Source: Acidobacteriota bacterium (GTDB lineage Bacteria; Acidobacteriota; Terriglobia; Terriglobales; Acidobacteriaceae). From it: DNA of 64,000 bases. The notes beneath the pieces were generated by a model, which saw only the letters and a program-made list of their open reading frames with translations, did no database searches and was not told the DNA's origin. This document shows, piece after piece, positions 1-64,000 of this stretch (position 1 is its first letter; each line of letters begins with the position of its first letter). Made by a program: the position numbers and the translations under genes. Where the stretch lies: positions 1 to 64,000 of the forward strand of contig QIBA01000055.1 in assembly GCA_003225175.1 (NCBI GenBank), read 5' to 3'.

Positions 1-19
1 CAACCAGGTTCTGGTTCCC

Positions 20-946
20 GTGGAGGACGCCTTGCGAACCACACTGCTCCACATCGTCTTTCTCAGCGTTCTTGTTCTTGCGATGATGATAGTGACATCT
101 TGCGGCGGAACTTCCAACACCGCCAGCAACTCTCCCGGGGGTAGCAGCGCCAATCCAGGACCGGCAGCGGCGCCTGGCTCCGGAGGCTCCGGCTCCTCCG
201 GCGGCAATGCTGGCGGAGGTTCTTCGGGCGGTTCAGGAGGAGGCACTTCCGGGACCGGCTCGGGAGGTAATACGACTCCGAGTGCTCCAAGTGGTCCAGA
301 CACTTATCTTGCTCAGATTTTTCAAGTGGCGGAGAGGTTTCCGAATTCAGAGGGACAACTCACACTTAATAACAAGGCCAACGATGGCTCGGGCGTCCTG
401 CAATTCTCACATGCGAGTACCAATACCGGTAATTTGGTTCTGCGGTTTTGTCAGTATGCCTTTAACCCACCGAACTGCTTCAACATCACATCTCTCGCAA
501 CCGATGCGAACGGCAACGGAACCGTAAACTTTACCTTTCCCAGAAAGGGAACGGTTTCCGGCGCATTCCAGATAACCCTCAACGGCGACCAGTGGGGCTA
601 TGCTGCGACCGGCACCTCGGGAAAGAACTTTCAATCGGCGCTCCTGCCGGCCTCTTCGATCACAGGAGGCATCAACCTGACGGCGGGCAATGCACAAGGT
701 TGGGGATCGATTGTGGTCAATGACACTACCGGACACATTGTTCTAAACCAGACCACGCCGAACCACACGTTTAATACCGCGATTTGTGGCCCGACGAATT
801 CGTGTCTGAATCTGGGCAATGTCTCAACCGATGCGCAAGGAAACGCGAGTGCCGATATTGGATCAGTCCAGGCTGCTGGTGGAAGTGTGTTTCGCGTCAG
901 CGACGAAAACGGTGTGCAGTTTGTGTCTGCATTTCGCGTGCAGTAG
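20..946 (+). CDS. Secreted lipoprotein with Gly/Ser linker and duplicated domain
   Basis: A 308-residue protein from a GTG at 20; the frame is open to the window edge, so an upstream start cannot be excluded. Residues 1-27 look like a lipoprotein signal (Arg6, a hydrophobic run, then IVTSC) with Cys28 as the lipidation site. Residues 30-95 are a Gly/Ser/Pro-rich linker that would hold the rest off the membrane. The globular part contains two related halves, each with a Cys pair (Cys144/Cys153 and Cys256/Cys262) followed by a similar TDANGNG or TDAQGNA turn, which suggests an internal duplication of a beta domain with one disulfide each. I do not recognise the family. It is probably on the periplasmic or outer surface. 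Confidence 0.75.
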   Translation: MEDALRTTLLHIVFLSVLVLAMMIVTSCGGTSNTASNSPGGSSANPGPAAAPGSGGSGSSGGNAGGGSSGGSGGGTSGTGSGGNTTPSAPSGPDTYLAQIFQVAERFPNSEGQLTLNNKANDGSGVLQFSHASTNTGNLVLRFCQYAFNPPNCFNITSLATDANGNGTVNFTFPRKGTVSGAFQITLNGDQWGYAATGTSGKNFQSALLPASSITGGINLTAGNAQGWGSIVVNDTTGHIVLNQTTPNHTFNTAICGPTNSCLNLGNVSTDAQGNASADIGSVQAAGGSVFRVSDENGVQFVSAFRVQ

Positions 947-1157
947 CTGCATGTAGCTGAAAGTTTGTCCTGCAGCGTGGGGCTCTGGCTGGGCAGCATC
1001 TCCCTTTCTTCAATCCGTCAGTTCGCCTGAATGAAGACCTCTACCACTTTCTCGGATGCGCACGTAAGTTTCTCGTGTACATTTTTGGACTCCGAGCGCA
1101 GATCGGGGAGAAGGTCCGCACGACAAATAGGACAAGCGAAGCATCGAACAGAGCAGG

Positions 1158-3464
1158 ATGCTCTGCTCGGATTCAAGTCTGATTGAACTTCAGTCGCGCT
1201 CCGATTCTGAATACATAAGCCATAGCCGCACTGTGCTCATCACCGACCGCAAAGGTTGGGTGAGTGGCAACTCTGACCAGGGACTCTGGATCTACCAAGC
1301 GCGCCTCCTGTCGCGGTACTTGTGGACGCTGGATGGAAAGACGCCGCAGCTCAGCGCCTTTTCTTGTGTCCGCCAGAACAGCTCTCTTGGCTACTACATT
1401 GCGGCGCCGAAAAATTGGAAGCGGACTGAGCCGAAAGACCGCGATGCAGCGCAGCAGTCCATCGAGTTGCGCGTTTCCCGAACACTCGGCGCTGGTCTCA
1501 CAGAAGAGGTGGCGGTCACAAATTACACGCAAATCAGCACGGTTGTTGAGCTCGCGCTCGAAGTTGCCTCCGATTTCGCCAGCCCAAGTGCGGAATCCGG
1601 CGCGGACAGAGTTCCTGGAACAATGAAACAGAAATGGGCTGAAGTCGGTGAAGGTGAATGGGAGCTCTGCTTCGATTATCGGGCTCGGCACTGGTACAGC
1701 CACCAGGGCGATCGTGGAATAGCGCGCTTTCATCGCGGAGTCCGCTTGCGTCTGAAAGCCAATGTTACGCCGAAGTATCGAAATGGGAAGATATCCCTGG
1801 GTATCAGGCTTGCACCTCGCCAGAGCTGGCGATGCTCAGTTCATGCCACCGCACTGATGGAAGGCGATGAATGGAGCCCGGTAGACGGAAGCCCCTGGTC
1901 TTCACCCGTAACAACTACAGAAAAGGAAGACGCCTTCCCTGCCGATGCCACGCAACTCACTTCGCCCGGGTCGCCAACCTTTCCTGCCCTCGTACTCAGC
2001 ACGCTGGCACGGTCTCAGAAGGACCTGTTTGCCCTGCGTCTAGTCGATCTCGACTCTCGCGACGAGGAAGGAAGGGCCTGGATTCCTGCAGGCGGACTCC
2101 CGGCCTATGTTGGACTGTTCGGGCGCGACTGCCTGGCTTCAGGATGGCAGGCAGCCCTATTGAGCACGGCCATGATGCGCGGTTCCCTTTCGGAACTGCC
2201 AAAAACGCAGGGACAGAAGATTGACGATTGGCGAGACGAGCAGCCTGGACGCTTCGTCCATGAGCTGCACACCGATCCGCGCGCGGTGCTTAACTACAAT
2301 CCGCACGCCCGCTATTACGGAGGCGTCACCGCATCCATTTACTACCCGGTCGTCGTCTCCGCAGTCTGGCATTGGACTGGCAACAAACAGTTGGTCCGGC
2401 GGTACGTCAAGCCGGCGCTTGAAGGACTCGACTGGGCAGATAAGTACCTGCGCGACGAAAGCGGCTTTTACCGCTACCGCAAACGCTCCAACCAGGGAGA
2501 ACGCAACCAGGGATGGAAAGACTCAGACGATGCCATCGTGAATGCTGACGGATCACAGGCGAAACATCCCCTGGGGACGTGCGAGATGCAGGCATTTGTC
2601 TACGCATCGAAGATGCATCTATCCGAAGTTCTCTGGTGGCTCGGGGATCCCGAAACGGCCCGCCGGTTGTTTCGTGAGGCAGGAGAATTAAAGGAACGCT
2701 TCAATGACTTCTTCTGGATGGAAAATGTCGGATATCTCGGAATGGCCATCGATGCGAAGAAGCGCTTAGTGCGATCGATTGCTTCAGATCCCGGGCATTG
2801 TCTCGCCTCGGGAATTGTTGATCAGCGTCTGGCGACGGGGCTTGCCGAGCGGCTCATGCGGCCTGACATGTTTTCTGGTTGGGGCATACGCACACTGTCG
2901 GCGGAGCATCCTGCATTCAATCCATTCTCCTATCATCGCGGATCGGTTTGGCCGGTTGAGAACGCCGTCTTTGTGCTTGCTTTCGCGCGCTATGGCTTGC
3001 ACAACAAAATGCAGACGCTTGCGCGGGCGATGTTCGAGACTGCCGAAATCTTCAAGTACCACCGGCTGCCCGAGGTCTTTGCCGGACATCAGCGCGATGG
3101 CGAGCATCCCTTTCCGGGAATGTATCCGAGAGCGAACTGGCCGCAAGCCTGGTCGGCATCAGCTCCATTCACGGTAATGCAGGCGCTGCTCGGAATCTTT
3201 CCCTATGCTCCGCTGAATGTTCTGCTTCTCGATCCCCATCTGCCGGAGTGGCTGCCGGAATTCACCGTGCAGAACATGAGGATAGGAAAGGCGACTGTCT
3301 CCCTGCGATTCAGGCGTAGCGAAGACGGTCGCACGAATTACGAAGTTATAGAGCTCCGAGGGAAGCTGCACCTGGTCCGCCAGCCGAGCCCGTGGTCACT
3401 GACGGCGGATCTTGGCGAACGAGTGCGAGACGCAGTCAGCAGCCTACTACCCCTTGCAGCCTAG
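1158..3464 (+). CDS. Amylo-alpha-1,6-glucosidase (glycogen debranching enzyme type)
   Basis: A 768-residue protein resembling bacterial glycogen-debranching glucosidases, which hydrolyse alpha-1,6 branch glucose. The first ~280 residues match the beta-rich N-terminal debranching domain (ITDRKGWVSG, then GLWIYQARLLSRY). The rest looks like the (alpha/alpha)6 catalytic domain, with LFGRDCLASGWQ around residue 322, a Tyr/Trp-rich stretch near 395, HRGSVWPVENAVFVLAF around 593 and FAGHQR around 640. There is no signal peptide, so it is probably cytoplasmic. The ATG at 1158 lacks a good ribosome site and the start may lie further in. It belongs functionally with treS and malQ near 52-57 kb, although it is not linked to them. 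Substrate range is inferred from the family. Confidence 0.85.
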   Translation: MLCSDSSLIELQSRSDSEYISHSRTVLITDRKGWVSGNSDQGLWIYQARLLSRYLWTLDGKTPQLSAFSCVRQNSSLGYYIAAPKNWKRTEPKDRDAAQQSIELRVSRTLGAGLTEEVAVTNYTQISTVVELALEVASDFASPSAESGADRVPGTMKQKWAEVGEGEWELCFDYRARHWYSHQGDRGIARFHRGVRLRLKANVTPKYRNGKISLGIRLAPRQSWRCSVHATALMEGDEWSPVDGSPWSSPVTTTEKEDAFPADATQLTSPGSPTFPALVLSTLARSQKDLFALRLVDLDSRDEEGRAWIPAGGLPAYVGLFGRDCLASGWQAALLSTAMMRGSLSELPKTQGQKIDDWRDEQPGRFVHELHTDPRAVLNYNPHARYYGGVTASIYYPVVVSAVWHWTGNKQLVRRYVKPALEGLDWADKYLRDESGFYRYRKRSNQGERNQGWKDSDDAIVNADGSQAKHPLGTCEMQAFVYASKMHLSEVLWWLGDPETARRLFREAGELKERFNDFFWMENVGYLGMAIDAKKRLVRSIASDPGHCLASGIVDQRLATGLAERLMRPDMFSGWGIRTLSAEHPAFNPFSYHRGSVWPVENAVFVLAFARYGLHNKMQTLARAMFETAEIFKYHRLPEVFAGHQRDGEHPFPGMYPRANWPQAWSASAPFTVMQALLGIFPYAPLNVLLLDPHLPEWLPEFTVQNMRIGKATVSLRFRRSEDGRTNYEVIELRGKLHLVRQPSPWSLTADLGERVRDAVSSLLPLAA

Positions 3465-3502
3465 AAGATCGCTATCTGGTTGTTTTCCTGTCGTTTTCGG
3501 CA

Positions 3503-4036
3503 TCAGTTCACGCCATTCTTCGGATCCCATGATCCTTGCTCTTTGCGGACATAGATGATCTGGCCGATGTGGTAGGCGTTGTGGGTGCTGATGTGCGTAA
3601 ACGTTTGCGCCACGTTTTTCAGTTTTGCTTCGTCTGCGGTTTCCACCCACTTCTCGAGCTCGGTCAGAACCTGATCGAGCTGCTGCACTGTGTCATTCCA
3701 GGTTTTCGTATCGAACTTGTTAAAGGTCTCGTCGTTGTTGCCGCTGAAATTTTCTGGTTTCTCACCCTTGAGCCGTGCGAAGTTCTGCTTGTTCCAAAAC
3801 ACCAGGTGATAGGTAAGCTGGCCGACCGAGTGGTTCCCTTTCCCGTCGGTCCAACTCGCCTGCTCGGCGGTCAGCCCTTTGACCGCAGTGTTTGCTGGGA
3901 CGAACCACTCCGCGGTTGTATGCGTCGAGCGCAGCTCGGCCAGCAGTAAGTCGCGAAGATTCGAGGGCTTCTTGTCTTGGGCATGCAGGGGAAGCACGAG
4001 CAACAGCGTCACAAATAGCAGCCACCGTTTTGTCAA
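3503..4036 (-). CDS. Secreted DinB-like protein
   Basis: A 177-residue protein with a signal peptide (residues 1-19, ending LPLHAQ) followed by a DinB/YfiT-like four-helix bundle. The family's three metal-ligand histidines appear to be present: one in QLTYHLVFWN and two in HISTHNAYHIGQI. Members often bind a divalent metal and many act as thiol-dependent transferases, but the activity of exported forms is unknown. It converges with the debranching gene, with 38 bp between the stop codons. The exported location is read from the sequence; any reaction would be a guess. Confidence 0.85.
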   Translation of the reverse strand: MTKRWLLFVTLLLVLPLHAQDKKPSNLRDLLLAELRSTHTTAEWFVPANTAVKGLTAEQASWTDGKGNHSVGQLTYHLVFWNKQNFARLKGEKPENFSGNNDETFNKFDTKTWNDTVQQLDQVLTELEKWVETADEAKLKNVAQTFTHISTHNAYHIGQIIYVRKEQGSWDPKNGVN

Positions 4037-4274
4037 CCTGGAATTTCCTCCGCCGTCTTAGACGCGCGAGCGGCCGGAACGATTCTCCAGAACGTGAAAG
4101 GGGAGAGCGGCCTCGGTTTCCGTTGGGACGAGATGCGGTGAGAGTGTCGTCCACGATGCCGACGGAGAGTCCTTATTCGACCCAAACCGACATCTCGGGC
4201 TTAAAGTGGATTGAGCCAAGACGAAGTGGACCAAGTGGAAGGAAAATGCCTGTGTTGGCGCCTCTTTGGCAGTT

Positions 4275-4409
4275 CTACTGCCCTCCCACTCCTGTCTGTT
4301 TTCCCTCGTGCGTTACTTGCGCGGCGATCTTCTGCATGGCATGTGCGAGTTCCGCGGGTGAGTGGATTTTGAAGTTCGTTCCGTCCAGCGCACGCGGCAG
4401 CGCGGGCAG
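4275..4409 (-). pseudogene. 3' remnant of an unidentified minus-strand gene
   Basis: On the minus strand 44 sense codons read GLPALPRALDGTNFK... to ...KQTGVGGQ and end in TAG at 4275. The residue composition is typical of real protein (HSPAELAHAMQKIAAQV). The frame runs into stop codons just upstream and no start exists. It abuts, head-on, the phosphoesterase remnant at 4414-4712, so the point around 4410 looks like a deletion or rearrangement junction. I cannot name the parent gene. Confidence 0.4.
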
Positions 4410-4413
4410 CCCC

Positions 4414-4712
4414 CGCGTGCTGCATAACCTCTACGATCACACATCGATCCTGAAGCTGCTTGAATGGCGTTGGAAACCTCCTACGCTGACGACGCACGAT
4501 GCATCGGATAGATCATTAATTTAAAACACGCTCTGGACTTTGGGGGTCCACAGCTCGATGTCCCTGCTCTTCCGGCACCAGCGACCTATGTGCCTCTCGC
4601 CTGTCCGAACGGATCCGGACAAACCTTCGGCGACACCGTCGGACAGCAGGAGTCGATCGATATGTCGAATTTACAGCAGCTCGCGGTGAGCTATGGATGG
4701 CCGATCTATTAG
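4414..4712 (+). pseudogene. C-terminal remnant of a phosphoesterase (phospholipase C/acid phosphatase family)
   Basis: Reading from 4414 gives HNLYDHTSILKLLEWRW, then a PLT-like stretch ending DASD. This is the characteristic C-terminal block of secreted phosphoesterases of the phospholipase C/acid phosphatase superfamily. The frame breaks around 4505-4512 (two extra bases or one missing). The next frame then continues IINLKHALDFGGPQLDVP and ends ...QQLAVSYGWPIY with TAG at 4710-4712, as expected for the family's tail. The large N-terminal part is absent. The copy is therefore truncated and frameshifted. A separate N-terminal remnant of the same family lies at 12544-12669. Confidence 0.7.
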
Positions 4713-4741
4713 GCTCTGCCGCTGTCGAGTCATCGTGTTCC

Positions 4742-5812
4742 TTACTTGCCGCGAAAGACGAATGCCAACTCTATGATCAGAATGATCACGACCATCAGCT
4801 CCAACACGAATCCGCGCGCCTGCTGGAACTGATCAATCATCACAGTGTAGAGATCCTCGGCGGTTTTGAGCTTCTCGGCGACCAGGGCCTGAAAGTCGTT
4901 CACACCGATCCTTGCGACGCACAGTTTGTATAGCCGCGCTATAAACATGTCGCCTACGAACTTAAGCGCGGCAGTTGTGCGCTCCGTCAGCTCCGTGACT
5001 TCCAAGACGATGGTGCGCAGGCGCGTCGCCGCCGGACGCATTCTCCAACCGGCCAGCACACCAGCGCGACGTTCGATAAAACGATAAACCTCGCGCAACT
5101 CACGTGTGAGCAGCTCGTCGTAGTGGCGGAACTGCAGAAGCTGCGAGTTTGCATATTCGAGTATGAGAGCCGTTGCTTCTGCGCCCTGCTGAGTATCAAG
5201 CACGAACGCTGCATTCCAGCCGATCACGATCAAGTCGTTTGGATAATAGGACACGCTTCCCTGCATCACCTCAGCGCGTTCGCTGTCGGAGAGCGCGAAG
5301 GGTTCTCCACGGACGATCTGAGCGATGTCCGCGCTGTGTCTGGCGAGTACTTTGGCCGCTGGTTCCATTCCAGGACCGCTGAGGATGTGAAAAATGCAAT
5401 AGTCCTCGTCCAGCCAATTTTCATAGGGACGCACCAGGGTTGGACGAATCGCCGCGACTCTCTCTCGAACGATCCGCCGCGAGAGCTCGTCAAATGTAGT
5501 GCTGGAAACCCAGCGCGCAGCCAATTCACGCAGTCCGTCCCATTCGCAGCAGAATGGAAAACGCAACAGCAGGCTGATGACGCCGTAATCGTAATAGCGC
5601 AGAGTCGCATCAAAACGCTCGCCGCTCTGAATCACGACTTGATCGATGGTTTCAATTACCGGCGGCCGCTCGAATCGGACATACTCCGGAGCGGTGTGTT
5701 TAAAGCTCGGCGTCACGACTTTGCCCTGGATAAATGGGGGCAACTCCTTCAGTCGAATCTCTTCGCAAACGTCGTACAGCGACAAGATGGAGATTGATCC
5801 GCGCAGTTCCAT
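4742..5812 (-). CDS. RMD1/YagE family protein (DUF155)
   Basis: A 356-residue protein of the RMD1/YagE (DUF155) family. The family signature is visible: RYYDYGVISLLLRFPF near residue 92, SYYPNDLIVIGWNAAFV near 205, and LLQFRHYDELLTREL near 245. A C-terminal hydrophobic segment (about 335-352) would be a tail anchor, as in the yeast and mitochondrial members. Those eukaryotic proteins work at the inner membrane in organelle translation or meiosis; the bacterial role is not established. It is preceded by a perfect palindrome (5841-5866) and is on the same strand as the DMT permease upstream. No partner gene suggests a job. Confidence 0.85.
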   Translation of the reverse strand: MELRGSISILSLYDVCEEIRLKELPPFIQGKVVTPSFKHTAPEYVRFERPPVIETIDQVVIQSGERFDATLRYYDYGVISLLLRFPFCCEWDGLRELAARWVSSTTFDELSRRIVRERVAAIRPTLVRPYENWLDEDYCIFHILSGPGMEPAAKVLARHSADIAQIVRGEPFALSDSERAEVMQGSVSYYPNDLIVIGWNAAFVLDTQQGAEATALILEYANSQLLQFRHYDELLTRELREVYRFIERRAGVLAGWRMRPAATRLRTIVLEVTELTERTTAALKFVGDMFIARLYKLCVARIGVNDFQALVAEKLKTAEDLYTVMIDQFQQARGFVLELMVVIILIIELAFVFRGK

Positions 5813-5840
5813 TGTGCCAGTGTAAGTCGACGCTCCTCGT

Positions 5841-5866
5841 TAGAGACGCAGCATGCTGCGTCTCTA
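5841..5866. repeat. Family A palindrome, copy 1 (perfect 26-bp palindrome)
   Basis: The bases from 5841 to 5866 form a perfect palindrome whose half-site is TAGAGACGCAGCA. The same core recurs at 21329-21350, 22917-22946 and 23654-23680, always between genes. In RNA it folds into a stem with almost no loop. Here it separates two minus-strand genes, the DMT permease and the RMD1-like gene. Confidence 0.85.
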
Positions 5867-5893
5867 TCATCAGCTGTGCAGAGCCCATTCAGT

Positions 5894-6769
5894 TTAGCGG
5901 GCTACCAGCGGCACCGCGGCCAGTGCCGCGACCATTCCTAAGCTCTGTAACCGTGACCAGCGTTCCTTCAGTAGCACGCGCGCCAAAATGATAGTGCTAG
6001 CCGGATAAAGTGCGGACAGTACCGCAGCGACGTCGAGTCGCCCGCGCTGGGTGGCGGCAACGTAGAGCGCATTGGCGGCCGAATCCAGAATTCCGGCAAG
6101 AAAGATGTAGCGGAACACTCCGGGTGCCGGCGTCCAGGAGACCGGGTCTGTGCTGGATCGCTCTTGATTGGCGGCAAACAAATGCTGCTGAAGCAAAATG
6201 GAAATCATCAAGACGAATGACGCAGCACGCGCCGCGACCAGCGGCCAGAATACAGACTGAGTTCCCGCAAACTTAATGAACAACAAAAACCCGCCCAGTC
6301 CAAATCCTGCGGCGACTGCGAGGCCGAGTCCTGCGGATTCGCCAGCTGAGCCGCTTTGCGTCGCAATCAGCCAAATGCTGACAATCGCCAACAAGAATCC
6401 GAATAACTGCAGTCCACGCGGAAATCCGGCAGTAATGAAACTGAAAATGATCGGAACGAGCGCCGAGATCACGGCCGAAAGTGGCGCGGTCAATCCCATC
6501 TTGCCGACAGCTAGTGCCTTGTAAAGACAAGCAAGCCCTGCGCCGCCAACCGAACCCGCTGCAATCCCCCATAGCAAGGAGATCTTCGACGACAAGTGCT
6601 CACCTGCGAGAACTGCAAGGAGGAGCATGAAGATGAGGCCAATACCATGCGCGATCGCCACTACCCCAAACACACTCGATCGCTTAGTAGCAAGGCCGCC
6701 ACTGAAATCAGCCGCGCCCCAGGATGCGGCAGCAGACAAGCTAAATGCGGGTGAAAGGAGGTTCTGCAC
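5894..6769 (-). CDS. EamA-type transporter of the drug/metabolite superfamily
   Basis: A 291-residue integral membrane protein with about ten hydrophobic helices arranged as two EamA-like repeats. Features typical of the DMT family include SWGAADFSGGLATKRSS near the first helix, LYKALAVGKMGLTAPLSAVI closing the first repeat, and LYVAATQRGRLDVAAVLSALYPASTIILARVLLKE in the second. It should export or exchange a small metabolite across the inner membrane; the substrate cannot be read from the sequence. It is divergent from the FAD oxidoreductase at 6880, so the two may share a control region. Confidence 0.85.
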   Translation of the reverse strand: MQNLLSPAFSLSAAASWGAADFSGGLATKRSSVFGVVAIAHGIGLIFMLLLAVLAGEHLSSKISLLWGIAAGSVGGAGLACLYKALAVGKMGLTAPLSAVISALVPIIFSFITAGFPRGLQLFGFLLAIVSIWLIATQSGSAGESAGLGLAVAAGFGLGGFLLFIKFAGTQSVFWPLVAARAASFVLMISILLQQHLFAANQERSSTDPVSWTPAPGVFRYIFLAGILDSAANALYVAATQRGRLDVAAVLSALYPASTIILARVLLKERWSRLQSLGMVAALAAVPLVAR

Positions 6770-6808
6770 AACCTATCTTCGCATTTCGAAGCTGTTGCGG
6801 TTCGTATG

Positions 6809-6837
6809 TTGCATCTTGCGCTCCTACCGAGTCTAAA
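6809..6837 (+). promoter_or_regulatory. Possible sigma70-type promoter for the FAD oxidoreductase
   Basis: TTGCAT at 6809-6814 and TCTAAA at 6832-6837 are separated by 17 bases. Both boxes match the consensus only partly. The position fits a transcript starting near 6844, some 36 bases before the chosen GTG start. Confidence 0.3.
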
Positions 6838-6879
6838 ACGTATCTTAAGATTGAGTCCTACGAATCACGAGGAGCTTCC

Positions 6880-8121
6880 GTGCAAGAGATGAATGTACGT
6901 TGCTGCATCGTAGGCGGCGGACCAGCCGGAATGATGACAGGGTTTCTGCTGGCTCGGGCCGGGGTTGACGTTCTTCTACTCGAGAAGCACGCCGACTTTC
7001 TTCGCGATTTTCGCGGCGATACAGTGCATCCCTCCACTCTCGAGCTGATGTATGAACTGGGCATCCTTAAAGAGTTTCTCCAGCAACCTCATCAGGAGCT
7101 CTCGCGTGTAGCCGTGCAAATCCGGGACACGAAGCTTTGGGTTGGCGACTTCACCCACCTGCCCACGCACGCAAAGTTCATCGCGCTCATGCCGCAGTGG
7201 GACTTCCTCAACTTCCTCGCGGAACGCGGGCGAGTTTACCCGGAGTTTCAGCTGCGCATGCAGGCTGAATGTATGGACTTGCTCCAGCAGGACGGCGTGG
7301 TGAAGGGTGTGCGCGTCAAAACCACGGGCGGCGAGCTCACCGTTCATTCCGATCTGGTCATCGCTACCGATGGCCGGCATTCAATCGTCCGCGAGAAGGC
7401 CGGGCTCACGGTGCGCGACAAAGGTGCGCCAATGGACGTGCTGTGGATCCGCCTTTCACGCCGGGAAAACGACGCTGCACAGGCGCTTGGCCGGGTTGAT
7501 CGAGGAAGAATCATGGTCATGATCAACCGCGGTGAATACTGGCAATGTGCTTTCGTAATACCAAAGGGAACCGCGGAAGCCCTGAAGGCTCGAGGAATCG
7601 AAAACCTTCGTGAGGAGATCAGTCGGCTCGTTCCCTATTTAGGAAATAGAGTAGGAGAATTGAGAGACTGGGACGATGTAAAGCTGCTCACCGTGAAAGT
7701 CGATCGCCTGGAGAGATGGTACAAACCGGGACTCATTTGTATTGGCGACGCGGCTCATGCGATGTCTCCGATCGGCGGCGTTGGCATTAACCTCGCAGTG
7801 CAGGACGCGGTGGCAGCTGCAAACGTGCTCGCACCTGCCCTGCTCACGCGGAAGGCGATAACACATTCGCTTCAGCAAGTTCAGCGGAGGCGCGAGTTTC
7901 CTACAATAGTCACGCAAGCAGCGCAGATTTTTGCGCAGAACCGAATCATCAGCAGGGTTTTAGCCGCTGATAAGCCTCTGCAAGTTCCTTCCATTATGAA
8001 ACTGCTGGACCGCTGGCCGCTACTTCAACGTATTCCGGCCCGAGCCATCGGCATAGGAGCGCGTCCGGAGCATGTGAGAACGCGAGATGTTCATCAGCAA
8101 CAGCGCGCGATTGCGTCCTAA
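6880..8121 (+). CDS. FAD-dependent aromatic-ring-type monooxygenase
   Basis: A flavoprotein of the p-hydroxybenzoate hydroxylase/UbiH superfamily, 413 residues from a GTG at 6880 preceded by GAGGAG at 6869-6874. An ATG nine bases downstream is an alternative; longer frames up to 6745 lack support. The dinucleotide-binding GGGPAGM sits at the N-terminus, the DG motif reads ATDGRHSIVREKAGL, and GDAAHAMSPIGGVGINLAVQDA is the FAD ribityl-binding motif. Such enzymes use NAD(P)H and oxygen to hydroxylate a small substrate, which is not identifiable here. It stands alone on its strand, opposite the DMT permease. Confidence 0.88.
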   Translation: MQEMNVRCCIVGGGPAGMMTGFLLARAGVDVLLLEKHADFLRDFRGDTVHPSTLELMYELGILKEFLQQPHQELSRVAVQIRDTKLWVGDFTHLPTHAKFIALMPQWDFLNFLAERGRVYPEFQLRMQAECMDLLQQDGVVKGVRVKTTGGELTVHSDLVIATDGRHSIVREKAGLTVRDKGAPMDVLWIRLSRRENDAAQALGRVDRGRIMVMINRGEYWQCAFVIPKGTAEALKARGIENLREEISRLVPYLGNRVGELRDWDDVKLLTVKVDRLERWYKPGLICIGDAAHAMSPIGGVGINLAVQDAVAAANVLAPALLTRKAITHSLQQVQRRREFPTIVTQAAQIFAQNRIISRVLAADKPLQVPSIMKLLDRWPLLQRIPARAIGIGARPEHVRTRDVHQQQRAIAS

Positions 8122-8289
8122 AGGCTAGGTGAGCTGGCTTTAACGTCATTCCGTCCGCTCTCGGCCGGCACAAGTTTGAAGAACCCAGAATGGGTCTAAG
8201 GCGCTGTCATCGTCGACTGATCGGGATTTAGCCACTCGTTTAGATCGAAGACGTAGATCGAAGACATGGATGTCTTTAACCTTCTACGG

Positions 8290-8314
8290 GCTGAGGCGGC
8301 CGGAACCACGTTAG
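8290..8314. repeat. Family C half-element
   Basis: The stretch GAGGCGGCCGGAACCACGTT matches one arm of the inverted-repeat element at 35323-35458. The opposite arm is missing here, so this looks like a degraded or single-arm copy. It lies just past the stop of the PfkB kinase gene. Confidence 0.55.
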
Positions 8315-8326
8315 AAGGGAACCACG

Positions 8327-9280
8327 CTAAGCCTGCTTCGCGACATCGAGGACAGGCTCGTAGCGAGCGCCTGTCGCCATCAAATTTTCGATCAATTCCA
8401 CCGGCTGAATTCCACCTCTCGCGCCAACGCCCATGCAGTTCAATGCAGCGGCAGCGCAGGCGAAGTCGAGCCTTCGCCGCAATGGCCAGCCTTGAAGAAG
8501 GCCGTAAATGAACCCGGCGTGAAACGTGTCTCCGGCTCCGGTCGTGTCCACGGCGGCCACCTGATAGGCGGAGGCGTAATGGAACTGCTTGCCATCCCAC
8601 GCTAGCACTCCATCGTCTCCGAGCGTCGCTGCGGTCAATGCACATCCATATCGACGCTGCATCATAGGCAGCGACTTCTCCAGATCCTCCAGCCCGAGCA
8701 GCCGCGCTGGAACGTCTCTGCTGACGATGGCATAGTCAATATTTTCGAGCAATCCTTCCACACCAGGATACGTATCATCAAGATCAGCGACGACGGGAAT
8801 TCCCACAGCGCGAGCCCAGCCCGCTGCAACAGTGGCGGCGGCAGTATCGTAGCCGTCCACGTGGAGCGCACGAGCATTCACGATCCATTCGCGATCCAGT
8901 TCTTCGGGACGAAGGCCGAGCTGCTGATCGCGGCGCCACAGAACTGTGCGCTCGCCCTGACTGTCCACAAGGATTACCGCCTGTTGACTTGCACAGCCGG
9001 GCACCGTAATGACGTGCGCCTCTACGCCGGCGCGCGCAAATTCGTCGCTATGAAGCTGGGCAGCGCCGTCGTCGCCCAGCTTGCCGACGTAGCGAGTACG
9101 CAGTCCCCACTGCTGACATGCCATAACGGCGCTTGCGACCTGTCCACCGGGAAGCACGCTGGCTGAGCGAAACTCGACCTTGGACCCTGGAACCGGGTGC
9201 TCCGCCATTGGAATTAACATATCGGTCGCGTTCAAGCCAACGCCGACGAGGTCAACCTTCGATGGCTTTGCTTTTGTCAT
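8327..9280 (-). CDS. PfkB-family carbohydrate or nucleoside kinase
   Basis: A 317-residue ribokinase-like kinase from the ATG at 9280; the frame runs on to 9319, but the homologous part starts here. The first PfkB signature is represented by PGGQVASAVMACQQWGL and the second, carrying the catalytic base and anion hole, by DTTGAGDTFHAGF near residue 250. The enzyme should transfer phosphate from ATP to the hydroxymethyl group of a sugar or nucleoside. The substrate is not clear; the LVGVGLNATD start resembles unspecific sugar kinases. It follows the Fpg/Nei glycosylase gene closely on the same strand, so the two are probably co-transcribed. Confidence 0.85.
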   Translation of the reverse strand: MTKAKPSKVDLVGVGLNATDMLIPMAEHPVPGSKVEFRSASVLPGGQVASAVMACQQWGLRTRYVGKLGDDGAAQLHSDEFARAGVEAHVITVPGCASQQAVILVDSQGERTVLWRRDQQLGLRPEELDREWIVNARALHVDGYDTAAATVAAGWARAVGIPVVADLDDTYPGVEGLLENIDYAIVSRDVPARLLGLEDLEKSLPMMQRRYGCALTAATLGDDGVLAWDGKQFHYASAYQVAAVDTTGAGDTFHAGFIYGLLQGWPLRRRLDFACAAAALNCMGVGARGGIQPVELIENLMATGARYEPVLDVAKQA

Positions 9281-9337
9281 TGTTTGCGATGACACTGTAA
9301 ACGAAACATTACGGTACACGAAATCGAGCGGTGCTGC

Positions 9338-10240
9338 TCACTGACGTCGCTTGAGCCCTTCCAGTTCCTCGAGCGTGCGCGGCCAATCGTCTCTTAGCAA
9401 GCGAGACAGGCTGCGATCGGCGAGAACTTTTCCACCTGTCTGGCATCGCGCGCAGTAATTCGTCTCGTTATCAGCGTAGCGGATACGTAACACCCTCTCA
9501 CCACATCTCGGACACGGCTCGCCATAGCGACCATGGACCGCCATTCCCTTGCGAAACGCCGTGACCTTTTCGGGAAAGCCGTGCGTCGCTTCTTCCCGCA
9601 GCGTTCGCGTCCAAAGCTCGAGCGTGCTCCTGGTGGCGGCGAAAAGGCGCTCCCATTCTTGTGGCTTCAGATTGTGCGTCTGTGCAATTGGCGAAAGTTG
9701 CGCTGCATGCAGAATTTCATCGGAGTATGCGTTGCCGATGCCGCTCAACAAGCGGGGATCGGTCAGGGCTCGCTTAAGTGCGCGATTTTCTGACGTGAGT
9801 GTTGCACAAAAGGAGTTGAGATCGCTCGAAAAAACGTCGATTCCTCCTGGATCCATCGCGCGCAAACTGTCTTCGCCAACCAGAAGGTGCAACGATGCAC
9901 GACGCTGCGTGCCCGCCTCCGTAAGCACGAGTGATCCCTTCGGAAAATCAAACGCCGCTAGATTTTGACGGCCAGACAGCTTTGCTTCCGCGGGTCGCCA
10001 ATGCAACCGGCCAGCAATCATCAGATGCAGCACCAGCCAGAAATCACCGCCCAAGCCGAATGCAATGCGCTTGCCAATTCGCCTCAACTCGCGAACGACG
10101 CGGCCTTCGACGCTCGTGATCGGTGGCTGCACGGTTCGCAGCAGAAACGCGCTCGCGATTCGCACTCGCTGTAGTGGCTGATGAATCACGCGCGGTTCCA
10201 GCGCGCTGATATAAGCGACGATGTCGGGCAACTCGGGCAT
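9338..10240 (-). CDS. Fpg/Nei-family DNA glycosylase
   Basis: A base-excision repair glycosylase/AP lyase of 300 residues from the ATG at 10240. The mature N-terminus Pro2-Glu3 (MPELPD) provides the catalytic nucleophile, Lys57 the conserved beta-lyase lysine, and GIGNAYSDEIL around 167-177 the helix-two-turn-helix. A zinc finger with Cys243, Cys246, Cys263 and Cys266 closes the protein, followed by a further ~34 residues. The family removes oxidised purines or pyrimidines; Fpg and Nei cannot be separated confidently here. The upstream extension to 10312 in the same frame has no family match. It is probably in an operon with the PfkB kinase. Confidence 0.9.
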   Translation of the reverse strand: MPELPDIVAYISALEPRVIHQPLQRVRIASAFLLRTVQPPITSVEGRVVRELRRIGKRIAFGLGGDFWLVLHLMIAGRLHWRPAEAKLSGRQNLAAFDFPKGSLVLTEAGTQRRASLHLLVGEDSLRAMDPGGIDVFSSDLNSFCATLTSENRALKRALTDPRLLSGIGNAYSDEILHAAQLSPIAQTHNLKPQEWERLFAATRSTLELWTRTLREEATHGFPEKVTAFRKGMAVHGRYGEPCPRCGERVLRIRYADNETNYCARCQTGGKVLADRSLSRLLRDDWPRTLEELEGLKRRQ

Positions 10241-10439
10241 GCTTATCAGAAGAATGCAGGTTGAAGCCCTAGTTCTGCAAATCGGCCCGACCCGGGAAGC
10301 AGAGTCATCCACACGGTGAAAGCCGTGATGACCCTTGCAGCTTCCTGCGCCTTCGTGGATTCGGCCGCACTCGGCCAGGTGTTGGCGATTTTTTGATGTG
10401 GTGATTCGAAAATCGCGAAATCACAAATGAAATCTACGG

Positions 10440-10458
10440 CCGGGCGGGAGGCGCCCGG
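10440..10458 (-). terminator. GC-rich hairpin after the VOC gene
   Basis: CCGGGCG and CGCCCGG form a 7-bp stem with a 5-base loop, starting 10 bases past the VOC stop codon on the minus strand. The bases that follow on that strand are only weakly T-rich, so termination is possible but not certain. Nothing else is visible in the 227 bases between the VOC and Fpg/Nei genes. Confidence 0.4.
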
Positions 10459-10467
10459 ATGCACGTC

Positions 10468-10932
10468 TTAGAACTTATCGTCGTTTACTTCGATCCAATA
10501 TCCATCCGGATCCTGGAAGTAGAGCTGATGGACTCCGTCGGGGCGGACCGAAGTTCCTTTGCTCGCGTCGCGAATACTTTTCCGGTACTTGACCGACATT
10601 TGATCGAGATGAGAGACGAAGGTATCGAACGATGGGACTCGAAATGCTAAGTGCACATTCACGTCATGAGGGATTGATTCCGTTGCCCCTGAAACGACGT
10701 GGAGCTGGTCGTGCGCGCCAATGCGGAGCCAGAGGTGCCGTCCATCTTTGAAGGGTTCATTTATACGCTCCAAGCCCAACACAGTTTCGTAAAAATCAGC
10801 GCTCTTCTGCAGGTCACGTACGTAGACCGTCGTGTGATCGAATTCTGCAGGCTTTGTGCCAGATTGGGAGACAACTAGAGAAGCACCCAAAGATAGCGAG
10901 ATCAGGAGCAACGCAAGCCTCATCTTTTTCAT
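10468..10932 (-). CDS. Secreted VOC-fold (glyoxalase-like) protein
   Basis: A 154-residue protein from the ATG at 10932. Residues 1-24 are a signal peptide (KKMRLALLLISLSLGA...VSQ). The rest is a vicinal-oxygen-chelate fold: FDHTTVYVRDLQKSADFYETV supplies the first beta-alpha-beta unit with a candidate metal His, HVVSG and VHLAFRV follow, and YFQDPDGYWIEV ends with the usual metal Glu. The family includes glyoxalases, dioxygenases and resistance proteins; an exported copy probably binds a small ligand, but its reaction is unknown. It starts 39 bp after the VWA gene stop on the same strand, so the pair is likely one transcript. Confidence 0.82.
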   Translation of the reverse strand: MKKMRLALLLISLSLGASLVVSQSGTKPAEFDHTTVYVRDLQKSADFYETVLGLERINEPFKDGRHLWLRIGAHDQLHVVSGATESIPHDVNVHLAFRVPSFDTFVSHLDQMSVKYRKSIRDASKGTSVRPDGVHQLYFQDPDGYWIEVNDDKF

Positions 10933-10970
10933 GCCGGAATGGTACATCACGGATCCTGTAGCTCCGCCGA

Positions 10971-11987
10971 TCATTTCTGCGCCCAATAACTCGTCCTGGC
11001 CAACACTCTCAAGTCACTCCGTCCGCGTAATCGAACAGTAAGTCGATGAAGACCAGCATGAGGTTCCTTTGGCTGAAAACTGAGCACGTATCGGCTGTGG
11101 AGCCGATTCGTGAAGTCAAACATGTGATCTTCGAAGCTTTTGCTTGACGCAAACAGCTGGTATTCGCCGCCGGTCATGGACGCCAATCCCTTTGCCACAT
11201 TTTTCCTGGTCGCGTTCATTGTCATCAACAATGGGGCGCCAATATCGAAGGGAGCCCCAGCCGGCCTCCACTCGTCCTTATTCAATCCGCGCTCGGTGTC
11301 CAAGACCTGCGACACAGAAGGCGAGAACGGCAGCGCGTACACGACCACATTGCTTCTGCCAACCTCCTCGACGACTTGCTCCAGCTTGGCTTTGTGACTG
11401 CCATGATCTCTGGTCTCACTAATAAGCAGCAGCACGCGCTCATGGTCTTTGGAAAGATTCGTCAGCAGTCTGACGGAGTAATCAACTGCATCGAGGATCG
11501 CGGCGCCGTTGTCACCCGGCGAAAGATCTTTCAGGTAGTCGGTGACCGGAAGTTCGTCGCGCGTAAATCCTCGGACAGTGCGCACGCGAGTGTCGAACTC
11601 CACAATGCTGATTTCTGAAATCGTATGTTCTTGAGCGAGGATGTCATCGAGCATGGAACCTAGGCGCGCCATCCTGGAGAATTCTCGTTTAGCGCGGCGA
11701 CCGGTCTGTAGCGCGACCACAATTGATACTGGTTCGATATCGGAACGCTCATCGAGTTGCACTGCCTGCTCAACCCCGTCGTCTTCGACCACGAAATCTT
11801 TCGCCAGCAAACCATAAACTGCCTGTCCCTTTGCATCTCTCACAAGCGCCGGGATGATGACAATCTGCGACTCACTTCGAAAGACGGGATTCTCCTGTCC
11901 CAAGGTGCTATACGAAATCAGCAGAAGGATCATGCACTTCGCTGCCGTAATGCGTTTAACCGACTGGCCGCGACATTTCATATTCAA
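10971..11987 (-). CDS. Exported VWA-domain protein with degenerate metal site
   Basis: A 338-residue protein of the von Willebrand A group found in many copies in acidobacteria. A signal peptide covers about residues 1-30 (ending STLGQ), and an N-terminal beta region (VIIPALVRDAKGQAVYGLLAKDFVVEDDG) typical of the group precedes the VWA fold. The first metal-site motif, normally DxSxS, is replaced by VALQTGRRAK, so this copy probably does not bind metal in the standard way; the paralogue at 15601 keeps it. LLLISETRDHGS fills the place of the usual TDG motif. It is probably involved in periplasmic or surface protein contacts. The VOC gene follows directly. Confidence 0.82.
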   Translation of the reverse strand: MNMKCRGQSVKRITAAKCMILLLISYSTLGQENPVFRSESQIVIIPALVRDAKGQAVYGLLAKDFVVEDDGVEQAVQLDERSDIEPVSIVVALQTGRRAKREFSRMARLGSMLDDILAQEHTISEISIVEFDTRVRTVRGFTRDELPVTDYLKDLSPGDNGAAILDAVDYSVRLLTNLSKDHERVLLLISETRDHGSHKAKLEQVVEEVGRSNVVVYALPFSPSVSQVLDTERGLNKDEWRPAGAPFDIGAPLLMTMNATRKNVAKGLASMTGGEYQLFASSKSFEDHMFDFTNRLHSRYVLSFQPKEPHAGLHRLTVRLRGRSDLRVLARTSYWAQK

Positions 11988-12453
11988 TCAGCGCTGGATC
12001 GTTCGGATACGGTTCTGTCCTTCCGGTTCGCGTGAATCCGAGTCGCTCGTAGAATCTTATGGCACTTTCGTTGCTGCTCGTCACCATCAAGTCCAGTGTC
12101 TTCGCACCGCGCTCACGGCACCAGTTCAGGATCTCATTCACCAGCAAACGGCCTGTACCCTTTTGGCGCTGGGTCGGTGCTGTCCACATGGAGATCAGCT
12201 GGGCGCGGCTTGTGTCACTCTCATGGAGAAGAGAGAGAGCCAAGCCGCATGGGCTCCTTCCCTCCATTGCCATATAACCAATCGATCGTTCTCCACACAG
12301 ATTGCCTGCACGTTTGATCCACTCGGCGTCACTGAACTGAGACTCCCTCGCGTAGGTCGAGCCAAAAGCACTGGGAGTGTCCTGCAGTGCGCGCAGACGA
12401 ACAGCTTTGAAGGCAGAGACGTTCTGCAACGTGATTCGCTCGAGAGTAACCAT
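11956..12453 (-). CDS. GNAT-family N-acetyltransferase
   Basis: A 165-residue acetyltransferase from the ATG at 12453. It starts MVTLERITLQN, shows the acetyl-CoA-binding motif A region (LISMWTAPTQRQKGTGRLLVNEIL, matching the Q/RxxGxG/A loop) and ends with the motif B signature SNESAIRFYERLGFTRTG. The product should move an acetyl group from acetyl-CoA to an amine; the substrate is unknown. The frame continues upstream into the decayed phosphoesterase start, which is not part of this gene. Its 3' end overlaps the start of the VWA gene by 32 bp. Confidence 0.85.
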   Translation of the reverse strand: MVTLERITLQNVSAFKAVRLRALQDTPSAFGSTYARESQFSDAEWIKRAGNLCGERSIGYMAMEGRSPCGLALSLLHESDTSRAQLISMWTAPTQRQKGTGRLLVNEILNWCRERGAKTLDLMVTSSNESAIRFYERLGFTRTGRTEPYPNDPALIEYEMSRPVG

Positions 12454-12543
12454 GCAGGTACGATGACTCCTTAAAAATAATAAAGCGCAGGAGCCTTTGT
12501 CGATCCCTGCGCTGGCGGTTCGTAGCTGTTGGTGTCTGCAGAT

Positions 12544-12669
12544 CCAGTTATGGTTCTCCATAGCGATCACGAAAACTCGTATGATTTCTTGCGCACTGGC
12601 GTTCAGGCTGCCGGTTGCGGTTGCTACGGCAAGCACCCCCAAAAGGCCAAGAGATCTGACATGCGACAT
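12544..12669 (-). pseudogene. N-terminal remnant of a secreted phosphoesterase
   Basis: From an ATG at 12669 the minus strand encodes a clean signal peptide (MSHVRSLGLLGVLAVATAT...ASA) followed by IIRVFVIAMENHNW. That is the first beta-strand and metal-site motif of the phospholipase C/acid phosphatase phosphoesterases. After the Trp codon at 12544 the family resemblance stops and the frame runs into the GNAT gene. An intact gene would need several hundred more codons. This is probably the stub of a deleted gene; the C-terminal remnant at 4414-4712 belongs to the same family. Confidence 0.65.
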
Positions 12670-13085
12670 TGACACGCTCCAGATATGGGATTTCGCCAGC
12701 ACCCTGCCGTTCGAGATGACTCGAATCCGGCCAATGCGCACCCGTACTCACTGGATTAGCAGGCGTATCTTTCAAAATAATGACCAGCAGATTAGTTTTC
12801 AATGACTGATCTTCTGGAACGGGATTAAGTGCTGCATCCGACGATCGCCTTCACTATATTGTTAAGAATTCTTTACGTATCGTTTTGGGAAGGACAGTTG
12901 GAACGGCCAATCAATCGCCGCTAGGATCAAAAAGGAGAGCCCCTGCTTGGCAGGAGCTGTTGCCACCGACACCGCACGAGGCGGGCCCCGGAAAACGCCG
13001 GTGTTGAGCTTGCCGGGGTGCAGACGGGGCGCGGCAGTGCCTGAAACAAAGATTTTTCTATAATGGGAATGGAGCACCTCCTACT
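12670..13085. other. Gene-free stretch before trmO
   Basis: I see no coding region here. The left part is AT-rich around 12850-12880. The right part contains GC-rich short inverted repeats (12950-13030) and a perfect TATAAT at 13059-13064, eighteen bases before the trmO ATG, without a convincing -35 box at the right distance. If used, the transcript would have a leader of about ten to fifteen bases. Confidence 0.4.
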
Positions 13086-13532
13086 ATGTTCACGCCGCGG
13101 CCGATCGGATTCGTGCTTAGTCCTTACAAAAAGACAAGTGAGGTACCCAAAGGTCCTGGAGCTAAGCATGACGCTGACGGCGTGCTTAAGATCCTGCCGG
13201 AGTTTGAGCCGGGTCTGAACGACATCGAAGGCTTCTCGCATCTCTTCGTGCTCTGGGAATTCGATCGCTCCACCGACTTTGAGCTGTTCGCTGCTCCGCC
13301 TTTCGATGACCGTCCACATGGCGTGTTCGCTACCCGATCTCCGCGGCGTCCGAATCCAATTGGGCTCACTGTTGTTGAGCTTCGCCGGCGCAACGGAGCA
13401 GAACTCCATGTCCATGGGGTCGATATGCTCGACGGAACTCCGATTCTCGACATTAAGCCCTATCTTTCGAGTATTCCGTCAGAAAAGTTGCGGCGCGGTT
13501 GGGTGGCTGAGACTGAAGCACGACAAAAGTAG
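13086..13532 (+). CDS. trmO: tRNA methyltransferase TrmO (TsaA/YaeB family)
   Basis: A 148-residue member of the TrmO (UPF0066) beta-barrel family, which N6-methylates threonylcarbamoyl-adenosine-37 in certain ANN-decoding tRNAs using S-adenosylmethionine. Family features are plain: PIGFVLSPYKKTSEVP at the start, IEGFSHLFVLWEFDRS in the core, FATRSPRRPNPIGLTVVEL as the hallmark motif and GTPILDIKPYL near the end. It is the short one-domain form without the C-terminal extension of the enterobacterial protein. Some short homologues may methylate other substrates, so the exact target is inferred. A TATAAT lies just upstream at 13059. Confidence 0.88.
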   Translation: MFTPRPIGFVLSPYKKTSEVPKGPGAKHDADGVLKILPEFEPGLNDIEGFSHLFVLWEFDRSTDFELFAAPPFDDRPHGVFATRSPRRPNPIGLTVVELRRRNGAELHVHGVDMLDGTPILDIKPYLSSIPSEKLRRGWVAETEARQK

Positions 13533-13567
13533 TAGCTCGCCAACCGACGTCGCCCAGGGGCCAATCT

Positions 13568-14023
13568 TCATTGTCTGGCGGGCAAGCCAAAGGTGCCATC
13601 AACCACCTCAAGAAATGTCCGCTCCTCGCGTAGGATGAGGCGTTTCGTTTGTGCCATCGCAAAATTCTCGCGGCTCTCCGGATCTTTTTTTAGCCTGGCC
13701 CGGTATCGTTCATACGATCCCAGACTGTCGAAGGCAATCAATCCCCACGCAACATCGTTCGTTCCCTCATCGGGAAGGAAATACCCAAGCAGATGCCCGC
13801 CGCAACGCGGAATGATGCGTCCCCAATTCTCGGCATATTTCTTGAATGTGTCTCGCTGGAACGGATCGATCTGATATCGGATGAAACAAGTGATTGTCAT
13901 CGATGTTTTCCTGGTAGTGGGTTGGATGGGTAGAGCATCGCGGCCAAGGGTTAGAGCTGCGCCCATAGTCGCAATCGTGCGAATCGCCTTGCGGCGATTC
14001 ATCCGCATCTTTGGCTGATCCAT
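13568..14023 (-). CDS. NIPSNAP-family protein with Tat-like leader
   Basis: The NIPSNAP ferredoxin-like fold is recognised from [20 protein letters not shown], the [13 protein letters not shown] turn and [20 protein letters not shown]. The domain alone begins at the ATG at 13900, which has an AGGA upstream. The longer form chosen here adds [20 protein letters not shown], which resembles a twin-arginine signal, so export is possible; the choice of start is uncertain. Members tend to be small single-domain proteins of unknown reaction, often linked to stress. It is divergent from an ArsR-type regulator, the usual layout of a regulator and its target. Confidence 0.72.
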
Positions 14024-14033
14024 CCTGTGCAGT

Positions 14034-14810
14034 ATGATGGTGCCCATGCAGGAACACTTCGCTAATCATCAAACTATAGATGTAAAGCTCCAGCCGGATC
14101 GGGCAATCTCGAAAATCGCGGCAGCGATTGGCGAACCGGCAAGAGTGCGGATGCTTTATTGCCTGCTCGATGGCCGTGCCCGGAGCAGCACTGAGCTTGC
14201 CGTCGTGGCCGGAGTGAGTCCATCCACTGCGAGCGTGCACCTGCATCGTCTCAAAACGGAAAGACTGGTCAAAGTCTTTACGCAGGGCAAGCACCGTTAC
14301 TACAACTTGGAAGGGCCCAACGTCGCCAGCGCTTTGGAAGTGCTGAATGTGGTTGCCGCCGGATCCCACGACAAATTTGTTCCGAATACCTCAAGCCGGC
14401 TACTGACTGCACGAACCTGCTACGACCATATTGCGGGTAGGTTGGGTGTGGTGCTTCACAGCCGCTTCAAGGCTTTTGGATGGTTGTCGACCCGGAAAGA
14501 CGAAAATGCTTACGATGTCACACTCGCAGGAACGAAGGCCTTCGAGGCGCTCGGCATTGATCTGATCGCGATTCGGACGCTGCGCCGTCGATTTGCTTAT
14601 GCCTGTCTGGACTGGAGCGAGCGGCAACCCCACATCGGCGGGGCACTCGGCGCAGCTCTCCTGAAAAGTGCACTCAAACGAAAATGGGTTGTTCAGGACC
14701 TGGATAGCAGAGCCCTGCACATTACGCGGCTCGGACATCGCGAAATGCTGTCTCGCTTCGGCCTTCACATTGAGGAAATTCAAGGCGGCTCCCGCCGAGC
14801 CGATAGCTAG
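14034..14810 (+). CDS. ArsR-family winged-helix regulator
   Basis: A 258-residue transcription factor. Residues ~20-100 form an ArsR winged helix: [23 protein letters not shown], then [30 protein letters not shown] as the helix-turn-helix and [11 protein letters not shown] as the wing. No metal-binding Cys cluster is seen in the recognition helix. The C-terminal ~150 residues ([35 protein letters not shown]) match a group of larger ArsR proteins and may bind an effector. It starts 11 bp from the divergent NIPSNAP gene, so it probably controls both itself and that gene. Confidence 0.85.
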
Positions 14811-14854
14811 CCCACGGGTTGCCAGCGGCCTTACACTCGTCTGCGTCTTCGAGC

Positions 14855-15610
14855 ATGTCTGCGCAACCGTATATTCGCCTCTTCGGTCCGACGCATCTCT
14901 TAATTCTCATCAACGTGCCGGTTTGCGCGGCAGGACTGTCCTGGATGAGTCGTCGCAAAGCGGCTGCTGCGAGATGGACCCGCTTCACGCTTGCGGCACT
15001 TCTCACGCTCAACGGACTCTGGTGGTACTGGTATCGATTCAGGGCGTTGGGGGTGCGACTTCCACAGGGGTTGCCATTCGAGCTGTGTGATATCTCCCTT
15101 TGGCTCGCCATCTATTCTCTGTTGTTCTTGCGGCAGCGGCCTTTCGAACTCGCATACTACTGGGGATTGGGAGCCGCCATGGCCGTACTCACACCCGATC
15201 TGCTCGGGCCACTGCGAAGCGCCTCCTCGGTCAACTTCTTTCTGCGACATGGCGGCACGATCGTTGCAGTCCTATATCTGATTTGTAGCAACCAGCTTCG
15301 TCCGAGCCCGCGCTCGTGGCGATTGGCGTTTTTCAGGCTCAATTTGTATGCCGTGCTGGTGGCTTGTTTCGACTTCTTTTTTGGCACGAACTATCTATAT
15401 CTGCGCAATAAGCCTGCTTCTGCATCCCTGCTAAACGCCATGGGACAATGGCCGATCTACATATTGGGCGCGGACTTGCTTGCGTTGATCATCTTTCTCG
15501 CGATGGCTATGCCCTTTCGTGAATCGAAAGTTCATGCTACGGGATCTCAGGCTATCAAGCACGGGTCAGAGGCATCGAATGATGCGAATTATCCGCAGGA
15601 TCAATCGTAA
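14855..15610 (+). CDS. YwaF-type integral membrane protein (TIGR02206)
   Basis: A 251-residue protein from the ATG at 14855, with about seven hydrophobic helices. YwaF/TMEM164-type signatures are seen: RLFGPTHLLILI at the start, LPFELCDISLWLAIYSLLF, AYYWGLGAAMAVLTPDL and FFLRHGGTIVAVLYLI. The mammalian TMEM164 relative acts as an acyltransferase in ether-lipid metabolism; the bacterial role is unproven. The last ~30 residues are polar. The gene follows the ArsR gene on the same strand and could be its target; it converges with the VWA gene at 15601, overlapping it by 10 bp. Confidence 0.82.
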   Translation: MSAQPYIRLFGPTHLLILINVPVCAAGLSWMSRRKAAAARWTRFTLAALLTLNGLWWYWYRFRALGVRLPQGLPFELCDISLWLAIYSLLFLRQRPFELAYYWGLGAAMAVLTPDLLGPLRSASSVNFFLRHGGTIVAVLYLICSNQLRPSPRSWRLAFFRLNLYAVLVACFDFFFGTNYLYLRNKPASASLLNAMGQWPIYILGADLLALIIFLAMAMPFRESKVHATGSQAIKHGSEASNDANYPQDQS

Positions 15611-16764
15611 TATCCTTCTCGCGTCTGTACGATGTCATTCTTGTCTTTCGCAGCCAGATGGATCTTGTGGTACGAGGATGATGTTGTACCGCGATCAGGT
15701 GTGTACCCGATATTGTATTGATTGCGTAGCTCTTGCTCAATTAGGGAATAGATCTGATCGATCGGCTGCTTCTTGGAAATCTCGAAGATGCGCCCGCCGG
15801 TCTCTTTCGCTATACGCTCCAGGACCTTCTTGCCATCTTCGTGCGATTCCTCCGGATAGCGGCCCGGGCCACCACCCGGTCGACCCATTCCCCCACGACT
15901 CCATCCGCCGTGCCGGCCGCCGCCAAAGCCACCGAAGTTGCCGGGCTCTTCTCCCTTGAAGTAGATGCAGTAAACGATGGTGTCGGCGCGTTCCGCGGAT
16001 TCGATTGCGGAATTGAGTGAGGTCTTACTGCCACGATCTTCGCCGTCGGTGAGCAGGATGAGCGCCTTGCGTCCTTTTTGCTTCCGCATCAGTTCATCGG
16101 AGGCAAGATAGACGGCGTCGTAGAGTAGCGTGCCCCCGCCACCGAAATGATGATGACCACCTCTGCCGCCTGGAGATCCACTGCCCGGGTATCCACTTCG
16201 CGATCCGCCTGAATTCGAGTCATCAGTGCGCTGGGTGGGTTCAATCTGCTCCATGGCGGAAGCCAATTTCTCTTTGGACGACGTGAGGTCCTGAAGGAGT
16301 TCGACTTCGCGGTCGAAGTGAATCACGAACGCCGAATCTTTGTCGTCACGCACCACCTGATTGAGAAATGTCCCGCTGGCGCTGCGTTCATCGGGCAGCG
16401 CCGCCATCACACTCATGCTCGTATCGACCAGCAATCCCAACTTGAGCGGCAGATCAGTCTCGCGAGTGAAGTACTTGATTGTCTGAGGACGTCCGTCTTC
16501 TTCGAGCGAAAGATCGTCCTTTGAAAGGCTGTTAATAATTTGGCCATGTTTATTACGCACAGTGGCAAGAAGATTGACCACTTTCACAGTCGCCGAAAAG
16601 GTAGGTCGGGAAGGCTTAGAGTTGGCCGATGCCGATGAGTCCGTGCTATCGGAGCCATTCTGCGCGAAACTTAGCGACAACAGAGTGACCAGAATCAGGC
16701 AAACGAGGGCCGCAGAGAGGTATTCCCTGAAAAGCAAGCGGAAGGAGGAGTGATCGCCGGCCAT
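15601..16764 (-). CDS. Exported VWA-domain protein with Gly/His-rich inserts
   Basis: A 387-residue protein with a signal peptide (cleavage near LSFAQ, residue 35), a short linker, the beta region KVVNLLATVRNKHGQ...DLSLEEDG, and a VWA domain. The metal-site motif DTSMS near residue 114 is intact, as is ILLTDGEDRGS. Two low-complexity inserts, SGGSRSGYPGSGSPGGRGG with HHH and a second Gly/Arg-rich run, interrupt the domain and may form flexible loops. It is last in the secretin/pseudopilin cluster, so it could be a partner or substrate of that system; this is inferred from position only. Confidence 0.85.
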   Translation of the reverse strand: MAGDHSSFRLLFREYLSAALVCLILVTLLSLSFAQNGSDSTDSSASANSKPSRPTFSATVKVVNLLATVRNKHGQIINSLSKDDLSLEEDGRPQTIKYFTRETDLPLKLGLLVDTSMSVMAALPDERSASGTFLNQVVRDDKDSAFVIHFDREVELLQDLTSSKEKLASAMEQIEPTQRTDDSNSGGSRSGYPGSGSPGGRGGHHHFGGGGTLLYDAVYLASDELMRKQKGRKALILLTDGEDRGSKTSLNSAIESAERADTIVYCIYFKGEEPGNFGGFGGGRHGGWSRGGMGRPGGGPGRYPEESHEDGKKVLERIAKETGGRIFEISKKQPIDQIYSLIEQELRNQYNIGYTPDRGTTSSSYHKIHLAAKDKNDIVQTREGYYD

Positions 16765-16850
16765 GATGAGGCTTCACCAGAGCTAAACCCTGCGCGTCAA
16801 AGGAAGTCGCGTTATTGTTTGCTCGCCCCGCGGATCCTCGGATCGGTAAC

Positions 16851-17219
16851 TCACCAAGTGCTATACCGCGTTCCGTCAGTTCCGACGCGGTTCGAGCCGC
16901 TATGGACATTGGAAATGCCCGGTTCGGTCTCGTCGAGGCTGATTGGCCTGTCTGCGTCTTCTATCCGCCACGTATCGGCGGAGCCAGTGAACGGATCTTT
17001 GGGAATTTTTCGCAGGTATCCGGAATCCACGAGGTCTTGAAGCGAGGTCGGGCGCTTCTCCTTGTCTCGCGTGTAGTTGTCGATCTCGTCGCGTAACGTC
17101 TTGAGATCCTGTCGCAGCACATCCTCTTTTGCTCTCGTGGGTGACAGTTGGCAACAACCAATAAGAGCAGTGGATATGAAGAACGACAGAATCAAGCGTG
17201 GGGTGGAGCGAAGCATCAC
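16851..17219 (-). CDS. Pseudopilin-like lipoprotein (pilin helix replaced by lipobox)
   Basis: A 122-residue protein starting at a GTG (17219) or the adjacent ATG (17216). Residues 1-23 are a lipoprotein-type signal ending LIGCC, so Cys22 or Cys23 is the probable lipidation site. From residue ~30 it closely copies the neighbouring pseudopilin: RQDLKTLRDEIDNYTRDKEK, LVDSGYLRKIPKDPFTGSAD, TEPGISNVHSGSN, and the shared end DGTRYSTW. The GFTLIEL prepilin motif and hydrophobic helix of the neighbour are absent. It therefore keeps the globular pilin head on a lipid anchor, probably in the periplasm or outer membrane. It overlaps the pseudopilin stop by four bases (GTGA). Confidence 0.82.
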   Translation of the reverse strand: MMLRSTPRLILSFFISTALIGCCQLSPTRAKEDVLRQDLKTLRDEIDNYTRDKEKRPTSLQDLVDSGYLRKIPKDPFTGSADTWRIEDADRPISLDETEPGISNVHSGSNRVGTDGTRYSTW

Positions 17220-17632
17220 CAGCTGCTATAAGCCGTTCCGTCGCTCCCTACGAGGTTCGATCCGCTGTGGACGTCAGAGATGCCCGGTTCGGTCTGATCG
17301 AGGCTGATCAGTGTGTCTGAGTTTTCAACCTGCCACGTATCGCTTGAGCCAGTAAAAGGATCTTTGGGAATCTTTCGCAGATATCCGGCATCCACCAGGT
17401 CCTGCAGTGCTTGCGGGGCCTTTTCTTTATCCATCGTGAAGTTGTCGATCTGATCGCGCATCGTCTTAAGATCCTGCCTCAAAACAGCTTCCTTCGCGCG
17501 GATGACCGACTGCTCGTACATGGGAACAGCGATGGCAACTAGAATCAGGATGATCGAGATAACGACCATCAGCTCGATCAAAGTGAAGCCGCATAGCTTG
17601 CGTGTAAGTGCCGACTTAGCCCGCCTTACCAT
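17216..17632 (-). CDS. GspG-like type II secretion pseudopilin
   Basis: A 138-residue prepilin with the processing site G-FTLIELMVVISI at residues 15-27: cleavage after Gly15 and Glu at +5. A long N-terminal hydrophobic helix follows, then the small GspG-like head (DLVDAGYLRKIPKDPFTG, with the calcium-loop-like DxxxPGxSDVHSGS region) ending in DGTAYSSW. The protein would assemble into a short periplasmic pseudopilus at the inner membrane. It overlaps the preceding pseudopilin gene by seven bases and the following lipoprotein gene by four. The prepilin peptidase and assembly ATPase are not in this window. Confidence 0.9.
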   Translation of the reverse strand: MVRRAKSALTRKLCGFTLIELMVVISIILILVAIAVPMYEQSVIRAKEAVLRQDLKTMRDQIDNFTMDKEKAPQALQDLVDAGYLRKIPKDPFTGSSDTWQVENSDTLISLDQTEPGISDVHSGSNLVGSDGTAYSSW

Positions 17633-18114
17633 GTGTTGTACTTGGTCCCGTCCAATGCTGTTCCTTCGCTCTTGGTATACACGTCGAAGACGTTTTGTCC
17701 GCCCCAGGATGTGGAATCAGGATCGTCCTGGTTAGAACGCATTCCCCATTCGGTATTTCCCGTGGTGGGATCTACTGGAATACGGCGCAGGAAGCGCAGC
17801 TTCTTGCCTTGCACATCTACGCCGTCCACGAGAGTCTGCAGATCGGGTGGATAATTCAGGCTATCGACTTTAGTTTGGAAGGCTCCACGGTCGGCGGCGT
17901 CTTTGTAACGATCAATCGCGTCCCGCATCTCCCAAAGATCGCGTCGCAACTCGATTTCTTTGTCGCGCTTCACGCGCACGCGAACGATAGGCACCGCAGC
18001 ACCTGCAAGCAGGCCGATGATCGATATCGCGATGATAAGTTCGATCAGCGTGAGGCCGCGAGTGCTTCCCCCAGGAGTGCTTCCCAAGACGCGTCGCCTG
18101 AAAGCTCGATGCAT
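17626..18114 (-). CDS. GspG-like pseudopilin
   Basis: A 162-residue prepilin with a longer leader; G-LTLIELIIAISIIG is the peptidase site and membrane helix. The head domain reads ELRRDLWEMRDAIDRYKDAAD, then DLQTLVDG, FLRRIPVDPTTGNTEWG and a C-terminal DGTKYNTW shared with the two following genes. The common ending implies all three arose by tandem duplication. It begins 10 bp after the secretin stop, so translation is probably coupled. It would be a subunit of the same pseudopilus; which is the major subunit cannot be told. Confidence 0.9.
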   Translation of the reverse strand: MHRAFRRRVLGSTPGGSTRGLTLIELIIAISIIGLLAGAAVPIVRVRVKRDKEIELRRDLWEMRDAIDRYKDAADRGAFQTKVDSLNYPPDLQTLVDGVDVQGKKLRFLRRIPVDPTTGNTEWGMRSNQDDPDSTSWGGQNVFDVYTKSEGTALDGTKYNTW

Positions 18115-18124
18115 GACGTCAACC

Positions 18125-20530
18125 CTACTGAACCTTCACTGTCATCTGCGAACCCAGCACTTGTATCGGCTGCTGTTGGCTGTTTCTTGCCCCAGGACGA
18201 GTGATGCTAAGCACGGTGTCGCCAGGTTGCTTCGCCTGAAGCGTTACCATAAAGACGGTGCCCTGCCCACTGACCCCGCCTGAACCTGGCGGACGCGAAG
18301 CCGAAGCAACCAGAGTTCCTGTGTTGACATCATCCCGATTGACAAGCGCGACTGGCTGTCCGTCTTTGGTGAGGAAGTCGCCATTGTCGATTTTCACTAC
18401 CGAAAGATGCTTGGGATCATAGGTGATCTGGAGCGGAACGGAAGCCACGTCGGTGCCACCGTTCATGGTCACCCCCACAGTGAAGGTCCCGCCGTTCGTC
18501 GTAGTGATCGATGGAGGATCGAAACGAAATAGAGCCTGGGTCGAGGGCGTGCTGGCGACTTGTGGGAGAGCCTGAGAGCTCGACGGTTGCACCGAAGCTG
18601 TTGCCGCTGGATTCACAGTCTGTGGCGGGGGAGCCTGGACTCCACCGACCGTAGAAGCAGGCGTGGCCGCAGCGCTACTCGCCGGAGTCGCGGTCCTTGG
18701 CGGTTGCAGCTGACTTTGCGGTTGGGGCGACTCGCCTTGCCCACCCCGGCCGGGCCGGTTCGGTGCGAGGCGTAGTTCAATTCCGCTGTCGGTCCCGACA
18801 TCAATCGGGCGCAGGTTCAAGTCGCTGACATCCTGGTCCCGCACCAGGTGCGGAATCATTATGAATACAACTTCATTCTTCGTATGATCGATCTTTTCAC
18901 TGCCGAAGATATACTTCAGTATAGGAATTTGGCCCAATCCGGGAATGCCGGTGAAGCTTTTTTGATCTTGATCCTCGAAAATACCGCCCATCAGATTCAC
19001 TTCGCCTTCGCGTAAACGAATCTGATGATCAATCTTGCGCTGGCTGATCACCGGCTGGTCAATTCCTCCGATTGAGACGGTATTGGTTTGGGACGATATG
19101 TCCATCGTCACTTTCAAAGTGACATCACCATTCAAGTGCACAGTTGGTTGAACATCGATATTCACGCCGACGTCGAGATACTGGAATTGCGTGTTCACCA
19201 GCGGATTGATACCAACACCGCCGATGCCCGGCTGAAATGATCCAGTAGCGATGGGAATGCGCGAGCCGATCTTTAGCGATGCTTTCTGGCCATCCGATGC
19301 TCGGATCTCCGGGTTCTGCAGGAGTTTGGTATCGGAATCGTTCAATAAAGCATTGAGTTGAGCTTGCGGGACACTTACCGCAAAATCCGTGGCGTTCAAA
19401 TTCTTGAAGGTATTGAGAGTCAGGCCGTTGTTAGTGGTAGTGGTTGATTGTCCATTGGTGTTGTTCGGGTTCGTGGTAGTAGTCTGCCCGGGCGGAATAA
19501 GCTGAACTCCGATGGGTCCATTCGCCAAAGAAGGAGTAAATCCGAGGTTGCGAATTCTCTCTTTTGAGACTTGGAGAATAGCCACGTCAACGACGACTTC
19601 TGCGCGCGACTTATCCAGATCGCTGACAATCTTCTCCGCGAGAGCAACTCTGTCCGGCGAGGAACGCACTACAATGGCGTTTTCGGCCGCGATCGGCTGC
19701 ACTCGCGTGATGTCCAAAATTGTGCGCAGCGTATTCGCGATGTCCTGAAATTCTGTTTGGCTGGCAGCGTTCGTTAAATAGAAAGTTTTGACGACGCTCT
19801 GATCCAGATCCTTGCGCTTTGTTTGTGTATTCGGAGCAACAAAAATCGTATTCGGCGTCACTGGCCGCCAGAAGGTCCCCGACTGGATGGAGACGATGCT
19901 TAGCGCTTCCTGCAGAGTGACACCGTTCAATTCCAGCGGAGGAAGTTGCCTCGCCACGTAATCTGGATCGAAGAGAATGTTGATGCCGGCCAGCTTGCCG
20001 ATCGTCTGATAAATCGTCTTGCTGTCGCCGGAGATGTGCATGTTGATCGAGAGGTCGTTAATTGGGGCCAGTTGAACTGGTCCCTGTGCCTGCTCGATGC
20101 GTTGGCGGAGGATATCCTCGCGCTTTGGTTCTTGCTGAGTTGTGTTTCCCGCTCCAGCTGCGGCATTGATCTGGGCCTGAGTGCGGGTGATCTCCTGCTG
20201 GGCAATGAAGCTGGAGGCGTCGATCTGCGTTGCTGTCTGGAATTCCTGAAGAGCTTTCTGAAGATCGCCACTCTGGCGCAACTGCTGACCGCGCTTTACA
20301 TGAACAGCCGCTGCCTGGAACTTTAGGCGTTCAAAGGCCGAACGATAGCGTAAGTCCGTCGGCTTCTGTTCATAAGCCGCTTTGTAGGCTTCGTAGGCAG
20401 CGACGTAGTCCTGCCTCGCCTCGGCGTCCTGGCCGTGATGGTAAAGAGACTTGGCTGATTCGGCGACGCTTGTTGAAACTCCCAGGGCACATGCCAGCAG
20501 CAAGAGAGCGCTTCGGGTGCGGATTCTCAA
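18125..20530 (-). CDS. Secretin with N-terminal TPRs and C-terminal cohesin-like domain
   Basis: An outer-membrane pore protein, 801 residues from a TTG at 20530. That start has AAGGAG at 20535-20540 and leads straight into a signal peptide (RIRTRSALLLLACALGVSTS); longer frames up to 20908 lack one. Residues ~25-130 are TPR-like helices, followed by the secretin/TonB short domain (INDLSINMHISGDSKTIYQTIGKLAGINILFDPDY split by the fold), an N1-type domain, and the secretin beta-barrel (VPQAQLNALLNDSDTKLLQNPEIRASDGQ, then VGVNIDVQPTVH). After a Pro/Gln/Ser-rich linker the last ~130 residues form a cohesin-like beta domain. It heads an operon with three pilin-like genes. Confidence 0.9.
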   Translation of the reverse strand: MRIRTRSALLLLACALGVSTSVAESAKSLYHHGQDAEARQDYVAAYEAYKAAYEQKPTDLRYRSAFERLKFQAAAVHVKRGQQLRQSGDLQKALQEFQTATQIDASSFIAQQEITRTQAQINAAAGAGNTTQQEPKREDILRQRIEQAQGPVQLAPINDLSINMHISGDSKTIYQTIGKLAGINILFDPDYVARQLPPLELNGVTLQEALSIVSIQSGTFWRPVTPNTIFVAPNTQTKRKDLDQSVVKTFYLTNAASQTEFQDIANTLRTILDITRVQPIAAENAIVVRSSPDRVALAEKIVSDLDKSRAEVVVDVAILQVSKERIRNLGFTPSLANGPIGVQLIPPGQTTTTNPNNTNGQSTTTTNNGLTLNTFKNLNATDFAVSVPQAQLNALLNDSDTKLLQNPEIRASDGQKASLKIGSRIPIATGSFQPGIGGVGINPLVNTQFQYLDVGVNIDVQPTVHLNGDVTLKVTMDISSQTNTVSIGGIDQPVISQRKIDHQIRLREGEVNLMGGIFEDQDQKSFTGIPGLGQIPILKYIFGSEKIDHTKNEVVFIMIPHLVRDQDVSDLNLRPIDVGTDSGIELRLAPNRPGRGGQGESPQPQSQLQPPRTATPASSAAATPASTVGGVQAPPPQTVNPAATASVQPSSSQALPQVASTPSTQALFRFDPPSITTTNGGTFTVGVTMNGGTDVASVPLQITYDPKHLSVVKIDNGDFLTKDGQPVALVNRDDVNTGTLVASASRPPGSGGVSGQGTVFMVTLQAKQPGDTVLSITRPGARNSQQQPIQVLGSQMTVKVQ

Positions 20531-20687
20531 ACCTACTCCTTCGAGCAAAGTTTTTGGACCATTCGTCCAAAACCGGTCCTGTCGTGAGCGGCAGCTGAAA
20601 GGGGAATCTAAAAATACCAGACCGCAGGCGGCGCGCAAAGCGGGAGCCCTTGCCTCCGGACCTCGCAAGTCACTGTGGCTAGGCCAC

Positions 20688-20716
20688 TTGAGACCCGCGG
20701 AATTGCCGATTATAGC
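20688..20716 (+). promoter_or_regulatory. Probable sigma70-type promoter for smpB
   Basis: TTGAGA (20688-20693) and TATAGC (20711-20716) are separated by exactly 17 bases. The expected transcript start near 20723 would give smpB a leader of about 76 bases. The boxes differ from consensus at two positions each. Confidence 0.5.
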
Positions 20717-20798
20717 ATTGGAACGAAGACCTACCTCGGGCTTGCAGCAATTCTTGCATGTTACGATTTGAGATTGTCCTTCTCTCGGAATTACTTTC

Positions 20799-21323
20799 AT
20801 GGCTCGCTCCGCTGTGCAGACCAAACCCGAAAAGTCAAAGAACGTAAAGCGGGACCCGGTAGCATCGGGCGAGCGCAATGCCGCGGTCAATCGGGCCGCC
20901 TCACACAAATACTTTCTGCTGGAGAAATTCGAAGCCGGACTCCTTCTGCGTGGGACAGAGGTTAAATCGATTCGCTCGGGCCAGGTTCAGCTCAAAGACG
21001 CTTACGGATTGGTGAAGGACGGAGAAGCGTGGCTCCTGAATGCGCATATTGGACCATATGAGCACGGGAACATCTTTAATCACGAGCCGCTCCGCACCCG
21101 CAAGCTGCTGCTTCATCGCGAGGAAATTCGCAAACTTATCGGCAAGACGCAGCAAAAGGGGCTCACTCTCATCCCAACCCGCGTTTACTTTCGCAACGGC
21201 AAAGCCAAGATCGAACTGGCCCTCGCCCGCGGGAAACAGGAATGGGACAAACGCGAAACTGAGCGGCGCCGGACAGCCGATAAAGAAGCACGCGAAGCGA
21301 TCGCGCGCAGCCGTCGCGCTTGA
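20799..21323 (+). CDS. smpB: SsrA-binding protein SmpB
   Basis: A 174-residue SmpB, the partner of tmRNA in rescue of stalled ribosomes. The oligonucleotide-binding barrel shows NRAASHKYFLLEKFEAGLLL, GTEVKSIRSGQVQLKDAY, and the IGPYEHGNIFNHEPLRTRKLLLHREEI block. The basic C-terminal tail (KQEWDKRETERRRTADKEA), which enters the decoding site, is intact. The N-terminal ~30 residues are an extra Lys-rich extension compared with short SmpB proteins. No ssrA gene is visible nearby. A family A palindrome follows the stop codon by a few bases and could end the transcript. Confidence 0.97.
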   Translation: MARSAVQTKPEKSKNVKRDPVASGERNAAVNRAASHKYFLLEKFEAGLLLRGTEVKSIRSGQVQLKDAYGLVKDGEAWLLNAHIGPYEHGNIFNHEPLRTRKLLLHREEIRKLIGKTQQKGLTLIPTRVYFRNGKAKIELALARGKQEWDKRETERRRTADKEAREAIARSRRA

Positions 21324-21328
21324 CGGTG

Positions 21329-21350
21329 TAGAGACGCAGCATGCTGCGTC
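21329..21350. repeat. Family A palindrome, copy 2
   Basis: GACGCAGCATGCTGCGTC at 21333-21350 is a perfect 18-bp palindrome, flanked on the left by the family A outer bases TAGA. It lies six bases after the smpB stop and upstream of pepA, where it could act as a terminator for smpB or an RNA end-protecting hairpin. Confidence 0.85.
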
Positions 21351-21403
21351 TTGTACCGGAATCTCCACACATTTTGAGATTAGCTCTGGAGAAAAACGAA
21401 ATA

Positions 21404-22906
21404 ATGAAATTTGATCTGGCCATCAAGAACGCTGCCGATGTTCAAACCGATTGTCTGGTGATTCCGGTCGTTGACAAAGGTGAGAAGGATAAATCTCAAG
21501 CCGCCGTACTCAGCCCGGAAAAACCCTTTCAGGAGGCAGCACAAGAGCTCATCGCATCCGGCGAGCTGACCGGTAAAGCTCTCGAGTTGGCGATGCTGTA
21601 TCGTCCTTCCGGTATCAAAGCGAAACGAGTGTTGCTTGTTGGCGGCGGCAAGGAGAAGAAATTCAGCCCGAACGATCTCCGCAAGATCGCGGGAGCCGCA
21701 GCCCGCCACCTGAAGTCGCGAAACATTCGCAATGTTGCGATCGCGCTTCCTGGGCCGGTGCACTTTCATGCCGACAATGCCGTACGCGCCTCAGTCATCG
21801 GCACACTCATCGGCGACTTCGATCCGGACATCTATAAGAGCGATCGCAAGGATCAGCGGCTTGAATCACTCACGGTTGTGGCCCCATCAGGCAGCGACGA
21901 AAAGCTCCTGCGCGCTGCGCTGGAAGAAGGACGCATCATCGGGGAATCCCAGAACTTCACTCGCGAACTGGTGAACGAACCTAGTAACCGTCTCACACCG
22001 ATGATGCTTGCGGATCGTGCGCGGAGGATGGCAGCCGAAACTGGTTTGCAGTGCGAGGTGCTCGGTCCCGATGAGATCAGGGCTCTGAAAATGGGCGCTT
22101 TCTGGGGCGTTGCCCAAGGTTCCGACGAGCCGCCGGCGCTCATCGTGCTGAAATATGCGCCCTCAAGCGCCCCAGCTGAGCCCGTTTTGGGACTGGTGGG
22201 CAAGGCAATCACCTTCGACACCGGCGGAATCTCGATCAAACCGGCGGACGGCATGGAAAAGATGAAATATGACATGGCGGGCGGTGCCACGATGCTCGGG
22301 GCCATGCGAGCCATCGCTCAGCTGAAGCCAAAGGTGAAGGTGAATGCAGTGATCTGCGCCTCGGAGAACATGCCGTCAGGTAAAGCTCAGAAACCAGGCG
22401 ATGTGCAGATTGCAATGTCAGGCAAGTCGATTGAGATCATTAACACGGACGCTGAGGGACGGTTGGTCCTTGCCGACGGTCTGACGTATGCTCGTACCAA
22501 ATTGGGATGCACGCATCTTGTGGATGCGGCCACGCTCACTGGCGCCTGCGTGGTCGCGCTGGCGATGGTGAATGCCGGCATCTTTGCGAATGATGACGTT
22601 ATGTATGAGCGCTTTGAGAAGGCACGTCATCAAGCCGGGGAAAAAATGTGGCGTCTGCCCCTCGACGATGAGTATCGCGACATGATCAAGTCCAGCATCG
22701 CCGATATCGTGAACAGCGGAGGCCGCTACGGCGGAGCTGTAACCGCCGCGATGTTCCTGAAGGAGTTTGTCGAAGACAAACCCTGGATTCATCTCGACAT
22801 CGCAGGCACTGCCTGGGTGGATGAGGCAAAACCCTTCATTGCCAAGGGGCCATCAGGAATCGCCGTAAGAAGTTTGATTGAGTTCGTGCGCGGCTTCGCT
22901 GCGTAA
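21404..22906 (+). CDS. pepA: Cytosol (leucyl) aminopeptidase
   Basis: A 500-residue M17 leucyl aminopeptidase from the ATG at 21404; the in-frame sequence before it crosses the repeat and is not coding. The N-terminal macro-like domain is followed by the catalytic domain. The metal-binding and catalytic blocks are intact: VGKAITFDTGGISIKP with the active-site Lys, YDMAGGATMLGAM, and the family signature NTDAEGRLVLADGLTYA. The enzyme is a cytoplasmic hexamer with two divalent metals that removes N-terminal residues from peptides; some homologues also bind DNA. It is flanked by two family A repeats. It appears to be a single-gene transcript. Confidence 0.96.
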   Translation: MKFDLAIKNAADVQTDCLVIPVVDKGEKDKSQAAVLSPEKPFQEAAQELIASGELTGKALELAMLYRPSGIKAKRVLLVGGGKEKKFSPNDLRKIAGAAARHLKSRNIRNVAIALPGPVHFHADNAVRASVIGTLIGDFDPDIYKSDRKDQRLESLTVVAPSGSDEKLLRAALEEGRIIGESQNFTRELVNEPSNRLTPMMLADRARRMAAETGLQCEVLGPDEIRALKMGAFWGVAQGSDEPPALIVLKYAPSSAPAEPVLGLVGKAITFDTGGISIKPADGMEKMKYDMAGGATMLGAMRAIAQLKPKVKVNAVICASENMPSGKAQKPGDVQIAMSGKSIEIINTDAEGRLVLADGLTYARTKLGCTHLVDAATLTGACVVALAMVNAGIFANDDVMYERFEKARHQAGEKMWRLPLDDEYRDMIKSSIADIVNSGGRYGGAVTAAMFLKEFVEDKPWIHLDIAGTAWVDEAKPFIAKGPSGIAVRSLIEFVRGFAA

Positions 22907-22916
22907 GCGTCCATGC

Positions 22917-22946
22917 TAGAGACGCCCGCTGCGGCTGGCGTCTCTA
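22917..22946. repeat. Family A inverted repeat, copy 3
   Basis: TAGAGACGCC at 22917-22926 and its exact complement GGCGTCTCTA at 22937-22946 enclose a ten-base loop. The outer arms match the other family A copies while the centre differs. It sits eleven bases past the pepA stop, between converging genes, a position suited to transcription termination. Confidence 0.8.
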
Positions 22947-22971
22947 CGGCAGGATGGACTTCACAAGGCGC

Positions 22972-23550
22972 CTACGGCTTCTTTGACTGCTTGGCCGCGG
23001 CCTCTACATCGCTCTTGAAATTCTCAAGGAGTGGTGGATCCTTGCCGCCGAGACCGTCATCTTCAGTTTTGCGCCAGATCCTTGGTCCTTCCTCCCCTTC
23101 ATGCGCTGCATAAACAGCCAAGTAGTCGCTGGGAGGACCTGCTTCAGCACCAATAGCCGGACCAATTCCGACACCTGGCATTCGGCGTGTTCTTCCGGTT
23201 GGATCAATGGACCCGGTCTCAACGTGAATTCCCCCGTTGGCTGAAGCAAGACGCCCTGCGCGCACCGCAATCAGAAGCTCGGCTTGTCGCGGATCAATGG
23301 TGATCGCGTATCGATTCCACTTCCTGAGGGCACCACTTAGATTGGCAAGAGCCTGACGATCTTCCGGCAGGATGTTCGCCGAAACAAACGCGTGAGTTTC
23401 CCATTCACCGAGAAATCCGCCAGCCGTCTCAAAGCCCAAGGCTACGTAGCGTGCCTGAAGCAACAGAGCCGAGAGTTTTGGCTCTCTTGCATTGCCCTGA
23501 TTCGAAAAAACAAAAACTGAGACAAGCAGAGCGGCGCCAAATTTGCGCAT
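22972..23550 (-). CDS. Secreted protein of unknown function
   Basis: A 192-residue protein with a signal peptide (about residues 1-22, MRKFGAALLVSVFVFSNQGNA). The body includes ALLLQARYVALGFETAGGFL, RYAITIDPRQAELLIAVRAGR and a Gly/Pro-rich stretch GVGIGPAIGAEAGPPSDYLAVY; the last ~35 residues are charged. The DPRQAELLIAVR part recalls acidobacterial exported proteins that carry a short conserved repeat, but I do not recognise a named family. It is read toward pepA, with family A repeats on both sides. The start is supported by GGAACTCC only in weak form. Confidence 0.7.
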   Translation of the reverse strand: MRKFGAALLVSVFVFSNQGNAREPKLSALLLQARYVALGFETAGGFLGEWETHAFVSANILPEDRQALANLSGALRKWNRYAITIDPRQAELLIAVRAGRLASANGGIHVETGSIDPTGRTRRMPGVGIGPAIGAEAGPPSDYLAVYAAHEGEEGPRIWRKTEDDGLGGKDPPLLENFKSDVEAAAKQSKKP

Positions 23551-23653
23551 AGAGGAACTCCCGTGGGCGAAGAGTCTACCCTAACTTCCAGGTCAGAACC
23601 CATGAATCACGGAAAGTTTCGGTCGAACTATTTGGGTGCTGCAGTGCTCATGA

Positions 23654-23680
23654 TAGAGACGCTGCATGCTGCGTCTCTCT
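23654..23680. repeat. Family A inverted repeat, copy 4
   Basis: TAGAGACGC at 23654-23662 and GCGTCTCT at 23671-23678 flank TGCATGCT. It separates the start of the secreted protein gene and the stop of argS, both on the minus strand, and lies about 36 bases past the argS stop. Confidence 0.8.
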
Positions 23681-23715
23681 ACAAGGCAGACTGCGTCTGC
23701 GAGTTCGCCGGCAGC

Positions 23716-25653
23716 TCACATCACGTCTGGCGCCTCGATTCCCAAAATAGAGAGTGTCCTCACCAGCTCACGTCGAACCACGGCAGCTGTTGCCAGGAGG
23801 AGGGACTTGCGAGCTACGTCTTCTTCCGTGAGTATGTGATGCCGGTGGTAGAAGTTGTTGAACAGCTGGCCGAGTTGAAATGCGTACTTCGCCAGATAGG
23901 CCGGCTCGGTGGTTGAGATACATTGATCCACCATCAAGGAGAATTTGCCCGCTGTGAGCCATAGCTCCCAGATATCGTCTTCTGCCTCGAGCATCGCTCC
24001 CCAGGCAGGATTGAACCTCTGCAAGCTCTCTTCCGCAGAAGTTCCGGCTTTCCGAAAGATACTTGACACGCGAACGATCGCATACTGAACATATGGTCCC
24101 GTCTCGCCTTCAAAGCTGAGTGCGTCTTTAAAGTCGAAGGCAATCAACGCACCCTTCGTGAACTTAAGCATGAAGTAGCGCAGTGCACCGACCGAGATCT
24201 GCGTTGCAATCTGCTTACGCTCGTGTTCGCCGCGTTCGGGATGCCGGGCGTCCACTTCCTTCTGCGCCGACGCGATCAGCGCATCCAGCAGATCGTCAGC
24301 TTTAACCCCGAAGCCCTTGCGACCTGAGACTTCGATGTAAGCTCGCTTGCGATCCTCTTCCGAAACGTCGTACCCAAGCTCGATCGCGCAACGCGGAGTG
24401 AGAGCCACCATCTCATAGGAGAAATGCGTATAGTGCGCTGCCTGGTCTGCATAACCCAAAGCCCGCAGAGCTTCGATGACATTGTTCTGCGGATCCGATT
24501 GGCGCGAGTCGATCACGTTATAAATTTCGCTCACGCCACCGAAGTGGGGATGATCTTTCTCGCCACTCTCGGATGACATCCAACACTCCTGTCCATCGGG
24601 ATACCGATAGAAGCGTCGATATCCAAAATCTCGACCGAGCAATCCGAATTTCCAGAGGTGATACGCGATGTCCTTGCCAACATAAGTGACGGTTCCATTC
24701 GAGCGCACGATCACCTTGTCGTCTTCTTCTGTGTTTTCGCCTCCCGAAGCCGAGCTGCGCTTCATCACCCAACAGCCTTTGTTCTTGCCATCCGTCTCCA
24801 GACGCAACACGCCCTTCTGCTTTAATTGCTCGAATGCCAGTTCCCAGAAGTGGAGGTGAAGAATCTCGCTTTCGCGTGGCAGAAAGTCATAAACAATGCC
24901 TAACCGCTGCATCGTTTCCAGATGGCGTTTCAAGATTGCGGTTGAAATCAGATCGGCGAGCCGGGCGGTCTCGTTGCCGTCAGCTTCGAGTTTGTGCAGG
25001 GTGTCCAGACGAATCTGCTTGTGCACTGAATCTTCTTCGTACCATTGTGAAACGCGGGCGTAGAGGTCCCAGCAGTAGTAATCAAAACGGGGAGCACGGG
25101 TGAGTGCTTCGACCTCCGAATACGTCTTCCGCTCGAGCTGCTCGAAGCCTACAACGACATCTGCAACCTGCGCTCCTGTGTTGTCGATGTAGTTCTGCAC
25201 ATCCACCGGATGCGACGCCTCACGAAGTAGGCGCACGAAGGTGTCGCCAAGAATTGCATTGCGCAGATGTCCAATGTGCGCGGCCTTGTTGGGATTAATG
25301 CTGGTGTGCTCGACTAGAATTTTGTCCTTCGGAGTAGCAGGACAGCGATCTCGCGACAGCATCTGGCGAATAAATTCACTGCGATCCACACGGGCGTTGA
25401 TGTAACCTGCACCCGCAAGCTCAAAGACTTTGAATCCGGGAACACCTCCCAGGCCACTGACAATCTCTTCAGCGGCTTTGCGGGGAGGCTTTCGCAGACG
25501 CTTCGCGAGTTCGAAAGCCAATGGCAGCGCAAACTCACCGAAAGCAATCTTCGGGGGCTGTTCCATTACGATATTCGGCAGGTCTAGCTGATACTTAGCG
25601 CGCAGAAGTGCACGCACGCGCTCGGCAAGGTTTTGTTGGAAGTGAAGGTACAA
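23716..25653 (-). CDS. argS: Arginyl-tRNA synthetase
   Basis: A class I synthetase of 645 residues. The N-terminal additional domain recognising the tRNA elbow comes first; the HIGH motif appears in NPNKAAHIGHLRNAILGD near residue 125. The KMSKS-equivalent is relaxed to SGRKGFGVKADDLLD, as usual in ArgRS. The C-terminal DALR anticodon-binding domain ends in a Met a few residues after LSILGIEAPDV, matching the family's end. It charges tRNA-Arg with arginine using ATP in the cytoplasm. The gene stands divergent from metG with about 270 bp between, so two synthetases share an upstream region. Confidence 0.97.
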   Translation of the reverse strand: MYLHFQQNLAERVRALLRAKYQLDLPNIVMEQPPKIAFGEFALPLAFELAKRLRKPPRKAAEEIVSGLGGVPGFKVFELAGAGYINARVDRSEFIRQMLSRDRCPATPKDKILVEHTSINPNKAAHIGHLRNAILGDTFVRLLREASHPVDVQNYIDNTGAQVADVVVGFEQLERKTYSEVEALTRAPRFDYYCWDLYARVSQWYEEDSVHKQIRLDTLHKLEADGNETARLADLISTAILKRHLETMQRLGIVYDFLPRESEILHLHFWELAFEQLKQKGVLRLETDGKNKGCWVMKRSSASGGENTEEDDKVIVRSNGTVTYVGKDIAYHLWKFGLLGRDFGYRRFYRYPDGQECWMSSESGEKDHPHFGGVSEIYNVIDSRQSDPQNNVIEALRALGYADQAAHYTHFSYEMVALTPRCAIELGYDVSEEDRKRAYIEVSGRKGFGVKADDLLDALIASAQKEVDARHPERGEHERKQIATQISVGALRYFMLKFTKGALIAFDFKDALSFEGETGPYVQYAIVRVSSIFRKAGTSAEESLQRFNPAWGAMLEAEDDIWELWLTAGKFSLMVDQCISTTEPAYLAKYAFQLGQLFNNFYHRHHILTEEDVARKSLLLATAAVVRRELVRTLSILGIEAPDVM

Positions 25654-25797
25654 GAATCCTCAGTGGCACTGGCGAGCAGATGCACCGCCCGGAATGTCTC
25701 CCAGCGTGAACGATAAAATCGCGATTATAACAATCGCCTTCTGCTGAACCTCATGGCACCCTCAGACGCACCCTCTAGCGCAATAACGCCCGACAGT

Positions 25798-25826
25798 TTG
25801 ACGCTACCCAATGCACCTCATATGAT
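25798..25826 (+). promoter_or_regulatory. Probable sigma70-type promoter for metG
   Basis: TTGACG (25798-25803) and TATGAT (25821-25826), each one mismatch from consensus, are spaced by exactly 17 bases. The transcript would begin near 25833 and cover metG, the TatD gene and possibly those downstream. The -10 box lies within a small CTCAT-ATG-ATGAG palindrome (25817-25829) that could be a regulator site. Confidence 0.65.
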
Positions 25827-25926
25827 GAGGAATTCCTGTCTTCATCGCTTCCGTAGCGGCAAACCCTAAGCGCCGGAGACTCTCACAACACGGCGTGAAG
25901 TGCCCGTGCCACAAAATCTGGTCAGC

Positions 25927-28005
25927 ATGGAAAAAGGCGAAAAGTTCTACATCACTACCCCGATTTACTACGTAAATGCGCGGCCTCACATCGGCCACGC
26001 GTACACGACGATCGTGTGCGACGTGGTGGCACGGCGCCAGCGCATGCTTGGGTCGGATACCTTTTTCCTCACTGGCACTGACGAGCACGGACAGAAAATC
26101 GAACGCTCAGCGGCCGCCGCTGGCAAGAGTCCCAAACAGTGGACTGATGCGGTGGCGGCTGAGTATCGCAGTCTTTGGGACCGCATGGGCATCAGCTATG
26201 ACGGTTTCATCCGTACGACGGATAAGTGTCATGCTGAAGGTGTACAACAGCTCTTTCGCCAGATCCGTGACAATGGGTATATCTACAAGGGTTCGTACAC
26301 CGGTCAGTACTGTGTATTCGACGAACTCTACGTCGATGCTCCTCCAGGATCGCCTTGTCCCGATTGCGGCCGTCCCACAGAGACAATTAGTGAAGAGAAC
26401 TACTACTTCAAACTGTCGGCTTTTCAGGACAAGTTATTGAAACTCTATGAAGACAATCCAGACTTTGTCTGGCCGGAGACTCGCCGCAATGAAGTGATAG
26501 CTTTCGTGCGCGGCGGATTGAAGGATCTGAGTATCAGTCGTACTTCAGTACGGTGGGGGATTCCAGTTCCTGACGATCCGAAGCACGTGCTCTACGTATG
26601 GTTCGACGCTGACGCAAACTACATCACCGCCATCGGTTACGGCTCCGACGACTCCAAGTTGAAAAAGCAATTCGATCGCTACTGGCCAGCCGATGTGCAC
26701 ATGGTGGGCAAAGAGATTGTGCGCTTCCACGCGGTGTATTGGCCGGCGTTCCTGATGGCCGCAGGACTGCCGCTGCCAAAACAAGTAGTCGTGCACGGCT
26801 GGCTACTGTTCGAGCAAGACAAGATGTCGAAGTCGCGCGGGAACATCGTGCGCAGCGAGACCGTACTCGACGTGCTCGGCTCCGATGCGCTGCGGTATTT
26901 TCTGCTACGTGAAGTTGTCTTCGGGCAGGACGGTAGCTTCTCGTTTGACGCGTTAGTGCAGCGTTACAACTCAGATTTGGCCAACGACCTTGGCAATCTG
27001 TCCAGCCGGACGTTGTCAATGATCGCGCGCTACTTCCGCGAGCAGATTCCGTATCCCTCGCCGAAGGCCTCACGTGCTGCGAGCGATGACGCGATAGCCG
27101 ATCTCGCGACAGATGTGATCAAGAGCACAAATGAGCTGTTTTCCGGCTACCAGTTCTCGCGCGCGCTGGAGAACATCTGGTCACTCGTCAGTGGCGTCAA
27201 CAAGTACATCGTCGAAAACGAGCCATGGCAGCTCGGCGAGCACAAAGACGAAGCCAGCCTTGCTCGTCTTGCCACGGTGCTCTACACGAGTGCAGAAGCT
27301 TTACGCATCATTACTGCGCTACTGCACCCCGTACTGCCCAGCGCAACCTCACGCATCTGGCAACAGCTCGGAGTCGGCGATATTGCGAAGTTCCCACTGA
27401 ACGATCTCAAGTGGGGGCAGCTCGGACTCGGCACCAAGCTTGGCAAAGTAGAAGCCGTATTTCCACGTGCGGAGAAGAACGCAGTTGAGCGTATGCAGCA
27501 GGCAGAGCTCGATCGAGCATCAGCCGCGGCGCAAGCCGTTCCTGCAGGTGCTGGAGCCAAAGCCGGTCAGCCTGCGACGCAAGCTGCGGCGGCTATAGCA
27601 ACAGCCGAAAAATCAGCAGCTGCAAGCACCGCACCTGCGCAGAGTGCCACCCAAGCCGCCACGCCAACCGCCGACGGTCGCATCTCCATCGACGACTTCG
27701 CCAAGGTCGAACTTCGCGTCGGCCAGGTGAAGAGCGCTGAGAAAGTAAAAGGCGCTGACAAGCTGCTGAGACTGGAAGTCGACATCGGCACAGAGGTTCG
27801 TACGATCGTCGCCGGAATCGCCGAAAAGTATTCGCCGGAAAAAATCATCGGCATGAAGGTAGTGATCGTTGCCAACCTTCAGCCGCGAAAGCTGCGCGGG
27901 ATCGAGTCGAACGGCATGATCGTCGCCGCTTCTATCGGCGAGAAAGGTCTGCCTGTGCTTGCGAGCTTTCTCGAAGACGTTCCCGTCGGCGCTCGGCTTA
28001 AGTAA
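25927..28005 (+). CDS. metG: Methionyl-tRNA synthetase with C-terminal tRNA-binding domain
   Basis: A class I synthetase of 692 residues from the ATG at 25927; a GTG at 25900 is a possible longer start. PHIGHAYT near residue 21 is the HIGH motif and KMSKS begins at residue 299. The zinc knuckle has an early Cys (QYCVFDELYV) and CPDCG, the one-knuckle arrangement. An anticodon-binding helical domain is followed by an Ala/Gln-rich linker (about 530-590) and a C-terminal EMAP/Trbp111-like domain (FAKVELRVGQVKSAEKVKG, LQPRKLRGIESNGMIVAAS) that binds tRNA and dimerises. It charges both initiator and elongator tRNA-Met. The TatD gene begins at the next base after the stop. Confidence 0.97.
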   Translation: MEKGEKFYITTPIYYVNARPHIGHAYTTIVCDVVARRQRMLGSDTFFLTGTDEHGQKIERSAAAAGKSPKQWTDAVAAEYRSLWDRMGISYDGFIRTTDKCHAEGVQQLFRQIRDNGYIYKGSYTGQYCVFDELYVDAPPGSPCPDCGRPTETISEENYYFKLSAFQDKLLKLYEDNPDFVWPETRRNEVIAFVRGGLKDLSISRTSVRWGIPVPDDPKHVLYVWFDADANYITAIGYGSDDSKLKKQFDRYWPADVHMVGKEIVRFHAVYWPAFLMAAGLPLPKQVVVHGWLLFEQDKMSKSRGNIVRSETVLDVLGSDALRYFLLREVVFGQDGSFSFDALVQRYNSDLANDLGNLSSRTLSMIARYFREQIPYPSPKASRAASDDAIADLATDVIKSTNELFSGYQFSRALENIWSLVSGVNKYIVENEPWQLGEHKDEASLARLATVLYTSAEALRIITALLHPVLPSATSRIWQQLGVGDIAKFPLNDLKWGQLGLGTKLGKVEAVFPRAEKNAVERMQQAELDRASAAAQAVPAGAGAKAGQPATQAAAAIATAEKSAAASTAPAQSATQAATPTADGRISIDDFAKVELRVGQVKSAEKVKGADKLLRLEVDIGTEVRTIVAGIAEKYSPEKIIGMKVVIVANLQPRKLRGIESNGMIVAASIGEKGLPVLASFLEDVPVGARLK

Positions 28006-28818
28006 ATGCTGGTCGATTCCCACGCGCATCTGGAAGGTCCAAGGTTCGATTCAGATCGCGCGGAGATGCTGGAGCGCGCTCGCGCAGCCGGCGTAGTAAG
28101 CATCCTTGCTATCGGCAGCGGCACCGGCCCGGGCACCCTCGATTGCGCGATCCGCATCGCTGAACAGCATGACTGGATTTATGCGAGCATCGGCATACAT
28201 CCACACGAAGCCAGGCTAGCCACTGGGAGCGACTATACGGAACTCGAATCGCTCGCGCGTCATCCTCGCGTGATCGGATTTGGCGAAATTGGCCTCGACT
28301 ACTATTACGATCATTCACCGCGCGATGTGCAGCACCAGGTCTTCATCCGGCAGATGGAGATCGCACGCGCGGCAAAGCTCCCCATCATCATTCATTGCCG
28401 GCCTTCAGATAATTCTGAGAATGCCTGGGACGACACTCTTCGCCTGGTTCGCGAACATTGGGCTTCAACTGGCTTCGGAGGAGTACTGCACTGCTTCACT
28501 GGGGAGCCGAAGCATGCGAAAGCGGCGTTGGATATGGGCTTTATGATCTCGTTCTCCGGCAACGTTACCTTCCCAAAAGCAGAAAATATTCGCGAGGTGG
28601 CGCGCACCGTTCCAGAAGATCGCATGTTCATCGAGACCGACTCGCCGTTTCTCGCGCCAAGTCCCTATCGTGGCAAGCGCAACGAGCCGGCATTCGTTAT
28701 CAAGACCGCAGAGAAAATCGCCGAGCTACGGGGCAAGAGCACCGGCGAAATCGGCGAAATCACAGCCAACAACTTCTTCCGATTCTTCCGACTCCCCCCG
28801 CTGAAAAGCCAAAGCTAA
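28006..28818 (+). CDS. TatD-family metal-dependent nuclease
   Basis: A 270-residue TIM-barrel hydrolase. Metal ligands and signatures of the TatD family are present: DSHAHLEGPRF at the start, IGIHPHEA, IGFGEIGLDYYYD with the bridging Glu, PIIIHCRPSD, LHCFTGEPKHA and FIETDSPFLAP. Members have 3'-5' DNase/RNase activity and may act on DNA or D-aminoacyl-tRNA. The pairing with metG is very common across bacteria. The ATG directly abuts the metG TAA, so translation is almost certainly coupled. A family B repeat follows the stop codon immediately. Confidence 0.93.
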   Translation: MLVDSHAHLEGPRFDSDRAEMLERARAAGVVSILAIGSGTGPGTLDCAIRIAEQHDWIYASIGIHPHEARLATGSDYTELESLARHPRVIGFGEIGLDYYYDHSPRDVQHQVFIRQMEIARAAKLPIIIHCRPSDNSENAWDDTLRLVREHWASTGFGGVLHCFTGEPKHAKAALDMGFMISFSGNVTFPKAENIREVARTVPEDRMFIETDSPFLAPSPYRGKRNEPAFVIKTAEKIAELRGKSTGEIGEITANNFFRFFRLPPLKSQS

Positions 28819-28885
28819 CCACGAAGGACACGAAGGTCACAAGGGAAACCAATCCGACTGCGCGTTCCTTCGTGCCCTTGGTGTT
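28818..28885. repeat. Family B inverted repeat, short copy
   Basis: CCACGAAGGACACGAAGG (28819-28836) and CCTTCGTGCCCTTGGTG (28867-28883) are imperfect complements around a ~30-base centre. It starts at the TatD stop and ends ~90 bases before yajQ. The GAAGGACACGAAGG wording links it to the longer family B copies at 43 and 46 kb. Confidence 0.7.
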
Positions 28886-28971
28886 TGATTAATCCGGTTG
28901 TGCTACCAATGCTGCGAACGAATAGAAGATGCATCCGGACCCAGAACGAATTAAGCTAGAGGGCTACCCAC

Positions 28972-29472
28972 ATGGCCAGCGATAACTCATTCGATGTAGT
29001 GAGCAAGATCGACCTGCAGGAGGTCGCGAACGCTATCCAGCAGGCGATCAAAGAGATTCATACGCGCTTTGATCTCAAAGACTCCAAATCGGACATCGCC
29101 CTTGAGGGAAAGGAAGCGATCGTCCTCTCCTCAATCGACGAATATAAGCTCAAGGCAGTCAACGATATCCTGCAGAACAAGTTGGTAAAACGTCACGTGC
29201 CGCTGAAGGGACTTGATTACGGTGCAGTCGAACCGGCAGCGGGGTCAACCGTGCGCCAGCGAGTCAAATTGCAGCAAGGAATCCCGATCGAAAAGGCGCG
29301 CGAGATCGTGAAACTCATCAAGGACGCCAAGCTCAAAGTTCAGGCCTCGATCCAGGGCGATACGGTTCGCGTAAGCGGCAAAGATCGCGACACGTTGCAG
29401 CAGGTGATCGCGACGCTCAAGGGCAAGGACTTCGGCATCGACATGCAGTTCACGAACTACAGGTCCAACTAG
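28972..29472 (+). CDS. yajQ: YajQ-family nucleotide-binding protein
   Basis: A 166-residue YajQ with two ferredoxin-like halves. Recognisable stretches are SFDVVSKIDLQEVANAIQQA, IHTRFDLKDSKSDI, GLDYGAVEPAAGSTVRQRV and LIKDAKLKVQASIQGDTVRVSGKDRD. The Xanthomonas homologue binds cyclic di-GMP and affects transcription of virulence genes; binding in this organism is inferred. The protein is cytoplasmic. The polyprenyl synthetase gene begins one base after the stop, so the two are co-translated. Confidence 0.94.
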   Translation: MASDNSFDVVSKIDLQEVANAIQQAIKEIHTRFDLKDSKSDIALEGKEAIVLSSIDEYKLKAVNDILQNKLVKRHVPLKGLDYGAVEPAAGSTVRQRVKLQQGIPIEKAREIVKLIKDAKLKVQASIQGDTVRVSGKDRDTLQQVIATLKGKDFGIDMQFTNYRSN

Positions 29473-29473
29473 C

Positions 29474-30469
29474 GTGACGACTTCAACCAGCGCCAGCGCA
29501 GCGGCCAAGGAAGTATTCGATCTACTGCGCGACGACCTGCTCGCCATCGAGCAGGAGTTCCAGCGGGACGCCATCTCCGGAGTCGAGGTGATTACCGAGA
29601 TCGGCGAATATCTGCGCGAAGGCGGCGGCAAGCGTATTCGTCCGGCACTGCTTCTGCTGTCCGCGAAACTATGCGGATACGAAGGTCGAGGTGCTGTACG
29701 ACTGGGCTCGGTCGTAGAGATTGTTCATACTGCAACCCTCGTGCACGACGACATCATCGACGAAGCGCTCACTCGCCGCGGCCGGCCATCGGCCAATACC
29801 AAATGGGGAAACTCAAAGTGCGTCCTAGCCGGCGATTGGCTTTACATGCAGGCCTTCAAGATCGCCCTGGAGGAGCAGAACTTCAGAGTCCTCGATCTCC
29901 TCATTGGACTCACGCAGCAGATGGTCGAAGGCGAGCTGATGCAGATGGAGCGCCTCGGCCACATCATTAGCCAGGCCGAGCATCTCGATCTGATCTACCG
30001 AAAGACAGCGTGTCTATTCTCAGTTTCCATGAAGCTGGGTGCAGTCTTGGGACGCGCAAGCGATGCCGATGAAGATCGTCTCGGTGAATATGGCCGCAAT
30101 CTTGGCCTTGCCTTCCAGATCGTCGACGACGTGCTGGATCTCACGGCCTCAGAAGATGTTCTCGGCAAACCGGTGGCGAGCGATCTCCGCGAAGGCAAAG
30201 TCACCATGGCGATCATTCATGCGCTCGATCGCTGTACCCCGGCCGAGCGCAAACTTATCGAGACAGTTCTCGATGAACGCTGCTTTGCCACGGTCATTCA
30301 TGGAGACGTGCGCGCGATTCTCGAGCAGTATGGCTCGGTCGACTACGCTGTGGCCTCTGCTAATGAACACGCCGAACAGGCTCGTCGAGCCATCAGCCAC
30401 TTCCCCGACGGGGAAATCAAGCGCGCGTTATTGTGGATTCCCGAATTTGTGGTTGGACGAGAGAAGTAA
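29474..30469 (+). CDS. Long-chain polyprenyl diphosphate synthase
   Basis: A 331-residue trans-prenyltransferase from a GTG at 29474. The first Asp-rich motif is in ATLVHDDIIDEA, with RRGRPSANTKWG next, and the second in AFQIVDDVLDLTA. KLREGKVT-like DLREGKVTMAIIHAL follows, as in octaprenyl/heptaprenyl synthases. It condenses isopentenyl diphosphate units onto farnesyl diphosphate to give the side chain of a quinone. Chain length cannot be deduced safely; a small residue before the first motif suggests a long product. A quinone-chain role would fit the nearby respiratory nuoB, but that gene is on the other strand. Confidence 0.92.
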   Translation: MTTSTSASAAAKEVFDLLRDDLLAIEQEFQRDAISGVEVITEIGEYLREGGGKRIRPALLLLSAKLCGYEGRGAVRLGSVVEIVHTATLVHDDIIDEALTRRGRPSANTKWGNSKCVLAGDWLYMQAFKIALEEQNFRVLDLLIGLTQQMVEGELMQMERLGHIISQAEHLDLIYRKTACLFSVSMKLGAVLGRASDADEDRLGEYGRNLGLAFQIVDDVLDLTASEDVLGKPVASDLREGKVTMAIIHALDRCTPAERKLIETVLDERCFATVIHGDVRAILEQYGSVDYAVASANEHAEQARRAISHFPDGEIKRALLWIPEFVVGREK

Positions 30470-30478
30470 AGAATTTAG

Positions 30479-30545
30479 CCTTGCGGCACAGTCGCCCTCG
30501 GCTGTGGCTCCGCCTAACCCGAATACAGGCGAGGGCGCCGGTGCC
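30479..30545. repeat. Inverted repeat between converging genes
   Basis: GGCACAGTCGCCCTCG (from 30484) and CGAGGGCGCCGGTGCC (ending near 30545) are complementary at 13 of 16 positions around a ~30-base centre. It lies between the stop codons of the polyprenyl synthetase and nuoB. The shared CCCTCGG/GAGGGC core suggests kinship with family C at 35.3 kb. Confidence 0.6.
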
Positions 30546-30553
30546 ACAAAAAG

Positions 30554-31126
30554 CTAAGTCAGATTCAAAGCCCGCTTAAACGACCCACGCTCGTTCATGA
30601 TTTTCTCCTGCAGCAGCGTGATCGCATAGATCAGCTGCTCCGGACGTGGCGGGCAACCTGGAACGTAGATGTCCACCGGAATTACCTGATTCACTCCCTG
30701 AACCAAAGCGTAGTTGTTAAACACACCACCTGACGTTGCGCAGGCGCCCATGGAGATCACCCACTTGGGTTCGGGCATTTGCTCATATAAGCGCCGGATC
30801 ACCGGCGCCATTTTCTGGGAGACACGGCCGGCGATAATCATAAGATCGGATTGCCGTGGTGAAGGACGAAATACCTCAGCTCCGAATCGGGCGATATCGA
30901 AGCGCGAAGCGCCCATAGCCATCATCTCGATCGCGCAGCAGGCCAGGCCGAAGGTCATCGGCCAAATGGAACTCTTGCGCATCCAGTTCACAACCTTGTC
31001 CAGAGAAGTAAGCAGCACGCCTTCAGGGACGTCCTCGCCGAAGTTCACCTCTTCCACCCGACGGCGGTTGTTCTGCATTTTCAGGGACTCTTGGTAGCGC
31101 TCAAGTTCACTCATGGCTGTACTCAT
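30554..31126 (-). CDS. nuoB: NADH-quinone oxidoreductase subunit B
   Basis: A 190-residue NuoB from the ATG at 31126. The four cysteines that hold the terminal iron-sulfur cluster N2 are all present: Cys63-Cys64 in [10 protein letters not shown], Cys129 in [10 protein letters not shown] and Cys158 in [10 protein letters not shown]. The subunit sits in the peripheral arm of complex I and passes electrons to quinone. It is normally encoded between nuoA and nuoC, but here it stands alone, with no other nuo gene within 30 kb on either side. It could complete a split nuo set or be a second copy. Confidence 0.94.
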
Positions 31127-31308
31127 TTTACGCTGTCGTAAACGGCAACAGCAAAAACATGACACCGATCAACGGAAGCACGGACTCATACAGATATTCC
31201 CGAGCTAGTCACGTTTGCTCCAGTCCTCTCGTCATATCCGTATAAATCCGCGACCCCAAGGTCCATGCGATGCCTGTGGTGTTTTTGGCGTCGCCGTTTG
31301 TGTCGCAC

Positions 31309-31968
31309 TTACTGACGCATAGTCTGCACCACTCCCAAGTCTGCGAGGCCATTAACCATGAACTGCACAGCGATCGCGGTGAGTAGAAGGCCCATGAGCC
31401 GCATCAGGATTCGAATTCCCGTTTCACCAAGGAACCGGCGAACGCGGTGGGCTGCCGAGAGGATAAAGAACGATGCGACAGAAGTAATCGTGATGGCGAT
31501 GAAGATCGTCAGCGTACGCCACCAGCCTGGCGATGGCCCCATCAACACCATCACTGTGGAGATCGCGCCAGGACCGGCAAGCATGGGAATGCCCAGCGGA
31601 ATAATTCCGGCATCCTCCTTTGCCATACCTTCCTCCGTCTCGCCGGGAGTTTCATGAGTGCCGGAGCGGTGGGCCTGAAGCATCTCGAGTCCCATGAGAA
31701 GCAGGATGATGCCTCCAGCGATCTCAAATGCGGGAAGCGTAATGCCGAAGAAGCGGAAGATCAGGCTCCCCAGCAGCGCGAAGCTGGTGAGCACGATAAA
31801 GCAAGTGATGCAAGCTTTCTTTGCGAGACGACGGCGTTGTTCATAATCTACGTCGCCCGCAATCACCAGGAATGTAGGCAATGCTGCGAAGGGATCCACG
31901 AGAAAGAACACTGAGGTTAGCGCAACGATGAAGTACTGAATGCTTGGCGTCCTGAAGAAGTTGTGCAT
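31309..31968 (-). CDS. MarC-family integral membrane protein
   Basis: A 219-residue membrane protein with about six helices, of the MarC (UPF0056) family. Signatures include LVDPFAALPTFLVIAGD in the first pair of helices, FGITLPAFEIAGGIILLLMGLEML, IPLGIPMLAGPGAISTVMVLM, and GIRILMRLMGLLLTAIAVQFMVNG at the end. A charged, His/Glu-rich loop lies between helices 3 and 4. Despite the name, MarC does not confer drug resistance in E. coli and its role is unknown. The gene lies 24 bp after the remnant small membrane gene, at the end of a minus-strand run that starts with the deoxyhypusine synthase-like gene. Confidence 0.9.
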   Translation of the reverse strand: MHNFFRTPSIQYFIVALTSVFFLVDPFAALPTFLVIAGDVDYEQRRRLAKKACITCFIVLTSFALLGSLIFRFFGITLPAFEIAGGIILLLMGLEMLQAHRSGTHETPGETEEGMAKEDAGIIPLGIPMLAGPGAISTVMVLMGPSPGWWRTLTIFIAITITSVASFFILSAAHRVRRFLGETGIRILMRLMGLLLTAIAVQFMVNGLADLGVVQTMRQ

Positions 31969-31992
31969 TGATCTTTCAGCTAGACCGAACCT

Positions 31993-32221
31993 TCAGCTTG
32001 CCTTTTTCCCCCGCAGGTAGATCCAGAACAGGAACGCCCTGAACACTAAACGGACTGCGAGGACCGATGCAATCGTCCAGAACTTGAGTCCGGCCGAATA
32101 CTGGTTCCAGTGCCCGATCTTAGACGAGATCGACGCAATAAAGGATGAACAATAGCAGCGCAATCCACTTTGCCGTTTGTCGCAAATTGGGATCGGCAGC
32201 CGACGACCTTTGTTCGCTCAT
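31993..32221 (-). pseudogene. Small two-helix membrane protein, frameshifted
   Basis: An ATG at 32221 overlaps the alcohol dehydrogenase stop (ATGA) and begins MSEQRSSAADPNLRQTAKWI with a first hydrophobic segment (IALLLFIL). That frame ends in a stop at residue 34. One base out of phase, the sequence continues IASISSKIGHWNQYSAGLKF and a second hydrophobic helix, ending LRGKKAS with TGA at 31993. Together they would make a protein of about 75 residues. The 229-base span is one base longer than a multiple of three. Either a frameshift inactivated it, a sequence error is present, or ribosomes shift frame. No family recognised. Confidence 0.6.
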
Positions 32222-33240
32222 GGATTGAGCACGATCTTTCCGAACTGCTCACTCTTTTCCAGGCGCTCGTGGGCCCGACGCGCTTCGCTCAGGGGATACG
32301 TGCAGTCGATCACAGCGTTGAGCTTGCCGCCGAAGATGTGCCTAAGCACTTCATGAAGATCGCCCATCGTTCCCATATAGGAACCGAGGAATGAAAGCTG
32401 GCGGCTGAAGAGAACTCGAATATCGAACTTTGCTTCTGGTCCGGTAGTGGCGCCACAGGTCACCAACGCCCCACCAGGACGCAGCGAGCGCACACTTTCA
32501 TCGAAGGTCGCCGCACCGACGTGCTCGAAGACGATATCGACGCCTGCCTTTGAAGTGATCCGCCGAACTTCGTCCGCGATTTTCTGCTTGTAATGATTGA
32601 TCATATGATCAGCGCCGAGTTCGCGAGACTTCTGCAGCTTCGCGTCGTCACCGGCTGTGGCGATGACGGTCGCTCCAAGCATCTTGCAAATCTGGATCGC
32701 TGCAGAGCCGACGCCTGATCCACCGCCAAGCACGAGCACGGTCTCGCCGGCCTTGATGTGCGCACGCGTGACCAGCATGTGCCACGCAGTGAGAAACACC
32801 AGCGGCACACTGGCAGCCTGGTCATACGAAAAACTCTCTGGGATTGGGATCACATTCACTTCAGGAACAGCGATGTACTCAGCATTACCGCCATCGTTCA
32901 AATATCCCAGAACAGTAAATTCCCGGCAAAAACTCTGCTGTCCTGAAGTGCATTGTGCGCAATGATTGCAGAACGTCATGGGCGCAAGCAGCACACGCGT
33001 GCCACGCTTCACGCCAGATACATAGCTCCCTACTTCCATGACGTCACCGGCGATGTCGCTGCCGTTGATGTGCGGTAGCTGGACTCCGGGCAGGCCCTTT
33101 CGAACCCAGAGATCAAGATGATTCAGCGCACAAGCCCGCACGCGGACCAACACCTGATCCTCTCGCGGACGCACATCGGGAACGTCCTCATATTTGAGAA
33201 CCTCGGGTCCTCCGAATTCGCGGAAACGAACGGCCTTCAT
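32218..33240 (-). CDS. Zinc-dependent alcohol dehydrogenase family protein
   Basis: A 340-residue medium-chain dehydrogenase/reductase. CALNHLDLWVRKG and LPHINGSDIAGDV match the substrate domain; the four structural-zinc cysteines are in FCNHCAQCTSGQQSFC; the NAD(P)-binding loop is VLGGGSGVGSAAIQ. The usual catalytic-zinc Cys at the NHLD position is absent, as in many quinone-oxidoreductase-like members, so the catalytic metal is doubtful. It should reduce or oxidise a carbonyl/alcohol with NAD(P)H; the substrate is unknown. It lies 23 bp after the deoxyhypusine synthase-like gene in the same direction and overlaps the small membrane gene. Confidence 0.88.
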   Translation of the reverse strand: MKAVRFREFGGPEVLKYEDVPDVRPREDQVLVRVRACALNHLDLWVRKGLPGVQLPHINGSDIAGDVMEVGSYVSGVKRGTRVLLAPMTFCNHCAQCTSGQQSFCREFTVLGYLNDGGNAEYIAVPEVNVIPIPESFSYDQAASVPLVFLTAWHMLVTRAHIKAGETVLVLGGGSGVGSAAIQICKMLGATVIATAGDDAKLQKSRELGADHMINHYKQKIADEVRRITSKAGVDIVFEHVGAATFDESVRSLRPGGALVTCGATTGPEAKFDIRVLFSRQLSFLGSYMGTMGDLHEVLRHIFGGKLNAVIDCTYPLSEARRAHERLEKSEQFGKIVLNP

Positions 33241-33263
33241 CTCGAAACTTCAAACACCTTGCT

Positions 33264-34241
33264 CTAGCAGCCTAGAACGTACGCGAAGATCAACGGCGCC
33301 ACGACCGTTGCGTCCGACTCGATGATGAACTTCGGCGTATCTCTACCCAACTTCCCCCAGGTGATCTTCTCATTTGGCACCGCGCCTGAATAGGAGCCGT
33401 AACTAGTGGTCGAATCGCTGATCTGGCAGAAGTAAGCCCAGAGCGGAACATTCTCGCGTTGTAAATCTTGATGCAGCATTGGGACAACGCAGATGGGAAA
33501 GTCGCCTGCGATGCCGCCTCCGATTTGGAAGAACCCAAGTGGCGTTTTTGCGGTCAATTCCGTGTACCACTCGGCCAGCAACATCATGTACTCGATGCCC
33601 GTACGTACCGTGTGCACGTTTTTCACATCGCCCGAGATGCAGTGACCGGCATACATGTTGCCGAGAGTTGCATCTTCCCATCCTGGCACGAACATCGGCA
33701 GGTTCTTCTGCGCTGCCGCCATCAGCCAACTGTCTTTGGGATCGATCTGGTAAGAATTCTTCAGCTTGCCACTCAGCAGAATCTTGTACATGAACTCATG
33801 CGGAAAGAAGCGCTGTCCAGCCTTGTCAGCCTTCACCCATTCATCCAGGACTGCGGTCTCAATGCGCCGCATGGCTTCGTGCTCGGGGATGCAAGTGTCA
33901 GTCACGCGATTCATGTGACGATTGAGCAAGGCCTCTTCTTCCGCGGGAGAGAGCTGGCGATAGTGCGGCACGCGCTCGTAATGATCGTGGGCAACTAGAT
34001 TGAAGACATCTTCCTCAAGATTGGCGCCGGTACAGCAGATCCCGTGAACTTTGTCCTGCCGAATCATCTCGGCCAAAGAGAGGCCCAGCTCGGCCGTGCT
34101 CATAGCCCCGGCAATCGTCATGAACATTTTGCCGCCATTGTTCAACAGCTTCTCGTAAGCCTTGGCAGCGTCCATGAGCGCAGCCGAGTTGAAGTGGCGA
34201 TAGTGATGCTCGATGAAGCGCGAAATCGGTCCTTTGGGCAA
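33264..34241 (-). CDS. Deoxyhypusine synthase-like protein
   Basis: A 325-residue homologue of deoxyhypusine synthase. The NAD-binding core motifs are seen (MFMTIAGAMSTAELGLSLAEMI, HGICCTGANLEEDVFNL, FFQIGGGIAGDFPI, SDSTTSYGSYSGAVPNEKITWGK). The final Lys of the last motif corresponds to the lysine that forms the enzyme-butylamine intermediate in the eukaryotic enzyme. Bacteria lack eIF5A, so bacterial relatives probably work on another acceptor, for example putrescine to give homospermidine; the true acceptor is not known here. It begins a minus-strand run with alcohol dehydrogenase and MarC. Confidence 0.9.
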   Translation of the reverse strand: MPKGPISRFIEHHYRHFNSAALMDAAKAYEKLLNNGGKMFMTIAGAMSTAELGLSLAEMIRQDKVHGICCTGANLEEDVFNLVAHDHYERVPHYRQLSPAEEEALLNRHMNRVTDTCIPEHEAMRRIETAVLDEWVKADKAGQRFFPHEFMYKILLSGKLKNSYQIDPKDSWLMAAAQKNLPMFVPGWEDATLGNMYAGHCISGDVKNVHTVRTGIEYMMLLAEWYTELTAKTPLGFFQIGGGIAGDFPICVVPMLHQDLQRENVPLWAYFCQISDSTTSYGSYSGAVPNEKITWGKLGRDTPKFIIESDATVVAPLIFAYVLGC

Positions 34242-34332
34242 TCTACAGTCCTCTCAACGGATGAAAGTGGAATCTTTCAAAATATCACTTCTACGAGCAT
34301 GTGGCGCAGTAGGGTTAGAATTGAAACATCAT

Positions 34333-34459
34333 TTCACCACGAGCACTCGGAGGCACAGAGAAGAGCAGCATGCTTTTCGGATCAAAATGGGGCAATGGAG
34401 TTCGCACATTTTGAGCGTCTCATCTCCCTTAGTTTAGCTTTACGTGCCTCTGTGGTGAA
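34333..34459. repeat. Family B inverted repeat upstream of xdhC
   Basis: TTCACCACGAGCACTCGGAG at the left and GTGCCTCTGTGGTGAA at 34444-34459 are imperfect complements, about 85 bases apart. The element fills the region between the deoxyhypusine synthase-like gene and xdhC and ends only ten bases before the xdhC ATG, so the xdhC leader must run through it. Confidence 0.7.
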
Positions 34460-34469
34460 GTTGCCTCAA

Positions 34470-35315
34470 ATGGACATCTTCGAAGAGATCGTCGATCTAA
34501 GACGTGCCGGAAGACGCGGCGCTCTAGCCACGATCGTGAACGCGAGGGGATCGATTCCTTCGTTCGAATCGGCGAGGATGCTGGTGCGAGACGATGGCAG
34601 CATCAGCGGCACAATTGGCGGAGGCTGCGTTGAAGCTGAAGTCTGGCAGGCTGCACGGGAAGTTATGGAGCAGGAGAAGCCGCGCACGCTGACCTTCAAC
34701 TTGAATCACGATCCCAAGTACGACACCGGGCTCGTGTGTGGCGGCACACTCGAAATTTATCTGGAACCAATCCTGCCCGTGCAAACCGTGTATTTGTTCG
34801 GTGCCGGACACGTTTCAGTCAACGTGTATCGTGCCGCGCGCATGGCCGGCTTTGAGGTAGTCGTCGTAGATGACCGACAGAGTTATGCCAGTCGCGAGCG
34901 CTTCCCTGAAGCCAAAGACGTTTACGCGGAGGATTTCGACCGTGCCCTCTCGCAGCTCGCACCGAACCATTCTTCCTATCTGGTGATCGTCACCCGCGGA
35001 CACCGCGATGACATGCGCGTTCTGCGTTGGGCGGTCGATACTCCGGCAAAGTACATCGGCATGATCGGCTCGCAACGCAAAGTGATTGCCATCTACAAAC
35101 AGCTCGAAAAAGAAGGCGTTGCCTCTGAAAAGCTATCGCGTGTCTATGCGCCAGTCGGGCTCGATATCGGCGCCATTACCCCGGAAGAGATTGCGATTGC
35201 CATTGTGGCCGAGATGATCGCGATTCGACGCGGAGCCGGCTCTTTAAATCACAAGCGCAGCCTGAAGGCAGCGGAGATACTTCAGTCTACAAAGCAGACT
35301 TCGGACAAAGATTAA
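34470..35315 (+). CDS. xdhC: XdhC/CoxI-family molybdenum cofactor maturation protein
   Basis: A 281-residue XdhC/CoxI protein from the ATG at 34470. The N-terminal part (ALATIVNARGSIPSFESARMLV, GTIGGGCVEAEVW) is the XdhC-CoxI domain. VYLFGAGHVSVNVYRAARMAGF opens the Rossmann-type C-terminal domain, with KYIGMIGSQRKV and DIGAITPEEIAIAIVAEMIA later. XdhC binds molybdenum cofactor, helps its sulfuration and hands it to xanthine dehydrogenase-type enzymes. No such hydroxylase is in the window. The MocA-like gene follows after an inverted repeat and supports the cofactor role. Confidence 0.93.
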   Translation: MDIFEEIVDLRRAGRRGALATIVNARGSIPSFESARMLVRDDGSISGTIGGGCVEAEVWQAAREVMEQEKPRTLTFNLNHDPKYDTGLVCGGTLEIYLEPILPVQTVYLFGAGHVSVNVYRAARMAGFEVVVVDDRQSYASRERFPEAKDVYAEDFDRALSQLAPNHSSYLVIVTRGHRDDMRVLRWAVDTPAKYIGMIGSQRKVIAIYKQLEKEGVASEKLSRVYAPVGLDIGAITPEEIAIAIVAEMIAIRRGAGSLNHKRSLKAAEILQSTKQTSDKD

Positions 35316-35322
35316 TCTTGGT

Positions 35323-35458
35323 TACGTGGTTCCGGCCACCCTCGGTCCGGCTTTTGGTTTTGCTTTCCGGCCTAGAACTACATATTTGACGGTTTGGAAT
35401 CCCTCACGTTCTTCGGATCTCACGCATCCCACCGGCCGAGGGCGGCCGGAACCACGTA
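35323..35458. repeat. Family C miniature inverted-repeat element
   Basis: The left arm, TACGTGGTTCCGGCC then CCTCGG, starts at 35323. It is complementary to the right arm 35432-35458 over about 26 bases with one substitution and one extra base. The ~80-base centre codes for nothing. The arms could make a long hairpin in the xdhC-mocA intergenic RNA, or mark a non-autonomous mobile element. Single-arm relatives occur at 8290 and possibly 42495. Confidence 0.75.
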
Positions 35459-35480
35459 GCCTTGCTGTACCCTATCTCTC

Positions 35481-36089
35481 GTGGCTCGCGTTTCATCAAT
35501 AGCAGGAATCATTCTCGCTGCCGGCTCCTCCTCCCGTATGGGACAGGACAAAGCGCTACTGCAGTATGGAGGGCGAAGTTTCCTGGCCGGAGCGATACAA
35601 GTGCTCCAAAACGTTTGCGATTTCGTGCTCGTCGTCGCAGGAAAGAACATCGACCAGTTGAGGCCAATCATCTATCAAAATTCGGCCTACCTTGTCCTTA
35701 ACCCGCAGCCGGAGCTTGGGCAATTCAGCTCTCTGCGCTTGGGACTCCAAGCTGTGCTCAATCGCGGCCGCGATACTGCTTGCGTCACGCTGGTAGACCG
35801 GCCACCGGCACAGACGCACACCGTGCAGAGACTCAAAGAACACTTCTTCAAGACCTCCCCGGAAATCACCTGGGCCGTAGTGCCGCAGTTCGATGGGAAG
35901 CATGGCCATCCCGTAATCTTCGCTCGCGAAATGATCGAAGCCTTTCTGCGGGCAACGCCGTCGAGCAACGCCCGAGAAATTGAACATCAGCATCAAGCCT
36001 ACATCGAATATCTCGATGTGGACGATCCGGGCATCGCGCTAGACATCAACACTCCTGAGGATTACTCGTCTCTACAAGCCGGCCGATGA
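35481..36089 (+). CDS. Molybdenum cofactor nucleotidyltransferase (MocA/MobA-like)
   Basis: A 202-residue nucleotidyltransferase from a GTG at 35481. IAGIILAAGSSSRMGQDKALL is split here as AAGSSSRMGQDKAL, the nucleotide-binding loop with its catalytic Lys; CVTLVDRPPAQ carries the metal-binding Asp where MocA proteins usually read DQP. HGHPVIFAREM is the family's HPV motif and DINTPEDY closes the domain. With XdhC upstream it probably transfers CMP to molybdopterin for hydroxylase-type enzymes. The following HAD gene overlaps its stop by four bases (ATGA). Confidence 0.88.
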   Translation: MARVSSIAGIILAAGSSSRMGQDKALLQYGGRSFLAGAIQVLQNVCDFVLVVAGKNIDQLRPIIYQNSAYLVLNPQPELGQFSSLRLGLQAVLNRGRDTACVTLVDRPPAQTHTVQRLKEHFFKTSPEITWAVVPQFDGKHGHPVIFAREMIEAFLRATPSSNAREIEHQHQAYIEYLDVDDPGIALDINTPEDYSSLQAGR

Positions 36090-36817
36090 CTTCTCCTGGA
36101 TACGGTTCGTTCAACAGTCCTGAAGATTTCGTGGAGGCGGTCGCGAATCTGCGGCCGCAGCTTTCTGCTTTCGATTGCGACGGTACTCTGTGGTTCGGCG
36201 ACTCCGGTATGAAATTCATGTACTGGGAGATTGAGGAAGGGTTGATCGCGTCCGATGTCGCAGCGTGGATGTTGCGCCGCTATGACGAATATCTCGCCGG
36301 ACGAGTCAGCGAAGACGAAATCTGTGGTGAGATGGTCCAGATTCATCGCGGAATTCCTGAACAGAGGATTCGAGAGTTTGCGGCGGGCTTCGTCAAGTCC
36401 AATATAATGCCGCACTTCTTTCCCGAAATGATAACGTTGGTGAACAGACTTCGCATGCAAAGCTGTGATATTTGGGCGGTTTCTTCAACCAACAATTGGG
36501 TGATTGAAGAGGCGGTCAGCAAGATCGGAATCCCTGCTGAGCGCGTATTGGCGGTTCGCGTTGAGATCGACCGTGGTATCGCTACCGATCATCTCGGAGA
36601 GATGACATCTGGGCCAGGCAAAGCGCATGCGTTGCAGCGCGTGCTCAAGAAGCCCCTCGACGTGAGCTTCGGTAATTCGATCTTTGATCTGGAGATGCTG
36701 GAGCTGGCGCGGAATGCTTTCCCAGTGAACCCGAATGATGATCTTCGGAAGATTGCGGAACAGCGCGCCTGGCGATTTTACCAACCTGCCGTTGCGAAGC
36801 TCACTTCCACTGCTTGA
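36086..36817 (+). CDS. HAD-family phosphatase
   Basis: A 243-residue haloacid dehalogenase-like hydrolase. The catalytic loop is AFDCDGTLWFGDSG (nucleophile Asp and acid Asp, DxDGT), the second motif is DIWAVSSTNNWVI with its Ser, and the third is VSFGNSIFDLEMLELA with Lys upstream (GKAHAL). The helical cap inserted after motif I resembles phosphoserine phosphatase-like members. It should dephosphorylate a small phosphoester, unknown. The start overlaps the MocA-like stop (ATGA), and the 3' end overlaps the converging Fe-S scaffold gene by 17 bp. Confidence 0.87.
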   Translation: MTSPGYGSFNSPEDFVEAVANLRPQLSAFDCDGTLWFGDSGMKFMYWEIEEGLIASDVAAWMLRRYDEYLAGRVSEDEICGEMVQIHRGIPEQRIREFAAGFVKSNIMPHFFPEMITLVNRLRMQSCDIWAVSSTNNWVIEEAVSKIGIPAERVLAVRVEIDRGIATDHLGEMTSGPGKAHALQRVLKKPLDVSFGNSIFDLEMLELARNAFPVNPNDDLRKIAEQRAWRFYQPAVAKLTSTA

Positions 36818-37157
36818 GAGCAAGCTGAAGGCAATCGATTGCCAGATGGCTGGCATGAACGCTCTCGTTTGGTAAAGCACCGAGTATATCCACAATCGAC
36901 TCCCGCGTTATTCCTCGCGCTTCCAACGCATTCTTGCCGATGAGCGCCTCAGTCAAAGCTGAGCCGCAGGCAATGGCAGCGACACATCCTCTCACCTGGT
37001 ACTTCGCTTCCTCAATTTTGTTATTCCTGATTCGCAGCATCAGTTTCATGACATCGCCGCAAGCGGGATTCTCCGCTTGCACGCTGACTTCAGGCGAATC
37101 CATGGCACCAGCGTTGCGTGGATGCTGGAAATGATCGAGCAATTGAGGTCGATACAT
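36801..37157 (-). CDS. IscU/NifU-like iron-sulfur scaffold protein with altered third cysteine
   Basis: A 118-residue scaffold from the ATG at 37157; the frame extends upstream without family match. LLDHFQHPRNAGAM and ENPACGD (Cys33) are typical, as is RGCVAAIACGSALTE (Cys58, with an extra Cys64). The third cluster ligand, normally in an HCS motif, is Ala102 (HASHLAIDC), though a Cys follows at 109. The protein may thus hold a cluster with a changed ligand set, or belong to a non-standard branch. No iscS, sufB or nifS gene is adjacent. It is divergent from the BtuF-like gene, 76 bp apart. Confidence 0.82.
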   Translation of the reverse strand: MYRPQLLDHFQHPRNAGAMDSPEVSVQAENPACGDVMKLMLRIRNNKIEEAKYQVRGCVAAIACGSALTEALIGKNALEARGITRESIVDILGALPNESVHASHLAIDCLQLALKQWK

Positions 37158-37233
37158 GGTGACGAGATAAAGAAACCCAGGCATTGCTGCCCGCTGTTCC
37201 CGAACCGATAGAATCACCTTATCGCATTTCATT

Positions 37234-38067
37234 ATGCCCTTTCTCTCCCATCCCGCTGACTTCACTCCGCAGCGTGTTGTCTCATTGCAGCCATCCGTTA
37301 CCTCCACAATGGAGCGTCTGGGGCTGCTTGATCGTCTCATCGCTTGCACGAAGTACTGCGCCGACATCTGTCCCGCAGTGAAACAACGCGCAATCGCGAT
37401 CATCGAGGATTCATGGACCGCCGATTCCGAACAGATTCGCGCTGTAAATCCAGACTTGGTGATCGCCTCCGTTCCCTATCAAGTCGAAGCCCTTGCTGAG
37501 ATTCTGAAATCCGGCGCTCAGTTTCTCGGACTGGCGCCCCATACCCTGCGCGATGTTTATGCCGATATCGCCGCAATCGCCGGCATTATGAACGAAGCTA
37601 ATCGCGGGCATTATCTGATCCGCGAAATGCAAATGGAGATCGAACGGGTTCGCTCCCGAAACGCAACGCGAGAACCTCGTCCGACGATTTATTGCGAGGA
37701 GTGGGGGAAGCCGCTCATTTACTCACAAGCCTGGGTTGCGGAACTTGTAGAGGTAGCAGGCGGCAGATTTCTTGGCGACGCCGGAAAGCAAACTACTCCC
37801 GAAATGATTCAGCAACTCGATCCCGACGTAATGATTGCAGCCTGGTGCGGGGCGGGAGATCGCGTGCCACTGGAAAAAATTATCTCCTGGCGCGGATGGG
37901 AGTCGCTCCGAGCTGTTCGCAGCGGACACGTGTATTGCATTAATGACGAGTATCTGAACACACCCGGACCCACTCTCCTGGCCGGCTTGCGCGCGCTGGA
38001 AGCAGCCATTAACGGGCGCGAAGCTAATGGATTACGTCGCATGGCATCCATGGTCCCGTCGAAATGA
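37234..38067 (+). CDS. BtuF-like (cobalamin/metal) substrate-binding protein without signal peptide
   Basis: A 277-residue protein with the helical-backbone metal-receptor fold. RVVSLQPSVTSTMERLGLLDRLI matches the N-terminal lobe of BtuF-type proteins, then NPDLVIASVPYQVEAL, a connecting helix around LIREMQMEIERVRSR, and the C-terminal lobe WVAELVEVAGGRFLGD and LDPDVMIAAWCGAG. Family members capture vitamin B12 or metal chelates in the periplasm. No export signal is seen at the chosen start and upstream codons do not offer one, so this copy may be cytoplasmic. No BtuCD-type transporter genes are adjacent. Confidence 0.82.
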   Translation: MPFLSHPADFTPQRVVSLQPSVTSTMERLGLLDRLIACTKYCADICPAVKQRAIAIIEDSWTADSEQIRAVNPDLVIASVPYQVEALAEILKSGAQFLGLAPHTLRDVYADIAAIAGIMNEANRGHYLIREMQMEIERVRSRNATREPRPTIYCEEWGKPLIYSQAWVAELVEVAGGRFLGDAGKQTTPEMIQQLDPDVMIAAWCGAGDRVPLEKIISWRGWESLRAVRSGHVYCINDEYLNTPGPTLLAGLRALEAAINGREANGLRRMASMVPSK

Positions 38068-38226
38068 ACTATTATGATGTCTTGGTGGGCGGCATCCAAG
38101 GACAGTTTCTCCTACTTAGTCTTTCGTGGGCAGTGTGTGCCCGGTGTTCGTGCCTGTGAAGGACATGACTACATTCATCTCGCTGCAACATCGCTCTGTC
38201 ACAATTCCAATTCGGCGGACGCTTGC

Positions 38227-38634
38227 GTGTCGAGCGTAAAGCAGGTGGTAGCGGCTCTCATCGTCCGCGATGGCAAGCTCCTGATCTGCCAGCGCACAAA
38301 AGATCAGCCTATGGCATTGAAGTGGGAATTCCCGGGTGGCAAGATCGAGCCCGGGGAGGAACAAGTCGCGGCACTACGCCGGGAGCTTGACGAAGAATTG
38401 GGAATTTCGGCGACCATCGGCGAAAAAGTGACCTCAATACAGCATCACTACAAGCGTGGGGGAGCCGTGGAGCTGCATTTTTATCGAGTACGAGAATATA
38501 AAGGCGAGATGGAGAATCGCATTTTCGAGCAGATTCGCTGGGTAGATCGCCGCGATCTCCCTCGTTTCGACTTCCTCGACGCAGACCGCGACATCATCCA
38601 GCAGCTTGCCAACGGAAAATTGCTGCCAAACTGA
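38227..38634 (+). CDS. Nudix hydrolase of the MutT type
   Basis: A 135-residue Nudix protein from the GTG at 38227; the frame is open back to 38074, but that part resembles nothing. The Nudix box reads GGKIEPGEEQVAALRRELDE plus ELGI, with all catalytic glutamates. It begins with VKQVVAALIVRDGKLLICQR and PMALKWEFPGG, typical of MutT-like 8-oxo-dGTP diphosphatases, and RWVDRRDLPRFDFLDADRDI near the end supports that subgroup. It likely cleans oxidised nucleotides. It converges with the NRAMP-like transporter gene. Confidence 0.87.
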   Translation: MSSVKQVVAALIVRDGKLLICQRTKDQPMALKWEFPGGKIEPGEEQVAALRRELDEELGISATIGEKVTSIQHHYKRGGAVELHFYRVREYKGEMENRIFEQIRWVDRRDLPRFDFLDADRDIIQQLANGKLLPN

Positions 38635-38691
38635 GCTCGGAACTGCGCTCAGGCACCTCACAAAGAGGTCATTTCTGGTATTTATTGCGTT

Positions 38692-39945
38692 TTACTTCTG
38701 TGTGAACGGATATGCCAGCGACAACAGGATAAGAACAACAGTCGTGCTCCAGGCGATCATGTTGAAGAGCCTCGAATTGGTGTGGCTGCCCATTAGTTCC
38801 TTTTTGTTGATTAGGAGCAGCATGAAAATGAGCACCGCAGGTAGCGCAATCCCGTTGATCACCTGTGAAAGAATCGAGACTTTTACGAGCGGAACGCCTG
38901 GAATCAGAACAAATCCCGCGCCTGCAGCCAAGAGAATCGTGTAGAGCCAGTAGAACACTCGGGCTTCTTTGAAACTGCGGTCCACTCCAGACTCAAATCC
39001 CAAACCCTCGCACACCGTGTAAGCGGTAGAAATCGGCAAAATCGACGCGGCAAAGAGCGATGCATTGAGCAGCCCGGCTCCAAAAAGGATTGAGGCATAC
39101 TTGCTCGCGAGCGGCTCAAGGGCGACAACGGCATCTGCTGGATCGTGAATTTCGGTGTGTCCAGCGGCAAAGAGGGTTGCGGCGCACGCCACGATGATGA
39201 ACCAAGCGACAATGTCGGTAAATAAACATCCGACAATCACATCGAGCCGTGAGGCAGCGTATTGCTTAATGCTCACGCGCTTCTCCGCCACAGAGGCCTG
39301 CAGGTAAAACTGCATCCATGGAGCGATCGTCGTGCCCACAAGGCCAATAATCATGTACAGGTATGCAGAATTGTGAAAGTCATGAAAAGATGGCGGACGC
39401 ACAGTATTGACCATCGCCGCACTCCAGTCCGGATGAGCGAGAACGCCAGCGATGATGTAAGCGACATAAAAGAACGAGGCGCCCAGGAAGACTTTCTCAA
39501 CGCTTGTGTACGTGCCTTTCACCACGATGAACCACACAATCACGGCACACACGGGAACGCTGATGTAGCGGCTAATGCCGAACAGCTCCAAGCTTCCCGC
39601 GATTCCTAAGAATTCAGTGATGACGTTGCCGAAGTTGACAATCACCAGTGCGAACATCATGAGGAACGTCGCGCGGATGCCGAACTCTTCGCGGATCAGG
39701 TCGCTCAGACCTTTGCCCGTGACAGCACCCATGCGGGCGCACATCTCCTGAATCACGATCAACGAGATCGTGATTGGGACCATGGTCCAGAGCAGCGAGT
39801 ATCCAAACTGTGCTCCGGCCTGAGAGTAGGTGAATATGCCGCCGGCGTCGTTGTCGACGTTGGCGGTGATAAATCCCGGACCGACGACGGAAAAAAACAG
39901 AAGCAGTTTTATCCACCATCGAGACAGTATTCTCTTCGGTCTCAC
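38692..39945 (-). CDS. NRAMP-related divalent metal (probably magnesium) transporter
   Basis: A 417-residue transporter of the NRAMP/SLC11 fold with about eleven helices. Helix 1 reads GPGFITANVDNDAGG where classical NRAMPs have the DPGN metal site, so the Asp remains (Asp33) but Asn is Gly36. In helix 6 the classical Met-Pro-His becomes Ala-Pro-Trp (208-210), removing the sulfur ligand that favours manganese and iron. These changes match the NRAMP-related magnesium transporter branch. The gene follows, 111 bp downstream on the same strand, a soluble protein with MgtE-type sensor domains, which supports a magnesium role. Substrate is inferred. Confidence 0.88.
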   Translation of the reverse strand: MRPKRILSRWWIKLLLFFSVVGPGFITANVDNDAGGIFTYSQAGAQFGYSLLWTMVPITISLIVIQEMCARMGAVTGKGLSDLIREEFGIRATFLMMFALVIVNFGNVITEFLGIAGSLELFGISRYISVPVCAVIVWFIVVKGTYTSVEKVFLGASFFYVAYIIAGVLAHPDWSAAMVNTVRPPSFHDFHNSAYLYMIIGLVGTTIAPWMQFYLQASVAEKRVSIKQYAASRLDVIVGCLFTDIVAWFIIVACAATLFAAGHTEIHDPADAVVALEPLASKYASILFGAGLLNASLFAASILPISTAYTVCEGLGFESGVDRSFKEARVFYWLYTILLAAGAGFVLIPGVPLVKVSILSQVINGIALPAVLIFMLLLINKKELMGSHTNSRLFNMIAWSTTVVLILLSLAYPFTQK

Positions 39946-40056
39946 TCAGGCACTCACATCAGAATGTCGGGATTGCACTTCGCGAATGCGAAGCAGTCCA
40001 GAATAAACGGGGAACGGGAATCGGTCAGCCGGAAAAGCTGTCGAGCTACGATTTTG

Positions 40057-41304
40057 TCAACGCTGCTCCCGAAGAAGAGTAATTACATCGTCCGCGGTAA
40101 TAATCCCGCGCAGCCGTTGTTCTCGGTTGATGACCGGTAACGTGTACAGGTTGTACTTGTCCATCAGCTCGGCGACTTTGTTCTGTTTGTCGCTTTCATG
40201 AACAAAGACCAGCGGATGGGCGGTAAGTTCCTTGAGCGGTTTCATGGGTGAGTTCAGAACGATTCGTTGCAGCGGCACGGAGCCGGTGAGTTTGCCGTCA
40301 GCGTCGACGAGATAGATTGTCGCGACGCTCTCGACGCCGCCTTCGAAGGCGCGTAAGAGCTCGATCGCTTGACCAGCAGTCGCATCCTCGGGAGCGGCGA
40401 GGAACTCTGTTGTCATACGACCAGCGGCAGTATTCTCGCCATGTTCGAGGAGTTCTACTACTTCTTCGCGCTCCTCGGGCTCCATCTCTTCCAGGATCTC
40501 TTCGGAGCGCTCCTCGGGAAGTTGATCTAACAAATCAGCGGCGGCATCAGGATCCATTTCCTCCACGATGTCGGCAGCCCGCTCCGGATCGAGCGATTCG
40601 ACAATCGATGCCTGAATGTCTGGATCGACTTCTTCTAAAGCTTCGGCAGCGACTTCCTCGTCCAGAGTCTCGAATACTGCCTCACGCTCAGCCGGAGCCA
40701 GTTCTTCCACGATGTCGGCAATATCGGCCGGATGCAGCTGCGACAAGCGTTCATGGTCGATTCGCAGCTTCACGCGCCGCGCCGGATCGGTCTCAATCAA
40801 ATCGACGAATTCCCAGGGAATGACTCGCGGTTTCAACTTTCTCACTACGGCTTCAATCGCTCCGGCAGGAGCCACGCCCTTCAGCAGGCGCCGCACCGCC
40901 CCACGCAGACCAACGTCGACCTCGGAAATTTTGAGATTCACACCGCCATTCGCCGGTTCGGGATGCAGATCAACATCATTGACGCGGACGACCTTGCGTC
41001 CATGAACGTCGATGATCTGCTGGTCGAGGAGGTCTCGTTCTAGAAGGAAAAAGTCATCGAGAGTCGCTGCATGGGGCCACTCTGATGCAGGAGAAGAGGC
41101 ACGAACCTGCGCGTCCGCTCCAATCTGAATCATGCTGGGCACGAGAAAACGGTCTCCGTGCGCAGTCTTTATCACCAGCCCCGAAACTCGGTTCGGATCC
41201 TCCTGCGGACGCAGCGCGACCTCCCTCACCTTGCCCGCGACGGCTCCGCTGGAGTCGGTAACGCGAGTACCGAGGAGACGCGAAAGTGCCAAACCATGAT
41301 TCAC
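40057..41304 (-). CDS. Soluble PRC-barrel/MgtE-N/CBS protein, probable magnesium sensor
   Basis: A 415-residue protein from the GTG at 41304; an ATG at 41478 would add 58 residues with no recognised domain, so the start is uncertain. Residues ~1-70 and 85-165 look like PRC-barrel-type beta domains. Residues ~188-290 are the acidic superhelical MgtE N-domain (LHPADIADIVEELAP, MDPDAAADLLDQLPEERSEE). Residues ~296-413 are two CBS domains. In true MgtE a five-helix channel domain follows; here the protein stops and no membrane segment exists. It precedes the NRAMP-related gene and probably senses magnesium or nucleotide and acts on it. Confidence 0.85.
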   Translation of the reverse strand: MNHGLALSRLLGTRVTDSSGAVAGKVREVALRPQEDPNRVSGLVIKTAHGDRFLVPSMIQIGADAQVRASSPASEWPHAATLDDFFLLERDLLDQQIIDVHGRKVVRVNDVDLHPEPANGGVNLKISEVDVGLRGAVRRLLKGVAPAGAIEAVVRKLKPRVIPWEFVDLIETDPARRVKLRIDHERLSQLHPADIADIVEELAPAEREAVFETLDEEVAAEALEEVDPDIQASIVESLDPERAADIVEEMDPDAAADLLDQLPEERSEEILEEMEPEEREEVVELLEHGENTAAGRMTTEFLAAPEDATAGQAIELLRAFEGGVESVATIYLVDADGKLTGSVPLQRIVLNSPMKPLKELTAHPLVFVHESDKQNKVAELMDKYNLYTLPVINREQRLRGIITADDVITLLREQR

Positions 41305-41530
41305 AATGGGCAGGATAGCGCAAAAGGAATGAGCACCGAACCAATCTTCATTTTCAATCAGCAGAACGTCACCGGAGCTGCGTCGTCCCCGGTTGGCAGA
41401 GCCTGACAAAAGCAATTGATTGACAGACTCGCAAGCGACAGGCAAACTACCGATTTCACTTGAGCAGGCGAAGGGCAACGCAGCTTAAGGGGTGCGGAGG
41501 TGCCATACGGTCGGCTCGGAAAATGAGTTC

Positions 41531-41974
41531 ATGACCTTAGAACGGGTCTCATACACGCTGGATTCCACGCTCGACAGCGTAAACAAAGCAGAACAGACGG
41601 CTGAGGCATTAGCGGCCAAAATGCCTTTTGAAGAGGAAGACTGTCATCGGATCGCAATGGCCGTTCGCGAAGCGGCGGTAAATGCCGTGCTACACGGCAA
41701 CGCTTACGATCCGAAAAAGAAGATGACGGTGTCTTTTGAGAATACCGGCGATTCGCTTGTAATTAAGATCGCCGATCAGGGGCGCGGGCTCAGAGACGAA
41801 GACATTCCCGATCCGTTGGCGGAAGAGAACCTGCTCAAGCAGTCCGGGCGAGGCATTTTTCTCATTCGATCGTTTATGGACGAGGTCAAGATCCGTCATC
41901 TGGAGCCTGGAACGGAAATTACGCTAGTCAAACACATCGGCCATTCAGAAGCGGCCACGGAGGAAAGACAGTGA
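41531..41974 (+). CDS. Anti-sigma factor kinase (RsbW/SpoIIAB type)
   Basis: A 147-residue GHKL ATPase from the ATG at 41531. The N-box helix is CHRIAMAVREAAVNAVLHGNAY, the G1 box IKIADQGRGLRDEDI, and GRGIFLIRSFMDEV the G2 box. Proteins of this kind hold a sigma factor inactive and phosphorylate a STAS-domain antagonist; others are part of a partner switch with a different output. The STAS gene overlaps its stop by four bases (GTGA), confirming the pair. The controlled sigma factor is not in this window. It is divergent from the MgtE-like sensor gene. Confidence 0.9.
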   Translation: MTLERVSYTLDSTLDSVNKAEQTAEALAAKMPFEEEDCHRIAMAVREAAVNAVLHGNAYDPKKKMTVSFENTGDSLVIKIADQGRGLRDEDIPDPLAEENLLKQSGRGIFLIRSFMDEVKIRHLEPGTEITLVKHIGHSEAATEERQ

Positions 41975-42318
41975 CGATGAAAGCAAGCAGCCGACGCGTT
42001 GATGGCGTCACCATTCTGGATTTAAGCGGACGCATCACCTTGGGTGAAGGCAGCGTCGTGCTCCGAGATCACATTCGCGATCTGCTCGGCAAGAGCGAAA
42101 AGAAGATACTGCTAAACCTTGGAGATGTGACCTATATCGACAGCTCAGGAATTGGCGAATTGGTCAGCGCGTTCACTACGGTGCGCAATCAAGGTGGTGA
42201 GCTGAAGCTTTTGAATCTTACAAAGAAGGTCCACGACTTGCTGCAAATCACGAAGCTCTATACGGTTTTCGATGTAAAAGACGACGAAGCTTCCGCGGTC
42301 AAAGCGTTTTCGAGATAG
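41971..42318 (+). CDS. Anti-anti-sigma factor (STAS domain)
   Basis: A 115-residue STAS protein from a GTG at 41971. VDGVTILDLSGRITLGEGS is the first beta unit, and VTYIDSSGIGELVSAF carries the phospho-acceptor serine (Ser58 or Ser59) that the upstream kinase would modify. Unphosphorylated, such a protein binds the anti-sigma kinase and frees its partner. The overlap of the start with the kinase gene ensures near-equal synthesis. A hairpin at 42344-42368 follows. Confidence 0.93.
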   Translation: MTMKASSRRVDGVTILDLSGRITLGEGSVVLRDHIRDLLGKSEKKILLNLGDVTYIDSSGIGELVSAFTTVRNQGGELKLLNLTKKVHDLLQITKLYTVFDVKDDEASAVKAFSR

Positions 42319-42343
42319 TTTGCACGACAATACGCGCCGCAAA

Positions 42344-42373
42344 AGGCCGGGTGCTCATTCCCCGGCTTACTTT
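42344..42373 (+). terminator. Probable rho-independent terminator after the anti-sigma pair
   Basis: GCCGGG at 42346-42351 and CCCGGC at 42361-42366, extended by a G-T and an A-T pair, form an 8-bp stem with a 9-base loop. TTACTTT follows on the plus strand. It lies 26 bases after the STAS gene stop. Confidence 0.6.
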
Positions 42374-42494
42374 CAGCCCTGCAAGAATCCGTATATTCAG
42401 AACCACGCCCTTAGCGGGTGGTGCTTTGGCTTGAGATTGATGTCGCATTTACCCGTTCAGGAATCCGAGGAGCAACACCGACCCCAACGTCAAC

Positions 42495-42522
42495 GGAACC
42501 ACCCACTACCGCAGGTGGTTCC
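42495..42522. repeat. Short inverted repeat at the end of the peroxiredoxin-like gene
   Basis: GGAACCACC (42495-42503) and GGTGGTTCC (42514-42522) are exact complements around a ten-base loop. The stem straddles the minus-strand stop codon at 42506. GGTGGTTCC also occurs in the family C arms as GTGGTTCC, so this may be a related remnant that became the gene's 3' end. Confidence 0.55.
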
Positions 42523-43048
42523 GCGCCATAGCGACATAATCCACCTCATCCGCTACGCTTTCATGACGGAAAGACTTCAGTATCTCGGAGTAATGAATGA
42601 GGAACAGACCGGGTAGCTGGAAAGAGTCGCCTATGATCTTGCCCATGCCGTAAGTAAGCGTAATCCGATCGCGGAATTCCCGCTTCCAGACCTTAAGACC
42701 GAATAGCTGACTGAGCTTCCCGCGACGGAGAGAAAACGTCTTATAGAGCTTTTGCTCCGGATCGCTCACGCGGTGCTCCCCATTCAGTGCAAATTTCGAA
42801 AAAAATTTTTGCGCCTGCTCCTCTGTTCCCATGTGCACGAACGCCAACTGCGTTCCAGTCGCCGCGATCTCCGAGCGCTTCTTCCGAATCTCAGCCATGC
42901 CGGCGACGCAGAAGGGTCAACCAAACTGACGGAGAAAAACGAGCAGGAGTGGGCTCTCATCGCTCAATGAACCGAGGGTGGCTCCGGTTTGCGTGATTGC
43001 CTGCGTGAGTGCCTCTGGGATTGTGGTGCTTGTCGCGGCTTCAGCCAT
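42506..43048 (-). CDS. Peroxiredoxin-like protein with in-frame TGA at the catalytic Cys: candidate selenoprotein
   Basis: Read through one TGA, the minus strand from ATG 43048 to the stop at 42506 gives a 180-residue thioredoxin-fold protein of the AhpC/TSA-2 (peroxiredoxin-like 2) family. Upstream of the TGA is a normal N-terminal part ending PLLLVFLRQFG; after it come PFCVAGMAEIRKK, then LAFVHMGTEEQAQKFF and DSFQLPGLFLIHYSEILKSF. The TGA is codon 44 (42917-42919), exactly where family members have the first Cys of their CxxC site, so selenocysteine would give a UxxC motif with Cys47. Both sides are intact. Start codons after the TGA would lose the active site. A simple Cys-to-stop mutation is the alternative. 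Confidence 0.72.
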
Positions 43049-43060
43049 TTAGGTCAAAAA

Positions 43061-43192
43061 CACTTGAACACAGAGGAGACGGAGGGTACGGACGGGAACA
43101 TCAAAATGGAGGTCGTCCTGCTCCGCCAGATCCATTCAATCCGTGTTCCGAGTCTGGTGTCCACCTATGTACCCTCCGTCCTCCGTGTTCAG
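43061..43192. repeat. Family B inverted-repeat element, copy at 43 kb
   Basis: The left arm CACTTGAACACAGAGGAGAC continues to 43087; the right arm ACCCTCCGTCCTCCGTGTTC is at 43171-43190. They are near-complementary. Inside, ATTCAATCCGTGTTCCGAG is shared with the inner part of the 46 kb copy. The element fills the space between the selenoprotein-candidate start and the S9 peptidase stop. Confidence 0.8.
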
Positions 43193-43204
43193 CTTTGGAT
43201 TTGC

Positions 43205-45172
43205 TTACAAATTGCACCCACAAGGTGGAGCAGGAACATACTTCTTCAAGAACTCGGCAACGCGATTGTAAGCATCGATTTGATTCTCCAGTCGAGCAAA
43301 GCCGTGCCCTTCGTTTTCATAGATTTTAAACTCAACGGTCCCACCGCGTTTCTTGATCACGTCTGCGACTTGCTGCGCTTCCGATTTGGGACAACGCGGG
43401 TCGTTGCCTCCGGCGAGCAGCAGAACAGGGGCTTTCACACGGTCGACGAAGTTGATCGGACTCCGATCCTCCCAGAGCGATTTGTTCTTCACCGGATCGC
43501 CCATTGTCGCTAAGTCGTATTCGCGCAGCAGCGGATCTTCGTTCTGCACTTCAGTAAACCAGTTCACGAACGGCACAATCGGCACGCCGGCCGCCCAAGT
43601 CTCCGGCGCTTTGGTGAGCGCCATCATCGACATGTATCCACCGTAGCTCCCGCCCATGATGATTAACTTCTTGGGATCAGCGTAGCCCGTCTTTTGAATC
43701 CAATCTCCCGCGGCGAGTACGTCTTGCAGATCTGCCCCACCCATGTCGAAGCGGTTGGCATCCGTGAATTCCTTTCCATAGCCTGTCGAGCCGCGATAAT
43801 TGGGAGCGATCACCAGATATCCCTGATTGGCAAGGTACTGCACAATGCGATTGAAACCGTTTACCGTCTGGGAAGTTGGACCGCCATGCACGTAAACGAT
43901 CGCCGGATGAGTCTGGTCACGCGGAGCGTTGTGCGGCACGTAGACGAAAGCCGAAATCTGCCACTTGCCATCTCGACTCGGATAGTGGACGAGAAACGGT
44001 TCGACCATATCGTCGGAGTTGAGCCCTGCGAGCAGAGAATGCGTGAGTTGTCTCGATTGCTTCGCAGAGAAGTCGTAAAGCCAGACATCATTAGGTGCTG
44101 TCGGACCATTATGGTAATAGAGCAGCCGCCGCGCATCCGAAGAGAACGCCGTCACGGCGCCCGCCAGACTGTTCAAGCCTCTCGGTAACGGGAGAGAGGC
44201 TGTTTGCTTGCTGGCGATGTCGTAAACGAAGACATCGGTATTGCCATCGATATTCTTCGTCCACGTAACCTGACGACCATCTGGAGAGAACGAGCCTGAC
44301 GAGACTCGCCACTTTTCATTTGTTAACCACTCGATCCTTTTACTGGCGATCTCCAGCAGGCCAGCGTTCTCGTAGCCGGTCGCATTGGACGTGATGAGCA
44401 GATATCTACCGTCCGGCGAAAACCCAGTCGCCTCATAGTTGTGCTCATCGGTGTGCGGAGTTAACAGTGTGGATTTGCCGGTGCTCACATCCGCGATAAA
44501 GATGTTGGAGTTTTTCCCGGTGGCGTGCGATTGCGTGTACGCAATCCACTTGCCGTCGCGAGACCAAAGTGGGCCGAAGTTCCCCAGTTGCTTGGGCGTG
44601 TCCTTCGTGAGAAATCGATAGCGCTTGGTCAACACGTCCATGATGTTGATTTCGAACGTGGATGAACTCCGCGGCTTCGACATGAAAGCGATGTAGCGTG
44701 AGTCAGGCGACCATGCTGCACCTTCTTCGGCCACATCAGGAGTGTTCGTCAGGTTAACGACTTCACCAGTAAGCGGCGAAGCAAGAAACAGGTCCCATTG
44801 CTCGTCGCCATTATGGTCGGAGCTATACGCGATCCATTTGCCATTCGGCGACCAGACTGGATCAATCTGTCGCTGATCACTGATCGTGAGTTGCGAAGGC
44901 CATCCGCCCTCTGACGGAATCAGCCAGATGTTGTTCCGTCCGGAAATGTTGGTAACGAACGCGATTGTCTTGTCGTCGGGCGACCAGCTCGTGGCCCCGA
45001 TATTTCGCGTTGTATAAAGCTTCTCGATCGAGAATGGTTGAACCTCTCGCTTCAGGACTTTGCTTGTGATTTGCCTAGCGTCGGTTATAGGTTTCGCGGA
45101 AGCTGATTCCGGCTGCGCGGGGAGATACCACGAAAAGAGAGCGACGGCAGTGAATGAAAACAACTTAAACAT
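43205..45172 (-). CDS. Secreted S9-family peptidase (prolyl oligopeptidase type)
   Basis: A 655-residue serine peptidase from the ATG at 45172. A signal peptide (MFKLFSFTAVALFSWYLPAQ) is followed by a seven-bladed beta-propeller rich in WSPD/FSPDGR repeats (about residues 60-400), then an alpha/beta-hydrolase domain. The nucleophile is Ser509 in MGGSYGGYMSMM; the Asp is in AGGNDPRCP and the His in YENEGHGFA. Members cleave peptides after Pro or Ala, often as dipeptidyl- or acylaminoacyl-peptidases; which kind is not clear. The C-terminus ends in an odd Cys pair (PPCGCNL). It lies just downstream of the nth gene on the same strand. Confidence 0.93.
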   Translation of the reverse strand: MFKLFSFTAVALFSWYLPAQPESASAKPITDARQITSKVLKREVQPFSIEKLYTTRNIGATSWSPDDKTIAFVTNISGRNNIWLIPSEGGWPSQLTISDQRQIDPVWSPNGKWIAYSSDHNGDEQWDLFLASPLTGEVVNLTNTPDVAEEGAAWSPDSRYIAFMSKPRSSSTFEINIMDVLTKRYRFLTKDTPKQLGNFGPLWSRDGKWIAYTQSHATGKNSNIFIADVSTGKSTLLTPHTDEHNYEATGFSPDGRYLLITSNATGYENAGLLEIASKRIEWLTNEKWRVSSGSFSPDGRQVTWTKNIDGNTDVFVYDIASKQTASLPLPRGLNSLAGAVTAFSSDARRLLYYHNGPTAPNDVWLYDFSAKQSRQLTHSLLAGLNSDDMVEPFLVHYPSRDGKWQISAFVYVPHNAPRDQTHPAIVYVHGGPTSQTVNGFNRIVQYLANQGYLVIAPNYRGSTGYGKEFTDANRFDMGGADLQDVLAAGDWIQKTGYADPKKLIIMGGSYGGYMSMMALTKAPETWAAGVPIVPFVNWFTEVQNEDPLLREYDLATMGDPVKNKSLWEDRSPINFVDRVKAPVLLLAGGNDPRCPKSEAQQVADVIKKRGGTVEFKIYENEGHGFARLENQIDAYNRVAEFLKKYVPAPPCGCNL

Positions 45173-45202
45173 TGCGGTCGAATTTACCACGGAGAGACGG
45201 AA

Positions 45203-45964
45203 TCACGGTTTCGCATTCTTGTGAATGTCAACAGTTGACCAAGTCTTGTCCGCAGCATGGCAGATGTTCTCCAGCTTGCAATCGACACATTTCGGCTTGC
45301 GTGCGATGCACAGCGCACGACCGTGCCAGATTATGCGGTGCGAAAAGTCGATCCACTGATCTCGCGGGATCACTTTCATCAGATCCTGCTCGATGTTGCG
45401 AGGATCATCTGCCTTCGTTAATTCGAGACGGCGCGAGATCCGATGAACATGCGTGTCCACAACCACCCCTTCAGCTTTACCAAACCATGATCCGAGAACC
45501 ACATTCGCGGTCTTACGGGCCGCTCCTGGCACGGTAAGAAGCTCGTCCATCTCATCAGGAACCTTGCCGCCGAACTCTTTGAGTATCTTTTGCGCTGCAC
45601 CAACCAGCGACTTCGACTTGTTGCGAAAGAAGCCCGTCGACCGAATGTCTGGTTCGAGCTGCTCGGGCTTGAGGGCAGCGAAGTCGTGCACGGTCGGATA
45701 CTTCTTGAACAGAATTGGAGTCACCATATTCACGCGTACATCGGTGCACTGCGCCGAGAGAATGGTTGCAACCAGCAGTTCCCAGGCATTGGAATGATGA
45801 AGAGCGCATTTGGCGGTGGGATACATCTCAGCCAAACGCTGCAAAATTTCCCGCACCCTCTCCGGGGAAGTTGGGTTGTATTTTGCGGAAGTCTTCTCAG
45901 GCTTGGCGGCTTTTCCAATGGAGGGTGCGACGGCCTTTTGTTTGAGCCCTGGTTTTGCAGGCAT
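45203..45964 (-). CDS. nth: Endonuclease III
   Basis: A 253-residue DNA glycosylase/AP lyase that removes oxidised pyrimidines. The catalytic Lys151 is in the helix-hairpin-helix (TVPGAARKTANVVL) and Asp170 in VVVDTHVHRISRRL. The [4Fe-4S] cluster ligands are Cys219, Cys226, Cys229 and Cys235 (C-x6-C-x2-C-x5-C). The usual hairpin reads PGAARKT rather than PGVGRKT, so two conserved glycines/valines differ, but the catalytic Lys is kept. The first ~30 residues are a Lys/Ala/Pro-rich extension. The S9 peptidase gene follows after 30 bp. Confidence 0.95.
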   Translation of the reverse strand: MPAKPGLKQKAVAPSIGKAAKPEKTSAKYNPTSPERVREILQRLAEMYPTAKCALHHSNAWELLVATILSAQCTDVRVNMVTPILFKKYPTVHDFAALKPEQLEPDIRSTGFFRNKSKSLVGAAQKILKEFGGKVPDEMDELLTVPGAARKTANVVLGSWFGKAEGVVVDTHVHRISRRLELTKADDPRNIEQDLMKVIPRDQWIDFSHRIIWHGRALCIARKPKCVDCKLENICHAADKTWSTVDIHKNAKP

Positions 45965-46020
45965 GAAGAAGATGATTTTAGCTGAGGGGACGCTTGGAAC
46001 TCAGGTCTGAATACTAAAAG

Positions 46021-46254
46021 CACTTGAACACGGCGGCGCCACGGAGGACACGAAGGGAGGTCAAAACTGGAACACGTATTGAACGGCTGGACTAAGCTCG
46101 GTTCGACCTATCAATCGGGTGATTTTGTTATCCGCACTCGTTAGATTGCAAAATACAGAATCGCCTCGGAACCGTTCAATCCGTTATATCGGTCTTCCAG
46201 CAGTTACTTTTTTCTCATTCCCCTCCGTGCCCTCCGTGTTCATACTTCTGGTGC
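46021..46254. repeat. Family B inverted-repeat element, long copy
   Basis: The left end CACTTGAACACGGCGGCGCC continues ACGGAGGACACGAAGGGAGG to 46060. The right end from 46220 (CCCTCCGTGCCCTCCGTGTT, then CATACTTCTGGTG) is its approximate complement. A second, inner pair (GGAACACGTATTGAACGG and CCGTTCAATCCG) lies inside. The ~230-base unit has no coding content and fills the nth-FN3 intergenic region, the only notable content of 45965-46331. Confidence 0.8.
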
Positions 46255-46331
46255 CTTGCATTACAAGAACGTGAACGTTGCGTCAAAATGTAAGAGTCGA
46301 TTGCTGCTCGTCCAGAAGGGGAGAGTTACCT

Positions 46332-47777
46332 ATGAGTTTTGCAGTTGTAAGACGTTTCGGATTTTCGTTGTCTGTGATGTTGTTCCTAAGTTCCGGCCTT
46401 ATGGCACAACGATCGTACGACGGCAACAGCAATGCGCCACAGGCTCCGGCGACGGTAAATATCACCCAGGGTCCTACGATCCAATACGCTGATGATCAGT
46501 TCGCGGTGATCACCTGGACAACCGACCAGCCGTTCGTAAGTCGTGTCTTCTACGGCAAGGATGCAAGCAATCTGAATCAGATCGCCGAAGATGTGCGCTC
46601 GCAGAGCTTGCGACATCAGATCAATTTGCGCAACCTGCAGGCGAGCACAACTTACTATTTCCGGATCGACACCGGACAAGGAACCGCAGCAGCCGCCTCT
46701 GCCGACACTTTGAATGGATTCCAGACAACCGCACTCGGTGCTAATCCGATTCGCAACCAGCAGCCATTCAAGGGCACTGTGCAAAACGCTTCCGCCGCTG
46801 GAAATAACAACACTGCGAAAACAGCAAACTTCGGGGCTATCAACCTGACGCGCGATCCGTCGATTCAATACCTGGATGACACCACGGCGGTGATCTCATG
46901 GACGACAAACGTGCCCGCCAGCAACACCGTCTACTACGGGACGGATCGTAGCAACTTGCTGTATACGGGTGGTGACTTCAAAGATGCCACAGAGCATCGC
47001 GTCCATCTTTCGAATCTTAAGCCGAATACGCGCTATTACTTTCAGTTCGACGAGCCATCGAACCAGCCCATCGCAAGCTTCACGACTGTGAACATTGGAG
47101 CCCAGCCTCTGTACGATCAGAAACCGATGGCTGAGTCGGTGAGCAATCCTACTTCTGCTGGTCCACAACTTACACGCCGCGAGCGCTCACCGGGGCACGC
47201 GAATGAATTGCCGTCAGGAACGGAGATCGACGCCAGCTTGCAGACAGCGCTGTCTACCAAAACATCGCAAGTTGGGGACCGCTTCACCGCCGTCGTAACT
47301 CAGCCAGTGCGCGATATCGACGATCGAATAGTGATCCCTCCCGGCGCACATATCAACGGTCAGGTCACGGAGTCAGAGGAAGGAAAGACGCTTCCCACAA
47401 TGCGTGGCCGCGGCAAGCTCAACCTTCGCTTCAACAGCATCACCCTGCCGAATGGCTCTCAGATTCCCATTGCGGCAACGCTGCTTTCGGTGAACCAAAG
47501 TGGTGGAAACGGTTCTGTGAACCCGGAAGGCGAAGTTGAGTCCGTAACCAAGACGTCCACAGCCGCGAAGGGAGCAGCCGTCGGTGCCGGGATTGGAACG
47601 ATCGCGGGCCTAATTTTTGGCGGCCCGCTGAAGGGGCTGGCAATCGGAGCGATAGCCGGGGGCGGCTACATTCTTGCCACAAAAGGGAAGGATGTAGAAC
47701 TTCCGGAGAACACCGGCGTAAGAATCCGTCTCGATCAAGCCGTGAACCTGGGTAATCGAGGACAAGTTCGAGAGTAG
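46332..47777 (+). CDS. Exported protein with two FN3-like domains and a Gly-zipper tail
   Basis: A 481-residue protein from the ATG at 46332 (GGGGAGAG nearby as ribosome site). A signal peptide covers about residues 1-26 (ending SGLMAQ). Two domains of the kind found at the front of purple acid phosphatases follow, each with a TIQYADDQFAVITWTT or SIQYLDDTTAVISWTT strand and an NLRNLQASTTYYFRI / LSNLKPNTRYYFQF end; they are clearly duplicates. After a linker, GTEIDASLQTALSTKTSQVGD begins a third beta domain. AAVGAGIGTIAGLIFGGPLK with IGAIAGGGY is a Gly-zipper that may insert in a membrane. Function unknown; cell-surface attachment is likely. Confidence 0.8.
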   Translation: MSFAVVRRFGFSLSVMLFLSSGLMAQRSYDGNSNAPQAPATVNITQGPTIQYADDQFAVITWTTDQPFVSRVFYGKDASNLNQIAEDVRSQSLRHQINLRNLQASTTYYFRIDTGQGTAAAASADTLNGFQTTALGANPIRNQQPFKGTVQNASAAGNNNTAKTANFGAINLTRDPSIQYLDDTTAVISWTTNVPASNTVYYGTDRSNLLYTGGDFKDATEHRVHLSNLKPNTRYYFQFDEPSNQPIASFTTVNIGAQPLYDQKPMAESVSNPTSAGPQLTRRERSPGHANELPSGTEIDASLQTALSTKTSQVGDRFTAVVTQPVRDIDDRIVIPPGAHINGQVTESEEGKTLPTMRGRGKLNLRFNSITLPNGSQIPIAATLLSVNQSGGNGSVNPEGEVESVTKTSTAAKGAAVGAGIGTIAGLIFGGPLKGLAIGAIAGGGYILATKGKDVELPENTGVRIRLDQAVNLGNRGQVRE

Positions 47778-47845
47778 TCGGGGCACCATGCTCGTCAGCA
47801 ATTGTGACCCCTTCTTTCACAGGACGCCCGGCGCCTCGTGATCAA

Positions 47846-48724
47846 TTAGCTGCGACTTTTCTGTTCCTTGTCCACTGTCCCGTTTCCCCTGATTCGCCTC
47901 TCTCCCGAGTAGACGACAAAGCGCTGCCCGCGCAGGAATCCAACCAGTGTCATACCGAACTCCCGCGCGAGTTGAACTGCGAGGCTCGATGGAGCTGAAA
48001 CCGATGCAAGAACAGGTATGCCAGCAACAAGGGCTTTTTGCACGATCTCGAATCCGCCTCTTCCACTGACCATCAGAGCAACGTCGGACAGCGGCAACCG
48101 GTTATTTAGCAACGCCCAGCCGACCACTTTGTCCACAGCATTGTGCCGGCCGATGTCTTCGCGAGTCACGAGCAACTCGCCGGAAGAGTTAAACGCCGCG
48201 GCAGCGTGGAGTCCTCCTGTTCGCCCGAAGACCGCCTGCTCTTTACGAAGTAGTTCGGGCAACTCACAAAGAATTTCTGAGCCGATCCTAAATCCCCGGT
48301 TTGGTGCCTTGACACCGCGCACGCGAATTGAGTCGATCGTGGCCTTGCCACAGATTCCGCAACTGGAGGCGGCCAGAAAGTTTCGTTGCATCTGCGCCGA
48401 GACAGAATCGGTTCTAATCGAGAGTTCTGCGTTTATCGCGTTCCCTGCCCCAGGGCCGGTCACCGGCTGGAGCGCCTTCAACTCGCCCTGGTCGGAAATA
48501 ATGCCTTCGGTAAGCAGGAAGCCCGCAGCTAATTCCTGATCATGCCCCGGAGTTCGCATGGTGACGCTCATGGGTACATCTCCGATGCGAATCTCGAGTG
48601 GTTCCTCGACGGCGAGGTAGTCCTGCACGCGAGTGACAGATCCCTCTTGCCACTGCTCGACTGAGGTAAGAGCGATGCTACGCCGTGGATGTTCAACTTC
48701 TTGAGATTTGGCCACGATTCCCAT
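47846..48724 (-). CDS. fdhD: Formate dehydrogenase accessory sulfurtransferase
   Basis: A 292-residue FdhD, which passes sulfur from a cysteine desulfurase to the molybdenum cofactor of formate dehydrogenase. The essential CxxC is Cys122-Gly-Ile-Cys125 in SSCGICGKATID. Other family stretches are EEPLEIRIGDVPMSVTMRTPG, GFLLTEGII, FGRTGGLHAAAAF, TREDIGRHNAVDKVVGWAL and MVSGRGGFEIVQKAL. No formate dehydrogenase is in this window. Formate dehydrogenases are often selenoproteins, so fdhD is weak support for a selenocysteine system in this organism. Confidence 0.95.
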   Translation of the reverse strand: MGIVAKSQEVEHPRRSIALTSVEQWQEGSVTRVQDYLAVEEPLEIRIGDVPMSVTMRTPGHDQELAAGFLLTEGIISDQGELKALQPVTGPGAGNAINAELSIRTDSVSAQMQRNFLAASSCGICGKATIDSIRVRGVKAPNRGFRIGSEILCELPELLRKEQAVFGRTGGLHAAAAFNSSGELLVTREDIGRHNAVDKVVGWALLNNRLPLSDVALMVSGRGGFEIVQKALVAGIPVLASVSAPSSLAVQLAREFGMTLVGFLRGQRFVVYSGERRIRGNGTVDKEQKSRS

Positions 48725-48888
48725 GATATGAAAGCCGGCACCCGAGCGGTACTAACGCTCCATACTTAATCCCGTGGAACTATAGCGTCAGGGGCCATGA
48801 TTGGGTAATCTTGCGCCATCCCGAGACTCACAATACGATTCCAAGAAACAGCAGCACTCCCTGCCAGATGACGTGCTAAGAGGAACTC

Positions 48889-50646
48889 CTGAAGACACAA
48901 ATTGCCACGCTAGCTCTCCCGGCGAGAACCGCGCTTTTCGCATTGGTTGTTCTTGGGCTGCCATCCACGGTAACGGCGCAAACACGCGAGACGCTGCAGT
49001 TTATCGGTCCGTCACAGCTTGATTCCGTAGCTGCCACGGCGATTTCATCCGATGACCTGCGAGTGAGTCCGCACCCTGATGCCGACGCCGATCTAGCAGG
49101 AATCAGCAAGGGTCCCGGTTCCGCGTCGGTCCCACTGGTCACCGCTCCGCAATCCATCTCGCCTTCTGTGAGGAATATCGGGCTGGCCTTCAGGGGGCTC
49201 ACCCACCGTGACCAGCGATTTGCGGGTACTGGTGCTTACGCCAATTCCCAATTCAGTACGGAGCCACCCGACGCTGGGTTGGCCGTGGGCAACGGATTCG
49301 TGCTCCAGACCGTGAACGCAGCGCTCGCGATTTATGACGCCCGCACGGGAACGCTCCGGCAGGGGCCAACTGCGCTGAATCAGTTCTTCCGCTTAAAGCC
49401 GGAGATCACGCGACCCTCTGGAACGTATGGCGATTTCACCAGTGACCCACGTGCTTACTACGACGCGCAACTGCAGCGTTGGTTTCTGAGCGCGGTGACC
49501 ATTGCTACAAATCCGCAGACCGGAGAGTTGGCTGCTCCCACCGGCTTGCTGATCGCCGTTTCGGAAACGAATGATCCGACGCAGGCCTGGAAGATCTACG
49601 CCATCGATACGACGAGCCATGGCGCTGAAGGCTGCCCATGCTTTGGAGATCAGCCGGTGATCGGCGCAGATGCGAATGGGCTATTCATCAGCACGAACGC
49701 ATTCAGCCTTCATGAAGGTTTTGCCGGCGTTCAGATCTATGCGCTGTCCAAACACGTTCTAGCCGCTGGCGCCATGCCCCCGGTTGTGCACTGGAACAAT
49801 CCCAAGCTGGCGGGCGGATTTGCCTTCAGCGTGCAGCCCTCGATCCGCTCGTCATTAGCTCCTGACGATTCGGCAAATGGGGTCGAGTACTTCACCAGCG
49901 TGGCAGATATCAGGAACATGCTCGACCGCCGAATCGCAGTCTGGGCAATCAGCAACACGGCTTCACTAGTCAACGAAACGCCGGCTCTCAAGTTGCGCGT
50001 CTTGATGGTAGGGAGCCAGCCTTTTGGCGTGCCGCCTGACGCAGCTCAGAAATCCGGAGAAACTCGGCTGGGTAGTCTGCTTTCGGAGAAAACCGAATAC
50101 ATAGCCACGAACGACCAGCGCATGCAGCAGGGTGTGTACGCGGATGGCAAACTCTGGTCGGCACTGACCACAATGGTTGCGGTTGGCGATGACCCCAGTC
50201 CACATGCGGGGATTGCCTATTTCGTGCTCGATCCTTCTGTCTCAAGCGACGGAGCCATTCGAGCGGATGTAGTCAAGCAAGGATACTTAGCTGTCGCGAA
50301 TGCCGATCTGTTCCACCCAGCGATGGCAGTTCGTCCGAATGGTGAAGGAGCGATTGCGTTTACTCTGAGCGGCACCGAGCACCACCCCAGCTCCGCGTTT
50401 GCCATGCTCAGCCACAATGGCATCGGGAACGTACAAATCGTGGCTGCTGGTGCTGCTCCTAACGATGGCTTCAGCGGATACCAGTATTTTGGCGGCGGTG
50501 GCTCAGGGCGAACCGGGGATTACTCGGCCGCCACCGTCGATGAACACGGCTCCATCTGGATAGCTTCGGAATACATCCCCTTGGGGCATCGAACTCTCCT
50601 GGCAAACTGGGGAACCTTCGTCGCACAGATCATTCCGGGAAGATAG
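48889..50646 (+). CDS. Large secreted protein of unknown function, probable CTG start
   Basis: The reading frame has no ATG or GTG in a suitable place. A CTG at 48889, preceded by AGAGGA at 48879-48884, gives a good signal peptide (KTQIATLALPARTALFALVV, ending STVTA) and a 585-residue product; a TTG at 48943 is the next choice but would cut the signal short. The mature part looks like a beta-propeller: repeated phrases such as DPRAYYDAQLQRWFLSAVTI, DQPVIGADANGLFISTNAF, and GDYSAATVDEHGSIWIASEY near the end, plus a Cys pair in EGCPCFGD. I do not recognise a named family. It stands alone, divergent from fdhD. Confidence 0.78.
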   Translation: MKTQIATLALPARTALFALVVLGLPSTVTAQTRETLQFIGPSQLDSVAATAISSDDLRVSPHPDADADLAGISKGPGSASVPLVTAPQSISPSVRNIGLAFRGLTHRDQRFAGTGAYANSQFSTEPPDAGLAVGNGFVLQTVNAALAIYDARTGTLRQGPTALNQFFRLKPEITRPSGTYGDFTSDPRAYYDAQLQRWFLSAVTIATNPQTGELAAPTGLLIAVSETNDPTQAWKIYAIDTTSHGAEGCPCFGDQPVIGADANGLFISTNAFSLHEGFAGVQIYALSKHVLAAGAMPPVVHWNNPKLAGGFAFSVQPSIRSSLAPDDSANGVEYFTSVADIRNMLDRRIAVWAISNTASLVNETPALKLRVLMVGSQPFGVPPDAAQKSGETRLGSLLSEKTEYIATNDQRMQQGVYADGKLWSALTTMVAVGDDPSPHAGIAYFVLDPSVSSDGAIRADVVKQGYLAVANADLFHPAMAVRPNGEGAIAFTLSGTEHHPSSAFAMLSHNGIGNVQIVAAGAAPNDGFSGYQYFGGGGSGRTGDYSAATVDEHGSIWIASEYIPLGHRTLLANWGTFVAQIIPGR

Positions 50647-50751
50647 TCCCTCCTTCCGCTCTAGTTCCAGCTCCTTCCGTTGAGGACGTCACATATCAAG
50701 TCCCCGACTCTCGTCCTTCCGTACAATGTTCTCTTTCCAAGGATCTGCCGA

Positions 50752-52512
50752 ATGAAGACTCTCACCGCAATGATTTTGCTAGCCTCCTGCCTTTATGCCC
50801 AACAACCCTCGCCGAAAGCTGCATCACAGGCTTCTGGCGACACCGCGTTCCGCAAACTTGCGGATAGATATTTCGACGAGGTGTATTTCAAGTTCAATCC
50901 TACGCAAGGAACTGCGGCCGGCTTCCATCAGTACGACTCTCAATTCGAGGATCTTTCTTCGCAAACCATTGGCACCCAGGTTGGAGCGTTGCACCGATTC
51001 CGGGCTCTGTTTGATCAAGTCGATCCGGGAGAGTTGTCTCCAGAAGCAAGAGTGGACCGTGACTTGCTCATTTCGAACATCATGAGCACGCTGTTAGCGC
51101 TAGAGAAGATTCGCCCGTGGGAATTGAATCCAGACATTTACTCCAGTTCTACCGCCGCCAGCGCATTTACGATCATGAGCCGCAAGTTTGCTCCTGCTGA
51201 CGAGCGTCTCAAAGCGCTGGCGGAACGCGAGCAGAAGATGCCGGCGCTGCTCGATGAAGCGCGGCAGAACTTGAAGAATCCGCCGCGTATCTATACGGAA
51301 GTCGCGCTCGAACAGATGCCCGGCATCATCGGATTTTTTCAGAAGGATGTACCCGCAGCTTTTGTCGACGCAAAAGATCCTGCGACCAAGCAGGCATTCG
51401 ATAAGGCTAATTCTGAACTAATTGCTGCGCTCCAGAAATACGAGCAGTACGTGAAGACTGAGGTGCTGCCGCATTCCAGCGGTGACTTCAAGATCGGGGC
51501 GGACAATTACCGCAAAAAACTTCTCTACGATGAGATGGTCGATACGCCGCTGGATCGTCTGCTGGAAATCGGCACTGCCGACCTGAAGAAGAATCAAGAA
51601 GAATTCAAACGAGTAGCGGCTGAGATCGATCCAAAGAAAACTCCAAGACAGATTCTCGAAGAGCTCGAGAGTGACCACCCTGCCTCGAATCAGCTTCTGC
51701 AGTCATTTCGCGATACTTTCAGCAGCCTGCGCAGTTTCATCCAGCAGAAGCATATTATTACCATTCCATCACCGGTACTTCCTACGCTGGAAGAAACCCC
51801 TCCCTTTGCGCGAGCGCTGACTACAGCCTCAATGGACACACCGGGTCCGTATGAGACCGTAGCGAAAGAGGCCTATTTCAATGTCACGCTTCCCGAAGCC
51901 AATTGGCCGAAGGAACAGGTTGATGACTATCTGAGTGGCTTCAACCGGGGAACAATTATCAGCACAGCAGTACATGAGACGTATCCCGGCCATTACGTCC
52001 AATTCCTCTGGATGAAAGATGCTCCTTCCAAAGTACGCAAGCTACTCGGGTCGGGCACGAACGCGGAAGGATGGGCGCACTACTGCGAGCAGATGATGCT
52101 CGATGAGGGCTACGGACAGTCTGGCGCGGGGGGGCGCAACGAGCGCGAAGCAAAGATGCTGAGGCTCGGACAGCTTCAGGACGCGCTTCTGCGAAATGCG
52201 CGTTTCATTGTGGGAATCAAGATGCATACCGGGAAGATGACCTTCGATGAAGCCAAAGATTTCTTCGTGACGGAAGGCTATCAAGTGCGCTCCGTGGCAG
52301 AAAAGGAAGCCAAGCGCGGCACCAGCGATCCAACTTACCTCGTGTACACGCTCGGGAAGCTCCAAATAATGAAGCTACGCGACGATTACCGGAAGATGAA
52401 GGGCGATCAGTTTAACCTGGAAGAGTTCCACAATGCATTCATGCGGCAGGGATTCCCGCCGATCAAAATCGTTCGCCAGGCGCTGTTGGGAAATGATTCG
52501 CCGGCGTTATAG
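50752..52512 (+). CDS. DUF885-family exported putative metallopeptidase
   Basis: A 586-residue protein from the ATG at 50752 (AAGGA eight bases before). The signal peptide is MKTLTAMILLASCLYAQ. The body is the all-helical DUF885 fold with the HETYPGHYVQF motif near residue 405, a zinc-peptidase-like HExxxGH arrangement, and NAEGWAHYCEQMMLDEGYG after it, which supplies a likely third ligand. The C-terminal part (DPTYLVYTLGKLQIMKLRDDYR) is also typical. Family members are thought to be peptidases acting on short peptides; direct proof is scarce. It converges with malQ. Confidence 0.9.
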   Translation: MKTLTAMILLASCLYAQQPSPKAASQASGDTAFRKLADRYFDEVYFKFNPTQGTAAGFHQYDSQFEDLSSQTIGTQVGALHRFRALFDQVDPGELSPEARVDRDLLISNIMSTLLALEKIRPWELNPDIYSSSTAASAFTIMSRKFAPADERLKALAEREQKMPALLDEARQNLKNPPRIYTEVALEQMPGIIGFFQKDVPAAFVDAKDPATKQAFDKANSELIAALQKYEQYVKTEVLPHSSGDFKIGADNYRKKLLYDEMVDTPLDRLLEIGTADLKKNQEEFKRVAAEIDPKKTPRQILEELESDHPASNQLLQSFRDTFSSLRSFIQQKHIITIPSPVLPTLEETPPFARALTTASMDTPGPYETVAKEAYFNVTLPEANWPKEQVDDYLSGFNRGTIISTAVHETYPGHYVQFLWMKDAPSKVRKLLGSGTNAEGWAHYCEQMMLDEGYGQSGAGGRNEREAKMLRLGQLQDALLRNARFIVGIKMHTGKMTFDEAKDFFVTEGYQVRSVAEKEAKRGTSDPTYLVYTLGKLQIMKLRDDYRKMKGDQFNLEEFHNAFMRQGFPPIKIVRQALLGNDSPAL

Positions 52513-52609
52513 CGGACATAAAGCGCGAAGCTGCACTTCAGGGCGATAATCGGAGAAGGCGCGGCACTCCTCTAGCCCTTCTATGAGATGACCCGCGTGG
52601 GCGCTGGTG

Positions 52610-54147
52610 CTACGACAAGCGATCATAAATCGATGCTATCTTGCGCAAACGACTCGCAATATCCTCAGTCAATCGTTCGCCGCGAAACCGCCAGCGCCAA
52701 TTGCCTGTCGCGGTGCCCGGAACATTCATGCGCGCTTGTGCTCCCTCGCCCAGCACATCCTGGAGCGGAAACACAACGGTGTCGGCGACCGATGCCATCA
52801 GGCTCCTAATGAATACCCAATTGATCGGTTCAGAAATCCCAGTATCGTCGTAGCCGAGGTAAGTGCGGGTGAACTGGCGTTCTTTGCGAATGTCTTCTTC
52901 GGTGCGAATACTTCCCTCGCCCGGCTTGGAAGTCCACCAGCCAATGACGGTGTCGTTGTCGTGGGTTCCTGTGTACGCGACGAGGTTTCGAGGGTAATTA
53001 TGCGGGCGAAAGCTTGGACCCTGAGGATCGTTCCCAAATGCGAACTGGAGAATCGCCATTCCGGGAAATCCGAAGCGCTCGCGAATCGCTTCGACTTCTG
53101 GCGTAATCACCCCAAGATTTTCGGCCAGAATCGGGAGACATTCCAGTTTTGCTTCGAGAACGGCAAATAGTTCGGCACCCGGCCCTTTTACCCATTTCCC
53201 ATTCTGGGCGGTCCTTTCGCCGGCTGGAACCTCCCAGTAGGCCTCAAATCCTCGGAAGTGATCCACGCGCAGCATGTCGAACATACTGAAAGCAGCGCGG
53301 AAGCGCTTGATCCACCAGGAATATTCGTCCGCAGCCATACGCTCCCAGTGGTAAATGGGATTGCCCCAGAGCTGACCGGTCGCGCTGAAATAATCTGGTG
53401 GGACACCGGCAACTTTGGTCGGACCGCCATGACTATCGAGGTGAAAATACTCGGGCTGAGCCCATACATCGGCACTGTCGTGCGCAACATAGATGGGAAG
53501 ATCCCCCATCATGTGGATCCTCTTCTGTCCGCAGTATTCCTTCAATGAATTCCACTGTTCGAAGAAGACAAACTGCAGAAATTCTTGTTCGCCGATTTGC
53601 AAGGCGAGTTCTTTGCGGGCACGCTGCACAGCCGCCGGCTTGCGCGAGACCAATTCGGGATCCCACTTGGGCCAAGCCACACCTCCAACTTTGTCCTTCA
53701 ATGCTCGAAAGAGCGCGTAGTCGGCCAGCCAATCGCGTTCTGCCTCGACGAATTGCGCGAACTCCTGCTGTCGATGCTGAGGTGCACCGCTCCGGAACTC
53801 GGCAAAGGCCTTGCTGAGCTTCCCCTGCTTGAATTGATTGACGCGCTCGTACTCCACCTGCTCGCGGGAAAACTCGGGTAGGGCGTCGATGTCCCGCGCA
53901 TCGAGCAATCCTTCATCGGCCAACCGAGAAAGACTAATCAGGGCGGGATTACCGGCAAAAGCTGAGAAGCACTGATATGGCGAATCGCCATAACCAGTCG
54001 GTCCGAGAGGAAGCATCTGCCAGATCGACTGACCGGAATCTGCGAGGAAATCGGCGAACTCATACGCAACTGGACCTAAGTCGCCAATACCGAATGGTCC
54101 CGGCAGTGACGTTGGGTGCAGGAGAATCCCACTCGATCTAGGGAAGC

Positions 54148-54151
<4 letters not shown>
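52610..54151 (-). CDS. malQ: 4-alpha-glucanotransferase
   Basis: A 513-residue GH77 amylomaltase from a GTG at 54151 that overlaps the TreS stop (GTGA). It starts RSSGILLHPTSLPGPFGIGDLG, the standard opening. The nucleophile Asp lies in MLRVDHFRGFEAYW, the acid/base Glu in PILAENLGVITPEV, and the third acid in YTGTHDNDTVIGWW; DLPIYVAHDSADVW is also typical. The enzyme transfers glucan segments between maltodextrins in the cytoplasm. Coupled translation with treS-maltokinase suggests that maltose and trehalose are processed together here. Confidence 0.95.
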
Positions 54152-57480
<3,329 letters not shown>

Positions 57481-57898
57481 CCAAGTCTCTCAATATGCAA
57501 ACCTAGTAGGATGCGCCCTGAATGCCAAGGTCTGCATTCAGGAACACGCCGCAGGTCTCAGCCTCAATCTGAACCGCCTTGATCCCAACGAAAACAGACA
57601 GTCTGCGCCGCCTAAGGACCGGTCCAAAGGGCAAGCCTCGACTCTGGCACGTGTTGGCAATTTGTAAAATCTTTCTGAGCTGTCGACTTTTGCACCCCGA
57701 TCGCGTCAATATGCTGGAAACGCCCATCTCGGGAAATGCTCGACAGCGCTCAGTTCCGACATTTAGCATTTAGAGATCCCCTGGAAGCCTGAAACGCCTT
57801 GGCTTCTGTTCGTGCAGAGCTGGCCAAGCTGACGCATTCTTAAGTGGTTATGATCGTAGAAGAAAGTATTCTTGGTCCTGTCGACATATTTGAGGGCT
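57481..57898. other. Gene-free stretch between treS and the RND adaptor, with a hairpin
   Basis: No coding region found. CCTGAATGC at 57517-57525 and GCATTCAGG at 57534-57542 are exact complements around an eight-base loop, about 40 bases upstream of the treS start on the minus strand; this could be an operator or leader hairpin for treS-malQ. A TATGAT at 57849-57854 lies 45 bases before the adaptor start but lacks a matching -35 box. Confidence 0.45.
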
Positions 57899-59002
57899 AT
57901 GCATGTGTTAACGGCAAATCGTTCCTTCCTGGCTTTAGCGGGCTTTCTCGCACTATCCAACCTGATCGGCTGTAGCGGAAAACAACAAAGGGCCCAGGGA
58001 CCTCCGCCCGCGATGCCCGTGAAAGTTCTCCAGGTAACCAACCAGCCGGTCACTGACTGGTCGGAGTACGTTTCCATGCTCAAGTCGCGCGATTCGGCGA
58101 ACATAAGTCCGCAGGTGGAAGGTGTGATCACCAAGATCTTTGTGCACTCCGGTGAGCGGGTCAATTCGGGCGCTGCTCTGATCCAGATCGATCCGCTGAA
58201 GCAAGAAGCGACGGTTCGCAACCAGCAGGCCAGCACTGCTGCTCAGGAAGCAAATCTGAAATGGGCACAGCAGCAGTATGACCGTAACTCGCAGCTTGCC
58301 GCGGCCGGCGTGATCAGCAAGCAGGAGCTGGATCAATCGCGCGCCAACCTCGATGCCGCCAAGGCCCAGCTCGCCGCCCTGCAAGCTGGAGTGAACGAGC
58401 AGGAGACGCAGCTCCGCTATTTCAAAGTGGTCGCACCGATGTCCGGCATGATCGGAGACATTCCGGTGCACGTCGGAGATCGCGTTACAACCTCCACGCT
58501 TCTGACTACAGTCGACAAGCCTGGAAACCTTGAAGCTTACGTGCAGGTGCCAGTGGAACGTGCGGCCGATCTCAAAATGGGAAAGGAAGTTCAGATCCTC
58601 GATACCGATGGGAACAAGATCGCTCAAGGAAAAATTACGTTCATCTCTCCGCAAGTAGACAGCATGACCCAGACTATCCTGGCAAAAGCCACAGTTCCCA
58701 ACGACAACGGCCTGCTCCGTACCGCCCAGGCGGTGCACGCGCGCGTGCAGTGGGGAACTCATCCGGGCATTGAGATACCTGTTCTGGCTGCCTCTCGTAT
58801 TGGAGGACAGTTCTTCGTGTACGTAGCCGAAGGTAGCGGTGGGAAGAGCGTCGCTCATCAACGGCAGATCAGAGTGGGCCCGATGAACGGCAATAACTAT
58901 GTGGTAACCGATGGATTGAAACCAGGGGACAAAGTTATCGTGTCGGATACGCAAATGCTGGCAGATGGCATGCCAGTTAACGCCCAGATCCAGGGAAGTT
59001 AG
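57899..59002 (+). CDS. RND efflux periplasmic adaptor (membrane fusion lipoprotein)
   Basis: A 367-residue adaptor from the ATG at 57899 (GAGG upstream). A lipoprotein signal ends LSNLIGC. ISPQVEGVITKIFVHSGERV and the later APMSGMIGDIPVHVGDRV are the two halves of the lipoyl domain; a coiled-coil hairpin (ATVRNQQASTAAQEANLKWA to AKAQLAALQAGVNEQE) lies between. A beta-barrel and membrane-proximal domain complete it. It links the inner-membrane pump to an outer-membrane channel. The pump gene begins nine bases after its stop; no TolC-type gene or regulator is adjacent. Confidence 0.93.
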   Translation: MHVLTANRSFLALAGFLALSNLIGCSGKQQRAQGPPPAMPVKVLQVTNQPVTDWSEYVSMLKSRDSANISPQVEGVITKIFVHSGERVNSGAALIQIDPLKQEATVRNQQASTAAQEANLKWAQQQYDRNSQLAAAGVISKQELDQSRANLDAAKAQLAALQAGVNEQETQLRYFKVVAPMSGMIGDIPVHVGDRVTTSTLLTTVDKPGNLEAYVQVPVERAADLKMGKEVQILDTDGNKIAQGKITFISPQVDSMTQTILAKATVPNDNGLLRTAQAVHARVQWGTHPGIEIPVLAASRIGGQFFVYVAEGSGGKSVAHQRQIRVGPMNGNNYVVTDGLKPGDKVIVSDTQMLADGMPVNAQIQGS

Positions 59003-59011
59003 GCGAGGTAT

Positions 59012-62000
59012 ATGTTCGTCGATTTCTTCATCAAGCGGCCGATCTTCGCTACGGTATGCGCTCTGCTCATCATTCTTGGCGGAGCCGTTTCGATTCCGAC
59101 GCTCCCTATCGCGCAGTTCCCTAATCTCGCGCCACCTACGGTGCAAGTCGGCGCTTTTTACAACGGCGCGAGCGCGCAGACGGTCGAGACCTCGGTTACG
59201 ACGCCACTTGAGCAAGCCATCAACGGTGTCGAAGGCATGAAATACATGACTTCAACGAGCGGCAACGACGGCAGCAGCGGCATCAGCGTTGTCTTCGATC
59301 TCAATCGTGACGTCGACCTTGCTGCCGTGGACGTGCAGAACCGCGTGAATCAAGCTCTTGGCCGCATGCCGAACGAAGTAAAGACCACCGGCGTAAGTGT
59401 AGTAAAAGCGACCAACAACTTCGTCTTCGGAGCCGGCTTTTACGCCGAAAACAATCGGTACGACAGCCTTTTCATCAGCAACTATCTCGATATTTACGTG
59501 CGCGACGCTCTCAAGCGCATAAAAGGAGTTGGACAGGTATTCATCTTTGGTGAGCGCAAGTACGCAATGCGTGTATGGCTCGATCCAGTGCGCATGGCTA
59601 GTCGCCAGCTCACAGCTAGCGATGTAGTCAGCGCGCTTGCCGAACAGAACGTTCAGGTAGCCGCTGGGGCTGTAGGACAGGCGCCCGCACCACCGAACCA
59701 AGCTTTTGAAATCAGCGTACGCGCAGTGGGACGGCTGACTGAACCTTCGGAATTCGAGAACATCATTCTGAAGACTGCGAATGACGGAACCATTGTCCGG
59801 CTGAAGGACGTCGGGCACGCCGAACTCGGGGCTGAGAGCTACGGTTCCGGACTGCGGTTCAATGGATATCCCGCAGTGGGCGTCGGAGTCACATACAACG
59901 TTGCTTTCGATACGACGAATGTGGTCGCGGACTCCATTAAAGACGTTGTTACAACCCTGCTCGAAGCCATTGCGCTGGTGATCATCGTCATATTCGTGTT
60001 TCTGCAGGATTGGCGCTCCACTGTTATTCCGTCGGTCACGATTCCAGTGTCCCTGGTCGGCACTTTCATCTTCGTCAAGGCGCTGGGCTTCTCCATCAAT
60101 ACGCTAACGCTCTTTGGCATCACCTTGGCGACTGGTCTGGTGGTGGATGATGCGATCGTGGTCATCGAGAATGTTCAGCGACACATCTCAGAAGGAATCA
60201 CCGAAGCCCACAACGCGGCCTCAGTGGCAATGAGCGAAGTGGCCGGCGCGGTTGTAGCGACGTCCCTGGTGCTCGTCTCGGTGTTCGTGCCGGTGGCATT
60301 CTTTCCCGGAACTACCGGAATCATGTTCCGGCAATTCGCGCTTACGATCGCTTTCTCGGTATCGATCTCGGCGTTCAACGCTCTAACGCTTACGCCTGCA
60401 CTATCGGCGCTGATGCTCGGCCGTCATACTGGGGAATCTGATCGCGGGATCTTTGGGCTGTTCAACCGTGGGGTGCACAAGACGACAAACGCCTATCGCG
60501 ACACCTTGAAACATCTTATTCCGCTCAGATGGGCGGTTGTACTCGTCTTCCTTGCCGGTTTGGCATTTACATACTGGTATTACCAACGCGTGCCCCGCGG
60601 GTTTGTTCCGCAGGAAGATCAGGGCTGGTTCATGGTGCTCATCCAGTGTCCACCGGGCGCTTCGATCGAGTACACGGAGAATATTGCGAAGCAAGTGGAA
60701 GTCGAGATGATGAAGCAAAAGGAGATCATTGGCAGTTTCGCCGTGTCCGGATTCAGCTTCGGCGGTTCCGCATCCAATCGCGGCATGGTGTTCGGAACGT
60801 TTGCTCCGCTGGCGGAGCGTAGAGGCTCACAGCATGCTGCTGACGCCGTGATCGCACGTTTACGCGGTCCGCTATTCGGCATCTCCGGCGCTATCGTGGT
60901 GCCGTTTGCTCCGCCATCCGTTAACGGCTTAGGAAATTTCGGCGGATTCCAATACATCCTGCAGGATGAAGGCGGCCACACGCCGGAGCAGCTTGGGCAG
61001 GTGGCCTACAAGGTGGTAGGCGCTGGTCGGGATCCAAAGAGCGGCCTGGCCGGACTGTTCACCAGCTATAGCGCAACCGATCCGCAATTTCTGGTGAGCA
61101 TCGACCGTGAGAAGGCCAAGAGCCTGGGCGTGTCGCTCTCGCAGATTACGAATACGCTCCAGGTTTACATGGCATCGGTATATGTAAATGATTTTGACTT
61201 CAACAATCGCGCTTATCGTGTGTACGCACAGGCAGACACGAAGTGGCGCATGTCTCCGGATAATATGCGCCAGTTTTATGTGCGCTCCGATCGCGGAGGC
61301 ATGATTCCACTCGCAGACATCGTCAAGATCGAACAGACCATCACCCCACCAGTAATCAGTCACTATAACCTGTTCCGCTCAGTGGAAATCGACGGATCGG
61401 CCGCGCAAGGACAGAGTTCGGGCCAGGCGATCCAGAAGATGGAAGAACTCTCCAAGAAGCTTCTTCCACAGGGCTATAGCTTCGCCTGGACTGGATTGTC
61501 GCTCGAAGAAATTGAGTCGGGCAGTCAGGTGGTGATGCTGTTTGCTCTTGGCCTCCTCGTCGTCTATCTAACCTTGGCAGCCCAATATGAAAGCTGGTCG
61601 CTGCCTTTCATCGTGATTCTCGCTGTGCCGATGGCGATCCTGGGTGCCGTTTTGGCACAGTCGTTGCGAGGCCTGATCAATGACATCTATTGCCAGGTTG
61701 GACTCGTGATGCTGATCGGACTCTCCGGCAAAAATGCCATTCTGATCGTGGAATTCGCCGAGCAGTTGCGACAGCGTGGTCTCTCAATCACCGAGGCCGC
61801 CATTGAGGCAGCCCGCATTCGGCTGCGGCCCATATTGATGACATCATTTGCATTCATCCTAGGGGTGCTGCCACTGGTGCTCGCTACTGGCGCCGGTAAG
61901 AATGGACGTCAATCAGTCGGCACCACAGTGTTCGGAGGGATGCTAGCCGCAACCACGCTTAACTTACTCTTCATCCCGATTCTGTACGTGACCCTCAGGA

Positions 62001-62071
62001 CCTTGCAAGAGCGGGGACGCGAACGCAAACCGCAACTCGTGGGAAGCGAAGAAGAGCGAGTAGCAGTCTAG
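59012..62071 (+). CDS. RND multidrug efflux pump, HAE1 family
   Basis: A 1019-residue AcrB/MexB-type pump. It opens FVDFFIKRPIFATVCALLII and PIAQFPNLAPPTVQVGAFYN. The twin Asp of the proton relay are in TGLVVDDAIVVIENVQRH of helix 4, and LIGLSGKNAILIVEFAEQL of helix 10 carries the conserved Lys. Two large periplasmic loops and twelve helices are present, and the length matches the family. It exports hydrophobic drugs, detergents or natural products using the proton gradient; the substrate range is not predictable. It is co-transcribed with the adaptor. A hairpin at 62150 follows. Confidence 0.95.
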   Translation: MFVDFFIKRPIFATVCALLIILGGAVSIPTLPIAQFPNLAPPTVQVGAFYNGASAQTVETSVTTPLEQAINGVEGMKYMTSTSGNDGSSGISVVFDLNRDVDLAAVDVQNRVNQALGRMPNEVKTTGVSVVKATNNFVFGAGFYAENNRYDSLFISNYLDIYVRDALKRIKGVGQVFIFGERKYAMRVWLDPVRMASRQLTASDVVSALAEQNVQVAAGAVGQAPAPPNQAFEISVRAVGRLTEPSEFENIILKTANDGTIVRLKDVGHAELGAESYGSGLRFNGYPAVGVGVTYNVAFDTTNVVADSIKDVVTTLLEAIALVIIVIFVFLQDWRSTVIPSVTIPVSLVGTFIFVKALGFSINTLTLFGITLATGLVVDDAIVVIENVQRHISEGITEAHNAASVAMSEVAGAVVATSLVLVSVFVPVAFFPGTTGIMFRQFALTIAFSVSISAFNALTLTPALSALMLGRHTGESDRGIFGLFNRGVHKTTNAYRDTLKHLIPLRWAVVLVFLAGLAFTYWYYQRVPRGFVPQEDQGWFMVLIQCPPGASIEYTENIAKQVEVEMMKQKEIIGSFAVSGFSFGGSASNRGMVFGTFAPLAERRGSQHAADAVIARLRGPLFGISGAIVVPFAPPSVNGLGNFGGFQYILQDEGGHTPEQLGQVAYKVVGAGRDPKSGLAGLFTSYSATDPQFLVSIDREKAKSLGVSLSQITNTLQVYMASVYVNDFDFNNRAYRVYAQADTKWRMSPDNMRQFYVRSDRGGMIPLADIVKIEQTITPPVISHYNLFRSVEIDGSAAQGQSSGQAIQKMEELSKKLLPQGYSFAWTGLSLEEIESGSQVVMLFALGLLVVYLTLAAQYESWSLPFIVILAVPMAILGAVLAQSLRGLINDIYCQVGLVMLIGLSGKNAILIVEFAEQLRQRGLSITEAAIEAARIRLRPILMTSFAFILGVLPLVLATGAGKNGRQSVGTTVFGGMLAATTLNLLFIPILYVTLRTLQERGRERKPQLVGSEEERVAV

Positions 62072-62149
62072 GACAACCATTAACGCAAATCGCTTTAGGA
62101 AGGGACACGGATTTCATCCGCGCCTGGCCGAGGCGATTTTGAACTTTTT

Positions 62150-62179
62150 GAGCGGCTACAGCCGCGTTTGGAGCCGCTC
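62150..62179. terminator. Hairpin between converging pump and protease genes
   Basis: GAGCGGCT at 62150-62157 and AGCCGCTC at 62172-62179 form an 8-bp stem with a 14-base loop, midway between the stop codons of the pump and the protease gene. A T-run precedes it on the plus strand; after it the sequence is only weakly T-rich, so it is a modest terminator candidate for either strand. Confidence 0.45.
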
Positions 62180-62206
62180 TCGGCTTTGATCCAACCCGCA
62201 ATTGAT

Positions 62207-63181
62207 TTATCTGTTCGACTGGGAGCTAGCGGCGCGTCTTTGCAGTTCTATTGCATGTAGGAGATCGTGAAGCGCTTCTACTGAAACTCCAAGCGATGTC
62301 CCGTTGAAACCATTGATCAATGCTGCGTTCACTCCGACCACTTCTCCTCGCATGTTTAGAACCGGGCCGCCGCTGCTGCCATGCGCCGTACTGGCGTCAT
62401 ACATGAGCGACATGCCGATCACGTCGGAGAGATGCCCCTGAGTGGCCGAAGGGCGAATCAGATTAATCTGAGCAAGGCGATCAACCTGCCGTTCGTCGGA
62501 CCGCAATCCAGAAAGCTCGTATGGCAGTGCGGTTGATTTGGCCAGCATGGTCGTAACACCCAGAGGATATCCGATCACCAACACTGGGTCGCCTGGAGCA
62601 CTGGGCAGTTGAGCCAGGCGTAACGGAGAAACTGCGGCACGCGCAGGCAGGTGCACATGCGCGGTGGCGACATCCGCCTCGCTCGAGGTAGCAAAGTCGG
62701 AAAGTTCGGCGGGAGTCGCCAGACTCGGGAAATATGCAAGCACTCGTTCGCGCGTTGGAAGGAATCCTTGAAAAATGAGACGTTGTGCTTTGGCATCACC
62801 AAACCACGGTTCCATTACATGGCGGTTTGAAACCACAATGCCGTCATCCGTGAGAAAACCCGTAGCGAAGAGACGATAGTGCAAACTTGGCGATGGTGGC
62901 CCGTCTGACGCACTCAGTCTGTAGCTGCTTACGATGAAGCAGATAGAATTACGGGCGCTGGAAATGATGTCGGAAGGCTGCTTCTCCTGTTTCCGCAATT
63001 GCTTCAACTCAGCATCAAGCTGGTTCACACGTCCCAGCAGTTCGGAACTGGGATAGGGCGTTCTCTCAAAAGTAATCAAACGGGAGCCGGCCACTAGGCC
63101 ACCGGCAAAAACTACGCTTGCCGCCGCAATGCCAAGTGCAGCCCGTCTCCAGATCGAAAGGGAGCCAATCTTCATCGCCAT
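62207..63181 (-). CDS. Membrane-anchored trypsin-like serine protease without PDZ domain
   Basis: A 324-residue S1C-type protease. One N-terminal helix (RAALGIAAASVVFAGGLVAG) would anchor it in the inner membrane, followed by a short coiled stretch (ELLGRVNQLDAELKQLRKQ) and the protease domain. The triad is His in GIVVSNRHVMEPW, Asp in SSEADVATAHV, and Ser in STAHGSSGGPVLNMRGEVVG. Unlike DegP/DegS there is no PDZ domain; the protein ends soon after the domain. It likely cleaves or traps periplasmic proteins. It is divergent from the gene at 63521, sharing a region with 33-bp direct repeats. Confidence 0.88.
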   Translation of the reverse strand: MAMKIGSLSIWRRAALGIAAASVVFAGGLVAGSRLITFERTPYPSSELLGRVNQLDAELKQLRKQEKQPSDIISSARNSICFIVSSYRLSASDGPPSPSLHYRLFATGFLTDDGIVVSNRHVMEPWFGDAKAQRLIFQGFLPTRERVLAYFPSLATPAELSDFATSSEADVATAHVHLPARAAVSPLRLAQLPSAPGDPVLVIGYPLGVTTMLAKSTALPYELSGLRSDERQVDRLAQINLIRPSATQGHLSDVIGMSLMYDASTAHGSSGGPVLNMRGEVVGVNAALINGFNGTSLGVSVEALHDLLHAIELQRRAASSQSNR

Positions 63182-63205
63182 TTCCGACTACCGCGATCAT
63201 TTGGG

Positions 63206-63280
63206 AATTCCCGGCACTCGCGCCTCTACAGCTATTAGATTGTCGAAAATTCCGGGAAGTCGCGGCTCTATAGCTATTAG
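63206..63280. repeat. Two 33-bp direct repeats, 42-bp period
   Basis: 63206-63238 and 63248-63280 both run from AATTCC to AGCTATTAG and match at 27 of 33 positions, with starts 42 bases apart (four helical turns). A third partial TATTAG follows at 63292. They lie close to the protease start (63181), on the side facing the divergent gene, and look like tandem operator sites or a small duplicated block. Confidence 0.7.
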
Positions 63281-63421
63281 TCCCTATAAGTATTAGTGTG
63301 TCTAGTGCATGTCGGGATGCCAAACTGAGTTGCGCCAAGTCACTTTAGTAATGCCCGTTTGGCGTCTTCTCCCAGGTTCACAGCAGGTAGTCCTACTCCG
63401 TATTTTGGCGGAGACAAGGAA

Positions 63422-63450
63422 TTGACAGTGGTTCGGCGCGGGTGTACAGT
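63422..63450 (+). promoter_or_regulatory. Probable sigma70-type promoter for the gene at 63521
   Basis: A perfect TTGACA at 63422-63427 and TACAGT at 63445-63450 are spaced by 17 bases. The transcript would start near 63457, giving a leader of about 64 bases that holds AAAGGAG before the ATG. Confidence 0.65.
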
Positions 63451-63520
63451 CCGCGTCGAAATCTCCGATCGCGCGTTTCGCGCAGGCCCCCAAAACTAAG
63501 AATCACAAAGGAGCACTTCC

Positions 63521-64000
63521 ATGAGGAAAGCGATCTCTATCGCCTTCGCAATGATGTTTCTGGCAACACTCGCGTGGACACAGTCGACCAGCGCACCCAA
63601 ATTCCTTCTCATCTCCAGGCAAAGCATCAAGGAAGGGAAAATCGCGCAGTATCAAGGGCTAGACAAGCAGGTGCGTCAAGTAGTTCATAAGGCCGATCCC
63701 AACCTCAATTGGATTACCGCGACTGCGTTTACCGGTGCTGACAATGAGGAGACTTATTTCCAATTTGCGAACAGTTTTGCGGAGATTGAGCAGGCAGATG
63801 CCGCATTCGGCAAAGCGGCTGGATCGTTGTTTATGAGCGCTGAATTCAACCAGACGGTTGCGGATTCGGAAGAGTCAGGCAGAACGATTATTGCGAAGCT
63901 TCGAGACGACTTGTCGTACAACCCCGAGAAGTTCGACCCAGCACATGCCAAGTTTTGGAGTGTGGTCTATCACCGCAATAAGCCGGGTAGCGGACCCCAG
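63521..64000 (+). CDS. Secreted protein of unknown function (cut by window end)
   Basis: From the ATG at 63521, preceded by AAAGGAG at 63507-63513, at least 160 codons run open to the window edge. Residues 1-20 are a signal peptide (MRKAISIAFAMMFLATLAWT, then QSTSA). The mature part begins PKFLLISRQSIKEGKIAQYQ and includes TYFQFANSFAEIEQADAAFG. The opening strand and the repeated F/Y-rich stretch resemble small dimeric alpha-beta-barrel proteins such as NIPSNAP, but this is only a guess. A good promoter lies at 63422. Confidence 0.75.
   Translation, partial: MRKAISIAFAMMFLATLAWTQSTSAPKFLLISRQSIKEGKIAQYQGLDKQVRQVVHKADPNLNWITATAFTGADNEETYFQFANSFAEIEQADAAFGKAAGSLFMSAEFNQTVADSEESGRTIIAKLRDDLSYNPEKFDPAHAKFWSVVYHRNKPGSGPQ

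Follow-up and report, generated by a model that had tools for sequence, protein, structure and literature searches.

A predicted SelL-related selenoprotein with an in-frame UGA at its active site in an Acidobacteriota genome

SelL is said to be a peroxiredoxin-like (Prx-like) selenoprotein with a UxxU diselenide. In the accessible part of PMC2398784 it is named as a selenoprotein of both prokaryotes and eukaryotes. The table of a review, as far as its accessible part goes (PMC13188914), gives Prx-like thiol:disulfide oxidoreductase selenoproteins with UxxC/UxxU motifs under PF00578 and a peroxiredoxin-like family protein, cd02970, as a UxxS selenoprotein, and has no row named SelL-related; cd02970 is entered as pfam13911 in the available text of PMC9312934. 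For the phylum Acidobacteriota, the accessible text of a 2006 survey reports four selenoproteins in three families (PMC1794560), and that of PMC12013277 three selenoproteins in one genome. In the open-access literature searched (supplements and preprints aside), as far as its searchable text goes, no paper on SelL-related selenoproteins in Acidobacteriota was found, and the NCBIfam model NF040769 (SelL-related redox protein) was not found in any paper.

The gene described here lies in a stretch of 64,000 nucleotides (hereafter, the window) on contig C55 of the host assembly (5.73 Mb, 98.9% complete). It runs on the minus strand from an ATG at 43048 to a TAG ending at 42506, with an in-frame TAA as the codon directly before the ATG and a single in-frame TGA, which falls in the context FLRQFG-U-PFC, a thioredoxin-fold site. 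The original prediction, made from the letters of the window, had placed this TGA at codon 44, at the first Cys position of FG-U-PF-C, and its coordinates, codon and motif position all held on re-reading. It had also expected a gene caller to miss the active site, and indeed a 130-aa ORF at 42506-42898 is all that the mechanical list reports in this frame; standard ORF finding cuts the active site off the product. On sequence grounds, the best explanation, and one we hold to be very probable, is a 180-residue SelL-related thioredoxin-fold protein in which UGA44 is read as selenocysteine (Sec) by the host machinery with a hairpin, giving a UxxC pair. The features of the locus are collected in Table 1.

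Table 1 Positions of the predicted selenoprotein gene and its features in the window
Feature	Position	Strand	Remarks
SelL-related selenoprotein gene (predicted)	42506..43048	-	180 residues, Sec at 44; read-through frame and NF040769 match
In-frame TGA, predicted Sec codon (Sec44)	42917..42919	-	Codon 44; column is TGA in 64/115 family loci
Putative resolving cysteine codon (Cys47), UxxC motif	42908..42910	-	Of 64 TGA loci, 59 have Cys here, 4 have Sec and 1 has Pro
Downstream ATG (Met51)	42896..42898	-	Opens the sole mechanically listed ORF in the frame of the gene
Distal SECIS hairpin candidate	42864..42900	-	Apical loop GGAA 42885-42882, 31 nt past the TGA
Proximal SECIS hairpin, alternative candidate	42882..42913	-	Contains the GCC/GGC stem; -8.9 kcal/mol, within bSECIS limits

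With Cys written for Sec, the read-through product matched Pfam AhpC-TSA_2 (PF13911) at 42 bits (cut-off 27), the assignment made in the original prediction, AhpC-TSA (PF00578) at 28.5 bits (cut-off 26) and, over residues 9-171, NF040769 at 130.9 bits, against a cut-off of 120. In the NF040769 genome search the window gene scored 121.9 bits. The gene had been put forward as a new selenoprotein; the column, the machinery and the relatives bear out the selenoprotein part, but the NF040769 match above cut-off removes the claim to a new family. The window gene almost certainly encodes a redox enzyme with Sec in its active site; it joins a known family of selenium proteins as a well-supported new member, and is a solid addition to the few selenoproteins reported from the phylum.

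To place the TGA among its relatives, we read the same codon in homologues. An orthologue was present in five of the six genus genomes including the host; the other four orthologues were 62-81% identical and all had TGA at the column, so its retention is more than chance. The sixth genus genome (G108) had the paralogue type only, also with TGA at the column. A search of the taxonomic family (398 genomes) found 44 genomes with a match at E < 1e-22, comprising 5 with TGA, 38 with Cys and one, G101, that has Asp and lacks Cys; in the phylum search with NF040769 (396 genomes), 61 genomes had a match at E <= 1e-20, 37 of them above cut-off. Across the 115 family loci the codon was TGA in 64 (UxxC 59, UxxU 4, UxxP 1), TGC in 36, TGT in 14 and GAC in 1; the alignment of homologues called for by the original prediction thus shows TGA or Cys in exactly the TGA column. 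From the family search the count takes in the 44 genomes at E < 1e-22 and a further 18 paralogue loci, found in 15 genomes that have the paralogue alone and in three of the genus, and no weaker match. Of the NF040769 matches, two extra copies in G706 and a partial one in G593 are not counted, nor are the proteobacterial L023 and the duplicate L145. L039 (G265), at first entered as having an internal TGA, has Cys at its active site.

A tree was then built on 116 rows (L145 left out, L023 kept) after both motif columns had been blanked; it required 6 Sec/Cys changes, at least 4 of them on starred branches, compared with 37.9 in shuffles. The five orthologues formed one starred clade within a 56-row branch in which 47 rows are Cys. 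The proteobacterial record L023 (45% identity) is a Cys form and was the sole near homologue found outside the phylum. Odd active sites were seen in L108 (G101; Asp..Thr), L124 (G444; Sec..Pro), and L103 (G043) and L136 (G652; both Cys..Ser). TGA stood at both motif positions, the UxxU arrangement of SelL, in four loci of the phylum (L067, L070, L078, L144). A different peroxiredoxin-like gene, L062 (G108 C31), has a TGA in a GYW-U-PFC site. The SelL-related proteins could represent a large undescribed Acidobacteriota selenoprotein lineage, with repeated Sec/Cys exchange, UxxU diselenide forms and, in one large branch, a SECIS with a fixed AGUU apical loop, a reading to which we give slightly less than an even chance. 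The related Sec, Cys and UxxU forms offer a natural experiment, in which gain or loss of Sec can be compared with whether a genome has the Sec machinery.

Substitutions were then compared on the two sides of the TGA. Against G054, dN and dS were 0.124 and 1.126 for the 36 codons preceding the TGA and 0.087 and 1.207 for the 132 that follow it, and the third codon position changed most on both sides in 10/10 pairs of the five orthologues; several of the orthologue dS values were saturated, and dN before the TGA was higher, up to 0.53. This pattern of substitutions shows that the protein is under constraint to either side of the TGA. Such purifying selection speaks against a pseudogene, in which a nonsense mutation or sequencing error would have struck an ordinary CxxC gene, as do the same TGA in five separate genus assemblies, host included, and the occurrence of TAA or TAG in 0/115 loci; the close relatives outside the genus are Cys forms, as a pseudogene would have it (38/44 family genomes at E < 1e-22, genus included), and we nonetheless consider this origin highly improbable. 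Equally hard to credit is a true stop, with the 130-aa protein from Met51, devoid of the active site, as the working product: a standard ORF does exist from 42898, but the 36 codons upstream change mostly at third positions in each orthologue pair, albeit with a dN above that past the TGA, and the TGA column is otherwise Cys.

Gene order around the locus is partly conserved within the genus. Of the four other genus genomes with an orthologue, three (G054, G135, G171) have an S9 peptidase gene next to it and two (G054, G135) have the STAS and kinase genes there; in G154 neither the S9 peptidase nor the STAS/kinase genes were found within the stretch available. Separately, the window holds ACGGAGGACACGGAGG-like repeats at 28821-28836, 43070-43094, 46041-46056 and 46222-46237 (5 matches with at most 3 mismatches, 0.6 expected), and an inverted repeat with 26-nt arms, 77% complementary, adjoins the window gene (43078-43103 and 43155-43180).

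The host genome was searched for the Sec machinery, and selA (554 bits), selB (377 bits, 679 aa), selD (371 bits) and tRNA-Sec (64.4 bits), the four genes on which the original prediction depended, were all found. The tRNA-Sec model exceeded its cut-off in 5/14 control genomes, and the host call therefore rests on the 64.4 bits together with ARAGORN, which calls SeC with anticodon tca. The prediction had also taken a nearby gene as a hint of formate dehydrogenase, and fdhA (L094, G000 C75) is present in the same genome with one in-frame TGA, as is selD (L056, G000 C38), also with one. A second SelL-related host gene, L019 (C50:92543-92968), has a TGA at the same active-site place in the motif GUIFC and a hairpin whose AGUUGA loop lies 25 nt past the UGA; it scores 107.6 bits against NF040769, below the cut-off of 120. 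Since selD and fdhA each carry an in-frame TGA, the sequence of the host genome likely includes at least four selenoprotein genes.

The presence of this machinery also bears on an altered code or general read-through, in which TGA would be read as another residue in the host. For this explanation no supporting point was found. TGA is an ordinary stop elsewhere in the window, ending 9/30 long non-overlapping ORFs (>=250 aa), and 114/115 loci have TGA or Cys at the column, which points to Sec; we consider an altered code the least probable of the alternatives. Decoding of UGA44 as Sec is the reading we retain.

We then compared the codon with the machinery across genomes. selA was over the cut-off in 181/398 genomes of the taxonomic family, and a strong selA match was present in 19/20 TGA-form genomes (5 with an orthologue and 15 with the paralogue only) and 8/38 Cys-form genomes (Fisher p 3.8e-8, a test that treats related genomes as independent; tree-independent pairs numbered only 4, too few for a test). 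Matches weaker than E 1e-60 were counted as absent, with several Cys genomes having matches at E 1e-4 to 1e-8, and among the eight selA-bearing Cys genomes G175 and G099 had selA at weaker E than the other six. G171, which has the orthologue with TGA, gave no selA match and a tRNA-Sec of 64.9 bits in an assembly 83% complete. In a survey of 65 chosen genomes (14 family genomes, some picked for having selA, and 51 others), tRNA-Sec at >=60 bits was detected in 42/44 TGA genomes and 15/21 Cys genomes, the latter rising to 17/21 if the Rfam cut-off (47 bits) is applied. The tRNA-Sec search found none at >=60 bits in G154, which has selA, and G607; these two and G171 are draft assemblies of 83-96% completeness. 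The 60-bit line was our own choice; other matches in the same genomes reach 53.5 bits, and these are presumably other long-armed tRNAs, while G072 had a second match to the tRNA-Sec model at 62.5 bits. The selA and tRNA-Sec counts therefore indicate that TGA goes with the machinery, and Cys occurs with or without it.

To seek RNA structure that could act as a SECIS, we used the bacterial SECIS (bSECIS) limits given in the accessible part of PMC13188914: an apical loop of 3-9 nt with G in its first two places, an upper stem of 4-16 bp, a distance to the UGA of 16-37 nt and an energy of -7.5 kcal/mol. The null was within-gene synonymous shuffling, which keeps the protein and the codon use. Over 6-51 nt past the codon, the mean folding energy of 65 TGA loci was below that of 200/200 shuffles, whereas for 51 Cys loci 38/200 shuffles were as stable (these sets include L023 and L145), and the z-scores of the two groups differed with p 7e-4 (6-51 nt) and 2e-8 (12-48 nt). 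In the scan with the published limits as we coded them (L023 and L145 left out), 47/64 TGA loci fell within them (11-25 in 12 shuffles), as did 17/50 Cys loci (9-17), a figure for the Cys loci equal to the highest of their own shuffles. The strongest simple hairpin had an AGUU loop exactly 25 nt past the UGA in 33/64 TGA and 0/50 Cys loci, and all 33 lie in one tree branch, which holds 44 Sec rows. Protein constraint may explain part of this conservation, because the loop overlaps conserved codons.

For the window gene itself, two hairpins are candidates (Table 1). The distal one folds at -7.3 kcal/mol, just short of the -7.5 limit, with a top helix of three pairs. Across the five orthologues 88.9% of the cells of its stem were paired, compared with at most 60.0% when it was slid, and pair counts and covariation were not beyond shuffles. 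A GCC-GGCAU-GGC stem, offered in the original prediction as a possible SECIS, is present within the proximal hairpin but is poorly kept, with 66.7% of cells pairing in the five orthologues and 147/500 shuffles as high; it was not preferred because the distal stem keeps 88.9%. The distal rather than the proximal hairpin would be the SECIS, perhaps twice as probably. The letters GUCGCC and GGCGAC, for which the original prediction proposed a longer-range pairing, are both present in the gene.

The alifold energy of this region over the five orthologues was below 499/500 synonymous redraws; the window gene alone had an ordinary RNA energy (z -0.32), and two of the five orthologues fell within the strict bSECIS limits, through different stems. 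The scan is positive for the family and mixed for the window gene, for which the SECIS evidence taken by itself is weak. In the three nearest TGA loci outside the five, RNA structure over 6-51 nt was not significantly in excess (0.05 to 0.35, depending on the measure). RNAalifold, in an analysis that left out L023 only, gave no shared structure for the 27 GUIFC loci, probably because the set is diverse and ungapped: an AGUU loop common to them does appear when sequences are scanned singly. Rfam at the gathering threshold gave no match in the 64-kb window.

The AlphaFold model, computed with 8 sequences, had a mean pLDDT of 78.6, with residues 117-137 poor, and it has residue 44 just before helix 45-63. 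Its fold matches, which mark it as thioredoxin/peroxiredoxin-like, include an alkyl hydroperoxide reductase from Burkholderia (Z 16.1), PrxQ/BCP peroxiredoxins (up to 16.0) and ResA (14.4), and a sequence profile, with ResA first (E 1e-6), found the same groups. We propose that UGA codon 44 would be decoded as Sec by the SelA/SelB/SelD/tRNA-Sec system of the host, with the aid of a coding-RNA hairpin shortly past the UGA, to place Sec44 and Cys47 as a UxxC pair at the helix start. Sec44 would then most likely attack a disulfide or hydroperoxide, Cys47 would resolve the Sec44 intermediate, and a thioredoxin-like donor would reset the pair. The sequence itself shows the reading frame, the Sec/Cys column, the machinery, the constraint and, across the family, the surplus of RNA structure; we infer from these Sec insertion, the identity of the SECIS, the chemistry (selenol-disulfide oxidoreductase or thioredoxin-dependent peroxidase activity), the substrate and a location inside the cell.

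Among known systems, SelL is related to the window protein by NCBIfam name and has Sec at the same first motif position; SelL proper has a UxxU motif, and the window protein has U-P-F-C in its place. The Prx-like UxxC/UxxU selenoproteins in the accessible table of PMC13188914 share UxxC and a peroxiredoxin-like fold with the window protein, which also passes PF00578, although its better Pfam match is PF13911. With the cd02970 peroxiredoxin-like protein it shares Pfam AhpC-TSA_2, and the motif there is UxxS as opposed to UxxC here. It departs from the classical peroxiredoxin pattern (TxxC/TxxU), in that Sec44 stands three residues before Cys47 and Gln41 three before Sec44. Human prostamide/PGF synthase (9us9, 9usa), the entry title of which names C44 and C47, matches the fold over 153 residues (Z 15.4, rmsd 3.2) at 18% identity, with Cys rather than Sec. 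NF040769 has the same site pattern ([UC]xx[UC] in 111/115 loci read) and no decisive difference from the window protein, which is among its lower-scoring members above cut-off, and the window gene's clade of five has PFC or PYC after the Sec.
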